Below are positions 1 to 64,000 of a DNA stretch of 64,000 nucleotides, piece by piece. A program made the position numbers and the translations under genes. The stretch spans positions 62,001 through 126,000 of the forward strand of contig JAKTTT010000059.1 in NCBI GenBank assembly GCA_030581615.1. Reading direction: 5' to 3'. Numbering within the stretch: the stretch's first letter is position 1; every line of letters starts with the position of its first letter. A model generated the notes under the pieces. It was given only the letters and a program-made list of their open reading frames with translations. It was not told the origin of the DNA and searched no databases. This DNA is from Alloascoidea africana. Lineage: Eukaryota > Ascomycota > Alloascoideomycetes > Alloascoideales > Alloascoideaceae.

Positions 1-1750
1 TTCCAAGCGCCAAAGCTGGAGAATAGAACTTCATGTTTAAAAGCGAAAGAATTGTGACCAGTCTTCTGCGACTTGTTGAGATTGAGGCTTACTGGATGAT
101 GGAATATATTGACGAGATATCCAGCCTTTTATATCTTTCAGAACTTGAAGAGCTGTTTACAAATTAACAAACCTAGAGTACTTGTGGTCGTCTTCTTTGA
201 ATGCTCATTGATGAGCAAAAGAAAGGGGAGTGTCCTGGTAACCTTCATACTTGTGATTTAGATGACATGAATGTCCCGGTATTTGATGGCTTTGCGATTG
301 GATTTGATTCATCAAACGCTCAACCCTATAATCCGTGCTTTTGTGGTGAATAATTGTATATAGAAGCAATGAATTAGACAATTATTACAGCGTTAATGTG
401 TCTCTGCATGTTGAAAACTGTTAAATGTATAGGATTATTAGCATTTTTCCATACGCAGTGGGGAGTTTTCTTGACATTTTATTCATTGTTAGTGACACAA
501 AGAAATAACTACATTGCGTCGAATTAGTAATTGATTCTATTTTTGTGATTCTTAGTCTATGAAAAGATACAGTTTAGAAGAGTCAACTGCAAATTGTGAT
601 GCCCTCAGTCATAATTGAATAGTATTGGGACTCTCATATCAAGTTGACTTCAGAGCAAATAACTTTATAGATACCTGAAGACAATAGGGGCTTGCGCTTA
701 AACCGTCTGTAGCTTTCAAAATAGTATTTCAGATATGGGAAGCCTTGCTTCAAAGACACTCTGTTACCAGGACATTTATGCACGGGGTTTTGGCTTACAC
801 TTCCACTGCCATGAAATCATTGTTCATCAAACTAATCTGAGTAGTTCCGTACGATCACAGATACTTTTTTTACATTTGAATTTTTGGTCAACATATTTTA
901 AATGAGCATTAACTTATGTATGAACTTGATTATTTACATTTTTGAAGGACAAGAAGGGTTTTTAATCGTAACGATAGTTTAAAAGTACACTCATCCTTGA
1001 TTTAGCGAGTTAAGCAGTTGTTAGCGCTTGCACATTTGTCGTGTGACTGGTTTTTAATGTGTTAACAAAAGAAGCATCTAAGCAAGAATGCCAAATATTT
1101 CTTTTACCACAGCTTTCTTGTTCTCTCTTGCATCTAGCAACATGTACAGATACTCCATGAAATATACCGAGCATAGTATTTAAAACACAGTTTAAACCTG
1201 TGCACAGTTTAAAATGACATTATAGCCAAACACAACAGTTCCATTGTTATCCAACTTGCTCCTTGTCTTTCTAATAAAGCAATGCCAAACCAGAAAATAC
1301 ATAATGTGAACTCTCGCACCTGGAATAACATAAATCAGAAGTATAATTTTGCCAAGTTCCGACAACACTAACAACTTGTATAGCGAACAAGAAAGGTTTC
1401 TCAGAGGTTAATAACGTTACTAAATTTGCGCTCATATTCCATTGAAAACAAATGTTAAATGATGATTTATGAGCTTGCAATTATTTTCAACTTACAAGAT
1501 AGTTCACAGATTGACTTGAGAGAATAAAAATAAATTACTAACTTATCTTCCTTATTTAAAAGGATTTTGAAAGATGAAAATGCTATCTAACAACAGTACA
1601 AACCAAGAGTAATCTGAATGACGAATAATGAACAAAGTATGCAATCATTCTGCAGAGGTATAATAACGAAAAGTTTACAAAATTGCAAATGTGACCAACA
1701 AGAAACTTTTAGTTGTCACGAAAATATAAATTTGAAATCTTATCATATGC
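1..1750. other. intergenic, no gene seen
   Basis: AT-rich DNA with no open frame longer than about 70 codons and no recognisable protein motif on either strand. It lies downstream of the small GPI wall-protein gene, which is on the minus strand. I see no repeat, tRNA or transposon end here. Confidence 0.6.
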
Positions 1751-2326
1751 TTAAATAAAGTAGAAAGCTGCAAGGGCAATTATTCCTGCCAAATATCCAT
1801 TGCTGGCCTTTGCAGCTGCACCCTCATAAGAGCTGATACTAGCAGAAGTGGGTTGAGGATTACAGTCTGAATTGGTGCAAGTTGGTTCGGTTGGTTCAGG
1901 AGCAGGCTCTGTGCACTCGGTACAAGTAGGCTCAGGAGTTGGTTTATCTGTGGTTGGTTCAGGAACTGGTTCAGTGCATTCCGTGCAAGTCTCGGTTTCG
2001 GTTGTTTTCTTGGTTGTAACTTCAGTTTCGGTGGGTTCCGGGCAGGGCTCTGTAGAGGTAGTCTCTTCGGAGGAGCATTCGGTACATGTTTCGGTGGTTG
2101 TGGTAGTAGAAGAATATGTGAAAGTACATGGACAATCAGTAATAGTCAAAGTGGTAGCAGTTGTTACTGTGATGGTAGTGTTACCAAATGTCAAAGTAGT
2201 GGGAGTAGGGCAGTAGGTAGTGAACGAAGTTTGGGTAATGGTAGTGTAAGAGGTGGTTTCATTACCATAGAGAGCTACGGCAGCAGTTGCCGCACTCAAC
2301 ACTGAAACGATAGTAGAAAGTTGCAT
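1751..2326 (-). CDS. small Thr-rich GPI-anchored cell-wall protein
   Basis: Predicted 191-residue secreted wall protein. Residues 1-19 form a signal peptide (MQLSTIVSVLSAATAAVAL). The mature part is mostly Thr/Ser/Glu/Pro with an N-terminal TTYCP-type motif like Sed1/Spi1-family wall proteins. It carries four Cys-pair repeats of the form TCTEC, twice followed by TEP and EPTP-like spacers. The last ~25 residues are a hydrophobic tail (YLAGIIALAAFYFI) after a small-residue stretch (EGAAAKASNG), as expected for a GPI-attachment signal. The ATG at 2324-2326 is the first in frame and a TATA box lies about 90 bp upstream. The Cys-pair/Thr design resembles the larger Ala-Pro-repeat GPI protein at 49.6-50.5 kb. 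The exact role (structural mannoprotein or adhesin) is inferred from composition. Confidence 0.8.
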   Translation of the reverse strand: MQLSTIVSVLSAATAAVALYGNETTSYTTITQTSFTTYCPTPTTLTFGNTTITVTTATTLTITDCPCTFTYSSTTTTTETCTECSSEETTSTEPCPEPTETEVTTKKTTETETCTECTEPVPEPTTDKPTPEPTCTECTEPAPEPTEPTCTNSDCNPQPTSASISSYEGAAAKASNGYLAGIIALAAFYFI

Positions 2327-5300
2327 TTTTAAGAAGTTAAAGCGAAAGAAGTGATAAATTAAAAGCGAATGGAGATAATGATCTAGAAAAGAATATCAAG
2401 GGAAGATTGAAGATCTTTTATACTTTTTGATTGTTAGTATCGTTATATGTCCTGCTTCGTCGATATTCGTATAATAGTATAATGCATCACTTGATCATCT
2501 GTTGGCCTCACTGTACTACAGGTTACGACCAGGGAAGCTGTTTAGGGCAGCATTGAAGTACAAAAAATCTAGGATTAAGAATAATTGCTCACATCGGTAA
2601 TAGCCATACTATCCAACTAAATAGCTGAAATGCAAGTCTACCCTTTCCCTGACAATCAAATGGCAATGCATGCAAAGTTAAAGTTAATTTTGATCCTTTG
2701 TGTGGAACTTTTCACCAACCTCGAATGCAGTTCCCGACCTGTTGCATTTAAATCTGTGTACATGATTTTTAGAAGGCAGTTGTTCTATATGTTATAAATA
2801 GGATTCTATCGATACTAGCGCATGAGAGGAGTATAAAAATGAGTTTACTATATCATTTCCAAGTTTATAATTTTTCTTGCGTCAAATAATGAAACAATCT
2901 TTTCCCAGCTAACAATCTTTTCCCAGCTCAAAATCACCAGCTCAGTTTGATACTTTACAAATAGGAGATTAAGCCAGGATGGATTATATCTCGATTTTTA
3001 GCTATTGGAAAAAAAAAGGGGATCTACAAAGGGATCTACAAATAAAGTCTAAAACACAAATTGTTGATTTGGGTTACATATCGTGAGAGCACTATGCTTA
3101 ATTTTGGCCTACAAAGTCTGATCAGTTCTAAATAACAAGATAGTTGTAGCCTTGGCTCTGGTTGTCATGACCTAGAGAACTTTTCTAATTTTTGTGGCTT
3201 ATCTGGTCTGCCATTATTTGATTTGTATTTCTATCAGGGAGATATATGAGGGTCATCCTAGTACTTAAGTCTCGTTGTAACTGAATGTCATAAAGCTCGT
3301 TGCTATTTTTTAGTTGGAACGTTTTTCAATATCCTGCATGTAATCTTTTTGTGACAAGCTTCATTTTAAAACTGCTGAGGGAGAGTGCCATAGTTGTACA
3401 CTACTGTTCTTCAGAACCTAGCTGAATGCATGACCAATCCTTTTTTTCTGGAGATCCCTTTGCAGTCCTTATTTTAGATTCTCCTGTCAAAAATAATAGA
3501 AAGAACACCCTCAGCCCTACATTTTGCTAATGCAATTCATCTCGGAATAATATTTTCTTGAACGCTCTACTTTCATACCGCTTCTATAATAGGCCGTAAA
3601 CATCATTCTCCAGAACTGATTTTACTGTTTTGCTTTGTTCCTGACAGTTAAGATGCAGAATTTGTTTGTGACTGCATGTTTAAGGTCCTCGTATCTTTAC
3701 AATGGTTGACGTCACGGGTATGCCATACTTGTCCATGTTATTTACCGTTCTTGAACCTTCTGGAAAAAACAAAAAATCAACCATACTTCTCAGAGTGCAG
3801 CAGCGGATAGTTACTGGTCACTTTTCAATAAAAAAACTAACTGCAACGCTCATATTAAAAAGGAATACCTTCGACCCGACAATATGTTTCTAGTTTTTAA
3901 TCATATTTACAAGTTATTATACTTGTAACAAGCAGAAGGTAAATATTGGAGTTCCAGAAGATGAGCTTTTTACACAGTCGCAAGCCACATGGAAGGGTGA
4001 CAAAGCATGTGCTTCCAGTAATTATCTCCAACCGATTCAGGGAAAGGTGTGCAATGCTAAATAAGTTAAAAAGTTTGCTTTGGTAAATAAATACACCTTC
4101 GGCCTTCAGAATCGGCACAATTTCTGCTTCTCACTCTTCAAATTTTCCAGGTTATCGGAGTTTATACCCCAAAACTTGCTAGTAACTTAGTGCTTCTACC
4201 ATTCTCCAAACATGGCGCAAGGGTGAAATGGGGGGTTGTGGCTAAGACAGGGAGAAACTCAAATTGCAACAGGAAAAATCATCGACAGATTTTTGCAATG
4301 CTGACATGCTCAGCAACTTCGCGTATTGTCTCTCCAAAAAAAATATTTGAAAAAAGGAATTGGAGTGAAAGATAGAAATCCAGTTGTGATAATCATTCCT
4401 ATTGCTGTGCGAGCACAAATCCATGCTACTCTCCATAGTTTTGCCGGTATTGTTTAATTATTTTCTAAAATGGCTCTCTCAACAAAACTGTTTTTCCTTG
4501 AATGTAGGAACAAATAGAACATGGAACTACGCTCCAATAGAAACAGGAACTAAGCACTTGTACTTTTACATGCGAATTCTCAACTTGAAAAACTCCTGTG
4601 CCCTTGCAGCACAACTGCAAGAATCGACATGCAAGAAAATACCAGGCACAATGTTCTCATTATTACCTTGTCTTGAAAGCATATATCTGTGCCAAAGAAG
4701 CTTTGACACAGTGCGCGTCAAACTCGAACCAGCGTTTAAACGAGATGCAAGAGCGGAGGTGGAGGCTAGTGGAATTAATGTGGCTCATACATTTCTACTT
4801 ACTGTGGCTCCACCTGCTGAAGGAGTTTAAATAGAGTTTGCTCAGCTTGTTAAGAGAGGAGGTCGAGGGTATAGTGAACAATCTCCAAGAGCGGGATAAG
4901 CTTCTACAGCCAAATAACAATGGCAAGTGGTGAATGAGGACGAGATCAAAACAGGCCCTTGGATTTTCAATCGACAAAGTGCTATATTTGCAGTTTCAAT
5001 CAGAGGCTGATGATTTCAGGTAAGAGAGCTGGTCTAAAAACATTTGACCATACTAAAACTAAATGTGATGGTTAATTGCCTTTTAAGTAGCTGTTTTCTT
5101 GAAGAGGAAATTGTATTTCCCGTTCTATTTGTAGATCGAACTAATTATCTGAAAGCAAAGTTAAACTGCATAAAACAAAATACTGATAAATCGAAATGAC
5201 ATGAGTTAGATTCCTGAAATTCTCAGTTGTTTCTTGAGTTATAAACGTCTGTTAAAGGGATGTTTACCAATGAAACTATCAGTGTGTTCCTACCTTGTAA

Positions 5301-5463
5301 GTCAGAGTTTATGAGTTTTTGATAATAAGCCGAAAGCACGTAAACTTGGTTTGATGAAGGTTATTTTGTTCTGCATGAGATGCTGTTTTTTTCAAGAGTA
5401 TTTTCTTTCGGCACTTTCTGATATGAATCGTGATAACCATTGCACTAGTGTGCCAATCCGCAA
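2327..5463. other. long intergenic stretch without a supported gene
   Basis: Apart from the TATA box at 2415-2422, nothing is recognised in about 3.1 kb. Short open frames exist (for example plus strand 4402-4834, ending LHLLKEF), but none has a recognisable motif, a convincing start context or a low-complexity pattern typical of wall proteins. The 4.6-4.95 kb part is faintly coding-like (charged, coiled-coil-like residues) and could be gene debris. Confidence 0.5.
2415..2422 (-). promoter_or_regulatory. TATA box of the small GPI protein gene
   Basis: The minus strand reads TATAAAAG about 90 bp upstream of the start codon at 2326, the usual yeast spacing. Confidence 0.6.
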
Positions 5464-6400
5464 TATTCACCACACAACCATAAAAAAAAAAAAGGATTTG
5501 TTTACTATAACTTTCTCTAGGATCTCTAGAAGTTTCCACATCTTCTGTACATGCTCGCACACTATGTACTGGCTTTCCACAAGTCCACATCGCCGAATTG
5601 TTACTGTATCTCTTTCCCACTGACCGCCAGCCTGCCACATTTCCTGAGGTACCGGAATTACGCCCTTTTGGTCTAGTAGATCCCAAATATCTTCTATAGT
5701 AAGGCACTTCCTTGCCGCACCCGTGCCGTTTTGGTCATTCGGCTTTTGCAAAGTCTTTGCTTCGTTTTGCGAAGCGATTGGTCCTCTGCACACTCACCAC
5801 GTATAAAAGACTTGATTTCATCAGCAATCTGATCCACAGCAGCAAACACTAATATTGAGAAGCTACTCTGTTGTCTGGAAGTTTGATCTTGAATGTACTC
5901 GAACAGAGAAGGTAGAGCTTGGTAGTGCTAATAGTTTCCTCCTCTTTCTCGACCAGCAATATTTTTATTAAAAGACTGTATCCATGAAAGACAAATAGAA
6001 CTGGTCTTTTCCTTATCGATAGACTGTACTACGTATACCGATTGATAGTGTTTCCCGACGCAAATAGGAGATTGGTCATATCCTCAACGCCAGAGAGGCT
6101 ACCAGAAAACCCTCGTGCACATAGATCAATAATGAAATTTCCAAAACTATCCTCTTATAGGAGATACAATTTCTTCAAATTAGCAGGAATGTCGATGAGG
6201 CATTGTCCATTCTCCATGCACTTCGATTGACAAGATAAATCTGACCAGCCTTTGGGATACTAAATTAAGAGTCTCGTTTGGTAACTTGGTGAGTAATGAA
6301 ATGATTATCCTTTAATTCTTGAAAGGACATGGTATGTTGCCTGAGATGTACAATGATAGAAGAAGAGGTAGGGTTGGTGGTTCGCTGGGACGCGTTGTTA
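5464..6400 (-). mobile_element. degenerate pogo/Fot1-type DNA transposon, internally deleted (copy A)
   Basis: The minus strand keeps scattered pieces of a fungal pogo/Fot1 transposase. From the ATG at 6328-6330, the first 34 positions align without gaps to copy B at 25545 (both start MS, share ..KQD/KRD.. and then SIPKAGQIYLV versus SIRKAARIYSV), which is the N-terminal helix-turn-helix. Further in, near 6100-6050, is SLSGVEDMTNLLFASG, close to the family motif RLSGVEDMANRLL. Around 5860-5700 come FAAVDQIADEI and KTARVRQGSAL, then TIEDIWDLLDQK and a weak QAGGQWER..VRRCG-like tail. The DDE catalytic core is missing between about 6030 and 5860, and several frameshifts and stops separate the pieces. 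A possible terminal repeat TTCACCACACAACC lies at 5465-5478, resembling the left end of copy B. The right boundary is approximate. Confidence 0.75.
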
Positions 6401-7081
6401 GTAGCATTAGTAGCAATATTTCGATTTTATCAAGTCTCTGCGATAACCCTGCCTCATACTTTCAGGAACTTGGACAGCATTCGCTTTAAAGTTCTGTTAG
6501 ATACAACTGGAAACAGTTTTGCTTTTGGACTACTCGAGATCTCGTTCTATTGCGAGAAACCCTTGTAAATTGTTTGATTCAATTCGCGTTCTATAGAATC
6601 ACAAAAGTCTAGTCATCTTGGGTCTCAACTGGAAGCTGGACTCGGCACTCTTCCGATTTGATAGCCTAGCATCCTTAAAATGACCAAAGTGAATTTTTGA
6701 AAAAGGAACAATAAAGGAAGTAGTGACAAGAAAATAAGAGTTAATTCAGCTACTACATGTGCACGTAACACAAGAATTTAGTGACAGAAGAGCATGGGCC
6801 ACCAAAACTCAATCACTATTAGTTTTGTGTTAATTGATATTGATCCATGGCGGTAGAAATAGCCACTCCGATTGGATATTTCTTTGATTTTATCATACAG
6901 TTGGATAAGAAGTCCCAAGTAGAGCATCCATAGATTACTTTCAAATCATAAATAAGATGTTTTATTTATTTGTTAGAACATTTAACAACGAAAATCAGCA
7001 AAACACCAAAAACTAACTCAGAAATGGGAATAAACATTACAAAAAAGATGTCATAAAAGCCAACTATTTCAGAACCGTGGT
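6401..7081. other. intergenic, no gene seen
   Basis: Region between the pogo relic and the 3' end of the MFS gene. No recognisable coding sequence, and no clear transposon end. Confidence 0.5.
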
Positions 7082-8719
7082 TTAGACGGTTCTCTTCCCT
7101 GTTGGTTCGAATGGGAAAAACAATGCTATTATGCCCATACAACCAACAGCAGCGGCGCACACAAAGATGGGCACTGAGGAAGCTGTATTGGCATAATAAG
7201 CAATGACTGGCGTTATACAGCCCATAGATCGGGTTATTCCAATGGCAATTCCGTTACCAGTTCCTCTAGCAGCGGAAGGAAGCACTTCAGGTGTATAGGC
7301 AAATAATATAGCATAGTACCAATATAGAGCAACGTATGTGGCCGAGGTGAAGCCAACATTCTGTGGTTGGGTCTTTACCGAAGTGTATGCAAACAGAAAT
7401 ATCATTGTCAAGAAAGCTCCAATTGCCATAGAACCTCTTCTGCCAAGCACCTTCTGTCGGTTCCAAGGAACGGGACAGAAAATAAACACAGTCGCAATCA
7501 TGGGTCCAAATATAGTAACACAATTCGTGATCACATAGTTTCTGAAAGTTGTATTCATAGAATCATCTCCAATTTCAGCACCTCGACTGGCTAAATATTG
7601 GGGCAAGAAGTTCGAGTACAAGGGGTAAGCAATGCCAATGAATGCCCAGGACAGGTATATGAGAGTCGTTGAGAGGGCTACTTTACGGCCTTCGAATAAA
7701 AGGCCAATCTGAGATTTAACGTGGTTCATCAATGATGCAAAATCTTTCTTGTTAACGTTCTCAACATTATGGATCTCGCCACATGCTCTCAAAGACTCGA
7801 TGGTCAGCGAGCATCGTCTTCCATATTTTTTAGCCAAAGCTTGCAAGTTTTCAACGCATTCTTCATCGCGTCCATGAACAAGTAAAAACTTTGGTGTTTC
7901 TTTTAAGCGAATAACAACGACACGGGCCAATGCACAAAACATCACTATACCGCTTTCTGCATACCAAGTGTATCTCCAGCCCCTGTTTTCAGAACTTGGA
8001 CAGTGCTCATACGAAGTGCAAGAAAAGTTTACCATCAAAGGCCAAGCCACAAGAACTGCAACCATTTGTCCAATACCCCACCAGAAGGCGAAAAATGTCA
8101 TGAGCCATTGGTAACGGTGGGGAAGGTACTCCAAAAACACAGTAGTGTCTAACACTAAATTACCACCAGATCCTGCAAGGGCAATGGCAACACAAACGCA
8201 GTATCCAGCGAAATTAGGCATTGCACCTGCTATCAGACCAAAGATTGCTGATACAAAAAGCGAGGAATTAAAGGCAAACTTTCTACCGATGATATCTGCC
8301 GATATTCCCCAGAACAGCGCTCCAACCAGCAGACCTGCGTACATCGCAATCGAGGAGCCCGGAAAATGGACCCCAAATTGATAATTTACTTGGGATTGGA
8401 CTGTGCTCTGAATCATGAACAAAAGAGAGTCTACTCCGTATCCCATACCATTCAAGCAGAACATTTTGAATTGGTACCATGTGAAACCAATCTCATCGAT
8501 TGCGTTGTTCACGAGAAACATTTTCATTGAAAGGATTTTATCCTTATGATTTAGTTCTGTGATATCAGTATTGCTGACTTTTTCATCTGAAGTTGATTCT
8601 GCCGCAGATTGCTCCGAAATATTTATTCCAAGTTCAAGGTCTTCATCCTTTCCTTTTAGCGAGGCTGCACGCTTTTCATCAACCTCTTGTTGGCTGATCT
8701 GACTTGACTTTGGTGACAT
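7082..8719 (-). CDS. MFS transporter, SVOP/sugar-porter-like
   Basis: 545-residue integral membrane protein, the usual size for a 12-helix major-facilitator carrier. A hydrophilic, acidic N-terminal tail of about 85 residues precedes the first helices. Seen features: a conserved stretch before helix 1 (IDEIGFTWYQFKMF), GISADIIGRKFAF as the loop 2-3 motif (G-x3-D-x2-GRK), ALAGSGGNLVLDTTVFLEY, and the central-loop signature RLKETPKFLLVHGR (the PESP/ETPKFL type of sugar-porter and SVOP proteins). In the second half are LGRRGSM and the exit motif YTPEVLPSAARGTGNG, the PE-x-P-x-x-x-RG motif of the SP/SVOP group. Likely a plasma-membrane proton-coupled carrier of a small organic solute; the substrate cannot be read from the sequence. 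A TATA box lies ~85 bp upstream. Confidence 0.88.
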   Translation of the reverse strand: MSPKSSQISQQEVDEKRAASLKGKDEDLELGINISEQSAAESTSDEKVSNTDITELNHKDKILSMKMFLVNNAIDEIGFTWYQFKMFCLNGMGYGVDSLLFMIQSTVQSQVNYQFGVHFPGSSIAMYAGLLVGALFWGISADIIGRKFAFNSSLFVSAIFGLIAGAMPNFAGYCVCVAIALAGSGGNLVLDTTVFLEYLPHRYQWLMTFFAFWWGIGQMVAVLVAWPLMVNFSCTSYEHCPSSENRGWRYTWYAESGIVMFCALARVVVIRLKETPKFLLVHGRDEECVENLQALAKKYGRRCSLTIESLRACGEIHNVENVNKKDFASLMNHVKSQIGLLFEGRKVALSTTLIYLSWAFIGIAYPLYSNFLPQYLASRGAEIGDDSMNTTFRNYVITNCVTIFGPMIATVFIFCPVPWNRQKVLGRRGSMAIGAFLTMIFLFAYTSVKTQPQNVGFTSATYVALYWYYAILFAYTPEVLPSAARGTGNGIAIGITRSMGCITPVIAYYANTASSVPIFVCAAAVGCMGIIALFFPFEPTGKRTV

Positions 8720-8800
8720 GTTGGAGGGGAAGTTGAAGAAAGGATAAAAGGACCAATTCTTTGAAACCGAAAGCAGAAATGGGTGGAGGATCTCAACTTG

Positions 8801-8808
8801 TATTTATA
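8801..8808 (-). promoter_or_regulatory. TATA box of the MFS transporter gene
   Basis: The minus strand reads TATAAATA about 85 bp upstream of the ATG at 8719. Confidence 0.55.
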
Positions 8809-11800
8809 CCTCGAGAAACTTCAAGACGGCTAAAAAGCATAAAAAAAAAGGAAAAATAAAAAAACTTTCTTTGACGCTTAGGAGGCCGACTTGACGAAAC
8901 CCATAAAAATAAAAAGTAGCGAGACAGATAGTAACAGGAGAATGAAACATTTTGAGTAGCAAACTATGCATATACCACATAGATTTGCTGGTAAGACATT
9001 GAAAAAGTGACGTCACTCGATAGGATTTATGCTCGGATAACTGGACCGAAAAGATTTGGCTCAAGGTTGGAAGTAATTGATAACTAGGGAGGAGAACAGC
9101 ACAAGGCTCTAGAATACAGGCGTTACTTTCAAGAAATATGACTTTTTCTGTGGGGTTTCTGGCCGTTATGGACCAGTGTCGGGACTCTCTGGCTGATAGA
9201 TAGAGCGTAAAAGATCTATCGATGGCGGAGAAATTATCCTCTTACGTTTTGACCCCTACATGCAAATGCATGGCGTGCGTGTGCCCGCGTGTGCCGGAGC
9301 CCCGATCGAAACACACAATGTACTCTATGTGCACGCTAAACTTGCCCTCAAACTGCATCGGGTTACTGGTTCAATGCACTTTGCTTTTTGCTAGATCTTC
9401 TGCCCACCTTGTAGAATCCTTCTCACTCTTGGTGAAGTGGTGATGGAGCTGGGAGAAGACGAGATCACGATTGAAGAAACCCGAAAGCGCACTAGATGGC
9501 TCACTTATCTATGAGACTTACTTTATCGCATATTTCAGGGTCCGAAGTCTTCTCTACATGTTGAAATGGTACATGTATCGGTACAACATTGCTGATAACA
9601 GATTTTCCATATCCGTAGTCGTATCTATGCCTATCTACAATTGACTCAGGACCCTTCTATGATTTTTTTAATTAAAGATACACCATCAGGGAAACGATTC
9701 CCATTTACAGGTTACGGCGATAGATAGAATCTCTTTAAAGAAGATAAATGATCCAGAGACGGAAATAATTCATCCCAACAGAAGCAATATATACTGATAG
9801 AAATGCCTTCACTCTCCTCCCATTTAGCTTTTTTCCGAATCACCGCCAGCATCTTCCAATGACAATAAGACTGGACCACTTGTTGCTTGCTTCTTTTTAT
9901 CCGATCGGGGAGATCCTTGAAAACGCCAATCTCCTCTGCTTTCCTTTCCACTTTGTGGCAGTATGCTTTGCATTGTTTCTGCTTCACCACCGAGTATCGA
10001 TGAAAAGAATGGTGTCTTCACAGATAAGCGCTTATCTGTTCTGAGAGTTTTCAGCAACTCAAAACTCTGAGCTTCCCTCACTTTTGCCCAACTAGGGCAT
10101 AAATAATAGGACCAAACTGTGCTGTATCAGTTGCAAGTCGATTAGTAGCCTGATTCACGCCCCTTTTCTGTGTTCCAGAACGGCCACTTCTTTAAACATG
10201 GTGCCTTCAACTGACAAACTTCAATAGTGTATCAGGAAAGAGAGGTTGTACAACGAGGAATACTTATTATCTGAGCACTCCTCATGATGTCTCTCTCGCT
10301 CTTTGCCAAGCTCTGTGCTCTCACTCTTTTTCCTCCTCTCTCACTCCCTTACAGCTTCTCGCTTGGCTCACCTCCCATCCCTGACTAACCAATCATGATG
10401 TAACCAAGCAGACTTAATTAATGTTAGGGTATTTGCCACATATGTGCATATTATAAAGTTACCTCAGTACTCGGGATGGTACGACCCGAAACAAAGTTCA
10501 TACCGGCCACGAGACTAAAAACCCTTGTTTCCACTTTTGGAAAGTGAAAAATTGCAGTTTTGGCTAGTGAATAAGTGAAGAGCGGTGTCAATTGTAACCC
10601 TATATTCCAAAACTTTTTGCTGTTTGGTTTCTCATGCTCAATTAGACATGCCGTTTGCACCTTTGTAGACTACGTGAGACAGACACAGACGCATAGTTTT
10701 TTGAGCCACCAGAAAAAGCAAAGTCCAAAAGACTACGAAACTGATCTTCCATATTATATGGAGATTGGACCCATTTGCATAACGTAAATAGAAGACCCAT
10801 ACTTCAAGTAATACAGAAGGCAAATGTAAATGTCCCTAAAAAGAAAACGGACGAGATTGGAAGCTGTCTGATCTTTAAATAAACCATGCCATTCGATCCT
10901 TCTTCGCCTGTCATGCCAAGAAGAAGGAACATAAGACAAGTGGTGCTAAAATTCATTATAATCGTGTTATTTGCTGCTTTAAACTGCCTACAGTGTACGT
11001 GGAAACAATAGTGATCAACACAGCCTTTGCGAATCCTGGAAAAGTAACAACAACTAGTATCAATCATTGTCAACTCCTAAACTTTGTTTAGATTACTCAA
11101 ATGCAGCAAGCAAAAGTTTTGAAGAGGGGTTGAACTATTCCTGAATCGACTGGATGGAGTATTTTTTTTTTTGGACCCTTCTGCAAGTATCTCGGATTTT
11201 TTCATCCACATACAAAATAAACGTTTCTGGTGATAGAACAGGTACATGTTTGATTTAAACAAGTCTGTTCCGTTTTGCGTTTTGTTTGAATCCTCAAGAA
11301 ACTGTTCAGAGTGGTCTGGCTGTTTCGCCTAAACTCTAGAGAAATTAAAGGAGCGCTCTTCAGTTTTTGATTAAAGCACTGGCACCGCCAGAGAACTTTT
11401 AGGGGGTAGATTGGTTTTTACGTCTAGACTGGTTTTTAGAGCCTATGTGCGCATACCACCTTTTTCATGTTGAAAATTCTGTTTAAAACATGAAAGCATT
11501 TGCGAAATCTTAACTTTTCTACTCATACTTGAGGTACCATCAAAATATATACAAAACAGCATCTGTATTGAGTTTGTATCCACAAGTATTGTCAAAGAGT
11601 ATGACTTCATTTTCTAAGAGCAAATTCACTGTTCCGGGTAAAAAAAAAATCATTTTCAACCACTTTCCAGCTTGTAAGGTTTCCAATTTCTTTGCTCACG
11701 ATTACTGCCTCTTTCAGCTTGGTAAGGGCTCGTCCGAGAGGTACATGCTTGAACGTTACAAAAAAACAAACAACTAAAATTCTTTCCTAACATTCGTTTA

Positions 11801-14800
11801 TTGTAAGAAGGTTATAACATGTGGGCATGATTCCTGTTCTCGCCTCTCCAGCTCTTATTATTTAAAAAGGAAACGCCATTCCTAGCCAAAACTACACATG
11901 TGTGAATCTTTGAGGTCAAGGTCTGATCCTTAAGAAAACTCGAGATGAGCTGTCACAAATTGGCATGATTCAGTAGATGCCAATCATCAATCAAAATATT
12001 ATTCGGCGTTAAATTCCTTCCAAAAGGGAACAGATTTTCGAGTGTTAATGTTAACACCTTAGAAGATTGACTGACTCGTTTTGCTCACAAACCTTGATGT
12101 CCTCTTAAAATGCTACTTGGCTACTTTTTATACTACGCTTTCTCTGGCGGTTCAGTCATTGTCATCTTGTCGCTAACCTCTCTTTTCAATCCACACTGTG
12201 CGGATAACCCCAATCCCTCTCATTGGTAGTCCAAATCTGTAAGTCGTTCGGGCAATTATTATCCCGACAATGCATGATGTAAATAGAGAGTGAAGTTGCA
12301 TGATGACACAACCTGGTTCTGTGAATAGAGTAGTATGAATAGGTTCCAGTTGGCTCGTTTAATTGGAAATCAACGTGAGAGGTAAATCACTAGTTTATCA
12401 GGGCTCCTTAGGCACAGCAAAACCCCGCTCACAGGTAAGAATCGGAAGGTGGTGCAATTGGGTAAAGTTGAAGAAGTTTCCAACTGGGTAGAAGTGCCTT
12501 AATCGGTGGAAATGCCATGATTCTTCAGTCTGATTTAAAAAAAGAATGTATTTTATCTTGCCCGTTAAGGATCATTAAAACAAATGGTTGTACAAGAGAT
12601 GATCTAAATCAAGTTTGTCTTCCTTTGTCCCTGTGGCACAGACCTTTCGCTTACAGAAAAATCAAAGTATTACTTTACAGTCACTTTACCTCACGAGAAT
12701 TATATTGAATCTGTCAATTAATATCAAGTATCCTATAAATGAAGATTTTTAAAATTATTCAGATCATGTTCAAGGTTCTATATTTTTTGCCATATTGCGA
12801 CGTTAAAAGTTCTAGGTTTTATGATTGGGATCTCTTTTAACATCAGTTTTTTGAGTGTTTCATAATTTACATACTTTATGTACGAGTGAGCCATATCGCT
12901 GAATGGGCCAATAATTGCACATCCAGGATCACTACTATTTTGAACAACTACTTGTCAAATATCAACCGTGTCATGGGAAAATAACGAGGGCAAAAATCCT
13001 TATTGCTCTTTAAGAACTTCTCGATCTAAATTCTGGTATATTTCCACGTCTTTATGTGGTATTGAACAAACCGATTGGTCACCCTAAGGCACTACTATGG
13101 AAGTGTAGAGAAACAACGAGATATCGTTTCGATAACGCCCATGGTTTAAAACACATTTTCTTTCTTTATTTGGGAAATATTACTACTGGAGAAGCAAGTA
13201 CGAATACCCAATGATATCTTTAACTGTGTAACGGATACAAAGAATGGTATCCAATATTTATAACGTTTTACAGGACTTAATTTATAGGCATGGTTCATGG
13301 CAGAATACCTAGTTACTGGCGTTAATAAAACTGAAAATCCCAAATCAATGTATCCTGGAAGTCGAACATGCGTCCGTTATTCAAATGATCAATCGCTGAC
13401 CCATCTATTTTCTCAAACATTTAAAATTCAATCTGTTTCTAAATGAGCAGCGGCTGGATTTTACTGACAAAAGGCGTGTAAGGCCGTAATTCGATTACGA
13501 TCTCCAATGTTGGAGAAGGACGTATCTGAACCATCGGATCTCTTGATACGCAAAGATTTCCCCCAAACACCTGTTATCTGTTTGAATACCTTGACAGACA
13601 TATCAGAAGGCATCACACCAAACATTTTATAAAGATGCTATAAAGTCTCTTATTAATATACAAACAATTTTGCCTTTTAAGCTCTCAGAAGCAACAAACT
13701 TCAACAGACAAGCGAGAAAATCAGGCAAATCTAAATTGCCAAAAAGCTAACAATGAAAAACCGCCAAAATAGGATATCTAGTCAAGTCTACTTGATAAAA
13801 CAATTGATTATGGGAGTAAGAGTCAATCATATGGATCTCCAGTAGTTAATCGTTCTTATTACATGTGTATCTCGGTAGATACATGCCATCTTTACAAATC
13901 TTGGCAAAGCCAACCAAAAAAAAAAATAGTTGTTTGAACAATACCGAGCCGACATCGTCAAGTCGGAATTTGAAGAAACAACCACCCCTATAATTTGTTT
14001 TATTTTCTTCACCTAAAGACATGAAATATTACTATTCTTATCTTGTCTTCAATCGAATTAACATCAATCATAGGGTTCTTTTGTTTCTGGATTAATAAAC
14101 CATTGGACTGGGTTTTACTCAACGCCTTAATTCCTCTTCATTACAACCCTTTTTAGTAATCTTTTTGGAACCCCGATCGATGCCCAATTTCATTCTACTT
14201 TATAGGAATGAAAGTATAGTAAACTGTTTGTGAGCACATGATTATGATCTTGGCTTGAACAATATTGTGAAGAAAACGCATGTTTACATGACTATGCATC
14301 GAAGAAAAAACACAGCAACAAGAAAAGACAAAATAAAAATATGTTGAAAAGTATCAAGTTATAGATGTAACCAAGATCACGATAGTCATGGTGGAGTACA
14401 AAATCTCTGGGCGCCTAGGAATTGAACGTTATAGAGACTATGAATAGTGATGAAGAGAGGAATCCACACACACACAAACATCACCCATGTGCCTTTAACT
14501 CTTGTGAATAAGAAGTAGATAGGATATATCCTTGTTTTCGGAAAACGGAGTTGATTACTACTACTATACTATATATCTAATACTTACAAAATATCCATCT
14601 GATCTAGAGATGAATCTCAGAATGAATGGCTCAAATTCAATAGGATTGTTTTCTCTTTTTGTTTCCCATTAAAGTTCAACATTTGACGTTACCAATTTGT
14701 CACTTTACCAGATCGAAATGTGAGACAAGTGATGCCTATCACCAATAACAGGGTTTACCCAAGATCTGATAAAAGCCGTACCATTTTTTTTTTTTTTCAA

Positions 14801-14999
14801 ATGATGGGAAAGATTAACCCACTTTGGGATATAGCCTCTTTGCATTCATTATTATCATTAAAGGAACTGGAGACGGTAAATCCATATCCTTTCGGCATTT
14901 GGGGAAAGTTAGTAAATCAATAACAAAAACCGTTTTCTACTGAGTTGCCAAGCTTTTGACAACTTTTACATATTTGCCCTCTAATGAATAGGTTTCTTG
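8809..14999. other. 6-kb gene-free stretch
   Basis: No frame on either strand has a recognisable domain, and the longest open frames (about 80-92 codons, e.g. minus 9712-10081, minus 10804-11073) have unlikely composition. The only ordered element I noticed is a 20-bp perfect palindrome with two GATAAG cores at 10020-10039. There is no transposase, reverse transcriptase or tRNA signature. It may hold upstream regulatory DNA for the MFS gene, ncRNA, or decayed sequence. Confidence 0.5.
10020..10039. promoter_or_regulatory. perfect 20-bp palindrome with paired GATA sites
   Basis: ACAGATAAGCGCTTATCTGT equals its own reverse complement and presents two GATAAG cores in inverted orientation. GATAAG is the core bound by fungal GATA factors of the nitrogen/iron type. 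It lies about 1.3 kb upstream of the MFS transporter start with no other gene near, so function is inferred only. Confidence 0.35.
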
Positions 15000-15008
15000 T
15001 ATATATAA
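15000..15008 (+). promoter_or_regulatory. TATA box of the CFEM gene
   Basis: TATATATAA, 67 bp upstream of the ATG at 15075. Confidence 0.65.
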
Positions 15009-15074
15009 ACCTGTGAAAGTTCCCATTTTTTCCCCTACATCATTATATCTTTATTAATACACTTTTTTCCAATA

Positions 15075-15851
15075 ATGAAGTCTTCTACAATCGCTTTCTC
15101 CACAATTGCTTTTACAACTCAAGTTTTGGCAAATTTTGCAACCTATCCATCAGTCCCTAAAACCGCCTCCATAAATGGATTTGCGGATCCTATTTACTCA
15201 TTACTCCCATCATGTGCACAATCCTGTGTTGAGGAATCAACAGGCTCAACACCATGCCCTTATTGGGATACTGGGTGTTTATGTGTGATTACCACATTTG
15301 CAAGTGCAGTTGCCCAATGTTTTGTTGAAAATTGTGAGGGAAGTGAATTGGGGAGTGCTGTTTCTCTTGCAACTTCTCTGTGTAATGAAGTTGGAGCTGG
15401 AACTTGGGTTGTTCAGGCCTCGATTTTAAGTGAGATTGATGAAGAAATTGCAAATACAGCAGTGGCTACGCCTACTTTAGAGGAGGAATCTTCAACACCA
15501 GTGGAATCTTCTGAACCTGCAATTACTTCTTCCGCTGCAGTGAGCGTTTCAAGCAGCGTTCCCATTTCCGAAACCGATATCGAGACTGAGAGTGAAACTG
15601 AAGCCGAATCTTCATCCGTTCTCAGCAAGGATTCTACACTTGTTACTCCAAGCGTTACAGAAGCGGAATCATCTTCAGCACCAGCAGAATCCACAACAGG
15701 GGACGAGTCATCCACACCAGCAACATCCATCAACACAATTAGCACACCTACAAATTCATCAATTGCTACATATACAGGATTGGCAGGGACGGTTTATGCA
15801 AACGTTTTGGCACTTTATGGAGGTGCAGGACTAGTTGCAATGTTGTTGTAA
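15075..15851 (+). CDS. CFEM-domain GPI-anchored surface protein
   Basis: 258 residues. Residues 1-19 are a signal peptide. A CFEM domain covers about residues 35-110 and contains the eight cysteines in the expected order: C-x3-C in LPSCAQSC, then PC, the GCLC pair, QC, NC and a last LC. The aspartate of WDTGCLC sits where the axial haem ligand lies in Candida Rbt5/Pga7/Csa2 proteins. Residues ~125-235 are Ser/Thr/Glu-rich (wall spacer) and the C-terminus is a short hydrophobic GPI signal (GTVYANVLALYGGAGLVAMLL in part). By family, these proteins bind haem at the cell wall and relay it into the cell for iron, but some fungal CFEM proteins serve as structural wall proteins or effectors. Presence of the Asp favours haem binding. 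Confidence 0.88.
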   Translation: MKSSTIAFSTIAFTTQVLANFATYPSVPKTASINGFADPIYSLLPSCAQSCVEESTGSTPCPYWDTGCLCVITTFASAVAQCFVENCEGSELGSAVSLATSLCNEVGAGTWVVQASILSEIDEEIANTAVATPTLEEESSTPVESSEPAITSSAAVSVSSSVPISETDIETESETEAESSSVLSKDSTLVTPSVTEAESSSAPAESTTGDESSTPATSINTISTPTNSSIATYTGLAGTVYANVLALYGGAGLVAMLL

Positions 15852-16274
15852 TCAAAATGACCACCCCCTTTATTCATTCATTCATTCTTTTACTGTGATT
15901 CTTTGATCTGGGTTATGATGAATGCACCAAACCCATTACACGAAACTTTGTTTGACTTTTTCACAACCTGGATTGACATTTTGTAATTAATTCTGTTAAA
16001 ACCCATTTTCGTTAGTTTTTTTTTTTTTTTTGTTTCTTTTCACTTGCTTCTTATAGGAAATTCTTTATACTCTCACCCTCAATGAATCTGATTTCAGAAT
16101 TAAAAGGTATCACAGTGACTTCCAAAACTGCAGAGTCCATAGTTTTTCTCACAAATTTTGGAACAATCCACAACCACCACCACCACCACCACCACCTTCA
16201 TTTTTGTAGTTACACATTTACCAATTTCGAGGTTTGAAAAAGGTTTGCGAGTGTAGTTTAGAACATGGTTGGCT

Positions 16275-16906
16275 GGAATCATTAAGTCTCCAGGTGTTGT
16301 GTGCTGATTGAGAGGAAATAAGGACTTTATTTTGAGACTGGACTGATGTATCATTGTTTGCCGGTTAAAACACATTACATAAAATATTCATTTTCATTCA
16401 CTACCTTTTTTTCAGCAAATGATATCCTCTAGTATTTTTTAGAGTTATTTAGTCAAATATGTATTAATAACAAAACTGATTTTCTTTTTACTTGAAATGG
16501 TAAGCATAAGACCCACTCTCACATTGTTGAAGAATGAAGCCAATAATTGGTCTTCAAATAATGGCCAAACCTCAAGAGAGAAGAGAGACCTCTAAAATAG
16601 ATGTGTCACAGTAGACTATTTCTAAAACTAGATGGGGAATCAGTTTTGGAGATTTAACATCCGAAGGGGCCCCACTCACAAACATTACAGCTTTTGTTTG
16701 TGATAATATGATAACTAGTATGCCAAAAACTGAGGCTGTTTTTGAAAGCATACTTCAGCTATAGAAATTCCTGAAAACGATAAAAACATGGCATTTCATG
16801 TGGTGGTGTGTTTTAACCGGCAAACAATGATACATCAGTCCAGTCTCAAAACAAAGTTCTTATTTCCTCTCAATCCGCACACAACACCTGGAGACTTAAT
16901 GATTCC
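16275..16906. repeat. inverted repeat, 100-bp arms, 432-bp spacer
   Basis: The left arm 16275-16374 is the reverse complement of the right arm 16807-16906 with only about four mismatches by eye. The outer ends are GGAATCATT / AATGATTCC and the inner ends are AAAACACA / TGTGTTTT. The spacer shows no transposase. The layout fits a foldback- or MITE-like element or a recent inverted duplication. I do not see an unambiguous target-site duplication, though the immediate outside bases are also loosely inverted. Confidence 0.75.
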
Positions 16907-17198
16907 ACCAATGTCAGGAGGGGATTACATGTTTACAACAAAAGCACAGCAGAGTTATCAAAGATTGGGGATAGGGATGAAAGAGCGGATCTCTAATGAT
17001 CGTGTGGAATTAGAGAAGGAGCTAGCTGAGACTTGCAGAAGGGTTGACGGAACCAGTCATTTGCTCCTAGTTCGCGATCATTCAAAATCGAAAAAGTGGC
17101 AGTTTTATTCAGGAACAAGAAGGAGGGCCATCAGTGTCAATGTATGTGTCATTGACAATTCCCCCCAAAAAGTGAAGTGGATCATTCACGATAAATAA
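16788..17198 (+). CDS. hypothetical protein, uncertain
   Basis: An ATG-started frame of 136 codons overlapping the right arm of the inverted repeat. The first ~40 residues are repeat-derived and recur on the opposite strand at 16100-16375. The rest is a charged segment (e.g. MKERISNDRVELEKELAETC, then RDHSKSKKWQFYSGTRRRA) with no family I recognise. It may be a chance frame or the remains of a gene captured next to the repeat. Confidence 0.25.
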   Translation: MAFHVVVCFNRQTMIHQSSLKTKFLFPLNPHTTPGDLMIPPMSGGDYMFTTKAQQSYQRLGIGMKERISNDRVELEKELAETCRRVDGTSHLLLVRDHSKSKKWQFYSGTRRRAISVNVCVIDNSPQKVKWIIHDK

Positions 17199-18137
17199 TC
17201 AATAAAATAAATTAAAGATTTCTGCATAATTTTTTGAGATTATGGATGATGTCACTAGGAAATGGATCAAAAAATGCGAATTTTGGGGATATTGGATGAG
17301 ATGAGATGAGATGCCGTTAATCTAATTAACGCGGAGAGCAAGGGGATACTTTTAGGAGGAGGATTTATTGTAAAATTTGTTCAGTTTTACACATGAAATT
17401 GAGTTCATTTTTGCAAGAGATGTACAGATTTCCACTTTGCCAAATGGCAAGGATAAATAGATAGTTTTAAAATCTGGGGAAATGGAAATGGAAATGATAA
17501 TGAGAACGTCACTCTGAATAAGAAAAGTCTCAAACCCCGGATCTTCTCCATCTGGAGAAAACACAGAACAGAATCTCAATCTTACACGCCTTGTTGAGAA
17601 GGAACGCCTCGGATGCAAATGGCATGTTCAAGGTTTGAGTCGAAGCGCAGGGGAGGTCAGGTCAGGTCAGGCCAGATCTTTCTGTCTGAGCTGACGCCTC
17701 GGGCCACGCAGACAGTGACAGTAATCCAATTGGGATAACCACAGTGTTGATGATGCCACAATCAATCGCAATCACAATCACAATCACAATCAGAGATAGA
17801 GGAAAGATATCCGAAACGTGATGGCTGGTTACCCCACAGAATCCGCCTAATGACACTTTTTCAAAAATCTCTCGGATGCTAAACAAGGCGGATTACGTAG
17901 GTGAAAGCCATCCAAAAAAGAAATTAATATTGATTATTTTTTGTCATTCCAGCATGTGCTTTTCCTTTTCCTTTTCCAATTATTGTTGTGGAGAAAAATC
18001 AAAGAAAGATAAAAACCAAAAACCAAAAACTAAAACATGCTCATATTTTCCCAGATATGCATTATTTTCAATTCGTGTGCTAAAACTTTTATTGCAAAAA
18101 CAAAAACAAAAACAAAAACGTTGTGTTTGTGTGTGTA

Positions 18138-19871
18138 TCAAGATAATTCATCCAAAGCTTCATCAATTGTCAAACATTTCCAAAAATCTCCTTTCCCTTT
18201 TAAATTTACAACCATCCAAATTTTTTCCAAAAATTTGATATCAAACATGTACAAATTTAAATTTGTATCCAGTAGCCAACGTTCTGTATAACCCCAATAG
18301 CCTTCACCTTTATCATTTTCTCTTTCAATTTGAATTTGATGTAAAACATTTGCTTTTAAATCGAACAAAAAATAGACAACTGTTGATTCATCATAATTTG
18401 ATGTCGAATAATATTGAGATACCTGTTGTTCGGTTGTTATAAATAGGTATCTCTCATCGGGGGTAAATCTCATTTCGAGAGGTTCTGAAGGGAGATGACA
18501 GAGACAAGTCCATAAACAATTGTTGGTATCTTTTGTGGAGGAAGATGCTTTTATAGATTCAAATAGTGTTAGGCCTTGTGGGATATAGGATGATGATGGT
18601 AATGGATTTTTACTACTTGTTGATAGGTATTTTGATTGATCGAGATTTGCCAAAACTTGATGAATCGACATGAACAAGATTTGTTTAACACCAGACATGA
18701 ACAAATGGGTTGTTGTTGCATGGAGTAACACTCTTGTACAAGGAGCAGTACAATTTTGAGATTGGACCAGTCGAAGTTGACCCAATTCTTGACCTGATTC
18801 GGTTAAAAGACATAGTAAATGTAAGAGGAAAGAATTTGTGGTATAGTCGTATTCGGAATATAGGATGAATATGTAATGGGATTGTACCAAAAAAGTGTTG
18901 ATTTTGCCATCGTTTGGCAGGTTGATTTTCGTTTCCCATTGCTGGTGGCGTTTACCGCCAGCACCAGTGCTAGCACCAGTGCGACAGGAGGATGTTGTGG
19001 TTGCACGGACTATCCAGGACCTGTCACCGGGACTGGATAGCGGCTGGAAAACGCTGTACTCGACCCCTGCAAAAGTCAGAGTCTTGAACAGGATTCCGGA
19101 GGAGCCGCCGTATCCCGCATGCACGTTGTCGAAGAAGAAGGAGGAGGCAAATCCCGGAGATGAGGATGAGGATGCAGATGCAGATGCCGATGAGGCTGAG
19201 GACGAGAACGAGGACGAGAACGAACTGGAGCTGGAGCTGGAGTTTGAACTGGAACTGGACGAGATGGAGGAGGCTGCGCTGAGTCGGCGGTGGTCTCTGG
19301 GGATGCTGAGCAGCTGGGTCCGCAGGTCCAGGTTGAGCTCCGAGAAGACGGGCCAGGAGCCCGGGTCCGGGCCCAGCGCCACGGACACGCCCGTGGCCAG
19401 GTCCCCGTGCGAGACGGCGGCGCCAGCACGGCGGAACGCGTGGGGCGAGTACAGCGGGCGAACGTCGTCCGCGGGCAGCCTGTTGCGGAGCACCGTGAAT
19501 GGACCACTACCACTACCACTACCACTGGTGGTGCTAGCACCACCAGTGCCAGGATAACCAAAGCGGTGGACGTGGACGGCCGGGGCCGGACGGGGGCAGT
19601 TTGCGTAGGTCTGGCAGTAGCGCAGCGCGGCCTCCCGCCACGAGCTCTCGTGGGCCAGCCGGCGCAGAAACGGGAACTTTGGCAGCACGACGTGGGCGGC
19701 CAGAAACGAGTCGTCCAGATAGCACTGGGCCCACAGCTGCGAGCACGACGCCGCCAGCCGGACAAACGTCCGGTACGACACCTCGTCCACGATCCGCAGC
19801 AGCAGCTCCGGCGGCAGCGCCAGCAGCAGGCTGTCGCTCTCCTTCACGTTCACGTTCACGCTCACGTTCAT
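18138..19871 (-). CDS. F-box protein
   Basis: 577 residues from the ATG at 19869-19871. The frame runs open further upstream, but that part is Gly/Arg-rich shadow sequence over the shared promoter and the start of SAC1. An F-box lies at residues ~15-55: LLALPPELLLRIVDEVSYR, then TFVRLAASCSQLWAQCYLDD, the LPxEL...I...L...D pattern that binds Skp1. A poly-Ser/Ala stretch follows near residues 205-245. The C-terminal half contains repeated strand-like segments (e.g. NTFLVQSHYIFILYSEYDY, RYLFITTEQQVSQYYS) that could form a beta-propeller-like substrate domain, but no clear WD or Kelch repeats are visible. Likely an SCF ubiquitin-ligase adaptor with unknown target. Its 5' half is very GC-rich and its 3' half AT-rich. 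It is divergent to SAC1 with 267 bp between the starts. Confidence 0.75.
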   Translation of the reverse strand: MNVSVNVNVKESDSLLLALPPELLLRIVDEVSYRTFVRLAASCSQLWAQCYLDDSFLAAHVVLPKFPFLRRLAHESSWREAALRYCQTYANCPRPAPAVHVHRFGYPGTGGASTTSGSGSGSGPFTVLRNRLPADDVRPLYSPHAFRRAGAAVSHGDLATGVSVALGPDPGSWPVFSELNLDLRTQLLSIPRDHRRLSAASSISSSSSSNSSSSSSSFSSSFSSSASSASASASSSSSPGFASSFFFDNVHAGYGGSSGILFKTLTFAGVEYSVFQPLSSPGDRSWIVRATTTSSCRTGASTGAGGKRHQQWETKINLPNDGKINTFLVQSHYIFILYSEYDYTTNSFLLHLLCLLTESGQELGQLRLVQSQNCTAPCTRVLLHATTTHLFMSGVKQILFMSIHQVLANLDQSKYLSTSSKNPLPSSSYIPQGLTLFESIKASSSTKDTNNCLWTCLCHLPSEPLEMRFTPDERYLFITTEQQVSQYYSTSNYDESTVVYFLFDLKANVLHQIQIERENDKGEGYWGYTERWLLDTNLNLYMFDIKFLEKIWMVVNLKGKGDFWKCLTIDEALDELS

Positions 19872-20450
19872 CTGGGCTCTTTGTTTCACCGGGGCGCGGG
19901 GCCGCTTTATATCCCCCGCATCGCTCCCTCCCCACACCCGCCGTCGTCCCGGCGGCCCCCTGCAGACACCCCCAGCTGCAGCTGCAGCGGCACGCAGCGG
20001 CACGCAGCGGCACCGTGCATCCCCCCATCCACTCGGGCCGTTTCCCCTCGAGTCTGGCCACTCCGGCCACTCCGGCCACCCCTCCAAGGCTCCACCGCTC
20101 CGGCTCCACCGCTCTGAGCTCTCCACAGCACCGCCAGAATGGACTCGCCGCTGCGGTTCGCGCGCACCGGCCACGCCCTCACCTTCCAGTTCTCGTCCTC
20201 GTCCTCGTCCTCGGGCCCGCTGCTCGAGGTCTCCACCGCCTCCGTGCGCTGTGTCCCGGCTGCCGCTGGCTCCACCGCTGGCTCCACCACGGGCTCCACC
20301 ACGGGCCGTCCCGTCGCCGCCGTCCTGGGCACCATCGCCCTCCACCGAGCAAAGTACCTGCTGCTCGTGTCCCGAGCATGCCACGTCGGCTCCATCCAGG
20401 GCCATCTCGTGCTAAGAGCAGCAGAGTACTCCATCGTCCCGCTGCCGGGA
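19300..20450. other. GC-rich island over a divergent promoter
   Basis: The 5' parts of the F-box gene and SAC1 and the 267-bp gap between them are strikingly GC- and CG-dinucleotide-rich, while the distal halves of both genes return to the AT-rich local norm. The gap (19872-20138) holds CAGCTGCAGCTGCAGCGGC-type short repeats and GGCACGCAGC direct repeats near 19990-20010. Nothing in the proteins demands this composition. Confidence 0.7.
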
Positions 20451-22145
20451 TCCCAGGATCACGACCTCGACCCGGAAGAGTCCTCATACCTGAACCTGCT
20501 GAGACGGCACCTTGACGACGCGGCCCTCTACTTTAGCTACACCCTGGACCTCACCTCCTGCTGCCAGAGACAACACCACCAAAAGCAAAAACACCTCGCA
20601 CTATGGGAACAAGCAGACCCACGATTCTTCTGGAACAGCTTCCTCTGTAAAGACCTCATTGAAGCCGCTCGTTCAGACCCGCAGATCTCTTCCTTCATCG
20701 TCCCCGTCATTTACGGCTACGTGGGCATTGAACAACTCTTGTTAAATGGCCACCACATCACATTTGCCCTTATATCCCGTAGAAGCAAATTCAGAGCAGG
20801 AACACGCTATTTCCGTCGTGGTATCGACTCCACAGGAAACGTGGCAAATTACAACGAAACTGAACAAATCCTCTGTATAAACCCTTCCACCATTTACAGC
20901 TTTGTTCAAACCCGTGGTAGTGTCCCCGTTTTTTGGGCTGAAATCAACAACCTCAAATACAAACCTGATCTACGTGTTCATTACCCAAACAACCATCCCA
21001 CCCTAATAGCTGCTGCAAATTGTCATTTCCAAGAACAGATTCAACTATATGGTAAAAATTATTTGGTGAATCTTGTCAATGATAAGGGTCATGAAGCTCC
21101 TGTTAAACTCGCATATGAATCTTTAATCCGAGATCCAAATCTACAAGAAAAATCTTTACTAGATTATATCTATTTCAACTTTCATAACGAATGTCGGAAT
21201 CTAAAATGGGATCGTGTCAACAATCTGATCCTTCGTTTACAACAATTAGGACTTGATTTACAAAACGAATTTTTTTGTTCATCATCTGCATCATCATCTG
21301 CTGGTTCTTCTGAACTGTTAAAACAACAAAAAAGTGTCGTTAGAACAAATTGTATGGATTGTCTTGATCGTACAAACGTTGTACAAAGTGCAATTGCAAG
21401 AATCGTTCTTAGAAATCAATTACAAACCGCTGGACTTTTGGATTCCTCCACAACCGGTTGTTTCCCTCAAAATCTTGACAAGATATTTCGTTCGATTTGG
21501 GCAGATAATGCAGATTTCCTAAGTTTGGCTTATTCAGGAACAGGCGCTTTGAAAACAGATTATACAAGAACAGGATCGAGAAATTGGCATGGAATGCTCC
21601 GTGATTTATACAATTCAATTTCTCGATATTTGAAAAATAATTTTACCGATGGTCCAAAACAAGATTCTTTTGATCTTGTATTGGGAAATTATTCCCTGCC
21701 TCCATCCCATCCAAACCTTAGATTGCTAAAAGATGAACGTCCAATGATTATCAAAATGGCTCCTATTGCTGCGATTTTAAGTGCTTTAGCATTGTTTATA
21801 ACAATATCATTGTTGCCAAACTCAAATGATACTGTTAATACTACTGTTGTTGATTCCTCAAGTTCAGGTTCAAGTTCAAATTCAAATTCAAATTCAAAAA
21901 TTTGGAAATGGTTTGTGGAATCAAAAACAGGTTGTATTGTTTTTTGTACCGGTTGTTTGGTTGCAAATTTATTCTATATTGCGAAAAATGGTATTTATTA
22001 TGTTGCATGGCCAAGACTTTGTGAATTGGATTATTTGAGTTTGTTGTCCACCACCAAAAATAGTCCAAGTGGTACAACAAGTACTGCTGGTACTAAGAAA
22101 AGAAGAAAGAGCTTTTTCGCTTATGATCAGGAAAAACTAGAATAA
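20139..22145 (+). CDS. phosphoinositide phosphatase Sac1
   Basis: 668 residues, close to yeast Sac1 (623). The N-terminal Sac domain includes the segment DPRFFWNSFLCKDLIEA and TRYFRRGIDSTGNVANYNETEQ, which is diagnostic of Sac1 orthologues. The catalytic CX5R(T) loop is RTNCMDCLDRTNVVQ with Cys405 and Arg411. After about residue 530 come two hydrophobic helices (MAPIAAILSALALFITISLL and GCIVFCTGCLVANLFYIA), the C-terminal hairpin that anchors Sac1 in ER/Golgi membranes. It dephosphorylates PI4P and related monophosphoinositides. Low-complexity Ser and Asn-Ser segments are inserted at ~390-400 and between the two helices (SSSSGSSSNSNSNSNS). The start chosen is the first ATG after the GC-rich promoter shared with the F-box gene. 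Confidence 0.93.
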   Translation: MDSPLRFARTGHALTFQFSSSSSSSGPLLEVSTASVRCVPAAAGSTAGSTTGSTTGRPVAAVLGTIALHRAKYLLLVSRACHVGSIQGHLVLRAAEYSIVPLPGSQDHDLDPEESSYLNLLRRHLDDAALYFSYTLDLTSCCQRQHHQKQKHLALWEQADPRFFWNSFLCKDLIEAARSDPQISSFIVPVIYGYVGIEQLLLNGHHITFALISRRSKFRAGTRYFRRGIDSTGNVANYNETEQILCINPSTIYSFVQTRGSVPVFWAEINNLKYKPDLRVHYPNNHPTLIAAANCHFQEQIQLYGKNYLVNLVNDKGHEAPVKLAYESLIRDPNLQEKSLLDYIYFNFHNECRNLKWDRVNNLILRLQQLGLDLQNEFFCSSSASSSAGSSELLKQQKSVVRTNCMDCLDRTNVVQSAIARIVLRNQLQTAGLLDSSTTGCFPQNLDKIFRSIWADNADFLSLAYSGTGALKTDYTRTGSRNWHGMLRDLYNSISRYLKNNFTDGPKQDSFDLVLGNYSLPPSHPNLRLLKDERPMIIKMAPIAAILSALALFITISLLPNSNDTVNTTVVDSSSSGSSSNSNSNSKIWKWFVESKTGCIVFCTGCLVANLFYIAKNGIYYVAWPRLCELDYLSLLSTTKNSPSGTTSTAGTKKRRKSFFAYDQEKLE

Positions 22146-22305
22146 TGAGATCTGAATAAACAACATGCATTATACATTTTAATGATAGAAACTTAAATAT
22201 CCAAAAATTTTGGTTTTAGTATTAAAGAAGAAAAAAAAAGAGATTTTTGGAAATTTTTGTGTTGAATAGAATTTCTTTTTTCCATTTTGTAAATGATGAA
22301 ATCTT
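22146..22305. other. SAC1 3' flank
   Basis: Short AT-rich spacer holding the presumptive SAC1 terminator; no gene. Confidence 0.4.
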
Positions 22306-23396
22306 TCACTTTTGATGAATCAATCTTCGTTTGCATGTAGAAGGAAGCCCCTTATTGTTTCTCGTACACTGGAGGCAATTTGTCAATTTTATCACTTGAT
22401 AATTCCTGGTTTCTCGATTTATTCCGTTCCCTGTGAGAGTTTTATATGACAAGTGGTTAGTAGCGGAAATCACTATTTTGATGGGTATTCCATAAGTTCT
22501 TTTGTTTCGGTTCGTCTGCCAATATTTTCGGTTTGTGTCTGTGAGTTCTTTGCAATAACTCAACTTGTATGGAATACTCAGTTTAGTACCTTTATATAGA
22601 AAGTTTCCACGAATTCTGAAAACAGTGTAGCTTCCTCTTGCTCCTGTAAGTGACGAGGTGAGATCGATCCAAACATCTAATCCGGTGTTTATATGTCTTT
22701 TTGAATCTGCTTGAAACCTTTCATAGACGACAAAGAGGTTGATTTACGATGAAATTATACATACAGGTGAGCTATCACATACAACAACGGTATCTGGGTA
22801 CGTTCTAGGTGTATAAACTCACTTTTTTTTGGTCATAAATATTCCTGGAGAAAATAATGACTATGGCCCAATGTATTTGGAATCTCAACCTTAAAGATAT
22901 AATACCCAGAGTTTTCAGGTTTATACAGCTTGGATCTCAATCCTAACCCTCAGAATTATTTGAAGATGAAATTCAAGACACATATACACAAGAGATGAGA
23001 CATGTTTGGACATGTATGTAATGACCGATCTGATCTCGTCCGCTTCCTCTTGGAAGTGGAAGCCACACTGTCTTCAGCATTTGAGGAAGCCTTCTATGTA
23101 AAGGTACTAAACTGTGTATTCCATACAAGTTGATGGATGAATTATTGCAGAGAACTCACACGGATTTAGGACACATGGGCAAAGTTATCAATGGCTTTTC
23201 CACTTTTCAGAGTTGTGCTCCCAGTCAAGAATCAAAACCCCAGGATCACAGATTGGTTACATTCGAAGTTCACACACATATTTCATTTCAATTGACTTTG
23301 TTCAAAGGATATAATGTAGTGTTAAATGGCAGTCTGTCCAAAAAAAAAAAAAACGATCAATTTATACCTGAAACAGACAGAACTCAAGGCAGATGA
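22306..23396. repeat. diverged palindromic repeat with coding-like arms (inverted pair 1)
   Basis: The clearest arms are 22541-22666 and 23026-23159, which are reverse complements at roughly three quarters identity with small indels. Weaker similarity seems to continue both inward and outward, so the whole stretch may be one old palindrome centred near 22.85 kb. The left arm, read on the minus strand, keeps an open frame from about 22700 to 22306 including FLYKGTKLSIPYKLSYCKEL. The right arm, read on the plus strand, keeps CIPYKLMDELLQRTH in a frame ending at 23396. The peptide family is not one I recognise. It looks like a gene fragment duplicated in inverted orientation and then decayed. 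Confidence 0.6.
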
Positions 23397-23649
23397 ACAG
23401 GAACTTGCGTGAGTTTTTTTTAACTATGCGATAGATTCCCCAGTGTTTTTTTAATTCTCTTTTTCTTGAATGCATTAAAAAAACCAAATATACAAATAAC
23501 ATAATTAATGTTTTGAAGAGAATGAAATTCGACGGTGAGAACCGTTAAATACTCAATGCATTTGCTTTTATTTTTTTCTCAGTTTACAAATAGTCTAATG
23601 TTGAAGTTGATCTTTGCAGTTTTGCATACATTTGTGTTTCCAAGATTCC

Positions 23650-24500
23650 TATTATTTATGGGTAGCTGGATGACTTGTAGCTTTCTGTTTCGCTACTTCC
23701 ATATTGTTTCCTGTTTCACTACTACCATATCATTCTGCACACAATGGATAGCGATAACAGTCCCATAGTTATCTCTATCAATTGTATGCCTGATCTTTCC
23801 GTATACATCCCGTTGAAAGTGGTTCTTTACAAAGGGACCATAATCAACCCCCTCAATAGAGCTTTCAAATCCAGAAATGCGAAAGTGTTGGAGGAATTGG
23901 ATTCTGTCCTTTCCTCTAACTACTCTATATACTCTAATCCGGAAGTCTCCTATGCAAAGGAGCACATTCCGGGTATAGAGTCAAGGGAGGTCATTCTATG
24001 TTCGTGTGGTTCAGCTTGTCCCTATAACTTCGTTCAAAAGTCACTGCAGAACCCATGATGGACCATCCAAACATCGAATGGTTAAAGGATATGGGGTCAG
24101 AAATGACTTTTGAATCACGTTGCAGAACCATAAGCTTAACTACAGGAACATAGAAAGATCTCCTTCGACTCTATACCAGGAATGTGCTCCTTTTAATAAC
24201 ACACTTCGGGATTAGAGTATATAAAGTAGTCAGAGGAAAGGGGAAAAACCAATTCCTCCAACACTTTCGAGTTTCTGGACTTGAAACTTTTACTCAGGGG
24301 GTTGATTGTGGTACCTTTGTAAAGAACCACTTTCAAGGGGATGTATACGGAAAGATCAGGCATACAATTGATAGAGATAACTATGGGACTGTTATCGATA
24401 TCCATTGTGCTGCGGAATGATATGGTAGTAGTGAAACAGGAAACAATATGGGAGTAGCGAAACAGAAAGCTACTAGTCATCCAGCCGCCCATAAATAATA
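23650..24500. repeat. 850-bp palindromic repeat with reading frames in both arms (inverted pair 2)
   Basis: The left arm 23650-24003 and right arm 24146-24500 are reverse complements over ~354 bp, including a 59-bp perfectly matching block (23753-23811). The 142-bp centre is also loosely symmetric. The outer ends both read TATTATTTATGGG. Both arms encode the same peptide reading inward (DNSPIVISINCMPDLSVYIP, then LKVVLYKGT, FKSRN, KVLEEL) and the opposite strand is also largely open. No transposase or known domain is visible and no target duplication is evident. It ends 4 bp from the left end of pogo copy B. Confidence 0.8.
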
Positions 24501-24504
24501 ACCT

Positions 24505-25623
24505 AGTTCACACACAACCGAACGTTCCAGCAACCATGCCCCTACTATTCAATAGACCATTCAATAGACCATTAAAACACAACCACAATAAAACTCTACT
24601 CGCTATTACTCTTATCTGAATCTCTAGACATTTCTACATCTTTTTACAAGTTCGCGAATTATGACCATCTTTCCCACAATTTCGACATCGCCGAACAGTC
24701 GCCGCAGCTCTCCTCGACCGACCACCAGATTGCCTTGTTTCATGAGCTACCTGGTTATCAACCTCCTTCTGAGCTATAAAGTCTTGACCTCCTCCTACAG
24801 AAAGGGCTTCATCTTGCTGTAATGCTTGTCTTTTTAACCCTTCAGCGCTTACTAAGTCTCTCATTAGCCTCGCGAAGTGAACTATTCCCAGCACGCAGGA
24901 GGGCCACCTGGTGCATAAAAGGCCTAGTTCCTTTACGAATCTTGTCAACAGCTTTATAAATTGATGTTGGAGAGCTGCTCTGGTGTCAATAAATTCGATC
25001 TTTGGTGCAGACAGATTGTGAAGCGGCTTGTGGAAGGGTCTGTGGTGTCGAAGAGACTCAAGTTGTAGAGATCCGTATCAGCAACACCATACTTGGCTCT
25101 CATATTCGCCACAAGCCGAAACCACACCTTTATCGGGGTCTGGATCTTTGCATTGAGCCCTCTGGTAGTCGTATGCACGATTAAAGCGTGTCTTGAGCTC
25201 TGGTTGTCGCTTGACGAAGTTTTTAGCCCAGTGCTTCCCGACGAGTCAGCCCTCACGCTCTGCGAGCAGGAGAGTGGCCATATCTTCAACACCAGAGAGA
25301 CGGGGAGAAAATTATCGGGCATCAAGGTCAAGGATGAACTTGACTAGAGTCTCCTCTTCTAGCAGACTTAATCTCATTGAATGGGCAGGAATATCAGTAC
25401 GGGCGTGTCGTCTGTTCATTCTGGCACTTAAGATTGTATGACTGACAGAGTAGATCCGAGCTGCTTTCCGGATGCTAAGTATTGGGTCTTGTTTGATAGC
25501 CTGGATTGCAAGGAAGAGATTAGCTTCTTTAGAATTTGAAGACATGTTGATTTGGTTGAGAAAAGAACATATGAATGGGAGGTTAGTTAGAACAGGAGAA
25601 AGTGGAACGTTCGTATGTGAACA
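24505..25623 (-). mobile_element. pogo/Fot1-type DNA transposon, internally deleted (copy B)
   Basis: The minus strand starts at the ATG at 25543-25545 with a Psq/HTH region (LFLAIQAIKQDPILSIRKAA then RIYSV). It continues across a stop with SPRLSGVEDMATLLLAERE, KHWAKNFVKRQPELKTRFNR, then DTDLYN, the position of the first catalytic Asp (NFDE in active relatives; here NLSLFD). The bulk of the DDE domain is absent. The frame then resumes with LHNLSAPKIEFIDTR, SPTSIYKAVDKIRKG and LLRAGNSSLREANERLSKR. The C-terminus is a CCHC zinc knuckle (CRNCGKDGHNSRTC) ending at 24634. Candidate terminal repeats: GTTCACACACAACCGAACGTTCC at the left end (24506-24528, given here as 23 bases because it is the end itself) is mirrored by 25604-25622 with a short gap. 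A clean TA duplication is not seen. Several stops and frameshifts make it inactive. Confidence 0.85.
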
Positions 25624-28170
25624 ACGTTACATGTATTTGAAAGAAGGGGAAACCTTTTGGTCATAGATATGGTGTAAATCCAAAAAGAGTAATTTTTCTT
25701 TATTTTCGTCTATGTTTTCTAAATGTCCATTGATATTCAATATTAAGACACAATCAGATATAGAATATAATCAATTATTCAATAATTTTAGAATCTACAG
25801 ACATTTAAATCTTTTGTAAATGTCCTCTTGGCTTTCCTCAAGTACCATATCGCTGAATATCCGATTTAATCCCTTTGGATGGACGGACTAACCGAGTTGT
25901 AACATTCTTTCAAATATCTGCTTATCCACGATTTTGTGAATCCCGAAGAATTTTTGATCTTTTTTTTTCTCGTAGACTTGTCTTTTTTGATTCTTTCTAA
26001 AAGTCCTCTTTTACCTTACAAGACTTGACTTGACTTGCAAAGCCGGGTTTTAAAAATTCCGAGTTCCTGGTCAATAGCACTATGAATTGGAATACTTTTC
26101 TGATATTGGATTATCTATTAATACAGGTGGTGGATAGCGATGAAAATTTAAGTAATATGTATTTGGGAGTCCCAAAGAAATCCATACCATGAATTGACCT
26201 TTAACCTTTGATATTTGTTTCTCTACTAGGTAAGCTTTTCATCAAATTGCTCAATGACCAGACATATGGTTATCGTTGTCTTAACGCATCATTCACAATC
26301 CTCGCTATGCTTTTTTCTATATTTAGGATTTTTTGTTGGTGGATTGTTAAGATAAGATCAGTTTCTAACCATAGCCACTGAGCAATCAGTTCATCTAGTT
26401 TTGGGGGATCTTGAGTTTAGTTCGGCCCGCTAACCGGTCTTGATTATATTCAAAATCATCACCTCAGAGAAATGTAGGGGAACCCCTTTACAGCGCTTAA
26501 CTTTGTGTATTGTTTTGATGGTTTTAATAGAAACAAGGTATAAAACTGGGTACAGTTATTTTTAGAGAAATGTTACGTGGATCGAGATGTTTGGAACTGT
26601 CCGTTTGTTTTACTTTCTAGATGACAGAATCAAGTTTGTTACGAGTTTTATCCGGAATAGTATAGTCTGTATCAAGCTTTCTTTATTAGAAATGAGAGAA
26701 AGGACTATTCTTATATAGACAGAACTATGTAGGTAACAATTAAGGTGGAACAGCAAGAGACTGGTTGGGCTTGTATACCAGACGTGAGAGACAGTCTTTG
26801 AGTGTGATGAGCTATCTCATTATAACACCGTTAAAGATATATATGCTGATTCAGAAACGACCAAAGTCTAAAATAGGCACCTATCTACACTTGTACAATA
26901 CAAGAAGCATGATAAGAGTTGGGAAAAATGGGCATTGATCGTTGATAGATAGAGGCGTAACTTGGGTTTTTCATGCGATAGATATTTTGAGATTTGAATA
27001 AATTGAAGACTTGATAGAATCCAATAATCAAGGAATGGGGATGCCACAAGGTCTATGCTCTATGTACTATTTTTAGTACATGTGTGTATCTATAGATCTT
27101 GATCTTGATCTCAACTAAATCTACTAATAAAATGTCTGATTAATATGAATTATTGGAATGTGTAAACTTTTGTTAGAGTTTTCCAACTTGTGTTTAATCC
27201 GTGGCTGGTGACCATTCTGGGTGGGATCACCAAACCCAAACCCAATCCAATCTATTGACATGCATGTTCTCTGTGAACCTTTTTCTCTTGTCGGTAAGTG
27301 TTTTCTACCACAACCTGAGATGAGATGAGCTTCTATTTTAATTTCGACATCATGATTACAATCACGATCACAACCTATACTTGAAAAACTGCGTGCATTT
27401 TTTCAATTTTTCTGCTGGGGTTGTAGTTTGTAACGTTACATGGGTATCTCTTGACATGTCATATTTTATGGGCTCGCTCGCCATGTTTTTCGAGTCGCGT
27501 GCAAACTCATCGAGATGCAACTCTATTTGCGGGTATCCTTCGTAGAGATTGTTCTGTTTGTGTCGCACAGCTGGTTTATACCTGTTGGCAATCAGATGTT
27601 CCATCCAGGATCAACCAGTCAAGTCAATCAAGAGACCAGCGCTTGTACACAAACCCAAGAAAAGAACACCTGAACGAGCTCAGACCCTGTTTCAACTGAA
27701 CAGTGGACAAATTTTAGCACGCGGTGATTAAAATTACAAACGAATAGAAAAAGGCCGATCGTCCTCGAGAAAGCCCATTTCTTATCTTATCCCCAGGTGT
27801 TCATTCATTTACCGCCTATACTAAATTTTTGTTAGCCTGGGCTATTAATAATGTGTGCGCACATTTTGTGCGCAAGCGCCGGGGCTTTTTTCGCTTTCCC
27901 GCCTACTTTGCACCAAAACCTCCCAGATCTGTTCAGCCCGAATGGCGTGAGCCAAAAGCGAAAAAGCGAAAAAGCGACAAAGCGACAAAGCGAAAAAGCG
28001 AAAAAGCGAAAAAGCGAAAGTGTGTGTGAAAGTGCGAAAGTGCGTGTGTCTCCCTTTCCAGCTCTTTTTTAGTCCTTCTAGTCAGCTTTCTTTCCCTCGT
28101 CTTCATCCTTTCTCTTTCTCTTTCTCTTTCTGTTTCTGTTTCTGTTTCTGTTACCTCAACTCTCGTTAAC
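25624..28170. other. intergenic stretch upstream of GAL10
   Basis: Mostly AT-rich with no supported gene. A 78-codon minus-strand frame (27368-27604) is unrecognised. The last 220 bp before GAL10 hold an 8-bp tandem repeat (27957-28020) and a long pyrimidine tract (28076-28150), likely part of the GAL10 promoter and leader. I found no CGG-N11-CCG Gal4 site in the last 500 bp. Confidence 0.5.
27957..28020. repeat. 8-bp tandem repeat AAAAAGCG upstream of GAL10
   Basis: About eight copies of AAAAAGCG, two of them ACAAAGCG, end ~150 bp before the GAL10 ATG. They are followed by a CTTT-rich pyrimidine tract, a nucleosome-poor promoter pattern common in yeasts. Confidence 0.75.
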
Positions 28171-30285
28171 ATGGCTTCTTCACCCAAAAATTACATCCTC
28201 GTCACTGGAGGAGCAGGCTACATTGGCTCCCACACAGTGGTCCAGCTTTGTGAAAACGGCTACAATCCTATAATTGTCGACAACTTTTGCAACTCTTCAC
28301 CAGAGGCCATCAAGCGAATTGAACGAATAACCGGGAAACCCATTCCGTATCACAAGGTCGACATTAGAGACACTGACGAGTTGACTCGTGTTTTTGAGAG
28401 TTATCCACCTGGTTCCATCTCCGCAGTTATCCATTTTGCAGGACTAAAGGCCGTTGGAGAATCGTCCGAAATCCCCTTGGAATACTACGATAACAACGTC
28501 AATGGTACAGTCCAATTGCTAAAAGTCATGAAGGCCCAAAACGTGCTCCAAATAGTCTTTAGCAGCTCTGCCACTGTTTACGGGGACGCCACGAGGTTCG
28601 AAAACATGATTCCAATCCCCGAGATCTGCCCCACTGGACCCACAAACCCATACGGCAGGACCAAACTGGTGATTGAAGAGATTATTCGAGACCATTTCCA
28701 GTCTTGCAAGACCCAGAATGTCGATTTCAAAGCGGCGATTCTAAGGTACTTTAACCCGATTGGCGCGCACCCGAGTGGCATTATGGGCGAGGACCCCTTG
28801 GGCATCCCCAACAACCTGCTGCCATATCTCGCCCAGGTGGCTATAGGCCGTCGAGAACGGCTCAATGTGTTTGGAAACGACTACGATTCCGTCGATGGAA
28901 CGCCAATCCGCGATTACATCCACGTTGTGGACCTGGCGGACGGCCACATTGCTGCGCTCAACAAGCTTGCAAACACTTCGACGTCGCTCTACAGAGAATG
29001 GAACCTGGGCACGGGCAAGGGCAGCACCGTTTTCCAAGTGGTGGCTGCTTTCAACAAGGCTGTTGGACGTGAGCTGCCTTACAAGGTTGTCGGCCGCCGG
29101 GCTGGCGACGTCCTGGACCTGACAGCGAACCCTGAACGGGCGAACAAAGAACTTGAATGGAAGGCAAAGTTAAACATTGACCTTGCCTGCCGGGATCTGT
29201 GGAAATGGACCTGCGGGAACCCGTACGGGTACCAACTCCCCCCCAATATGAGTGCCGATGATTCATGGAACGCGGATAAAGAATCAACGGCAACATATTG
29301 GCAGCTGGTTTCGGACAATGGCCTGGCAAAAGTCCGTCTGAGCACGCTTGGTGCTGGAATCGCGGGTCTATATCTGCTCGATAAAGACGGCAAATTTGCC
29401 AAAATGGATCTGAACTACGAGGAGCCAAGGCACTATTACCGCTCGGACTATCCACTGTTTGGAGCCACGATTGGACCCTATACGAACCGAATCAGAGACG
29501 GCAAGTTCAAGATTGACGACCGCGAGTACAGCGTGCCTGTGAACGAAACCGAGTTTAATAACAACTTGCACGGCGGCGGCATCCACAGTTTCCAAAAGCA
29601 TTATTGGAAGGGGCCCTATCCTGTGTTCAAGGACGGCTTAATCAAGCACAGGTTTACCATCCCTGAATACAGAGATGAGGACTTCCCAGGAGCTCTCAGC
29701 GTCAATGTCTACTATTGGTTTACGGATCTTGGCCGCGGTGCTGCTCTCAACATTGAGCATGAGGCCACAACTTTGAACGAGGAGCCTGCTGCAATCTCAA
29801 TGACAAACCACTCCTATTTTAATCTTGGTGAAAAAAATCTTCGCAATGTAAAGATCTCCTTAAACAGTCCTTACTACTACACAGTCGATTCTAGAAAGCT
29901 GCCCACGGGCGCCAAACGCAACCCTCTCAACTCCGAGTTCACGATCCTGGATAAAGAGGGCAATTACGACCACTGCTTTGCGATCCCTGATAACAAGTCT
30001 CTTTTGGATACAAGGACAAAGAATAATCTGGCTCTTTTTGCCACTGCCGAATCCCCTTCAGTTATTTTGCGTGCATACACCACAGAACCCAGTTTCCAAT
30101 TGTATTCGGGAGAGTTTATCCATACTGTTGATTACGGCGAGTTTTCGGGCTTTGCTTTGGAAGCCGGTAAGGTTCTTGAAGCAATTAACAACGTTTATGG
30201 TGATGAGAGCGTCAAGAAGAGTGTTGTTCTGCGTGCCTCTGAGCATTATGGAAGCCTGACACAGTACGCTTTGGAGCTCAAGTAG
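28171..30285 (+). CDS. bifunctional UDP-galactose 4-epimerase / aldose 1-epimerase
   Basis: 704 residues, like yeast Gal10 (699). Residues ~8-345 are the NAD-dependent UDP-glucose/galactose 4-epimerase: TGGAGYIGSHT nucleotide fold, SSSATVYG with the catalytic Ser, and Y161-x3-K165 in NPYGRTK. WNLGTGKGSTVF and GRRAGDVLDLTANP follow. Residues ~365-700 are galactose mutarotase: GATIGPYTNRIRDGKF, NNLHGGGIHSF, NHSYFNLG with His547, and GFALEAG with Glu664 as general base. It interconverts UDP-Gal and UDP-Glc and anomerises galactose in the Leloir pathway, in the cytosol. The fused form is typical of Saccharomycotina. GAL1 and GAL7 are not adjacent in this window. CTG codons fall at conserved leucines, supporting the standard code. 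Confidence 0.97.
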   Translation: MASSPKNYILVTGGAGYIGSHTVVQLCENGYNPIIVDNFCNSSPEAIKRIERITGKPIPYHKVDIRDTDELTRVFESYPPGSISAVIHFAGLKAVGESSEIPLEYYDNNVNGTVQLLKVMKAQNVLQIVFSSSATVYGDATRFENMIPIPEICPTGPTNPYGRTKLVIEEIIRDHFQSCKTQNVDFKAAILRYFNPIGAHPSGIMGEDPLGIPNNLLPYLAQVAIGRRERLNVFGNDYDSVDGTPIRDYIHVVDLADGHIAALNKLANTSTSLYREWNLGTGKGSTVFQVVAAFNKAVGRELPYKVVGRRAGDVLDLTANPERANKELEWKAKLNIDLACRDLWKWTCGNPYGYQLPPNMSADDSWNADKESTATYWQLVSDNGLAKVRLSTLGAGIAGLYLLDKDGKFAKMDLNYEEPRHYYRSDYPLFGATIGPYTNRIRDGKFKIDDREYSVPVNETEFNNNLHGGGIHSFQKHYWKGPYPVFKDGLIKHRFTIPEYRDEDFPGALSVNVYYWFTDLGRGAALNIEHEATTLNEEPAAISMTNHSYFNLGEKNLRNVKISLNSPYYYTVDSRKLPTGAKRNPLNSEFTILDKEGNYDHCFAIPDNKSLLDTRTKNNLALFATAESPSVILRAYTTEPSFQLYSGEFIHTVDYGEFSGFALEAGKVLEAINNVYGDESVKKSVVLRASEHYGSLTQYALELK

Positions 30286-31924
30286 TCGCCGAAATTTGGT
30301 TTGTCTGGTTTGTAGTATTTTTTTTTTTTTATTTAGATTTTGTATGTGTGAGTGTATGCATTCGTAGATTTGAAGATAGTTTGATTTTGTGTTTAACAAG
30401 CAGCGCATTTAATCAGCGCAGATTTGAAACCATCATTTTGATCGACAAATCCTTGTCTTCTTTTTTTTTTTTTTTCGCCGGTGCCGGCACGCAACTTTCT
30501 CTTAAAGTGGATATTCTTGCAAGCACATTCCTCCAAAGTTGGAGATGGAGACACACACCAAGTTATAAGTAGACATCTGGGTACTGATCGAGAAACCGCG
30601 AGTCAAGAGTGTGTGAACCAGCTTGCTTTTAAATCCACCTTAACCAAGGCGTCTAAAAGCCTTGTTCATGCCTCTTAAGCCATTCCACGTTCTATAGCAT
30701 ATAAAATAACAATGAGCCGCTGTTCTACATGTAGCCTAAGCTTACTGGAGAGACTAACAAGGCTGGCTCAAACTTTTTATGAAGGGGCTTGGGTGAAACA
30801 ATTTATTATTACTCTGCTACAAGATCAAGGACAATGTATTGCTACACTGATATAAGCGATTTTTCAATTCTCGATGGTGAAAGAAAGTAGAAGAATAGTT
30901 ACATTGACATTTGAAGTTTGACCAGTGCCAAAGACGAGACAAATCTTGTATTGTCGAACCTTAAAACCCACCGTACTGGGAGAGAAACATTTTTGCTGTC
31001 ACCTGGTAGTTAGCAAGCGAAAAGGAATTGGCTGGGCTAGTGCGAACAGACCACTGTTCATAATATCCACGTCTAGCCTAATTTTTTTTTTTTTGGATTC
31101 TTTCCTCTTTATCATGGGCAATTCTTACGTGATCTACATTCGCAATGGCGCTTTTGCCCTTCTTCGGGACCAATGCCCGGCGCGATTTCTACATGCTACT
31201 TCACTATTACCAACAATGTTTCAAAAACTGGTCCTAGGTCGCATCTGGGCAGTTCTGGGCTCAAAATGGGTGCAACATGGACAATTCGGTGAGTCGCCCG
31301 TACGGTGAATCGCCCGTTCGGTGGGAAACCCTGAAAAATCCACTATTAGGCGTTTTAGGTCCTGCAGTAGATTTTTTTTTTTTTGAACGGAAGCATTCCC
31401 ACTCCAATCCAAAAATACAAATAGAATGACTGCATCATAAAGAATCTTGATGACAGTAGTACTGTGTACATGTATTGCAAACAATAAAAGTGAGACATCG
31501 CACTAGCTGTAAACAGTAGAACCTGGTTAAATTACCAAAGAACAAAGATGGAATTGACATCGCAAGGCTCAGCCAGGAACACTCTTTCTCCCTGCCTCTA
31601 CCACATTCTCTACACTGTGAAGAAATAGCCGGGAGCTCAAATGCTTTGGAAACGAGAGAAAGCGAAAATCTGCTTTCTTCCAATTTTCCAAATTTTTTTG
31701 TGCCTGGGCGTGGGCGTTGCCCCGGCAACCCCGGCCCCTTCTGCGCCTCAGAAGATTGAGACCCCAAACCTATAAATATCTTCAAGTCCCACTTTTGCCA
31801 TTCTTCTTCTTCTTCTTCCTGTTCCATCTTCTTCCTGTTCACGGCCTGTATCACTCTCTATCCGTGCCCTATAATCGACACTAATCCGTCCATTCGCTAC
31901 CAGTAATTTCTCCCCACTATAAAA
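30286..31924. other. intergenic, no gene seen
   Basis: About 1.6 kb between GAL10 and the Ser/Ala wall-protein gene. Contains several poly-T runs (30318, 30461, 31083, 31372) and a two-copy 16-bp direct repeat at 31288-31319 (GGTGAGTCGCCCGTAC then GGTGAATCGCCCGTTC). A TCTTC-rich run (31802-31820) precedes the wall-protein gene. No coding region is supported. Confidence 0.5.
31771..31778 (+). promoter_or_regulatory. TATA box of the Ser/Ala wall-protein gene
   Basis: TATAAATA, about 150 bp upstream of the ATG at 31925. Confidence 0.5.
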
Positions 31925-32635
31925 ATGAAGTTCTCCACAGTTTCTTACGTCTTTGCCGCTCCTGCCATCGTCTTGGCTGCCGATGCCTCCACTGAAGAGG
32001 CTGCTGCCACGACCACCGCCGCTGCTGCTCCCACTCCTGTTGACCAAGCTGCTGCTCTTGCCAGTGCCGAGGCTGCTCTCTCTGCTGCCCAGATCTCTCT
32101 TCTAGGAGCCCAGGGTGCTTATGCCGCCTCCAACAGTGCTTCTTTCGCAACCTACTTGGCTGCCGGTGGTGTTACCTTGTCTGGAGAAGAGGCTTCCAGG
32201 GCCCTGGCCTCTGGATCCGCCGCCTTGGAGTCTGCTGCCTCTTTGGTCAGATCAATTGGCTCGGCCAATGCCGAGACCGCCACTGGTGATGATGCATCTG
32301 AAACCGAGGCTTCTGAAAAAACCTCTGCCACCGAGACCGGAAAGTCCACTACTGCCAAGGCCACCGAGTCTGCCGCCGAGTCTTCGTCTTCTGACTCCGA
32401 GGAAAGTGCCTCCAAGAAGGAGAGTGCCTCTGAGAAGGAGAGCTCTTCCAAGACCACCCAGAAGGCCTCGGGCTCCGCGAGCGCCACCGGCGACTCCAGC
32501 GAAAGCGAGAGTGCCAGCGGCAGCGCCAGTGCCTCGGGAAGCGACTCGGGCGCCGCCGTCCAGATCGTGGGCGGCTCTGCTTTCTACGCCCCTGCAGCTG
32601 CGGTCGCCGCTGCTCTGCTGATGGGCTTCTGCTAA
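31925..32635 (+). CDS. Ser/Ala-rich GPI-anchored cell-wall protein
   Basis: 236 residues. Residues 1-19 form a signal peptide (MKFSTVSYVFAAPAIVLAA). Residues ~35-115 form an Ala-rich, probably helical segment (e.g. ALASAEAALSAAQISLLGAQ, then YLAAGGVTLSGEEASRALA). Residues ~120-215 are Ser/Glu/Lys/Thr repeats (SEEES, KKESASEKESSSK, SGSASASGS). The C-terminus after GGSAFYAPAAAVAAALLMGFC is a GPI-attachment signal. Codon usage is strongly biased to GCC/GCT/TCC/AAG, as in very highly expressed yeast genes, so this is likely an abundant wall component. No enzymatic domain is visible. Confidence 0.85.
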   Translation: MKFSTVSYVFAAPAIVLAADASTEEAAATTTAAAAPTPVDQAAALASAEAALSAAQISLLGAQGAYAASNSASFATYLAAGGVTLSGEEASRALASGSAALESAASLVRSIGSANAETATGDDASETEASEKTSATETGKSTTAKATESAAESSSSDSEESASKKESASEKESSSKTTQKASGSASATGDSSESESASGSASASGSDSGAAVQIVGGSAFYAPAAAVAAALLMGFC

Positions 32636-34550
32636 TCGCGTCATCGGGCTGCCTGCTTTCCTGGGTTTAATTGGTTCTAAGTTAACGACATTCAGCTTCA
32701 CGTATATTTTTTGGTTCTTTTGTACCTCCGGGGTTCTTGTTTCTAGATGTATTTGGATAGGCAATAATTAATTTGAAAAGAAAAAAAAAATGAGATGAAA
32801 TACTGAAAAGCGAAAAACCGGCGTATGTGCTCGACGAATCTTTCATTGTTCTTGGTGTTTAGTGTGTAATAATAAAGTTGACGCAGAGATTTCCACACGT
32901 GTTTACCTTGGGATAGAGGAAAAAGTCTAATTAAGGCGTCTGAATGTCTCGTTTTCTTGCGCATTCTTCTCCATGAATTGACCCTTAACAATTATTATTT
33001 GCTTTGATTGGAGGATGTTGTGATTCAAGTGCATCATCAATTGTCCCGTTTTTTGGGGGAATCCCGCAAAAGACGCCTTGTGAATCTGCACACATACACA
33101 TACACAAACACACAATAGTAAAGCGTCATCCCAGGAATATTAAAAGGAAAAAATTAGAAAGTTCTTGTAAATATGGGGTGGATCCTCAAAAGAGATCCGT
33201 GCTTCGTAGCGTAGAAGAACCTTGATGGCACAACAACGGTTTTGTTTTAAAGTAGAAAAAAACCAAAACCAAAAAAAGGTTACTGCACTAGGTATTGTGA
33301 GAATCTGATAACTTTGTTGTGCTCTTGCCAATCCTTAGGAGAATGTCTTCTCAGGGGACCAAAGACATTTTGAAATTTTTGCAAGGTATCATGAACTAAC
33401 CTAGAATGGAAACAGTAAAAGGAAAACAATGTGTGTGGATGTAGTAGAAATGATTATAGTTTGGGTTTTATTGTTTGGCAACTTTTACTAAAATGAGTTT
33501 AACGATTTGGCACTTCTCTAGCTTTCATTATTGAATTCAAAGAAAACGAGAAGAAGTAATTTTCGTACATTTGTTTCCAATTGTTCCAAGTCCAAGTCCT
33601 GTATGTCAGATAGAAATACTTTTCAAGAGATACCCAATGGTTTTCTTACACAAGAAAGCGATCAATGTTGTTGTCTTTTCCGAACCGTTTTTCCCCCCAA
33701 ATTCTTCTAGAAAAATGCGGATCATCGTTGTACATAATCAACAGTTTGAATCATCATCTAGAAAAATGTTCGGAATAGTCAATGCTATTCTAGAAGATTG
33801 GGTTTGGAAGACTTTTACATATTTACTAAGACACGTACGTGGTCCATACATAAACAAGGTTTTTCTCTCGAGTTTGGGGGAACCTTGGACTAAAAGAGCA
33901 CCCACATTTTACTGTTGTCTCCTTCTCAAAGCAATTAAGTTCAAATTGGATGCTCCTTCTAATAAAAGCGTTGTCGATCAAGGTAATGAAGATCAATCGT
34001 CAACAACAACCTATCCAAAGATAAATTGTAGGCAGAGATGTCGACTTTGGCAAATCTTGGTGCTGATGCCACTGAGCGACACTTATGATAGATGATGATT
34101 ATATGAATCTCCAAAGCGTCATAATAGGCTATTGGAATAGACACATTCCACAAGTAGCAACTTTTCCAAATGTTGCTCCTTGCCTTGTGTAAAAGGGCTT
34201 AGATCTTTGATCTGACTGATATTTTTTTAACTAGAGGGTTAAAACAAAATAACGTTTTAACCGTTACGCATAGGTCAGACCCTAAAAGCTTTTGTTAGTC
34301 TCTGCTCTTGCAGAATGAAAATCCCATTAGCATCTTCTTCTTTTTTTCATTTCCATTTTAGCTTGGTTTAACGTTCGTTCTTCGTTGCCTACCTACATTA
34401 GTCCCGCCCATTGCTCTGTAGTGTATAGTGCCGTTAATCTTTAGGTTAGAGTACAAAAAGAAAAAAAATCAACTATGACTTTAATAAAACATCTTTTTTT
34501 GGGATTCTCACTGTTCGAGCCACATAAACAGATTCCGAATTCCAAGTATT
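32636..34550. other. intergenic with one doubtful frame
   Basis: About 1.9 kb without a recognised gene. It contains a CA/TG-type run near 33085-33112 and one 174-codon frame, listed separately. The sequence CTAGAAAAATG recurs at 33707 and 33759, probably by chance duplication. Confidence 0.45.
33571..34095 (+). CDS. hypothetical protein, doubtful
   Basis: A 174-codon ATG frame with mixed hydrophobic and basic segments (e.g. KTFTYLLRHVRGPYINKVFL). There is no signal peptide, domain or repeat I recognise and no clear promoter. It is long enough to be unlikely by chance in AT-rich DNA, but I cannot support a function. It could be a degenerate gene. Confidence 0.25.
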   Translation: MFPIVPSPSPVCQIEILFKRYPMVFLHKKAINVVVFSEPFFPPNSSRKMRIIVVHNQQFESSSRKMFGIVNAILEDWVWKTFTYLLRHVRGPYINKVFLSSLGEPWTKRAPTFYCCLLLKAIKFKLDAPSNKSVVDQGNEDQSSTTTYPKINCRQRCRLWQILVLMPLSDTYDR

Positions 34551-34558
34551 TATAAAAA
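34551..34558 (+). promoter_or_regulatory. TATA box of the yapsin gene
   Basis: TATAAAAA lies only 17-24 bp before the upstream in-frame ATG at 34575 but 68-75 bp before the ATG pair at 34626, which argues for the latter as the start. Confidence 0.5.
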
Positions 34559-34625
34559 ACTCAATCGGCTCCAATTGAAAATCTTATCTCTGTTCCTTCC
34601 TCAAAAATTCAATTCCTTGTCCATC

Positions 34626-36002
34626 ATGATGAAACAACCATCATTTTTACCCTGGAAATGCTCAACAGTTGCTTTTCTAACATTGTTGCCCAATTTGGTT
34701 GCCTCAGCTGGACCAGGTGTGCAATTTGACCTATACAAAGTTACCAAGGTGGAGGAAGTTTCTGATCCGGTGGTGGTACCTGATATCGATATTCAAATTC
34801 AGTATGACAAAAGAGCAGACAACTACCATGAGTATACGCTACAAAACGAACAATCTTTCTATATGATCAATGTTACTCTTGGTACCCCTGGCCAATCCAA
34901 CATTGGAGTAGCTATAGATACAGGTTCTTCAGATTTGTGGGTGAACTCAGCTCAAAACGCAAAATGTGATGGAGGATGCCATGCGTATGGTGTTTTTGAT
35001 CAAACTGCTTCTTCTACCTGGTCCAAGGTTAATTCCGAATTTTCTATCGCTTATGGAGATGGAACAACTGCAAATGGTGATTTCGGAACTGATAGAATTC
35101 AAATTCAAGATACGGTGGTTCCAAATTTTCAATTTGCAGTGGCTACGGACGCCACCTCTGCATTTGGAGTCTTTGGTGTCGGTTTTGAAGAATTGGAAAG
35201 TTCAAGCGCAAGAGGTGAAATCTATCCCAATTATCCTTCTGCTCTAGTTTCAAGCGGATTGATCAATTCTAAGGCTTACTCGCTGTATCTGAATAGCCCT
35301 CAGTCAAGTACGGGAAACATTTTATTTGGAGCTGTTGATCATGAAAAATATACAGGACCTTTGGTAACGGTGCCAATGGTAATTCCTCGTCGAACAGGTG
35401 TTTCCTTAACTGGCTTTTCAATGAAACGGGCTGATGATTGCACAGCCAATCTATTTCAAAACGAGAGAAACGAGAATCAGAATGAGAATGGACTTGCGGT
35501 TCTATTGGATTCTGGGACCACCTTGACATATCTTCCAGATAGCTATAGAACTGCCGTTGGAGAAGCTCTTAACGCTACATATAACACCGGTTTGAAAAAT
35601 TATGTGCTGTTTTGTGATGTCGACCCAAAACTAGAGTTAAACTTTGATTTCGGCTGTCAAAAAATCCGAGTCCCCTTTTCAAACTTTGTTGCGTCTTTGT
35701 CAGATGCAAATGGAAATCCTGCAAGAGATGGAAACGGTAATTTTCTCTGTACCATTGGGATCATGTCTGCAGGTAATGGTATTTCAATCTTGGGAGATTC
35801 TTTCTTGAGAGACGCATATGTCGTTTTCGATTTGGATAATAAGGAAGCCTCAATCGCACAGGCAAAACATGATTCAACTAGTAGGAACGTTGAGGCTATC
35901 CAGAAAGGTCCTAATGGAGTGCCTCGAGCTGTCAAACCTCAGTGTAAAGCTGCTCAGACAAGTGATTTAACTTGTCCTACTTCTAGCAGTTCGTCTTCAT
36001 CG

Positions 36003-36034
<32 letters not shown>

Positions 36035-37247
36035 TTCTTCTTCTTCATCATCATCTTCTTCTTCATCATCATCTTCTTCTTCATCATCATCTTCTTCATC
36101 ATCATCTTCATCGTCTTCAACTTCATCGTCTTCAACTTCAACTTCATCGTCTTCAACTTCAACTTCATCATCTTCAACTTCAACTTCATCATCTTCATCT
36201 TTATCTTCGTCGTCATCATCATCATCGTTGTCGTCGTCTTCACCATCTTCCTCGTCTTCACCATCTTCGTCGACGTCGTCATCGTTGTCGTCTTCATCTT
36301 CATCATCTTTCTCCACTTCCTCTTCTTCTTCCAGCCAACTGTTCTCATCAACCCAACCAAGTTCTCCTTCTAGTCCATCATTTTCTTCATCTGGAGCAAA
36401 TACAGGATTCGACAATTCTTCTTCAGAGCATCCATCGTCGACGTTGCCAGCAGTCGTGAGCGTCACGTCGAGCTATATTGAGTCCGCCTCTTCAACACAT
36501 TCAAGTGAAACCAGCTACTACTCTCCATCTTCTTCTACTACTAATGAAGCTAGTTCTACTGAAGGAGTTAAGAGCATTTTCGCTGTGGCCACTTCTACTT
36601 CAAAGACTACTAAAGAAGTGAGCACCACTGAGGGTCCTGGGAACAGTAACGCTGAGGTTACAACAAAGACTACTAAAGAAGTGAGCATTACTGAAGTTTC
36701 AAAGACTACCGCCACTATAACTGCTTGTAAAACGGTCATCGATGGGCATACGACAATTCGCGCTTGTGGAGGTGCGAGTCCTGATTCTCCAGGTGCAAGC
36801 GATGTCCATGAACAGACTAAGACTACTTTGACCATCACTTGTAACACAGCTGTCAATGATCACACAACAGTCTTTCACTGTGGAGGCGAAACAACAGATA
36901 CTCCGTTCTCTCATCAACATCCTGGAGATGCCAGTTTAGAAACCATCGCTATCACCACCACTCGTGAGACCATTGCAGACGAACATACCACAATCTATAT
37001 CACTCATACACTCTCAGCAGCCATCGTTCCTGGTGAAAGGTTGGCCACTTCCGTGTCTTCAAAATCTGAAGAAACCCCTGGTATAGAAGCCACATCGTCA
37101 TCAGCGCTGGCTGGCCCCCCAGTTGTGGCCACATCTGTTTCTGCAGTTCCATCTTTAGAAACAGGATCGGCAAATGGCGCTTTAACCGTCAGAACTTCCT
37201 ACTTGTCGTTTCTTATCGGATTTCCTCTTATTGTCTTAGTATTATAA
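34626..37247 (+). CDS. yapsin-type GPI-anchored aspartic protease
   Basis: 873 residues from 34626; the frame also has an ATG at 34575, but it is too close to the TATA box and would bury the signal peptide (MMKQPSFLPWK...LLPNLVASA). A propeptide ends at a KR dibasic site (IQYDKR, ~residue 61). The pepsin-fold domain (~65-440) has both catalytic motifs, DTGSSDLWV with Asp98 and DSGTTLTYLP with Asp295. Residues ~453-580 are an almost pure poly-Ser linker encoded by TCA/TCT/TCG/TCC runs. Then come Thr-rich repeats, including three related units of the kind TITACKTVIDGHTTIRACGG, each ending in an HTT motif. A hydrophobic GPI signal (LSFLIGFPLIVLVL) ends the protein. By family it cleaves at basic residues at the plasma membrane or wall, for wall remodelling or precursor shedding. 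The Ser linker is far longer than in yeast Yps1. Confidence 0.93.
35985..36350. repeat. TCN trinucleotide repeat encoding the poly-Ser linker
   Basis: Long run of TCA, TCT, TCG and occasional ACT/TTA codons inside the yapsin gene. Synonymous interruptions and blocks of TCAACTTCAACTTCATCG-like units suggest expansion by slippage followed by decay while the serine coding was kept. Confidence 0.9.
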
Positions 37248-37486
37248 CAAATTAGACTTGTTTGGATATGATTACTTTGACTTTGTATTTATTTTTTTGA
37301 TCTTATTTTATTTTTCGTGTTCTCGTGAGACTTTGTGGGTTTGAATATATTGAATGAACCGGCAACTGGCTACTCTCGGAAACTATGTACATGTACTACT
37401 AAGGCTTTGTTAGATTAAATGGATTAAAGAGTAATAATATTAATATAATGTGCGCTTGGAATGGCTATGAATTTTTTCCTTTTTTT

Positions 37487-37494
37487 TTTGCTCA
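37487..37494 (+). promoter_or_regulatory. copper-response element (Mac1-type) upstream of CTR copy 1
   Basis: TTTGCTCA matches the yeast Mac1 consensus TTTGC(T/G)C(A/G). It lies ~155 bp upstream of the ATG at 37650. Confidence 0.6.
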
Positions 37495-37649
37495 TTTTGC
37501 AACTAAAGGGACTGTTAAACTGCTCATTTTTTCAAAAGATGATTTTTGCCCGTTAAGGTAATCAACCATCTGCACTATAATTTTTTGGTTTTCCTAGATG
37601 CAACTCTTCTTCTACCACACCTCCTCATCCAAAGGATACTGTCACCACC

Positions 37650-38420
37650 ATGTCGGAACAGACCTCAGTTCTCGCTTCACAAGTAGAAGGATTACGGGCG
37701 ATGCTTGGGTACTTGAATAGTGCGCTAGAGCAGTTAAACCAATACAATAATAATAGCAACAGTGACACCAGCACACTTGTGTCGGCAGCGGGTTCAGCAG
37801 CCGCAAATACAGTCAGCACGCTAGCGAAAAGAAAGGTGATTGTGGAAAGATGTAGAGTCTCCATGTTTTGGAATTGGAACACGGTAGAAGCCTGTTTTGT
37901 GTCTTCTTCATGGTACATCACATCAAAGGGAATGTTTGCAGGGAGCTGTATCGGGGTGATTATACTTGTTATGGCGCTGGAGCTGTTCAAGAGGATCCAA
38001 AGAGAATGGGACCAATATGTCTACAACTCGAGCAGAAAGGGTATTCACACATCGTCCGAGTCTCATTCAACAAGGGGTTTTCGCCATCGCCTTTTACAAT
38101 TCGGCCTTGGAGGGACGATGTCTCTAAGTCCTGGGATCCGTGTTCCTTTATGGAAGCATGCTATAACGACGCTCCTGTACGGAATTCAGTTTGGAGCAGC
38201 CTACCTAGTAATGCTGATTGCAATGTCGTATAACGGATACATGTTTTTCATGCTGATTATCGGAGCATTTCTGGGAAATCTTGTTTTTGCACTCGATATC
38301 CCGAATAGAGGATTAAGCAGGTGAGTGATGTATGCTTTAAAATGTTTGAAAAGTTCACATCTAACATATTCTTACAGGCCAGGGAACCCGAGCCAAGATC
38401 CAGGGACATGCTACGACTAA
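37650..38420 (+). CDS. CTR-family copper transporter, Ctr3-like (copy 1)
   Basis: Two exons, 37650-38320 and 38378-38420; the 57-nt intron has donor GTGAGT, branch TCTAACA and acceptor TTACAG. Spliced length 237 residues. The first helix is preceded by CRVSMFWNWN and contains the Ctr3-type signature CFVSSSWYITSKGMFAGSCIG. Near the end are MxxxM in helix 2 (MLIAMSYNGYMFFM) and GxxxG in helix 3 (GAFLG), which line and pack the trimeric pore. Splicing adds a hydrophilic tail ending GTCYD, placing a cytosolic Cys where Ctr3 proteins end in a Cys motif. High-affinity Cu(I) uptake at the plasma membrane (or vacuolar export) is the family role. Tandem with copy 2, which shares the intron position and phase. 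Confidence 0.9.
38321..38377 (+). other. 57-nt spliceosomal intron in CTR copy 1
   Basis: GTGAGT...CTAAC...TTACAG. Removing it replaces an immediate stop with a 13-residue tail containing a Cys. The position matches the intron of copy 2. Confidence 0.8.
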
Positions 38421-38966
38421 TTAGCTCGCAGATGTGCCACTCGTAATTTGATTTTTTCTCATTGGTAGTCTATGTATTTTTGTTTTATTTCTACAAATAG
38501 GCTAATATATCTATGCATTTATCACGAAGATTGGCATCCATCAGGCCCTCTGCCTGATTCCAGCCACCGGGTGCCACACTTTATTTGCTCACTGTCCACT
38601 CTCGGTAATCATGAGGCTTGGCGCCAATCCGGCTGCGTTCGTCTCCGAGAAGCTTCGACTTCCTCCAGGGCCCGTCCAGCGAAGCGAAGCGCCGGTGTTG
38701 CAATTCGCCTCTCGCCGGATCTCTGTTGCAATCGCAAAGTTGCAGCCTTCTTGTCGTCGCTGGTGGTGCGATCCAATCTCCTTTTTTTTTTTTTGTTCGT
38801 GGGCTCTAGATCTAATTTGCTCAACTTCTGCTTTGGCTAAATTTGCTCGCGCTACTGCGTTCTATATATTCCTGGCACCCGCCAAATTCTAAACACCAGC
38901 CAGCTCTAGCCACAAACCACAATCCACAATTCACCTTCCAAACTCCTAAATCCCAGCATCGTCAAA
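38421..38966. promoter_or_regulatory. intergenic promoter of CTR copy 2 with three copper-response elements
   Basis: Contains TTTGCTCA at 38584-38591, TTTGCTCA at 38816-38823 and TTTGCTCG at 38842-38849, all exact matches to the Mac1 consensus TTTGC(T/G)C(A/G). The last two are 26 bp apart and 118-151 bp upstream of the ATG. TATATATTCC at 38866-38875 is a likely TATA element. Paired sites are what Mac1 needs in S. cerevisiae CTR1/FRE1. Confidence 0.7.
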
Positions 38967-39758
38967 ATGGACCAAGCTTCTATGCTAGCCGATTACTCTT
39001 CGCTCTCGTCGTCAGTGGCTTCGCTCCGCTCTGTGTTCGACTCGATTCTCGCTGAAGCCACTGCTAAACCAGCCATAGACTATAGCAGTACAAACGGCGT
39101 GGCCCGTGAAGTCTCTTTTGCTGGAGCGGTCAACAAAATGGCCATGGGCGGTGGTGGAGCTAAAAGCCATAATTGCCAAATTTCAATGTTGTGGAACTGG
39201 AAGACAATCGATGCCTGCTTCATCTCTTCGTCATGGCACATTCGATCCAAAGGCATGTTTGCGGGAACCTGTATCGGCATTGTGTTTTTGGTAATGGCCA
39301 TCGAACTGTTCAAAAGGGGTCAGCGTGAATGGGACCACTATGTCTTTAGAAAAGTCCATGCGGGACTAAAACCTGCCTGTGAAGGTGCCGGCGCTGGTTC
39401 CAGCTCCGATGAGTTTGACCGAAAAAGCCCTCTAGACGGGAATACTGGCCTTGTCAATAGAATCCGAGGAAGTTTGAGGGTGCCTTTGTGGATGCATGCT
39501 GTAACCAGTCTGTTATATGCTATTCAATTTGGTGCTGCCTATTTCATTATGCTGTTGGCCATGTACTACAATGGTTATTTGTTCTTTATGCTCATCATCG
39601 GTGCTCTCTTGGGCTATTTCTTGTTTGCCTCGGACGTTGCCAACGACTCGTAAGTGATTTTTTTTTTTTTTGTTGTTGTTCTTTGACCCATCTTTTCATC
39701 CACATACTAACATCTTTATAGGAGATTCCGAACTGAGCCAGCTACCTGTTGTAGTTAA
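38967..39758 (+). CDS. CTR-family copper transporter, Ctr3-like (copy 2)
   Basis: Two exons, 38967-39649 and 39722-39758; the intron has donor GTAAGT, a perfect TACTAAC branch site at 39705-39711 and acceptor TATAG. Spliced length 239 residues. CQISMLWNWKTIDACFISSS, WHIRSKGMFAGTCIGI, MLLAMYYNGYLFFM (MxxxM) and GALLG (GxxxG) match S. cerevisiae Ctr3 better than Ctr1; there is no Met-rich ectodomain. The added tail ends EPATCCS, with a CC pair like the CCL end of yeast Ctr3. The central loop between helices 1 and 2 is ~75 residues and Gly/Ser-rich. Three copper-response elements precede it. This is probably the main copper-starvation-induced member of the pair. Confidence 0.93.
39650..39721 (+). 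other. 72-nt spliceosomal intron in CTR copy 2
   Basis: GTAAGT donor, a poly-T run, TACTAAC at 39705-39711 and acceptor TATAG with the last G at 39721. Without splicing the frame stops at once (TCG TAA). Confidence 0.88.
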
Positions 39759-41807
39759 CTGTTGGGTACCTCTTCTGTTATTTTGCCTTTTTTCATTTTA
39801 GTCAGAAAAATCTCCACTTGTTATGACTTTACTTCCAATTCTAATTTTAATGGTTTTGTTTTCATTTGTATGACGAATGAAAACATAGTTGCGGTTTCTG
39901 TTGTTAGCTAGCATTCTTTTGAATGCCAGATAAAATAAAATTTGAAAACGTAATAGAATATGAATATCAAACATAGATTGTAACTTTCTAGTAATATCTT
40001 GACTTATCTTTCTAGTGGAGGTAATAGATCTGTCTTGACTCATTGTGTATCACGCACAAAGTCTTGTGAAAGTAGCTTTGCAGATATACCAATTAAGCAA
40101 GGAATTATCTTTCCAAGCTGTAATATCAAGCATATTCTATACTTATTCCCGGAGAACAGAAAGGAATCAAAATCAAATTGCCAAAAGCGTTACAACTTGA
40201 CTACGGATCAGATTCAAATTCCGAGAGTTTCGAAGAGGCATAAGAAACACAAGCCATCAATGCTGAAATACCAAGAAAAGAAAAACATAAATAAACAGGG
40301 AAAGGGTCGTTGTTAAAACTGCTGGCATCACATGGAGAATATGGGATTTAAACTGTAATCTTGACTTTTATAGAGTTCTTAATGATTACTCGTTGAATAA
40401 GAGAAACTTGTTCTTCTATAAAATTCTAATTTCATAACTATCCAATCTGCAATTATGAAAAACATCATTTATTGGCAAAAAATGGTATTGAGAAAGAACA
40501 AATGCTAACAGGGAGTTGTAATTACCCTTGTACAGTTAGTTGTGTGATGAAAAAATGGATGTTCGACTCCTCTCCATTTTATTCCGATGCCTGCACTTTG
40601 AAATGATATTTGTCTTACAATTTCAACGGTTTTTTTAATAGATTTTTTAATTAGAAATGCGGTTCATGGACTGGATAATTTCCCTAGAGCAGATCTAATT
40701 AAAAGTCACTGCTGCTTCGTCTCCAACTACAAAATTTGGTGTTGAAATTTCGCCATTACCCTCCCTTTCTTCCATGCATCGGGCAAAAAAAGGTTTTAAA
40801 TCCTTCATCTTCTCCAAACATCATCATGTCCTTGAGAATTTCAGTTAGAATTGATGATCCACTACACATGAAAAAATGATGGAAGTTTGAAGCAGTCTGG
40901 TTTAATGGTACTTAAACTTTTCAAATAAATGCCCATCACTATAGAATGCCTGGTGTAGTATATTCTGGAGATTAGCTTGTTCTCTGCTCCGTTGGCTCCA
41001 CCATTAATCCTTGCTTCTCGGATAAACTTATATACAAAACGCAATATTTTACATGTATATTCCGAAGGTAACTCCATTTTCTTCTCCGCATTTCGAACCC
41101 AGTCATACAACCAAAAACCATCACCATAAACGCAACTCTCGATAGAACAGACATTAGGAAAACATTTTTGCAACAAAGCATTTATGAAGAAAGAGAACTG
41201 TAACCCATAAATTGTCTCCAGTAAAAGCCGAACGAACGGAGACTGGAAATATCCTTGCACACCCGGAATAAACATCTGGGGAAGAGCTCACGTGCAGACC
41301 TTTTCAGTGAGACTCTTGCCCCAAACAACAATCCATGCTGAGAAAAAAGGTTGGGGTACAAACACGGCAACATCATCTCACGATTTCACCGCCGTGGACC
41401 CACGGTAAATTTACCACATAAAGGAGAATTTGGAATATTCATTTTCAGCCATTATACTCTCTTGTCTTGCCTAATTCTTAGCGTGCTGTATTAAATCAAT
41501 TGACATTGACATTCATTAACTCTCTGCGTTTGTTCAAATGTATTCATGCCTTCACACCTAAAATATACCTAAGCGCCCAGGTTTAGAGAGGTTGAAATTT
41601 CGTCCAGGTTATGTCGTACGTATTTGTTCACCTGACGCTAACCCTATAACCCCCATTTCATTATTGAAAACCAAAAACCAAAAAAAAAAAAACTCAAGTT
41701 TTTCATAAGATCCAAGAATAGGTGTTCCGGCATTCAACGATTGGCCCACATTTCATCGGATTAGCTCAAACATGGAGAGATTATTGAATCAATAACATAG
41801 AATGTGG
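39759..41807. other. intergenic, one unrecognised minus-strand frame
   Basis: Contains a 137-codon minus-strand frame at 40862-41275 (VYGDGFWLYDWV, then KILRFVYKFIREA) overlapped by another 64-codon frame at 41182-41376. Together they look protein-like, but I recognise no family, so they may be gene remains. A GTTCGACTCC string at 40565 resembles a tRNA B box, but no A box or cloverleaf fits. Confidence 0.4.
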
Positions 41808-41815
41808 TATATAAG
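41808..41815 (+). promoter_or_regulatory. TATA box of the beta-glucosidase gene
   Basis: TATATAAG, 57-64 bp upstream of the ATG at 41872. Confidence 0.65.
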
Positions 41816-41871
41816 AACCACCTTTTCCTTTCAAATTTCTCATCATCATTGTAATCACCAACTTCAACAAC

Positions 41872-44469
41872 ATGAATTTATTAATTCACCAAATATTTTT
41901 GGTGTTATTAACACTAATCAAGTTTTCCTTCGCTGAGGATGACCTGACTGTCAACATTCCCGAGGAATACGTTACTCCACCATTTTACCCTTCGCCCCAA
42001 GGTGGACGTGTGCCTATGGATCCTGAATGGCAAAGAGCTTACGCAAAGGCTGAATCAATCGTGAATCAAATGACCCTTCTGGAAAAAAGCAATTTAACCT
42101 CAGGTGTTGGATATCTTCAGGAGCGTAGTCGTTGTACTGGAAATACAGGAAGCCTGTACAGGTTTAACATCTCCTCCCTCTGTCTTGAAGATGCTGGAAA
42201 TGGAATTCGAGGTGTGGACTTTGCCACTGCTTTCCCCCCAGGTATTGCAGTCGCAGCTTCTTTCAACAAGGAATTGGCATACTTGAGAGCCCAGGCTTTA
42301 GGTTTAGAGTTTCGGGGGAAAGGAATCGATGCAATTTTAGGGCCCTGCATTGGACCAATTGGTGTTCATGCTCTCAGCGGAAGAACATGGGAAGCCTTTG
42401 GTGCCGATCCATATCTACAAGGAGAGATGGGAGGAATAACAATTAAGGGGATCCAAGAGCAAGGTGTTATGGCTACCATAAAGCATCTTATCGGAAACGA
42501 GCAGGAGCTATTCAGACTACCTTTAGAGGCTTCTCTAGTCAACATCACACTTGATCAGTCTCTCAGCTCAAACATTGACGACAGGACTATGCATGAACTC
42601 TACTTATGGCCATTTGCAAATGCTGTCAAGGCTGGATCTGGATCTTTAATGTGTTCTTACAATGCTGTGAATAAAACATCTGCGTGTCAAAACCCATACC
42701 TGCTGAACCATCTGCTCAAGAATGAATTGGGATTCCAAGGATTTGTCATGTCCGATTGGGGGGCTCAACAAACTGGTGTAGAGTCTGCTTTGGCTGGTCT
42801 CGATATGGTTATGCCTATGGGATATTGGGGATCTGGCATGACCGCCATGGTTTTGAATGGAACCTTGCCCGAAGAGCGACTGGATGATATGGTCACACGT
42901 ATTCTTGCTTCCTACTTTTACGTTAGACGTGACAACTACAAGGGTGGACCAAACTTTTCCATAAACACCAGGGTTGACTACGATACTGAATATGGTATTG
43001 ATGCTGGTCCATTGATTTTGATTAATGAGCATGTTGATGTGAGGACAGAAAAATCAGATCATGCCGCTCTTCAAGGTGCAATTGAAGCTGTCGTGCTATT
43101 GAAGAATAAGGATAGCGCACTCCCACTCGGTGCATCCCGCGGTACAAGAAGCATTGGCATCGTTGGTTCTGCAGCTATTGTTGACAAGTTTGGCTACTCC
43201 TGCACCATGGGCAACTGTGTAGAGGGAGCCCTTGTAGAAGGAGGTGGCTCTGGAAGCTCTTCTTTCCCATACTTTGTTAGTCCATTGGAAGGAATTAATG
43301 TTAGAGCAAGACAAGAGAGAATCACTGTTCTCTATGCTGATAAGTCAGGTGGAGAAACTCCTTACAAGTTTGTTGACGATGTCATTGATGGTACAAGTGT
43401 CGCAATCGTTGTCGTTAAGGCAAAGGCCCAGGAAGGAATAATTGTTGATGAATCTGGAATCTATGCCGACAGAAAGAATGCTTCTGTTTGGTTAGATGGC
43501 GACAACCTCGTCAAGCACACCGCTTCCCGTCATAAAAACACAATCGTTGTTGTGAATTCCGTCGGACCGGTAAATATGGACTGGGCTGAACATGAGAATG
43601 TTACCGCTATTATTTTCTCTCCACCTCTAGGCCAAGATTTGGGAACTGCTCTTGCCAAAGTGATTTTCGGAGATGAAAATCCTTCTGGAAGACTTCCATT
43701 CACAATTGCTAAGGAAGAGTCTGATTATATCCCCACAATCAAGAACTATTCCCGCACCCCACAATCCAATCTATTTGAAATCGGCTCTGATTTCGATTAC
43801 AGATATTTTGACAAGCATGATGTTGAACCTCGATATGAATTCGGATTCGGGCTTTCTTATTCAAACTTTGTTCTAAGCGATTTGGACGTTCAAGAGCTGG
43901 AGAAGCCAAGTCAGGTTCTTCCACCTCCTGCCGACTTGCTCCCACCCAAGACATTTACCAAGAATGATATAACCCCCGAGGAATGCCTTTATCCAGAAGA
44001 TCTTGATCCTGTCCCAGGTTGGGTCTACCCATATCTGCCAAGTCTAAACATGTCTGAACCAAGCGATGAAGACTATACATATCCCGAAGGTTACTCAAAT
44101 GAACCACTCTCTTCATCTCCCTTGGCTGGTGGTGCACCTGGCGGAAATCCAGCACTCTGGGATTCCAAATACCGAGTCACTGCTAAGGTTACAAATGAAG
44201 GACCTTACTATGGTGGTTATGTTGCACAGCTCTACCTCCAATTCCCCGACTCGCAGGAGTTTGAAACACCAATTCGACAATTAAGAGGGTTTGCAAAGGT
44301 ATTTTTGAACCCTAGAGGAGAGGAAACTGTTACCTTTGACCTTATGCAGAGAGATATCAGTGTCTGGGATGTCAAGGCTCAGAGCTGGATTGTTCTTCCT
44401 GGAAATTATAAAGTCTATGTTGGTTCTAGCAGTAGAAACCTTGAGCTGGTCAGTGGCTTTACAATCTAG
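41872..44469 (+). CDS. secreted GH3 beta-glucosidase
   Basis: 865 residues. Residues 1-21 are a signal peptide (LVLLTLIKFSFA). The GH3 N-terminal barrel follows: GVGYLQERSRCTGNTGS, LCLEDAGNGIRGVDFATAFP, KGIDAILGPCIGPIG and IKHLIGNEQE. The catalytic nucleophile is Asp295 in GFVMSDWGAQQTG. The C-terminal alpha/beta sandwich has VLLKNKDSALPLG and IVFGDENPSGRLPFTIAK-like sequence (VIFGDENPSGRLPFT). The last ~120 residues form a fibronectin-III-like domain (KVTNEGPYYGGYVAQLYLQF then RQLRGFAKVFL). Many N-glycosylation sites are present. It hydrolyses cellobiose and aryl or plant beta-glucosides outside the cell. No GPI signal is seen, so it is likely free or wall-associated. Confidence 0.96.
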   Translation: MNLLIHQIFLVLLTLIKFSFAEDDLTVNIPEEYVTPPFYPSPQGGRVPMDPEWQRAYAKAESIVNQMTLLEKSNLTSGVGYLQERSRCTGNTGSLYRFNISSLCLEDAGNGIRGVDFATAFPPGIAVAASFNKELAYLRAQALGLEFRGKGIDAILGPCIGPIGVHALSGRTWEAFGADPYLQGEMGGITIKGIQEQGVMATIKHLIGNEQELFRLPLEASLVNITLDQSLSSNIDDRTMHELYLWPFANAVKAGSGSLMCSYNAVNKTSACQNPYLLNHLLKNELGFQGFVMSDWGAQQTGVESALAGLDMVMPMGYWGSGMTAMVLNGTLPEERLDDMVTRILASYFYVRRDNYKGGPNFSINTRVDYDTEYGIDAGPLILINEHVDVRTEKSDHAALQGAIEAVVLLKNKDSALPLGASRGTRSIGIVGSAAIVDKFGYSCTMGNCVEGALVEGGGSGSSSFPYFVSPLEGINVRARQERITVLYADKSGGETPYKFVDDVIDGTSVAIVVVKAKAQEGIIVDESGIYADRKNASVWLDGDNLVKHTASRHKNTIVVVNSVGPVNMDWAEHENVTAIIFSPPLGQDLGTALAKVIFGDENPSGRLPFTIAKEESDYIPTIKNYSRTPQSNLFEIGSDFDYRYFDKHDVEPRYEFGFGLSYSNFVLSDLDVQELEKPSQVLPPPADLLPPKTFTKNDITPEECLYPEDLDPVPGWVYPYLPSLNMSEPSDEDYTYPEGYSNEPLSSSPLAGGAPGGNPALWDSKYRVTAKVTNEGPYYGGYVAQLYLQFPDSQEFETPIRQLRGFAKVFLNPRGEETVTFDLMQRDISVWDVKAQSWIVLPGNYKVYVGSSSRNLELVSGFTI

Positions 44470-44722
44470 AGACGATTTCTTTCCTAATATTTTGATGAAT
44501 TGTTTGCTTTTGTTTTGTTTTCTTTCACGAACGCCTTCTTTTCAATACCCAATGCTACAGTTAGTTTAGATTATTGGAATATTCCTTTTTTGAACCTATA
44601 AGATATGAATGAAAAAATTAAAGTCATTAATAAGCATAGTATGGGGAATTCCCATTGATAAGAACTGTTTAAAAGCCTATAGAAATCTATGGCAATCATT
44701 TCGTCATGTCATTATCATTCAA

Positions 44723-45502
44723 TCATTCTGCGGCCTCGCTAGTGTTAATGTCGCCGAGGCATCCGCCAGTAACAGCCTCTGAAGAATAAACATCAGCCAT
44801 GTAATTCAGCAAACTATCAACATTGCGAACAGCAAAAGTCGCATTGTTTTGTGCCAGGTCCAGCACTTCAGCAGTGGTTTCGCCAAACTCAGCCACATAT
44901 CCTTGGTTCATCCACGACATGTGCAAGTATCTATGGAATAGGTCTACTCCTCCGTAGTGCTTTGATCCTGTTTCCATGAGAGTCCCATCAACACACATGG
45001 AGCTCAATAATTTTTTGCTGGTGTAGAAAAGAGGGCATATAACGGTCTCGTTGGGCGCTGCATCCTCCCTATAGTAGCCTGGGTAATTATCGTGCTCAGC
45101 ACAAGTCCCATCAACATCATCACAGCGGAACGTAATTGGGTCCTTATTCCCTTGGATAATATAGTCAAAGATTCCAAGCACAGTGAATGGATTTCCGGTC
45201 CCAAACCATCTGGTAAAGTAAGCATCATTAGGATTTGCTAGAAGATGGTTCCGAGCAACTGTCACAATATTTACAGTATCCTTAAAGTGTGCAACGAGTT
45301 GGCGGGTTTGTGTCTCGTTGCATGTGTTTAAAAGTGTTGGCCAAACAGGTGTGGACCATCCGGGAATAGGAGTTGCTTCTAATGTGTTTTCCCCAACAAG
45401 GGGTTCAGGTCCGATGGCTTCTTCCTCGGCGTTGATGGGAGCAGCTGGGAAGGCAGTGACACAAGCAGCAGAAAGCAGAGCAGAGAGTAATGAAAACTTC
45501 AT
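44723..45502 (-). CDS. Zps1/Pra1/Asp f 2-family secreted protein
   Basis: 259 residues from the ATG at 45500-45502, chosen because it begins a signal peptide (MKFSLLSALLSAACVTAFPA); a longer in-frame start at 45637 would put 45 residues before it and lies upstream of the TATA box. Family features: GNPFTVLGIFDYIIQG, RCDDVDGTCAE, ETVICPLFYTSK, LSSMC and the metal-site motif FHRYLH (HxxxH), followed by VAEFGE. By family (S. cerevisiae Zps1, Candida Pra1, Aspergillus Asp f 2) it binds zinc at the cell surface and is induced by zinc shortage or alkaline pH. It lacks the C-terminal His/Cys zinc-binding tail of Pra1 and ends CLGDINTSEAAE. No zinc transporter gene is divergent to it here. Confidence 0.9.
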   Translation of the reverse strand: MKFSLLSALLSAACVTAFPAAPINAEEEAIGPEPLVGENTLEATPIPGWSTPVWPTLLNTCNETQTRQLVAHFKDTVNIVTVARNHLLANPNDAYFTRWFGTGNPFTVLGIFDYIIQGNKDPITFRCDDVDGTCAEHDNYPGYYREDAAPNETVICPLFYTSKKLLSSMCVDGTLMETGSKHYGGVDLFHRYLHMSWMNQGYVAEFGETTAEVLDLAQNNATFAVRNVDSLLNYMADVYSSEAVTGGCLGDINTSEAAE

Positions 45503-46703
45503 TTTTGTACCAATTGAGCTTAACGATTTCTTGATTGACTGGATCTCTTGAATACTTACAAGCTGGGTGGAGAAATCGAAAATAATTGGAACTTGTCTCA
45601 ATATATAAATCAAAAGCGGATTGGCATCTCCACTCACCCATTTTGAGCAGGTGCCTAATGGGACATAGAACCGATGTATGTGTGTCCCGTGGAGTCAAAT
45701 GTCCCTTTCAACGGAACTTGACAAAAACAAGAATTTAATGCTTGTGTTACCAGTAATAAAGAACAGCCAGTCAAAGCACAAGATTTTCTGGATTCCACAG
45801 ATACATGCATACATGTAGAAAAATTTCCAATATTTTGCGTTTGTCTTTTTGATTGTTGAGATCACTCCAGCAGTTTGTGATTGTGGCTTGCCCACCTGTA
45901 TGGTGGTGGCTTTTCTCAATGTGGCAAGGTGTGCCACTTCATTGCGACTTTTATAATGCATTTAAGGTTGGATAGAATTTAGGCACACAGTGCCAAGAGT
46001 CCCTTTCCACTGAAATGTATCTATCGGATAAACTGTTTAATGCACAGGAAAGCTTACCCGCGAAGCCGAGATGGACTTCACATGACGACTAACATTTAAT
46101 TACCACAGGCGATGTACTCTCCTCCAATTTCAAAGAGCTTGACTGTCAGATCCATTTAGTGAAAAAATGCATTCTTGTTTTTTTTTCTTACTGCATGAAA
46201 ATAAATTCACGTTAGGTCATGGCATTTCAGTTAAAGAAGTGTTTCCCAAATGTCAACAAAATAGAAGAAGTAAGTCAGCAATATTTGTTTGAACGCGCCG
46301 CTTTAAAATAAGCATCCAAAGCCAATTCCCTGTTGCACTTGCCTTCACGAATTTTGACAAAGAATTGGGATTGGGAACAGATGGCTGCAGATTTTGCGTC
46401 CATTTCAGTTCTTTTGAAGCAGATTATCTAGATACCTGGTTCACCAGGTGACCTTGATCTACGAAAGCTTTAAACTACAACTGCCTTGCACTGAAAATAC
46501 GGCAAGTTCACTTTTGATAAAGAACCAACGTCTATACTTCTATATTCTCAGTTAAACCATTTATCTGTCTAGCCCGTATGTAATAAAAAACAAATTATCA
46601 AGAAATCAGCCAAGGCTCAATTTGCCAAAGTGTCACTGCTTTTAACAGAAATACAAAACATTCAAATCGAACGATTTATACCTAAATTTTTCCCGCTATC
46701 CGC
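45503..46703. other. intergenic between the Zps1/Pra1 gene and ICL1
   Basis: The minus strand has a TATATAT element at 45601-45608, about 100 bp upstream of the Zps1/Pra1 start. The remainder shows no gene. I searched for ACC-T-NAR-GGT-type zinc-response elements and saw no full match. Confidence 0.5.
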
Positions 46704-48350
46704 TCACAGCTTGGACTTGAATTGATCTTCAGTGACTCCCGCACCCATTGCAGCTGTGCTCGATACACCGCCAGTAACCATCTTGAGCAAATTGTCAATA
46801 TACTCTGCTCCCGACCATTTCTGATGCTTGACGACCTCGACCTTGCCATCAATTTCAGGTTGCTGGACTGTGCCGCCATAGTGCTTCATTCCGATTTCAC
46901 TGTAGCCCTTGGCAAAGTTGTCTACAGCCAGAGCAGTTGTGTGAAGACCGGCTAGCGTGATAAACTGCCATACATAACCAAGGCTTGCCAAACGCTTGAT
47001 ATAGGTTTCCTGGTCAGCTGGTGGCATGGCCTTTGTCCAGTTGAAAGATGGAGACAAATTATACGCGAGCCACTTCTCAGGATAAAGGGATTTGACTCCT
47101 TCTGCAAATTCCTTGGCCTGTTCATAATCTGGAAGCTCAGATTCCATCCAAATCAAGTCAGCATATGGAGCATAAGCTCTGGCCCTGTTGACAGCACACT
47201 GGGTGCCTCCTTTGTATTTGTAGTAGCCCTCACGGACTCTTGGCTTTTCCCAGTCAAAGTACACGTCTTTTCCAATCAAGGCTCTCGCAAAAGACCTTGC
47301 TTCCTCGTTGGATTTATTAGAGATTGGAGTCAACTCCTTTTGAACCGCTGTGATAAGCTGTTGCTTGTTGACATAGTTGCCGTTCTTTATCTCATCAATG
47401 ATTGCTTCGTGGAAAAGCTTTAGTCCTGCCTTTGCAACCCAGTTCTCTTCAATTCTTTGTAAAGCCGAACCAAACAACCCTTCACTCTCTGCTTTCACCA
47501 TAACATCTACTAAGGGAGGAATGTCTGGGTTTGTCGAGCCAATGACAAAGTAATGGTCTCTGTAATCAATAGTGGATGTGATTAAAGTAGCGGCGTCGGA
47601 GTCGGTTCTTGCAACGGCCAACAGATCACTTCCCAAGATGTCGGCAGAAGCGCGGATGGCAACCAATCGGTTAATGTGTTCCTGAACAGGAACCAAAACT
47701 TTGCCCGCCATATGTCCACATTTTTTGGTGCCTGGGGCCTGGTCTTCAATGTGAATGCCAGCAGCACCACGTTCAACAAACAACTTGGTCAGCTTGACGA
47801 TGGCTGTAATACCGCCATGACCAGTATCAGCATCGGCAATAATTGGTCTCAAAAAGTCAGTATAGTTCAACTTTGCTCTTTCCTCTGGAGAGAGGCTAAG
47901 TCTCTCCTCACGTTGTTTTCTGTCATGGAACAACTGAGCAAACCACAATTGCTCACACTTGTTAGGGACTGTGTCATAAGGATAATCTGCCAAATCGGGA
48001 GATGGTTCGTTTGATGTGGAAGCGGTTGACGAGGATTGCCAGCCAGAGATATAGACAGTATCTGTGTACTTGGCCATCTGACTAACATGAATAGGATCCA
48101 AAGCGCCAAAGGTAGCAGAGGCGGTCTTGTTCCTATCATGCTCACTCAAAAGGTTGAACAATTTTTTGGCCTGATCTGAAGAAGGATAGTTGATTTTCAA
48201 AGAGCCTCTTTTGCTGACAATATCTTCAGCAGTGTAGATTCTCTTTGTTTGCTTCCATCTAGGCTGGGACCACCACTGTTTAACCTCTGCAACTTCTTTT
48301 TCAAAGTTTTGCTGCTCCTGTTGAATGTTGATTTTGGAGTATGCGCCCAT
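46704..48350 (-). CDS. isocitrate lyase
   Basis: 548 residues from the ATG at 48348-48350 ([13 protein letters not shown]); an upstream in-frame ATG at 48629 would add 93 unrelated residues across the TATA box at 48422-48428. The active-site signature KKCGHMAGK has Cys211 and His213, and the flanking sequence [14 protein letters not shown] is typical. Other conserved blocks are WPKEADTGHGG-like ([11 protein letters not shown]) and YNLSPSFNW. It splits isocitrate into glyoxylate and succinate in the glyoxylate cycle, needed on acetate, ethanol or fatty acids. The C-terminus is SKL, a peroxisomal targeting signal type 1, suggesting a peroxisomal location rather than the cytosolic one of S. cerevisiae Icl1. 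Upstream DNA is rich in CGG/CCG triplets, plausible zinc-cluster activator sites. Confidence 0.97.
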
Positions 48351-48421
48351 TTTGTATTTATTTGTAGAAAAGTAAGCTGACAAGTTGATGGAAGAGAGAA
48401 TGCTGAGATGGACAAGCTGTA

Positions 48422-48428
48422 TTTTATA
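48422..48428 (-). promoter_or_regulatory. TATA box of ICL1
   Basis: The minus strand reads TATAAAA, 72-78 bp upstream of the ATG. A CCAAT string at 48523-48527 and several CGG/CCG triplets (48440-48620) lie further upstream. Confidence 0.55.
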
Positions 48429-49577
48429 TGCTAACGCGCATTTACGGAAGCGAAATCCGGGGTAAGGTTTGCTTCCCCGGGTTCTATTGCAGTACCGATT
48501 TTCGGTGTCGGGTAACATCCCAGCCAATAGAATCGTCCGTATCGGCGGCATCTGACGGAAAGCAGATAAGCCGCGCCGCTGATGCGTCATCGGATTTTCC
48601 AACATCATCGGGACAGCCATGTGTTCCATGCTTCTGGGGTTATAAACATAGCGCTTTACACTGGAGCTCGCTTTAGTTTTTACAACAATTGTTTTCTTAA
48701 ATTAAGAAGAACAATAATAATACCAGTTACAGTAGGCATGCCAGTGACGCCAAAGAGGCTAGATTAAGTAGAGCAAAGATTGGTTGAGAGTGAAGCAACA
48801 CGACTATTTCTCGGGACCAAAAGACCACCGATCTCGCTTTAGGTCCGATCAATTACCGGAACACTCTGTCGGGACGAAAAACAGTTTTAATAGGGTTACA
48901 TCCATTAACACGGGACTGTAAAGTCCAAGCGCCTTTGTGGCTTAGATGAGTCTAGGATTGCTTTAGAAAATTTGTCATAACTTATTCTAATTTTTTTCGT
49001 TGAATACTTCGAATAAACAGAAAGCATTACTGGCAGAATAGATATCTTTATAAACTTTCGATTCAATATTTTTTCTTTGTACTGGCGTTATACGAATAAT
49101 TACGAACGGCTCTAAAAGCTGCAGGCATCCTCGTATTTGTAAATCTTGGCCACTTTGGAAGAAAACTATTAGAAACCAAGAACCGGTGCATATTTAATAG
49201 GATTTGTCAGAATATGGTACTAATATCATCAAGAAAAAATCAGAAAGATTCGATTTTTAACATTCCTCTATTTACAATATTCGATCCACACATGCACAAT
49301 CTTGATAGAGAGGAACAATGACCGGTTTTTTTCCTTATCCTATCATTTTTACAAGGTCAAAAAGATTTTCATTCTAATTTACCAACGAGTAAATTAGTGT
49401 ATCACATATTAAACGAATTAGAAACCCTAGTAGAATAAAATGTAACAAGCTCGCTCCTTACAATGGAATCAAGAAAAAGAGCTAATACTTTGCATGGCGA
49501 AAACGAATTGACATTAAAACAAGAACTGTTCATTTTTGAAGATACATTTTAGTTTAGATTCAGAAAGTTGGGTATAC
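48429..49577. other. ICL1 promoter and intergenic
   Basis: The first ~200 bp form a CGG/CCG-rich promoter. The remainder is AT-rich with no recognisable gene. No perfect carbon-source response element (CCRTYSRNCCG) was found by eye. Confidence 0.45.
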
Positions 49578-49875
49578 TTAGATGAACAAGGCTGCGACTA
49601 TGGGTGCAAAAACAACAATAACCTTAGAGGCGGAAAAAGAAGTTGCCAAACCCTCATATGTTTGTAGGCAAGCTCTTGACGTGCATGGAGAATTGGCTTC
49701 GGGGTGTGAGGGAGCTGGAGCTGGAGCTGGAGCGGGAGCAGGAGCAGGACTTTCGGGGTGTTCGTGTTCACAACTACCTTCACAAGCAGGCGCTTTTGGA
49801 CTTTGTTCAGGAGCAGGCGCAGGAGCTGGGGCAGGAGCTGGAGCTGGAGCTGGAGCTGGAGCTGGAGCGGGAGCT

Positions 49876-49908
<33 letters not shown>

Positions 49909-50465
49909 CTTTCGGGGTGTTCATGTTCACAACTACCTTCACAAGCAGGCGCTTTTGGACTTTGTTTAGGAGCTGGAGCTGGAGCTGGAGCTGGAGCTGG
50001 GGCAGGAGCGGGAGCAGGAGCAGGACTTTCGGGGTGTTCGTGTTCACAACTGCCTTCACAAGCAGGAGCTTTTGGACTTGGTTCAGCAGTAGGAGTTTCG
50101 GGTCCTTGTGGTTTACCCTTGCAACCTTCTTTTGTGCAAATCGTAGCGGTTACAGTCTTAGTCTTAGTTATTGGTCCTGCGTTTTGAGGGCACTGATCGC
50201 CATAACAAACTTTTGTGTTTGAATTGCACACATCTTTGCCGGGACACGAAGTGATGGTGATTGTAGTAGCAGGAGGAGCAGTGCATTCGTCCTCTTTAGT
50301 GCAAGAGACGGTAAGAACGTGGCAAGTGTCTTTTCCGGGACAAGTTGTTATAGTTGCAGTAGTGGTGAGAGAAGTAGTTATTGTGGTATTCACATCGCCT
50401 GCATAGACGCCAAGGTTTAGTACGAGAGCACCAAAAAGATGGACAGCACTGATGAATTGTTTCAT
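49578..50465 (-). CDS. Ala-Pro-repeat GPI protein with Cys/His modules
   Basis: 295 residues. Residues 1-22 are a signal peptide. An N-terminal Thr-rich, Cys-containing part (TTITTSLTTTATITTCPGKD, then TCHVLTVSCTKEDEC, ITITSCPGKDVC) has a twofold internal repeat. After residue ~128 there are three near-identical modules SPKAPACEGSCEHEHPESPA, each followed by a rigid (PA)n run of 8 to 16 units. The C-terminus (SKVIVVFAPIVAALFI) is a GPI signal. CEGSCEHEHPE offers two Cys and two His, a possible metal-binding or disulphide unit. It is likely a wall protein with modules held away from the wall by stiff Pro-Ala rods. The modules are nearly identical in DNA, so copy number is probably variable. 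A TATA box (TATAAAAG) lies ~96 bp upstream. Confidence 0.85.
49706..50082. repeat. GGAGCT/GGAGCA minisatellite with three ~100-bp modules
   Basis: Runs of the hexamer GGAGC(T/A)-type repeat separate three copies of the conserved module at about 49748-49806, 49907-49966 and 50023-50080. The two outer frames also stay open because of the repeat and are shadows. Confidence 0.85.
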
Positions 50466-50560
50466 TATTTTTAAAAGAGTGTAATTATTTCGGAGTAACG
50501 ATTGTTGAAAGAGCGAGTTGAAGAGTATGTCTTGGAGTACAGAGAGAAGAGAAAGTGCTT

Positions 50561-50568
50561 CTTTTATA
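50561..50568 (-). promoter_or_regulatory. TATA box of the Ala-Pro-repeat gene
   Basis: The minus strand reads TATAAAAG about 96 bp upstream of the ATG at 50465. Confidence 0.6.
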
Positions 50569-51876
50569 TTGTGGGCCCTGCACCACAGAATCTCCTAAAG
50601 CGTTCACCTGCATTAGTTCCTCTAGAATACACGCGTCTGGAGTAAAAGTTTCAACTATTTACATTAGTTGCTTCAACTCGGCTTATTCTGCTTATTCTCT
50701 ATCAGTCTGCCAATGCCATTTTATTGGTTCTATTTTTGAGATATTTAGAAATAACTCTCACCAGACTAAGTGTATCTTCGGGGTTAGTCACTTGTATTGT
50801 AACTCAAACGCGCTGTTGGGACCATCGCGTTAACAACAAAAATCCCCCAATGTTTCCGTTCCCAAGACAGGTTCCAGTGTTGAGTATATATTCAATTCAC
50901 TTTGAAATGAGGATTTCACAAATTGACAACTCAATTATTATACCACGCTTTCAAACAGCTTGTTTTTGGTTAAATTGGGAGTTGTAAAAAGGAGCCTAAA
51001 GTGGGCCGACAACCGCTCAGTTTGTTTAGATAACTGAATAATCCTAATATTAATACAAAACGCGCTGAATACTTGCTTCTTTTAAAGCTATATCCTTATG
51101 TTATTGTTCCAGTTTTGATAAGTGGTGTAAATGCTCTACAAGAAAAGTTTTCCCAAGTGATAAAATGCTTCATAGACTAGTAAAGAATCCCGAATTCCCC
51201 AAGTATTTTCATTTACTATCAAAGATTTTCTCAAAGCTCCAAATGATTTTAGAATGTCCCATGAGTATTAAAGTGCTCCAAACACCAAACAGGTTCAGGT
51301 TGTCACTAGCAAGCAATTTCTGGGTAAAAAAAGATGGGAACTATAGTAAAATAGTTGGGACACACTAAAAATATAACCAAGTAGATAGATTCCTGTTTAC
51401 TGTTTTGCTATAAAACACCTTTCATGCTGATTCTAGGCTCTCAACTATGAAGTAAACAAAACTTAGTACCTCTAAGGCACTCTGACTCTAAACTTCACTG
51501 TGATCTATAGAAACGGATAATTGTTCCCCACGACAAGTTATTCAGACATAGTTCGTGCAAATGTAGCCTAACAAAACTTTAGCGCGCAGCAGAAACACAA
51601 CACACTGCAATTAGTTCGCTCAATGCCTTAGCCAACTATATTTCCAGCTATTAGAGATCTTCCAACTTTTTATTTACTTCCATCCTTCAGACCAGACCAT
51701 TTAAGAGCTCTCGTACATCATATTAGGCATATGATGGCACTCTATTACCGTTCATAAGTTGAGACTAGTGGGAGAGATGCTTCAATGCTCTTTTTATTCA
51801 GACCTTATCCAACCACCCACCAGAAATCAACAACTCAAGACAACCACACACCCCCTTCTTTTCGTTCCAATCTCCA
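50569..51876. other. intergenic, no gene seen
   Basis: About 1.3 kb, divergent between the Ala-Pro-repeat gene and CEM1. Short frames (e.g. 51165-51368 +) show no recognisable features. Confidence 0.5.
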
Positions 51877-53310
51877 ATGAAGAGGGTAGTTATCACAGGG
51901 CTTGGCCTGGTAACACCACTTGGTGTTGGCGTATCTCATTCGTGGAAACAGTTGATAAAGTCCGGTTCTGGTATCGTTTCTACTTCAGATCTCACCTCAA
52001 GGTTGTTGTTACAGCAGACGTCGTCCTCCCGAAGAAACAAACATCCAGAACTTACCAATATTGAAGAGTTAATTGACTCGATCCCGTGCAAAGCAGTTGG
52101 ACTAGTGCCAAGCGGATCCATTGAACAAGGAAAATGGACTTCTACTGATCATTTGACAGAAGCTGAGCAGAAGAGAATTCCCTTGTTTGCCCAGTATGCA
52201 ATAGTGGCAGCAAATGAAGCTCTCTCAGACGCAAATCTTCAATTAGATACCAACGACAAGCGATTAAGAACAGGTGTTTGTATAGGGAGTGGGATTGGGA
52301 GCATTGAAGACGCCTACTCAAATTCTGTCAATTTACATAAGGGTGTAAGTTATCCAAACTCAATTCATTTTCAAGACTGACTGACCTGTCTCTGTTTTCA
52401 AAAGGGCTTCAAAAAGGTGCAACCTTTGTTTGTTCCAAGGCTCCTCAATAACATGGCCGCTGGTCATGTAGCAATTAAACATAAGCTTTTAGGTCCAAAT
52501 CACTCGGCGTCTACTGCTTGTACAACGGGAAACCATTCAATAGGTGATGCCACCAGGTTTATTCAGTTTGGTGATGCCGACATCATGATTGCTGGAAGTA
52601 CCGAGGCCGCAATGCATCCCTTGTCGCTAGCGGGGTTCGCTCGCGCAAAATCTCTGAGCTGCAATTTTAACGATACCCCCGAAAGGGCGAGTAGACCATT
52701 CGATTCCAAAAGATGTGGGTTTGTTATGGGCGAGGGATCAGGAGTGGTTATTCTCGAGGAGCTGAACCATGCATTAGATCGAGGAGCTAGAATTTATGCG
52801 GAGGTTTTGGGTTATGGTCTATCAAGTGACGGCCATCATATAACAGCACCACCAGAGAACGGTGAAGGGGCGTTCAATTCCATGAGCCGTGCCCTTGAGC
52901 ACGCAAAGATCAGCCCAAGAGAAGTAGACTATGTGAATGCACACGCAACTTCTACACTCATCGGTGATAAAGCCGAAAATAGAGCCATATTGCGGCTACT
53001 TACACAGGAAGGAGAGCAGAAAGATCTACCTACGAGAGACCCCAGTGAAATTGTTATCTCTAGTTGTAAAGGCGCAATCGGCCATCTACTTGGAGGCGCT
53101 GGGAGTGTTGAGAGCATTTTTACTGTTCTTGCAATGCATCATGGCATTCTCCCGCCAACATTGAATCTGGAGAATCCTGACCCTGAAGAGGGTTTCATCT
53201 GTGATTATGTGCCTCAAACGAGCAAAGAAATGGATATCAAAGTGGCACTCAGCAATAGTTTTGGATTTGGAGGAACAAATGCTACTTTGTGCTTTAGGAG
53301 ATGGGAATAA
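51877..53310 (+). CDS. mitochondrial 3-oxoacyl-[acyl-carrier-protein] synthase
   Basis: Two exons, 51877-52344 and 52405-53310, joined in phase 0; the 60-nt intron has donor GTAAGT, CTGAC branch-like sequence and an AAAG acceptor. The spliced protein has 457 residues (yeast Cem1: 442). Splicing yields [20 protein letters not shown], matching the Cem1 block before the active site. Seen motifs: [23 protein letters not shown], the catalytic Cys in [13 protein letters not shown], His in [15 protein letters not shown], and Lys/His in [18 protein letters not shown]. It performs the condensing step of type II fatty-acid synthesis in mitochondria, supplying octanoate for lipoic acid. As in yeast Cem1, no obvious presequence precedes the conserved start. 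Confidence 0.95.
52345..52404 (+). other. 60-nt spliceosomal intron in CEM1
   Basis: GTAAGT donor and AG acceptor at 52403-52404; removal restores the conserved KAS frame. Without splicing the first frame stops at 52378-52380. Confidence 0.85.
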
Positions 53311-55051
53311 TTTTGCAGCAGTGAGAATAACTGGCCTCGTTAAACAGTCCATGGAGACCGGAGGCTTTTGTTGCGTCAAAATTGTGAGCATTTCGTCTGC
53401 ATTCACTTTAGCACGAATAGGAGCAGTTTTCATGTAAATAGGTATTGTCTCCCCATCATCTGGCAAGATCTTCAAATAATTTTATTATGATCAAAAGTTA
53501 GGATTCTAAAATCCGACTTACCGTAAACACTTGTTAAACAATTCTATTGAACAAGTCTTTTCAGCTTCCAAACTGTACGGATATCTCAGGGGCATTTTAA
53601 AGCACGTTCAAGACCTTGACGACAGAACTGTCCTGATGCCGCCGACAAACAGTGTCAGCCTGTACAAAATTGATCATTTAAAAAAGAATATTGCATTTCG
53701 TTACGATGATTGTAATGCCATAGTGAGCGCGGCTGACCGGGAAACAGGACATCCATTATTTTTCCGTTTTACTAGCCTTTCAGATTCTGGGGTAATGATA
53801 GAGCAGATACAAGGACTTTCTAACACGATGACTCTGGCTAAAGACTTAACATTGAAGGGCCACCTTGAAAGAAACCGGAAAGGAAGTCAAATGTTGTCTC
53901 TGGACACGAGTTACATGAGTAGAAATTTTGTTGTTAACAAACCCATTTGAGTTTAAATCTTGTCTTTGTTCTTCTGACCGAAAATAATACTCAAAAGCAT
54001 TAGATCGGTGCCATGCCTACTTGTCCGACAAAGAATTAAGAACTTAAGCAAGGCAGAAACACCGGGTTACCATTACTTTTGTCAATGCTGTTTTGATTAG
54101 TTGAATTTTTGCAGATTGAATGACACAGTTTTGATCAAGAGATTAAGAAAAATTTCCAATGCAATCGTGGCACAAGGAAAGTATGGACCACTGTTTTTTC
54201 AGCTGGGCTATACTGCATGGTGCTCACGCCTAACACTTCAGGCATCACTGAACTAAGACACATTGAAAGCTTCCAAGGCAGGAGATCTATTATCCATGTG
54301 CACTCTTGTAGTGATTACAGAGCCAGTGTGCCTTATTGGCGTAATGTATAGATAGTATCCACCTTTAGAATACTGTCTGGTGTAACTGGTGTGCTCCATT
54401 ATCGGAACATGTAGGAACACGAAACACCCTTGTAATGCTGCCTGATTCAGGCTGATGGACCTTGCATTTCTCGAAATGGGTACTCTTCGAGAACTCGAGA
54501 AGACTTTCCAACATCGACAGCAACCTTGGCAAGGAATTGAAAACTTTCAACTTGTATGGATTCTCACCTTATCCTTCTGAAACAGCAGGCTTTAAAAACC
54601 AGGAAACAAATTTTCGCTGTAGAAATGAATCTGCGTCGCCTGGATCCCAACTACTCGACTATTGACCTCGAAGGTTTAAACTAATCGCCAATCACCATTC
54701 ATTCAACGTGTGCTTCACCAAAACTCCCTTACCATTCATTCAATAATTTCTCTACATCAGAAAACAAAAAGCAAAATAGTTAGTCGACGAACATTAGTTA
54801 TTTGAAGATCATATGCGTAAAAGCTTCATCTTATCGCCGGTTGGGTACTTGAACTAGTCGGTCGTAAACAAAAAAATAAATTTCCCACTTTGTTCCTAGG
54901 CGGTTTTGGAAAAATAATGGCGTGAAAGATGTGATCTGAGACGCCCATCATGAAAAATCTCAAGCCCAATTTGTGCTTTCGTATGCTATAAACAATAAAA
55001 AAACGAGAAAAATACTTCCCAATTTAGCAAGCTTTGTAAGCTCTGTGCCTG
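53311..55051. other. intergenic with one unexplained frame
   Basis: Holds an open frame at about 53510-53950 on the plus strand, listed separately, and a possible minus-strand splice donor/branch arrangement near 53522-53470. From 53951 to 55051 no gene is recognised. Confidence 0.4.
53510..53950 (+). CDS. possible exon or gene fragment, unidentified
   Basis: Open for ~146 codons with protein-like composition (e.g. SIEQVFSASKLYGYLRGILK, DHLKKNIAFRYDDCNAIVSA, GHPLFFRF). The first in-frame ATG is at 53636, giving 104 residues; upstream in-frame sequence looks coding but has no ATG, so a missing 5' exon, a fragment, or a short gene are all possible. The block DCNAIVSAADRETGHPLFFR faintly recalls the C-terminal part of Rad9/Ddc1 checkpoint-clamp subunits, but the match is too weak to name. 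There is only ~200 bp between it and CEM1. Confidence 0.35.
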   Translation, partial: NPTYRKHLLNNSIEQVFSASKLYGYLRGILKHVQDLDDRTVLMPPTNSVSLYKIDHLKKNIAFRYDDCNAIVSAADRETGHPLFFRFTSLSDSGVMIEQIQGLSNTMTLAKDLTLKGHLERNRKGSQMLSLDTSYMSRNFVVNKPI

Positions 55052-55059
55052 TATATAAG
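55052..55059 (+). promoter_or_regulatory. TATA box of SDR copy 1
   Basis: TATATAAG, 70-77 bp before the ATG at 55129. It rules out the upstream in-frame ATG at 54973. Confidence 0.65.
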
Positions 55060-55128
55060 AGGCCAAAAGAATCTCATTTTTTCATTCTTACAATCTTTTT
55101 AATTCACTTCTCATCTTCCAAACTAAAA

Positions 55129-55896
55129 ATGACTACAAGCAAAGTTTACTTTATTACTGGAACTAACCGAGGAATTGGTTTGGTTTTGGTCAAAATTCTT
55201 TCACAGAATACAGACAACTTTATCATTGGTACCGCCCGTCAACCAAACAAAGCAACAGAGTTACAGGATTGGATCAAGGAGCATGATAATGTGAAAGTGG
55301 TTAAAATGGATGTGACCCAAGAGGAGAGCATTATAGAGGGAATGAAGCAAACCAAAGAAATCTTGGAAGGCAAGCCTATTGATTGCCTGATTTCTAATGC
55401 TGGCGTGGGAACTTCGTTCCTGTCAATGCGCGATACAAGCGTTCAAGACCTTGAGGACCATTTTAGAGTGAATGTGATTGGACCCGTAACATTGGTCAAG
55501 CACTTCTATCCTTTGTTGGAGAATGGAATAGACAAGAAGATAGTTTTTGTCTCAAGTATTGCAGGGTGCGTTGGAGGGTTCATTGGCGCACAATGTGGAG
55601 CCTACGGCACGTCAAAAGCTGCCCTGAACTATGTTACTAAGGCTCTGTCATGCGAGCTTGGGGAAAAGGGATTTACAGTTATTTCATTGCATCCCGGTTT
55701 GGTGGAAACCGATATGCTTGCAGACTGCTTCTCTGATATTGAGAAGACACTGGAGGAAGATATTTTCTTGCAGTTCAAGAAGCAACAGATTACCACCGAG
55801 GAGTCTGCTACCTCCCAGATCAAAGTGATTCAGGCCCTGACTACTAAAGACAATGGATCTTTCCTCTCCTACGATGGTTCAGTGGTGCCATGGTAA
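55129..55896 (+). CDS. short-chain dehydrogenase/reductase (copy 1)
   Basis: 255 residues from 55129; an in-frame ATG at 54973 lies upstream of the TATA box and adds 52 residues before the nucleotide fold. Classical SDR motifs: TGTNRGIGL cofactor loop, DVTQ, ISNAGVG, the catalytic Ser in VFVSSIAG and Tyr/Lys in YGTSKAALN, then HPGLVETDM. It resembles the yeast Nre1/Irc24 and YKL071W-type NADP(H) ketone/aldehyde reductases. TARQPNK after strand 2 suggests NADPH preference. The C-terminus GSFLSYDGSVVPW is shared with copy 2 (GKFLSYTGSPLAW), so the pair is a tandem duplication. Cytosolic; substrate unknown. Confidence 0.9.
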   Translation: MTTSKVYFITGTNRGIGLVLVKILSQNTDNFIIGTARQPNKATELQDWIKEHDNVKVVKMDVTQEESIIEGMKQTKEILEGKPIDCLISNAGVGTSFLSMRDTSVQDLEDHFRVNVIGPVTLVKHFYPLLENGIDKKIVFVSSIAGCVGGFIGAQCGAYGTSKAALNYVTKALSCELGEKGFTVISLHPGLVETDMLADCFSDIEKTLEEDIFLQFKKQQITTEESATSQIKVIQALTTKDNGSFLSYDGSVVPW

Positions 55897-57079
55897 ACAA
55901 GCTAACGAAGAAAAGAACATCAAAACAATAGAACCTTGAATAATGAGCAATTGATTTAGAAATTTAAAAAAAATTTTTAAGCAGCTTTTATGTTAGTAAC
56001 AACACGATATTGTAATGGCCATTAAGATAATCCGTCCAGTATGAGCTTTACCTGGCTTATGCAGGGCGCAGCTGTTCAAAAGCTTAGCCATTTGAAGCAG
56101 AAATTCTTCTATGTACAGATGTGAAAGTGTTAGTTTACCTGGTAATGCTCCTATCACATGTTTTTGATGATAATTGAATAATTGAGATGCATATACTTGC
56201 GTAATTAGTTGCTCATTGATTTGCGAGTATCCTTCAAGGCGGACTTAAAAATGCATCGAAAAGGTCTAAAGAAATAATAATTGGTGTTTATCCATAGCAA
56301 CGCACAAGCCTTTTTTGCTGCCAAGACTTTGGATGATGAAAGTTTGATACTTTCATGAGTACCAGGTTTTCGAAATTCACGCCAGAATCCCGAAAAGGGT
56401 GTTGATTTTCTGAAAGCAGATAGTAATATAAGTGCACGGTTAGTTTCAAGGGTTGCGCTTCTTAGGGTTGAAACATAAGGAGAACAAAATAAAGGAAGAG
56501 CGGCCAAGGCTCAGAACTGTCAAAGAACTAAAGAGCTGCAAATAATGAAAGCTGACAGAATATTTTCTCCCTGAGACAAAAGCTGTTACATAGGGGCGGC
56601 ATTTTTCTAATAGAAATGCTTTAACTGTAGCGGATTGGGAAGCACACAAGTAGAAAAATGAGTGCCAACAACGATGTTCTTTGATTTTTCTAGATCATTT
56701 TTCTCTTCTGACTATTGCAAAAAAATGTTTAGTACGATTCCAGGATAACTAAGGATTTTTGTTCCCATTCAATTTGATACCATCCTCTGCCAAAATTAGA
56801 ACAGCACTCCGGCAAGGTTCTTATCGCACAATACGATTAATAGTGCGTTATAAATGTGTCAAAAAGTGCATGGCAGCGTTTAGATTCAGAATATCAGTAT
56901 TTCTCTCCTTTTTTTATGTGACTACCGAAAGTCAAGAAGCACTCATGATTATAAGTTCATGCGAGGAAGGTGGGGACAATGAAGACAGAAGTATTTAAAC
57001 CTAATATCTTCTCGAGAACTATTCTGTTGGACATCCCAAAAACCAAAAGATATAACTCTTAGCTGTTTAAAATAAGGAA
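55897..57079. other. intergenic between the SDR pair
   Basis: About 1.2 kb. Overlapping minus-strand frames at 56205-56649 show no recognisable domain. TATTTAAA at 56991-56998 may be the TATA element of SDR copy 2. Confidence 0.45.
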
Positions 57080-57844
57080 ATGACAGTCTACAAAAAAGTT
57101 TATTTTATCTCCGGTGCAAACAGAGGATTAGGCTTTGCCCTTTTGAAACAATTAAGCGAAACTCCAGAGAACTTTGTTATCGGAACTGCCAGAACCCCAG
57201 AACGCGCGGCCAAACTAAGAGAATGGACAAAAATCCATACAAATACAAGGCTCATCCAGCTTGATGTGACTGACGAAGACAGTGTCGCCAAAGCTGTTGA
57301 AGAAACTAGCAAACTGGTTGATGGAATTGATGTCTTGATTTCTAACGCAGGAATATCGACAACAATTGCTCCTGTAATCAATACACCAGTTGCTCGTTTT
57401 GAAGAAATTTTCAGAACAAATACTTTAGGTTCTATCAGCGTGGTCTCTAAATTTCATCCACTTCTTTTGAAAAAAGAAACTCGAGAAATAGTTCTCATTT
57501 CATCAATCGCAGGCTCGATAGGTGACCACATAAACAGTTTCTGTGGCGCTTATGGCATGTCAAAAGCAGCCTTGAATTATCTTGCAAAATCTCTATCTCT
57601 TGAACTGGAAAACGATGGTTTCGTAGTTGCTGCTCTCCATCCTGGTGTGGTGGACACAGAGATGCTCCAGGACTGCCTTGTTCAAGCAGAAGCTCTATCT
57701 GGACACGAGGCAAGAAAAACATATGACGATGTTACTATCACTACCGAAGAATCGGCCAAAGCATTAGCCTCTGTTATAAACGGATTGACTAAAGACAGCA
57801 ATGGCAAGTTCCTTAGTTACACGGGTTCCCCATTAGCCTGGTAA
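57080..57844 (+). CDS. short-chain dehydrogenase/reductase (copy 2)
   Basis: 254 residues. The cofactor loop SGANRGLGF, the TARTPER pocket, LDVTDEDSV, ISNAGIS, catalytic Ser in LISSIAGSIG, YGMSKAALNYLAK and HPGVVDTEM match copy 1 throughout, including the final LSYTGSPLAW. It is a tandem paralogue about as diverged as members of the Nre1/Irc24 group. Likely an NADPH-dependent carbonyl reductase in the cytosol; the different mid-region (STTIAPVINTPVARFEE versus copy 1) suggests different substrates. Confidence 0.9.
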   Translation: MTVYKKVYFISGANRGLGFALLKQLSETPENFVIGTARTPERAAKLREWTKIHTNTRLIQLDVTDEDSVAKAVEETSKLVDGIDVLISNAGISTTIAPVINTPVARFEEIFRTNTLGSISVVSKFHPLLLKKETREIVLISSIAGSIGDHINSFCGAYGMSKAALNYLAKSLSLELENDGFVVAALHPGVVDTEMLQDCLVQAEALSGHEARKTYDDVTITTEESAKALASVINGLTKDSNGKFLSYTGSPLAW

Positions 57845-58140
57845 CTCAACAGATAGCCAATATCTATACAAGGCTGATTGATGCAGGGGATTCCAATTTG
57901 CAAGAATACGGCGGGGGATGAACATTAGGATTACATAGATCATAAATGTTGACATGAGTATGAAATGAACTAGATAAACATTATAAACATTTCATCCAAA
58001 CCGGGTAATCGAGTAAGCGCTGATGCGGCCTTCTGTTTCGGGCCTGTTGGTGGTGAGGTGCCACCGCCTACTTGCCAGTTGTGCACAAGATGTGGGAGAC
58101 AGACAAGGTCCAATACTCCTTCCATTCAAAGATAAAATAA

Positions 58141-59412
58141 ATGTCATTCTTTAGTAAGATCGCCGCAGCTCCTCCAGAGCCCTTGCTTGCGCTGGCCACG
58201 AAATATTCGTTCGACAATTGCACTTATAAGGTTAACCTTAGTATTACCGCGTATCGTGATAATGATGGAAATCCCTGGGTTCTGCCCAGTGTAAAGTTGG
58301 CCGAGGAGAAACTCCTTCAAGATTCAAACCACAATCATGAGTATCTTCCGATAACGGGCTTCTATCCTCTTGTTGAAAGGTCAGCTGCAAATCTGGTCTT
58401 TGGAGAAAGTTCGATGCCTCAGCATAGAGTCACACTACAGACCTTGAGTGGAACTGGTGCTCTTCACTTGACAGCCACGTTTTTGGCCAAGTTCAAGTCG
58501 AGCATTGGTACCAATGGATGGAGCCCAAAAGTCTATATCTCAGATCCAACCTGGGAAAAACACCGCCAAATTTTTGAGAATGCCGGGCTCAGAGTTGAGA
58601 AGTATCCGTATTGGAGCCCAACCACTCTGGGTTTAGACTTTGAAGGCATGAAGACAAAACTGGAGTCTGCCACTTCTGGTTCTATCGTCGTGCTGCAGAC
58701 TTGTGGACATAACCCAACAGGAGTAGACCCAACTCATGAGCAATGGGTACAAATCTTTGAGATAATCAAATCAAGGAGACTACTCCCTGTATTTGATTTT
58801 GCATATCAAGGCTTTGCAACAGGATCACTTGAAGATGATGCATGGCCTATAAGACATTTTGCTGCTAAAAAGGAGGTTGAACTTGTAGTATGCCAATCTT
58901 TTGCAACAAATTTCGGACTTTATGGCGAGCGTACTGGTGCCCTTCACATTGTCCTTAACGATTCTATTACTGCCAACTCGATAAAATCTCAACTTGCAAT
59001 GATTCAAAGGAATGAAATTTCAAACCCGCCTTCCTATGGTGCAAAAGTAGTAGCTAGAATTCTTAATGACCCAACTCTTTTCAAACAGTGGACTCATGAC
59101 CTTGAGATAATGTCGAATAGAGTACGATTGATGAGACATATGCTAAAAGAAACTCTAGAAACTTTGAAAACACCAGGTAATTGGGCTCATCTTACTAATC
59201 AAAAGGGCATGTTTTCCTGTACAGGATTAAATGAAGAACATGTTGATACACTTCGAGATAAATTTCACATTTATATGAGAAGAGATGGAATAATCTCAAT
59301 AGTTGGGTTGAATCTTCAGAATGTGGAATATGTTGCAAAAAGTATCGACCATGTGGTTCGAGAGAAAGCTAAGGCGTTAGGAGGTGTAAGCAAGACAGAA
59401 TCCCAGATTTAG
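58141..59412 (+). CDS. aspartate-aminotransferase-like protein lacking catalytic Lys (pseudoenzyme candidate)
   Basis: 423 residues, colinear with fold-type I aspartate aminotransferase (Aat1/Aat2, ~418-450). Retained: EYLPITG, LSGTGALHL (phosphate cup), SDPTWEKH, CGHNPTGVDPT, FDFAYQGF (Asp under the pyridine ring, Tyr), SNPPSYGAK and YGERTG. Changed: the PLP-binding lysine of the family motif SFAKNFGLY is Thr256 (SFATNFGLY, codon ACA); the Arg of GRIS-AGL that grips the substrate alpha-carboxylate is Ile384 (GIISIVGL, codon ATA); and LGVGAYR reads LSITAYR. The frame is otherwise intact from start to stop. Lys is required for transamination in this family, so ordinary AAT activity is not expected. 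It may be a regulatory or structural paralogue, or an early-stage pseudogene. It ends SQI, not a clear peroxisomal signal. Confidence 0.92.
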   Translation: MSFFSKIAAAPPEPLLALATKYSFDNCTYKVNLSITAYRDNDGNPWVLPSVKLAEEKLLQDSNHNHEYLPITGFYPLVERSAANLVFGESSMPQHRVTLQTLSGTGALHLTATFLAKFKSSIGTNGWSPKVYISDPTWEKHRQIFENAGLRVEKYPYWSPTTLGLDFEGMKTKLESATSGSIVVLQTCGHNPTGVDPTHEQWVQIFEIIKSRRLLPVFDFAYQGFATGSLEDDAWPIRHFAAKKEVELVVCQSFATNFGLYGERTGALHIVLNDSITANSIKSQLAMIQRNEISNPPSYGAKVVARILNDPTLFKQWTHDLEIMSNRVRLMRHMLKETLETLKTPGNWAHLTNQKGMFSCTGLNEEHVDTLRDKFHIYMRRDGIISIVGLNLQNVEYVAKSIDHVVREKAKALGGVSKTESQI

Positions 59413-59622
59413 CTACGTTTTTTTCATGATAATCATATTTGAGATAAATTTACCAGGCATCCATTTTTCATGTTTTTTTTGGTTTAGAAACACGCTTTGT
59501 TTGTGTCAGTACCTTGGGCGTTTGAAAAGCCGGGTTACTCCCATCAATTCTGTGCTCTTTGCCAGCAAAGCCCATTAATTTGAAGAATGGCAAACCAATT
59601 TTAAAAAAGAAAGGAACCAGAA

Positions 59623-62124
59623 ATGGCAATCAAACTGAAAAATTGGTTTGGTCAATTTTTGGGGACCACTCTTGTGTTGGTTTACACGATACTGAGTGCA
59701 CAGATAACAGCAGCTCAAAGTTTGCAAGATGGGAATGACGTTTCTATTTTGCTAAACGAATATACCCGGGCCTCGAACAAATCTCTACTATGGGGTCCGT
59801 ACCGCTCAAACCTCTATCTTGGAATCCGACCAAGAATACCTCGATCGTTACTTTCTGGGTTTTTCTGGTTCAATGCAGATTCTTATCAGGGGCTTAACCA
59901 TGCAAGGCATTTTTGTGATCAAAGAGATGATTTACGTACTTTTGGGTGGACTCAATTTGACCCAAGGTTAGGAGGGCGTGAGATTATCAGCGATAATGAA
60001 TTGAAATTGGATTTAACGTTTGATTTTGTGAAAGATGGTGGGAACTGGGCGGTTAGAGTCACTGGGGTTCCTAGACCTGGACATGAAAATGAAATTACCT
60101 CTCTCGTTTTCTATACTGGATTAGAAGGTGATAATGGATTTCTAGACTTGAAAAATGAGGAATCTACAAACGGGTATACCTCTCCAATTAAACTTGCTGG
60201 GAAATCTCCCGAACTTGGAGATTTTGAAATCCGAGTTACAAATGGATTAAAATCTCACAAAAACAGACATCCAACCTCATCCCATCCTTTGGAGAAAGAT
60301 CTCAGCAGTACCAAAACACACCACATGTCGCTTAAAGTCCCCGACGATTTTATATGGAAGGCAAAGGACATTTTCTATACCCTTGTGGAACAGTCAATTG
60401 AAGAGTTGACAGCTGCAGCTGATTTGGAATCAACACCTCCCCCACCCCATGTTCTTTTAAAACTGAAGAACTCCAATGGGTACACGGGCAACCTTCATTT
60501 TGTTCAAAAAACTTTTAAAGGCAAGTTTGCATTTGACATTGTCTATAACTCAAAGAATGAAGAGAAAATGCTTACGCCTGTTAGAATTGGAGAGTTGGTT
60601 GACAACCTTGCAACACAATTTGATGAAAAATTTGAAAAAACTTTTAATTTACAACCTCCATTTGATAATGCCAAACATACCTCTTTTGCTAAAGAGATGC
60701 TTTCAAATCTGTTGGGTGGTGTTGGATACTTCTATGGCGACTCCATTGTGAATAGAGAACATGAACACGACTTTGATGACTTTAACGATGAGGACATCAC
60801 CGGAAAGGATCATCTTGGGAAATTGGAATCTGAACATGAGTTGTATACAGCAGTTCCAAGCCGACCTTTTTTCCCTCGAGGCTTTTATTGGGATGAAGGA
60901 TTTCATTTGATTCCCATTTTGGAGTACGATGTGGATCAATGCCTCGAGATTTTGAAAAGTTGGTTCTCGTTAATTGATGAAGAAGGATGGATTGCAAGGG
61001 AGCAAATCTTGGGACCAGAAGCAAGGAATTTTGTTCCCGAAGAGTTTCAAACGCAATATCCTCATCATGCAAATCCTCCTACAATGATGATTGTTTTCAC
61101 ATCTCTTTTGGATAAGGCAAAAAAACTGCAACAAGATGGTCAAAACCAGTACAACCCAGATTTTATATCGTTTAATAGTGGCGATGGATTGGGCACGGAT
61201 TCTTTTGATAAAAATGATCTGGGGAATGCTCATATGAAGTATCCATCTTTGCTTGTAGATTATGCTCACAAGATCTATCCCTCACTTCAGAAGCACTATG
61301 ACTGGTTCCGAAGATCGCAGAAGGGCGAAATTAAGGAGTGGGATAGAGAAGCGTTTTCTCAAACGGAGGGATATAGATGGCGAGGAAGAACAGAGACGCA
61401 TTGTTTGGCAAGTGGCTTGGATGATTATCCCCGAGCCGAGGAACCAAACGAAGGAGAGCTCCATGTGGATCTACTAACCTGGATCGGGGTTATGACGAGG
61501 TCAATGAGACAGATTGCTGAATTGTTGGACAAGGATGAGGACGCAAAGAAATATCAAGAGATTGAATATGCAATTGTACGAAACCTTGATGATTTGCATT
61601 GGAGTGAGGATGAACAGAGCTACTGCGATCTTACATTGAACGACGATGATGAAAACGAATTTGCATGCCATAAGGGTTACGTATCTATTCTACCTTTTCT
61701 TATGCAAATTATTCCTTTGGAATCGCCCCATCTGTATGCGGTTTTAAAGACAATTTCAAATCCTGAAGAGCTGTTTAGTCCATTTGGCATCCGAAGTCTG
61801 TCAAAGCAAGACCCCTATTTTAAAACAGGTGAAAACTATTGGCGCAGCTCAATATGGGTGAATATGAATTATCTTACATTAACGAGTCTGGAGTACTATG
61901 GCGAAAATGCTGAAGATGAACAAGTTAGAAAGTTGGCTGCTAAGACTTACAAAAAGTTGAGAGAAGATCTTGTACAAAATGTTTACAAGCAATGGAAGCA
62001 GACGGGTTTTGCTTATGAGCAGTATAATGAGGATGATGGCAGTCCCAAAGGCGTGAGACATTTTCTGGGATGGACTTCTCTTGTAGTGATGATTATGAAG
62101 ATGAAAGAAACTCTGAACATCTAA
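59623..62124 (+). CDS. ER processing alpha-glucosidase I (GH63)
   Basis: 833 residues (yeast Cwh41: 833). An N-terminal hydrophobic segment (LGTTLVLVYTILSAQITAA) serves as a signal or type II anchor. The N-terminal beta-sandwich includes LLWGPYRSNLYLGIRPR and TFGWTQFDPRLGG. The catalytic (alpha/alpha) barrel contains FFPRGFYWDEGFHLIPI, GWIAREQILGPEA, PHHANPPTMM, HYDWFRRSQKGE, YRWRGRTETHCLASGLDDYP and RSSIWVNMNYL. It removes the outermost alpha-1,2-glucose from Glc3Man9GlcNAc2 on new glycoproteins in the ER lumen. Two acidic insertions (near 385 and 680) are not part of the core motifs. Confidence 0.97.
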   Translation: MAIKLKNWFGQFLGTTLVLVYTILSAQITAAQSLQDGNDVSILLNEYTRASNKSLLWGPYRSNLYLGIRPRIPRSLLSGFFWFNADSYQGLNHARHFCDQRDDLRTFGWTQFDPRLGGREIISDNELKLDLTFDFVKDGGNWAVRVTGVPRPGHENEITSLVFYTGLEGDNGFLDLKNEESTNGYTSPIKLAGKSPELGDFEIRVTNGLKSHKNRHPTSSHPLEKDLSSTKTHHMSLKVPDDFIWKAKDIFYTLVEQSIEELTAAADLESTPPPPHVLLKLKNSNGYTGNLHFVQKTFKGKFAFDIVYNSKNEEKMLTPVRIGELVDNLATQFDEKFEKTFNLQPPFDNAKHTSFAKEMLSNLLGGVGYFYGDSIVNREHEHDFDDFNDEDITGKDHLGKLESEHELYTAVPSRPFFPRGFYWDEGFHLIPILEYDVDQCLEILKSWFSLIDEEGWIAREQILGPEARNFVPEEFQTQYPHHANPPTMMIVFTSLLDKAKKLQQDGQNQYNPDFISFNSGDGLGTDSFDKNDLGNAHMKYPSLLVDYAHKIYPSLQKHYDWFRRSQKGEIKEWDREAFSQTEGYRWRGRTETHCLASGLDDYPRAEEPNEGELHVDLLTWIGVMTRSMRQIAELLDKDEDAKKYQEIEYAIVRNLDDLHWSEDEQSYCDLTLNDDDENEFACHKGYVSILPFLMQIIPLESPHLYAVLKTISNPEELFSPFGIRSLSKQDPYFKTGENYWRSSIWVNMNYLTLTSLEYYGENAEDEQVRKLAAKTYKKLREDLVQNVYKQWKQTGFAYEQYNEDDGSPKGVRHFLGWTSLVVMIMKMKETLNI

Positions 62125-62670
62125 AAGATTGTGACAAATTTATTATACCGCAGACGTGTATTGATATATTTTCACGGGGATTTAGAAAATCTATGACGGA
62201 AACATCTTGATGAAGTTAGTTGTAGGCTACGAATCATGTTTAGTACAGTTTGCATCTTAAGGGAAACTTTTTAGATTAGAAAAAGTTAAAATGGATTTTC
62301 AAAAAAACCGGTAAAATTATTGAAAATGAAAGCTTTAAAATCGACCTGTTGACTATGAATTTCTATAGCTTGAAAAGAATGTACAATCAAAACGATAAAA
62401 AAGTAGTTACAGAAGCAATGTCAAAGCTCATCGTAATCATCCAAATCAAAACAACATTTATGTAAGGGCAAACGCAAATACATATAAAAAGGGAAGAAAA
62501 AAAAAAAGAAAGTCCAAATAGTAATAATATACTTACACATACACTTTAGGTATAGTTTAAACATAGATAGGAGCCCCTAGTAGCACCTCAAAAACACAAA
62601 AAGAGAAGGATAGAAAAACATAAAACCCCGCCGAAATAAACAAACAAAAAAAACAGACGATTTAAAGCTT
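62125..62670. other. convergent intergenic region
   Basis: 3' flanks of CWH41 and the bHLH gene. A-rich runs (62489-62510) and no gene. Confidence 0.5.
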
Positions 62671-63999
62671 TCATATCTCGGCTTCGCATCCCGTTCTTTT
62701 CAACGACAGTAGAACGTCAGAGGCTAGATGTAAAGCTTGAACTTCATCTTCATCAACTATATGATCCATGGAATGTGTACTCAATCTAGTCTTTGGAGTA
62801 GGCATGGAAATAGATGGCTTTCTTGAGGAAGAACTTGCCGAGTTTGGGATTCGTTCTCCATTTGAACTTCTTCTATCAGCGATCGATGCAGAACGCTGAA
62901 ATGGAGGAAATCCCAAAGTTGAATTTGAGTTTGAATGAGAATTAGAATCGGCTATAATTCTGGTATTAAAGGAGTCCTGTAACAAGGAGGAGACAGTGAC
63001 ACGAGCTGGAACAGTACCAACAGTTGGGCCTGATTTGTTAATATTATTGGTTGATGAGACTGGAGCAGAGAGCAGACGTCGCTTCTTGTTCCAGTGACTT
63101 TCAGTAGATATTTGAGTGGGCGCTTGAGCTGTAACAGAGGAGGTGTTGGAGTTGACCACTTCAAAGTTGGACATCATGGGAGAAGGAAGCCTCTCCATTT
63201 TACCACCAACATCTGCTTCTGCTTCTTCATGGATAGCATTCCCATCTATATCCGCCAACACGTTTTGCTTGTTTGCAGGAATCAAAGTGTTGGGACTGGC
63301 TTCTGGGGTGATGAGGCCACTTGTCACACTGGATCTTAAAGAAGTAGCAGGAAGAGGAGGGGGAGGCGCAGATTTGAAGGAATCAGCATTGAAGTTGAAT
63401 TCTATTGCTGGATCAGACTCCTGTCGGATTTTGGGAGCATTGTCTGAGATATGGGACTCTTCGGCGTTGGTCATGCGAGGGTTGGACTCTATGTAATCGT
63501 GTAGATATCGGATATAATCAACAGCAGCTTCAAGAATTGTGAGCTTATAAATGCTGTTTCCAGTACCCCCACTAACGCTCCCATTTCGATTATCATCAGA
63601 ATCTTTGCAAGTCTTTTCAACATTGTTTGAGCCTATAGTGACGCTTGTTCTGGATGAAGCTGATCCAGCTTCTCTTAGGCAAGGGATTAGCACTTTAAGC
63701 GCTTCAAATTGCTGGTTCATTCGAAACCGCCTTCGTTTTTCAATCACCGAATGGGCAGCTCGATGTTTGTTCTTCCGCTGCTGTTTCAATTTTTCTTTCT
63801 CCTCTTTTGATACGGAGGACACGGTTTTTGCCTGGGATTTTTTAACCTTGGAGCCCGAAGAAGCTGTTCTTTTCGGTCTGGAAGTAGGAGGCAAGTACTC
63901 TTCGTCGTTGTCATTTTCCTTTGTAGAGTCTTCAAACTCATCTTCCGCAGGACTGTCTTGTGCAGCATGAAGGGCACTTTTGGAGGCAGTCAAATCTGA
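62671..63999 (-). CDS. bHLH transcription factor, 5' end outside the window
   Basis: The frame is open to the window edge and has no ATG before the basic region, so the start lies beyond 64000; at least 442 residues are present. An acidic N-terminal part (EDEFEDSTKENDNDEEY) precedes a Lys-rich stretch and the bHLH. The basic region is HRAAHSVIEKRRRFRMNQQF, with the His-Glu-Arg residues that contact E-box CANNTG; helix 1 runs to LIPCLREAG. A long Ser/Asn/Gly loop of ~50 residues follows, then helix 2 (IYKLTILEAAVDYIRYLHDY). The remainder is Ser/Pro/Asn-rich, with a conserved-looking C-terminus (EVQALHLASDVLLSLKR). Nuclear regulator; I cannot assign it to Ino4, Tye7, Hms1 or Rtg3 with confidence. 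Confidence 0.88.
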   Translation of the reverse strand, partial: SDLTASKSALHAAQDSPAEDEFEDSTKENDNDEEYLPPTSRPKRTASSGSKVKKSQAKTVSSVSKEEKEKLKQQRKNKHRAAHSVIEKRRRFRMNQQFEALKVLIPCLREAGSASSRTSVTIGSNNVEKTCKDSDDNRNGSVSGGTGNSIYKLTILEAAVDYIRYLHDYIESNPRMTNAEESHISDNAPKIRQESDPAIEFNFNADSFKSAPPPPLPATSLRSSVTSGLITPEASPNTLIPANKQNVLADIDGNAIHEEAEADVGGKMERLPSPMMSNFEVVNSNTSSVTAQAPTQISTESHWNKKRRLLSAPVSSTNNINKSGPTVGTVPARVTVSSLLQDSFNTRIIADSNSHSNSNSTLGFPPFQRSASIADRRSSNGERIPNSASSSSRKPSISMPTPKTRLSTHSMDHIVDEDEVQALHLASDVLLSLKRTGCEAEI

Positions 64000-64000
64000 C

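Follow-up and report, generated by a model that had tools for sequence, protein, structure and literature searches.

An intact aspartate aminotransferase paralogue without the Schiff-base lysine in Alloascoidea africana, a candidate pseudoenzyme

Results

An open reading frame of aspartate aminotransferase descent with a changed active site

The window analyzed here is a stretch of 64,000 nucleotides of the Alloascoidea africana genome, on a contig (JAKTTT010000059.1) designated C59 in our scan of 23.18 Mb in 138 contigs. On its forward strand, at positions 58141..59412, lies a paralogue of aspartate aminotransferase (AAT), a textbook pyridoxal phosphate (PLP) enzyme. The gene consists of 423 codons in one open frame with no stop or frameshift, preceded by an A-rich leader, and its 423-aa product matches the Pfam family Aminotran_1_2 (PF00155) over residues 30-402 with 237.5 bits against a cut-off of 19.7; no additional regulatory or output domain was found in the chain. 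By descent, the gene is clearly a class I-alpha AAT. The preliminary description of this DNA had placed here an intact AAT paralogue without its PLP lysine, and both the coordinates and the frame are as it gave them. Upstream on the same strand are two short-chain dehydrogenases/reductases (SDRs) of one subfamily arranged in tandem, the nearer at 57080..57844, with its Ser-Tyr-Lys residues kept, and the second at 55129..55896.

Residues of reference AATs are given below in pig numbering and those of the window protein in its own numbering. Two defining features of a working AAT are missing from the window protein. The Schiff-base Lys258 is replaced by Thr256 (ACA, 58906..58908, forward strand as for all codons given here), where the three cytosolic-type paralogues of the same genome have AAG, AAG and AAA; Arg386, which binds the substrate α-carboxylate, is replaced in the alignment with 87 other AATs by Ile384 (ATA, 59290..59292). 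Both replacements had been noticed before and are borne out, as is the change of the LGVGAYR motif to LSITAYR, which itself contains a third, that of the first-shell Gly38 by Thr36 (ACC, 58246..58248), two base changes from the codon of each of the three paralogues. The earlier statement that the other cofactor-pocket residues are kept holds for the PLP cup, with 13 of 16 first-shell residues matching the three cytosolic-type paralogues, and three further changes are found that it had not listed: His189 to Gln186 (CAG, 58696..58698; His in 87/87 others), Ala192 to Gly189 (GGA, 58705..58707; Ala in 8 and Cys in 79 of the 87 others) and Asn142 to Lys140 (AAA, 58558..58560; Asn in 86/87), the last introducing a lysine two positions away from Trp138. 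Recoding of CUG was considered as a cause of the changes and rejected, since the codons concerned are ACA, ATA, ACC, CAG and AAA; of the 21 CTG codons that the four genes contain, 17 fall in columns that are mostly Leu.

Conservation of the active site

The comparison set (n = 87) consisted of 7 eukaryotic AATs and 80 prokaryotic ones, those that scored best among 581 relatives recruited through two conserved motifs that exclude Lys258, Arg386, Gly38 and His189. Each of these four columns is invariant in 87/87 AATs, and the window protein departs from the family at all four. Among the 79 columns with at least 95% conservation, 8 are lost in the window protein, and as many as 7 are lost in one of the other AATs compared; the bare count of losses is the less striking observation. 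A leave-one-out count on columns invariant in eukaryotic AATs gave 7/95 changes for the window copy, 1/96, 2/97 and 5/100 for its cytosolic-type paralogues, 27/122 for the mitochondrial-type paralogue, 14/109 for the human enzyme, 12/107 for that of S. pombe and 3/98 for that of S. cerevisiae. The number of changed eukaryote-invariant columns is thus not special alone; the identity of those columns is. A pattern search of viral contigs returned 53 matches, with no relative among them.

A published list (PMC3823064) names 16 AAT residues within 3.4 Å of PLP or maleate; on this first-shell list, 13 of the 16 residues are kept in the window protein and three, Gly38, Lys258 and Arg386, are changed. 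This pattern indicates that the Schiff-base and α-carboxylate side of the pocket has been lost, and that the PLP cup and Arg292 have been kept. All nine PLP-cup residues (Tyr70, Gly108, Thr109, Trp140, Asn194, Asp222, Tyr225, Ser255 and Arg266) are present, and the partner-subunit residue Arg292, which contacts the side-chain carboxylate, is retained as Arg290. An AAT subunit contributes Tyr70, Arg292, Ser296 and Asn297 to the active site of its partner, and all four are kept in the window protein, as they would also be if their role were only structural.

The AlphaFold2 model of the window protein, guided by 42 sequences, has an intact AAT fold with a pLDDT of 93.5 and a pTM of 0.92; confidence is lower in the C-terminal tail (blocks of 71 and 51) and, to a lesser degree, at residues 121-130 (79). 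As a homologue-guided model of the monomer, it does not demonstrate folding in the cell. Foldseek identified yeast cytosolic AAT (1yaa) as the top PDB match, with a TM score of 0.92 and an rmsd of 1.5, and its 50 best matches included the lysine mutants K258H (1aka) and K237A (4w5k) of other AATs. Of the solved relatives, the cytosolic enzymes of S. pombe and S. cerevisiae are the best. With the structures of the S. cerevisiae cytosolic enzyme (1yaa), the S. pombe enzyme (6jpk) and human GOT1 (6dnd), the window protein has 46-50% identity and TM scores of 0.91-0.92, and it shares their length, fold, PLP-phosphate cup, Tyr70, Arg292, Ser296, Asn297, Asp222, Tyr225 and Arg266; it differs from them in lacking Lys258, Arg386, Gly38 and His189.

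Canonical paralogues and a repeated dehydrogenase neighbourhood

The preliminary description had suggested a search of the genome for canonical AAT paralogues, and at least four normal ones were found, on contigs C62 (L002), C17 (L003), C58 (L004) and C19 (L005), each with the residues discussed above intact. L005 is of the mitochondrial type and the other three are of the cytosolic type. The nearest paralogue to the window protein is the C62 AAT, at 65% identity, and in a tree of 18 rows the two group together with fair support (only 82/77); synonymous sites are saturated. The C62 AAT carries a long Thr/Ala/Ser-rich C-terminal tail beyond the conserved domain (about 1351-1480 of L002), which is absent from the other four AATs of the genome. 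The C-terminal ends, read by eye, are SQI in the window protein, TKY in L002, ARL in L003 and SHL in L004; the last two, which we take to be PTS1-like, may mark two peroxisomal AATs in this genome. Neither the window protein nor the C62 AAT has, by eye, a PTS1-like end or an N-terminal extension like that of the mitochondrial-type copy.

An SDR lies upstream of the AAT, on the strand of the AAT, at both loci, about 0.3 kb away in the window and about 1.1 kb away at C62, with a low-complexity frame that overlaps the AAT lying between the two genes. The nearer window SDR has 17 matches in the genome including itself, and the top four are the two window SDRs, a copy on C30 (45%) and the copy on C62 (44%; L019, 2332-3360, reverse strand); there is thus a set of four close SDR copies, of which two stand in tandem upstream of the window AAT and a third precedes that of C62. 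No AAT match was found on C30, and the flanks of the C17 and C58 AATs (about 8 kb on each side) contain no such SDR match. The SDR relative upstream of both AATs, together with the grouping in the tree, makes it probable that an SDR-AAT block was duplicated long ago, and the repeated neighbourhood could hint at a shared pathway. Elsewhere in the genome, a third carboxylesterase/lipase match (L017, G000:C21:14273-15832) contains three in-frame stops (1 TGA, 2 TAA) and appears to be either a pseudogene or an intron-split gene.

Rate of change and selection

The window gene has a terminal branch of 0.46 in the 18-row tree, against 0.11 for its C62 sister. Among columns on which the three cytosolic-type paralogues are unanimous, the window copy is uniquely changed in 54/255, and the same count gives 8/209 for L002, 16/217 for L003 and 19/220 for L004. 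On these two measures, the rate of evolution of the window gene is four to six times that of its C62 sister. Its GC3 of 0.363 falls between those of its two neighbours (0.345 and 0.374), with no sign of base drift. A comparison of dN and dS, which had been proposed for orthologues of sister species, was run here with our own codon model: omega = 1 on the window-gene branch was rejected (lnL -5760.68 vs -5752.14, a cost of 8.5 log units), which is the only use to which the model is put, since dS is saturated, the omega value itself is not estimable and the fitted values of about 0.02 mean little. In these fits the L005 branch was at the length limit, as was the L002 branch in two of them.

We scored a replacement as accepted when at least one of 84 other AATs has the new residue at the corresponding position. 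Outside the first shell, 40 of the 51 replacements in the window protein were accepted, compared with 35% for random non-synonymous mutation (P ~4e-10), and the paralogues gave 7/8, 14/16 and 16/19 (37/43 together). Requiring that the residue be seen at least twice gave 31/51 vs 24% for random mutation, restricting the panel to prokaryotes 38/51 vs 33%, and restricting it to four eukaryotes 18/51 vs 11%. Taken with the rejection of omega = 1, these accepted changes indicate that selection filtered the scaffold during most of the divergence, while the catalytic residues were let go.

Within the first shell, none of the three replacements was accepted. Unaccepted changes occur in 3/16 first-shell columns vs 11/239 outside (Fisher P 0.048) and make up 3/3 of the first-shell changes vs 11/51 of those outside (Fisher P 0.015), a marginal enrichment for the strict first shell. 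A wider pocket list of 29 positions gave a stronger enrichment (Fisher 0.0017 and 0.0007); that list is post hoc, with positions 140, 189 and 220 added after the changes were known, and the conclusion rests on the published list. Restricted to conserved columns, the Fisher tests were mostly not significant: six with a threshold of 95-100% conservation gave P values between 0.047 and 0.145, two with one of 90% gave 0.042 and 0.0068, and two on columns invariant in the seven eukaryotic AATs gave 0.063 and 0.0085. In the lowest-entropy bin the window copy is changed in 7/54 columns and each of the three paralogues in 0/47; losses at conserved columns are also expected from a late neutral phase. 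With the strict list, the neutral share of the outside replacements fits best at 0.16, and with the wider list at 0.06; the 95% limits are 0.41 and 0.31, respectively.

Discussion

At about even chances, the window protein is a pseudoenzyme of the class I-alpha AAT family, probably derived from duplication of an SDR-AAT block and with the fold, the PLP cup and the trans-donated residues kept. The preliminary description had left the choice between a pseudoenzyme and very recent decay. On the data from this one genome the former is favoured as the better fit, because canonical paralogues are present, omega = 1 is rejected, the replacement spectrum outside the first shell is non-random and resembles that of the paralogues, and the predicted fold is intact; decay is weakened, with up to 41% of the outside replacements (95% limit, first-shell split) still allowed to be neutral. 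Partner or regulator of a working AAT comes first in our ordering of the readings, followed by decay as the main rival, then a free sensor, then new chemistry.

Recent decay would mean that the duplicate was constrained until lately and is now drifting, the active-site changes being the first random damage before any stop has appeared, and we regard this as somewhat unlikely. The fast branch (54/255 columns) and the changed conserved columns would be expected from it, and at the strict 95% limit some 37 replacements gene-wide would be neutral and 2.2 stops expected, so that an open frame would not be rare and three first-shell hits would have a P of 0.17. If all replacements were neutral, however, 5.2 stops would be expected and the probability of none is 0.005. 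The outside replacements look accepted rather than random, and the best-fit neutral share is 0.16 or 0.06; at that share the first-shell hits have a P of 0.017 and the wider-pocket hits, on the partly post hoc list, one of 2e-6, and at the upper limit the two values are 0.17 and 0.011. The neighbouring SDR, moreover, keeps its catalytic residues.

A free-standing putative sensor or binding protein for PLP/PMP or amino acids, working without an AAT partner, is an improbable alternative. It accords with the retention of the PLP-cup residues other than the lysine and with the fact that Lys-less AATs can be crystallized (1aka, K258H; 4w5k, K237A), and K258A AAT, described as dead in passages of PMC12018205, is rescued there by added amines; but dicarboxylates should bind less well once Arg386 and Gly38 are lost, and the chain carries no added regulatory or output domain detectable with Pfam. 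Those same two losses argue against amino-acid transamination and hence against changed chemistry, in which a relocated lysine, or no Schiff-base lysine at all, would serve a new substrate. We think this very unlikely, even with a candidate in Lys140 beside Trp138, which, of the ten lysines new to this protein, is the sole one lying no more than three positions from a first-shell residue, and with a new Arg380 and Arg381 just before position 384 of the lost arginine. That an ordinary AAT has been misread or misassembled is hardly credible, because many codons are changed, scattered along a frame that stays open, and Gly36→Thr takes two base substitutions; the branch is 0.46 long, and the neighbouring GH63 gene has one assembly match, so that no second haplotype came to light there.

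Under the favoured pseudoenzyme reading, a dehydrogenase-AAT block would have been duplicated and one copy would then have lost its Schiff-base and α-carboxylate residues while retaining the fold of an AAT, its PLP/phosphate cup and the partner-donated residues. From its residues, such a protein would form no internal aldimine and carry out no transamination at a useful rate, and it may still hold PLP or PMP non-covalently. The kept PLP cup and partner-donated residues favour a role as partner or regulator of the cytosolic-type C62 AAT, pairing with which would be its most likely job; both chains lack, by eye, a mitochondrial-type extension and a PTS1-like end, and the two group in the tree with only 82/77 support. 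A mixed dimer would have one working site, built from the catalytic residues of the C62 chain and Tyr70*, Arg292*, Ser296* and Asn297* of the window chain; the second site would be silent, and the window chain could tune the amount, stability or location of the AAT. The more specific proposal of a natural half-site AAT, in which a normal AAT has the Lys-less chain as its partner, obligate or regulatory, and the one live site borrows Tyr70*, Arg292* and Asn297*, is tentative and on balance unlikely. A bolder and likewise tentative form of it would make Lys140 a relocated Schiff-base lysine.

AATs are known as homodimers, and LCB1 shares their fold type. In glycine decarboxylase, of a different family, the Lys-less chain GcvPA stands beside a Lys-bearing chain. 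The laboratory AAT mutants K258A, K258H and K237A lack the same lysine as the window protein; they are man-made, and their other pocket residues are intact. Human LCB1, in passages of PMC3794620, has no PLP lysine and is thought to act with LCB2 as a heterodimer with a single active site. Like LCB1 (SPTLC1 of serine palmitoyltransferase), the window protein is a Lys-less homologue that coexists with active, Lys-bearing PLP chains in the same genome; it differs in family and reaction, and pairing is established for LCB1, whereas we infer it for the window protein. Lys-less chains of PLP enzymes are already known, and in openly licensed papers we found none in the AAT family proper and no report of a natural inactive or Lys-less AAT; the one pseudoenzyme named in passages of PMC6522883 is PDX1.2, of vitamin B6, and those of PMC7497351 do not concern an inactive AAT paralogue.

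If the pseudoenzyme reading is true, the AAT scaffold would be usable without its chemistry, with the fold still under selection, and A. africana would offer a natural system in which to ask what AAT subunits do besides catalysis, such as partner control, PLP storage or sensing. A half-site AAT, if true, would be an arrangement like that of LCB1/LCB2 invented anew in the AAT family.
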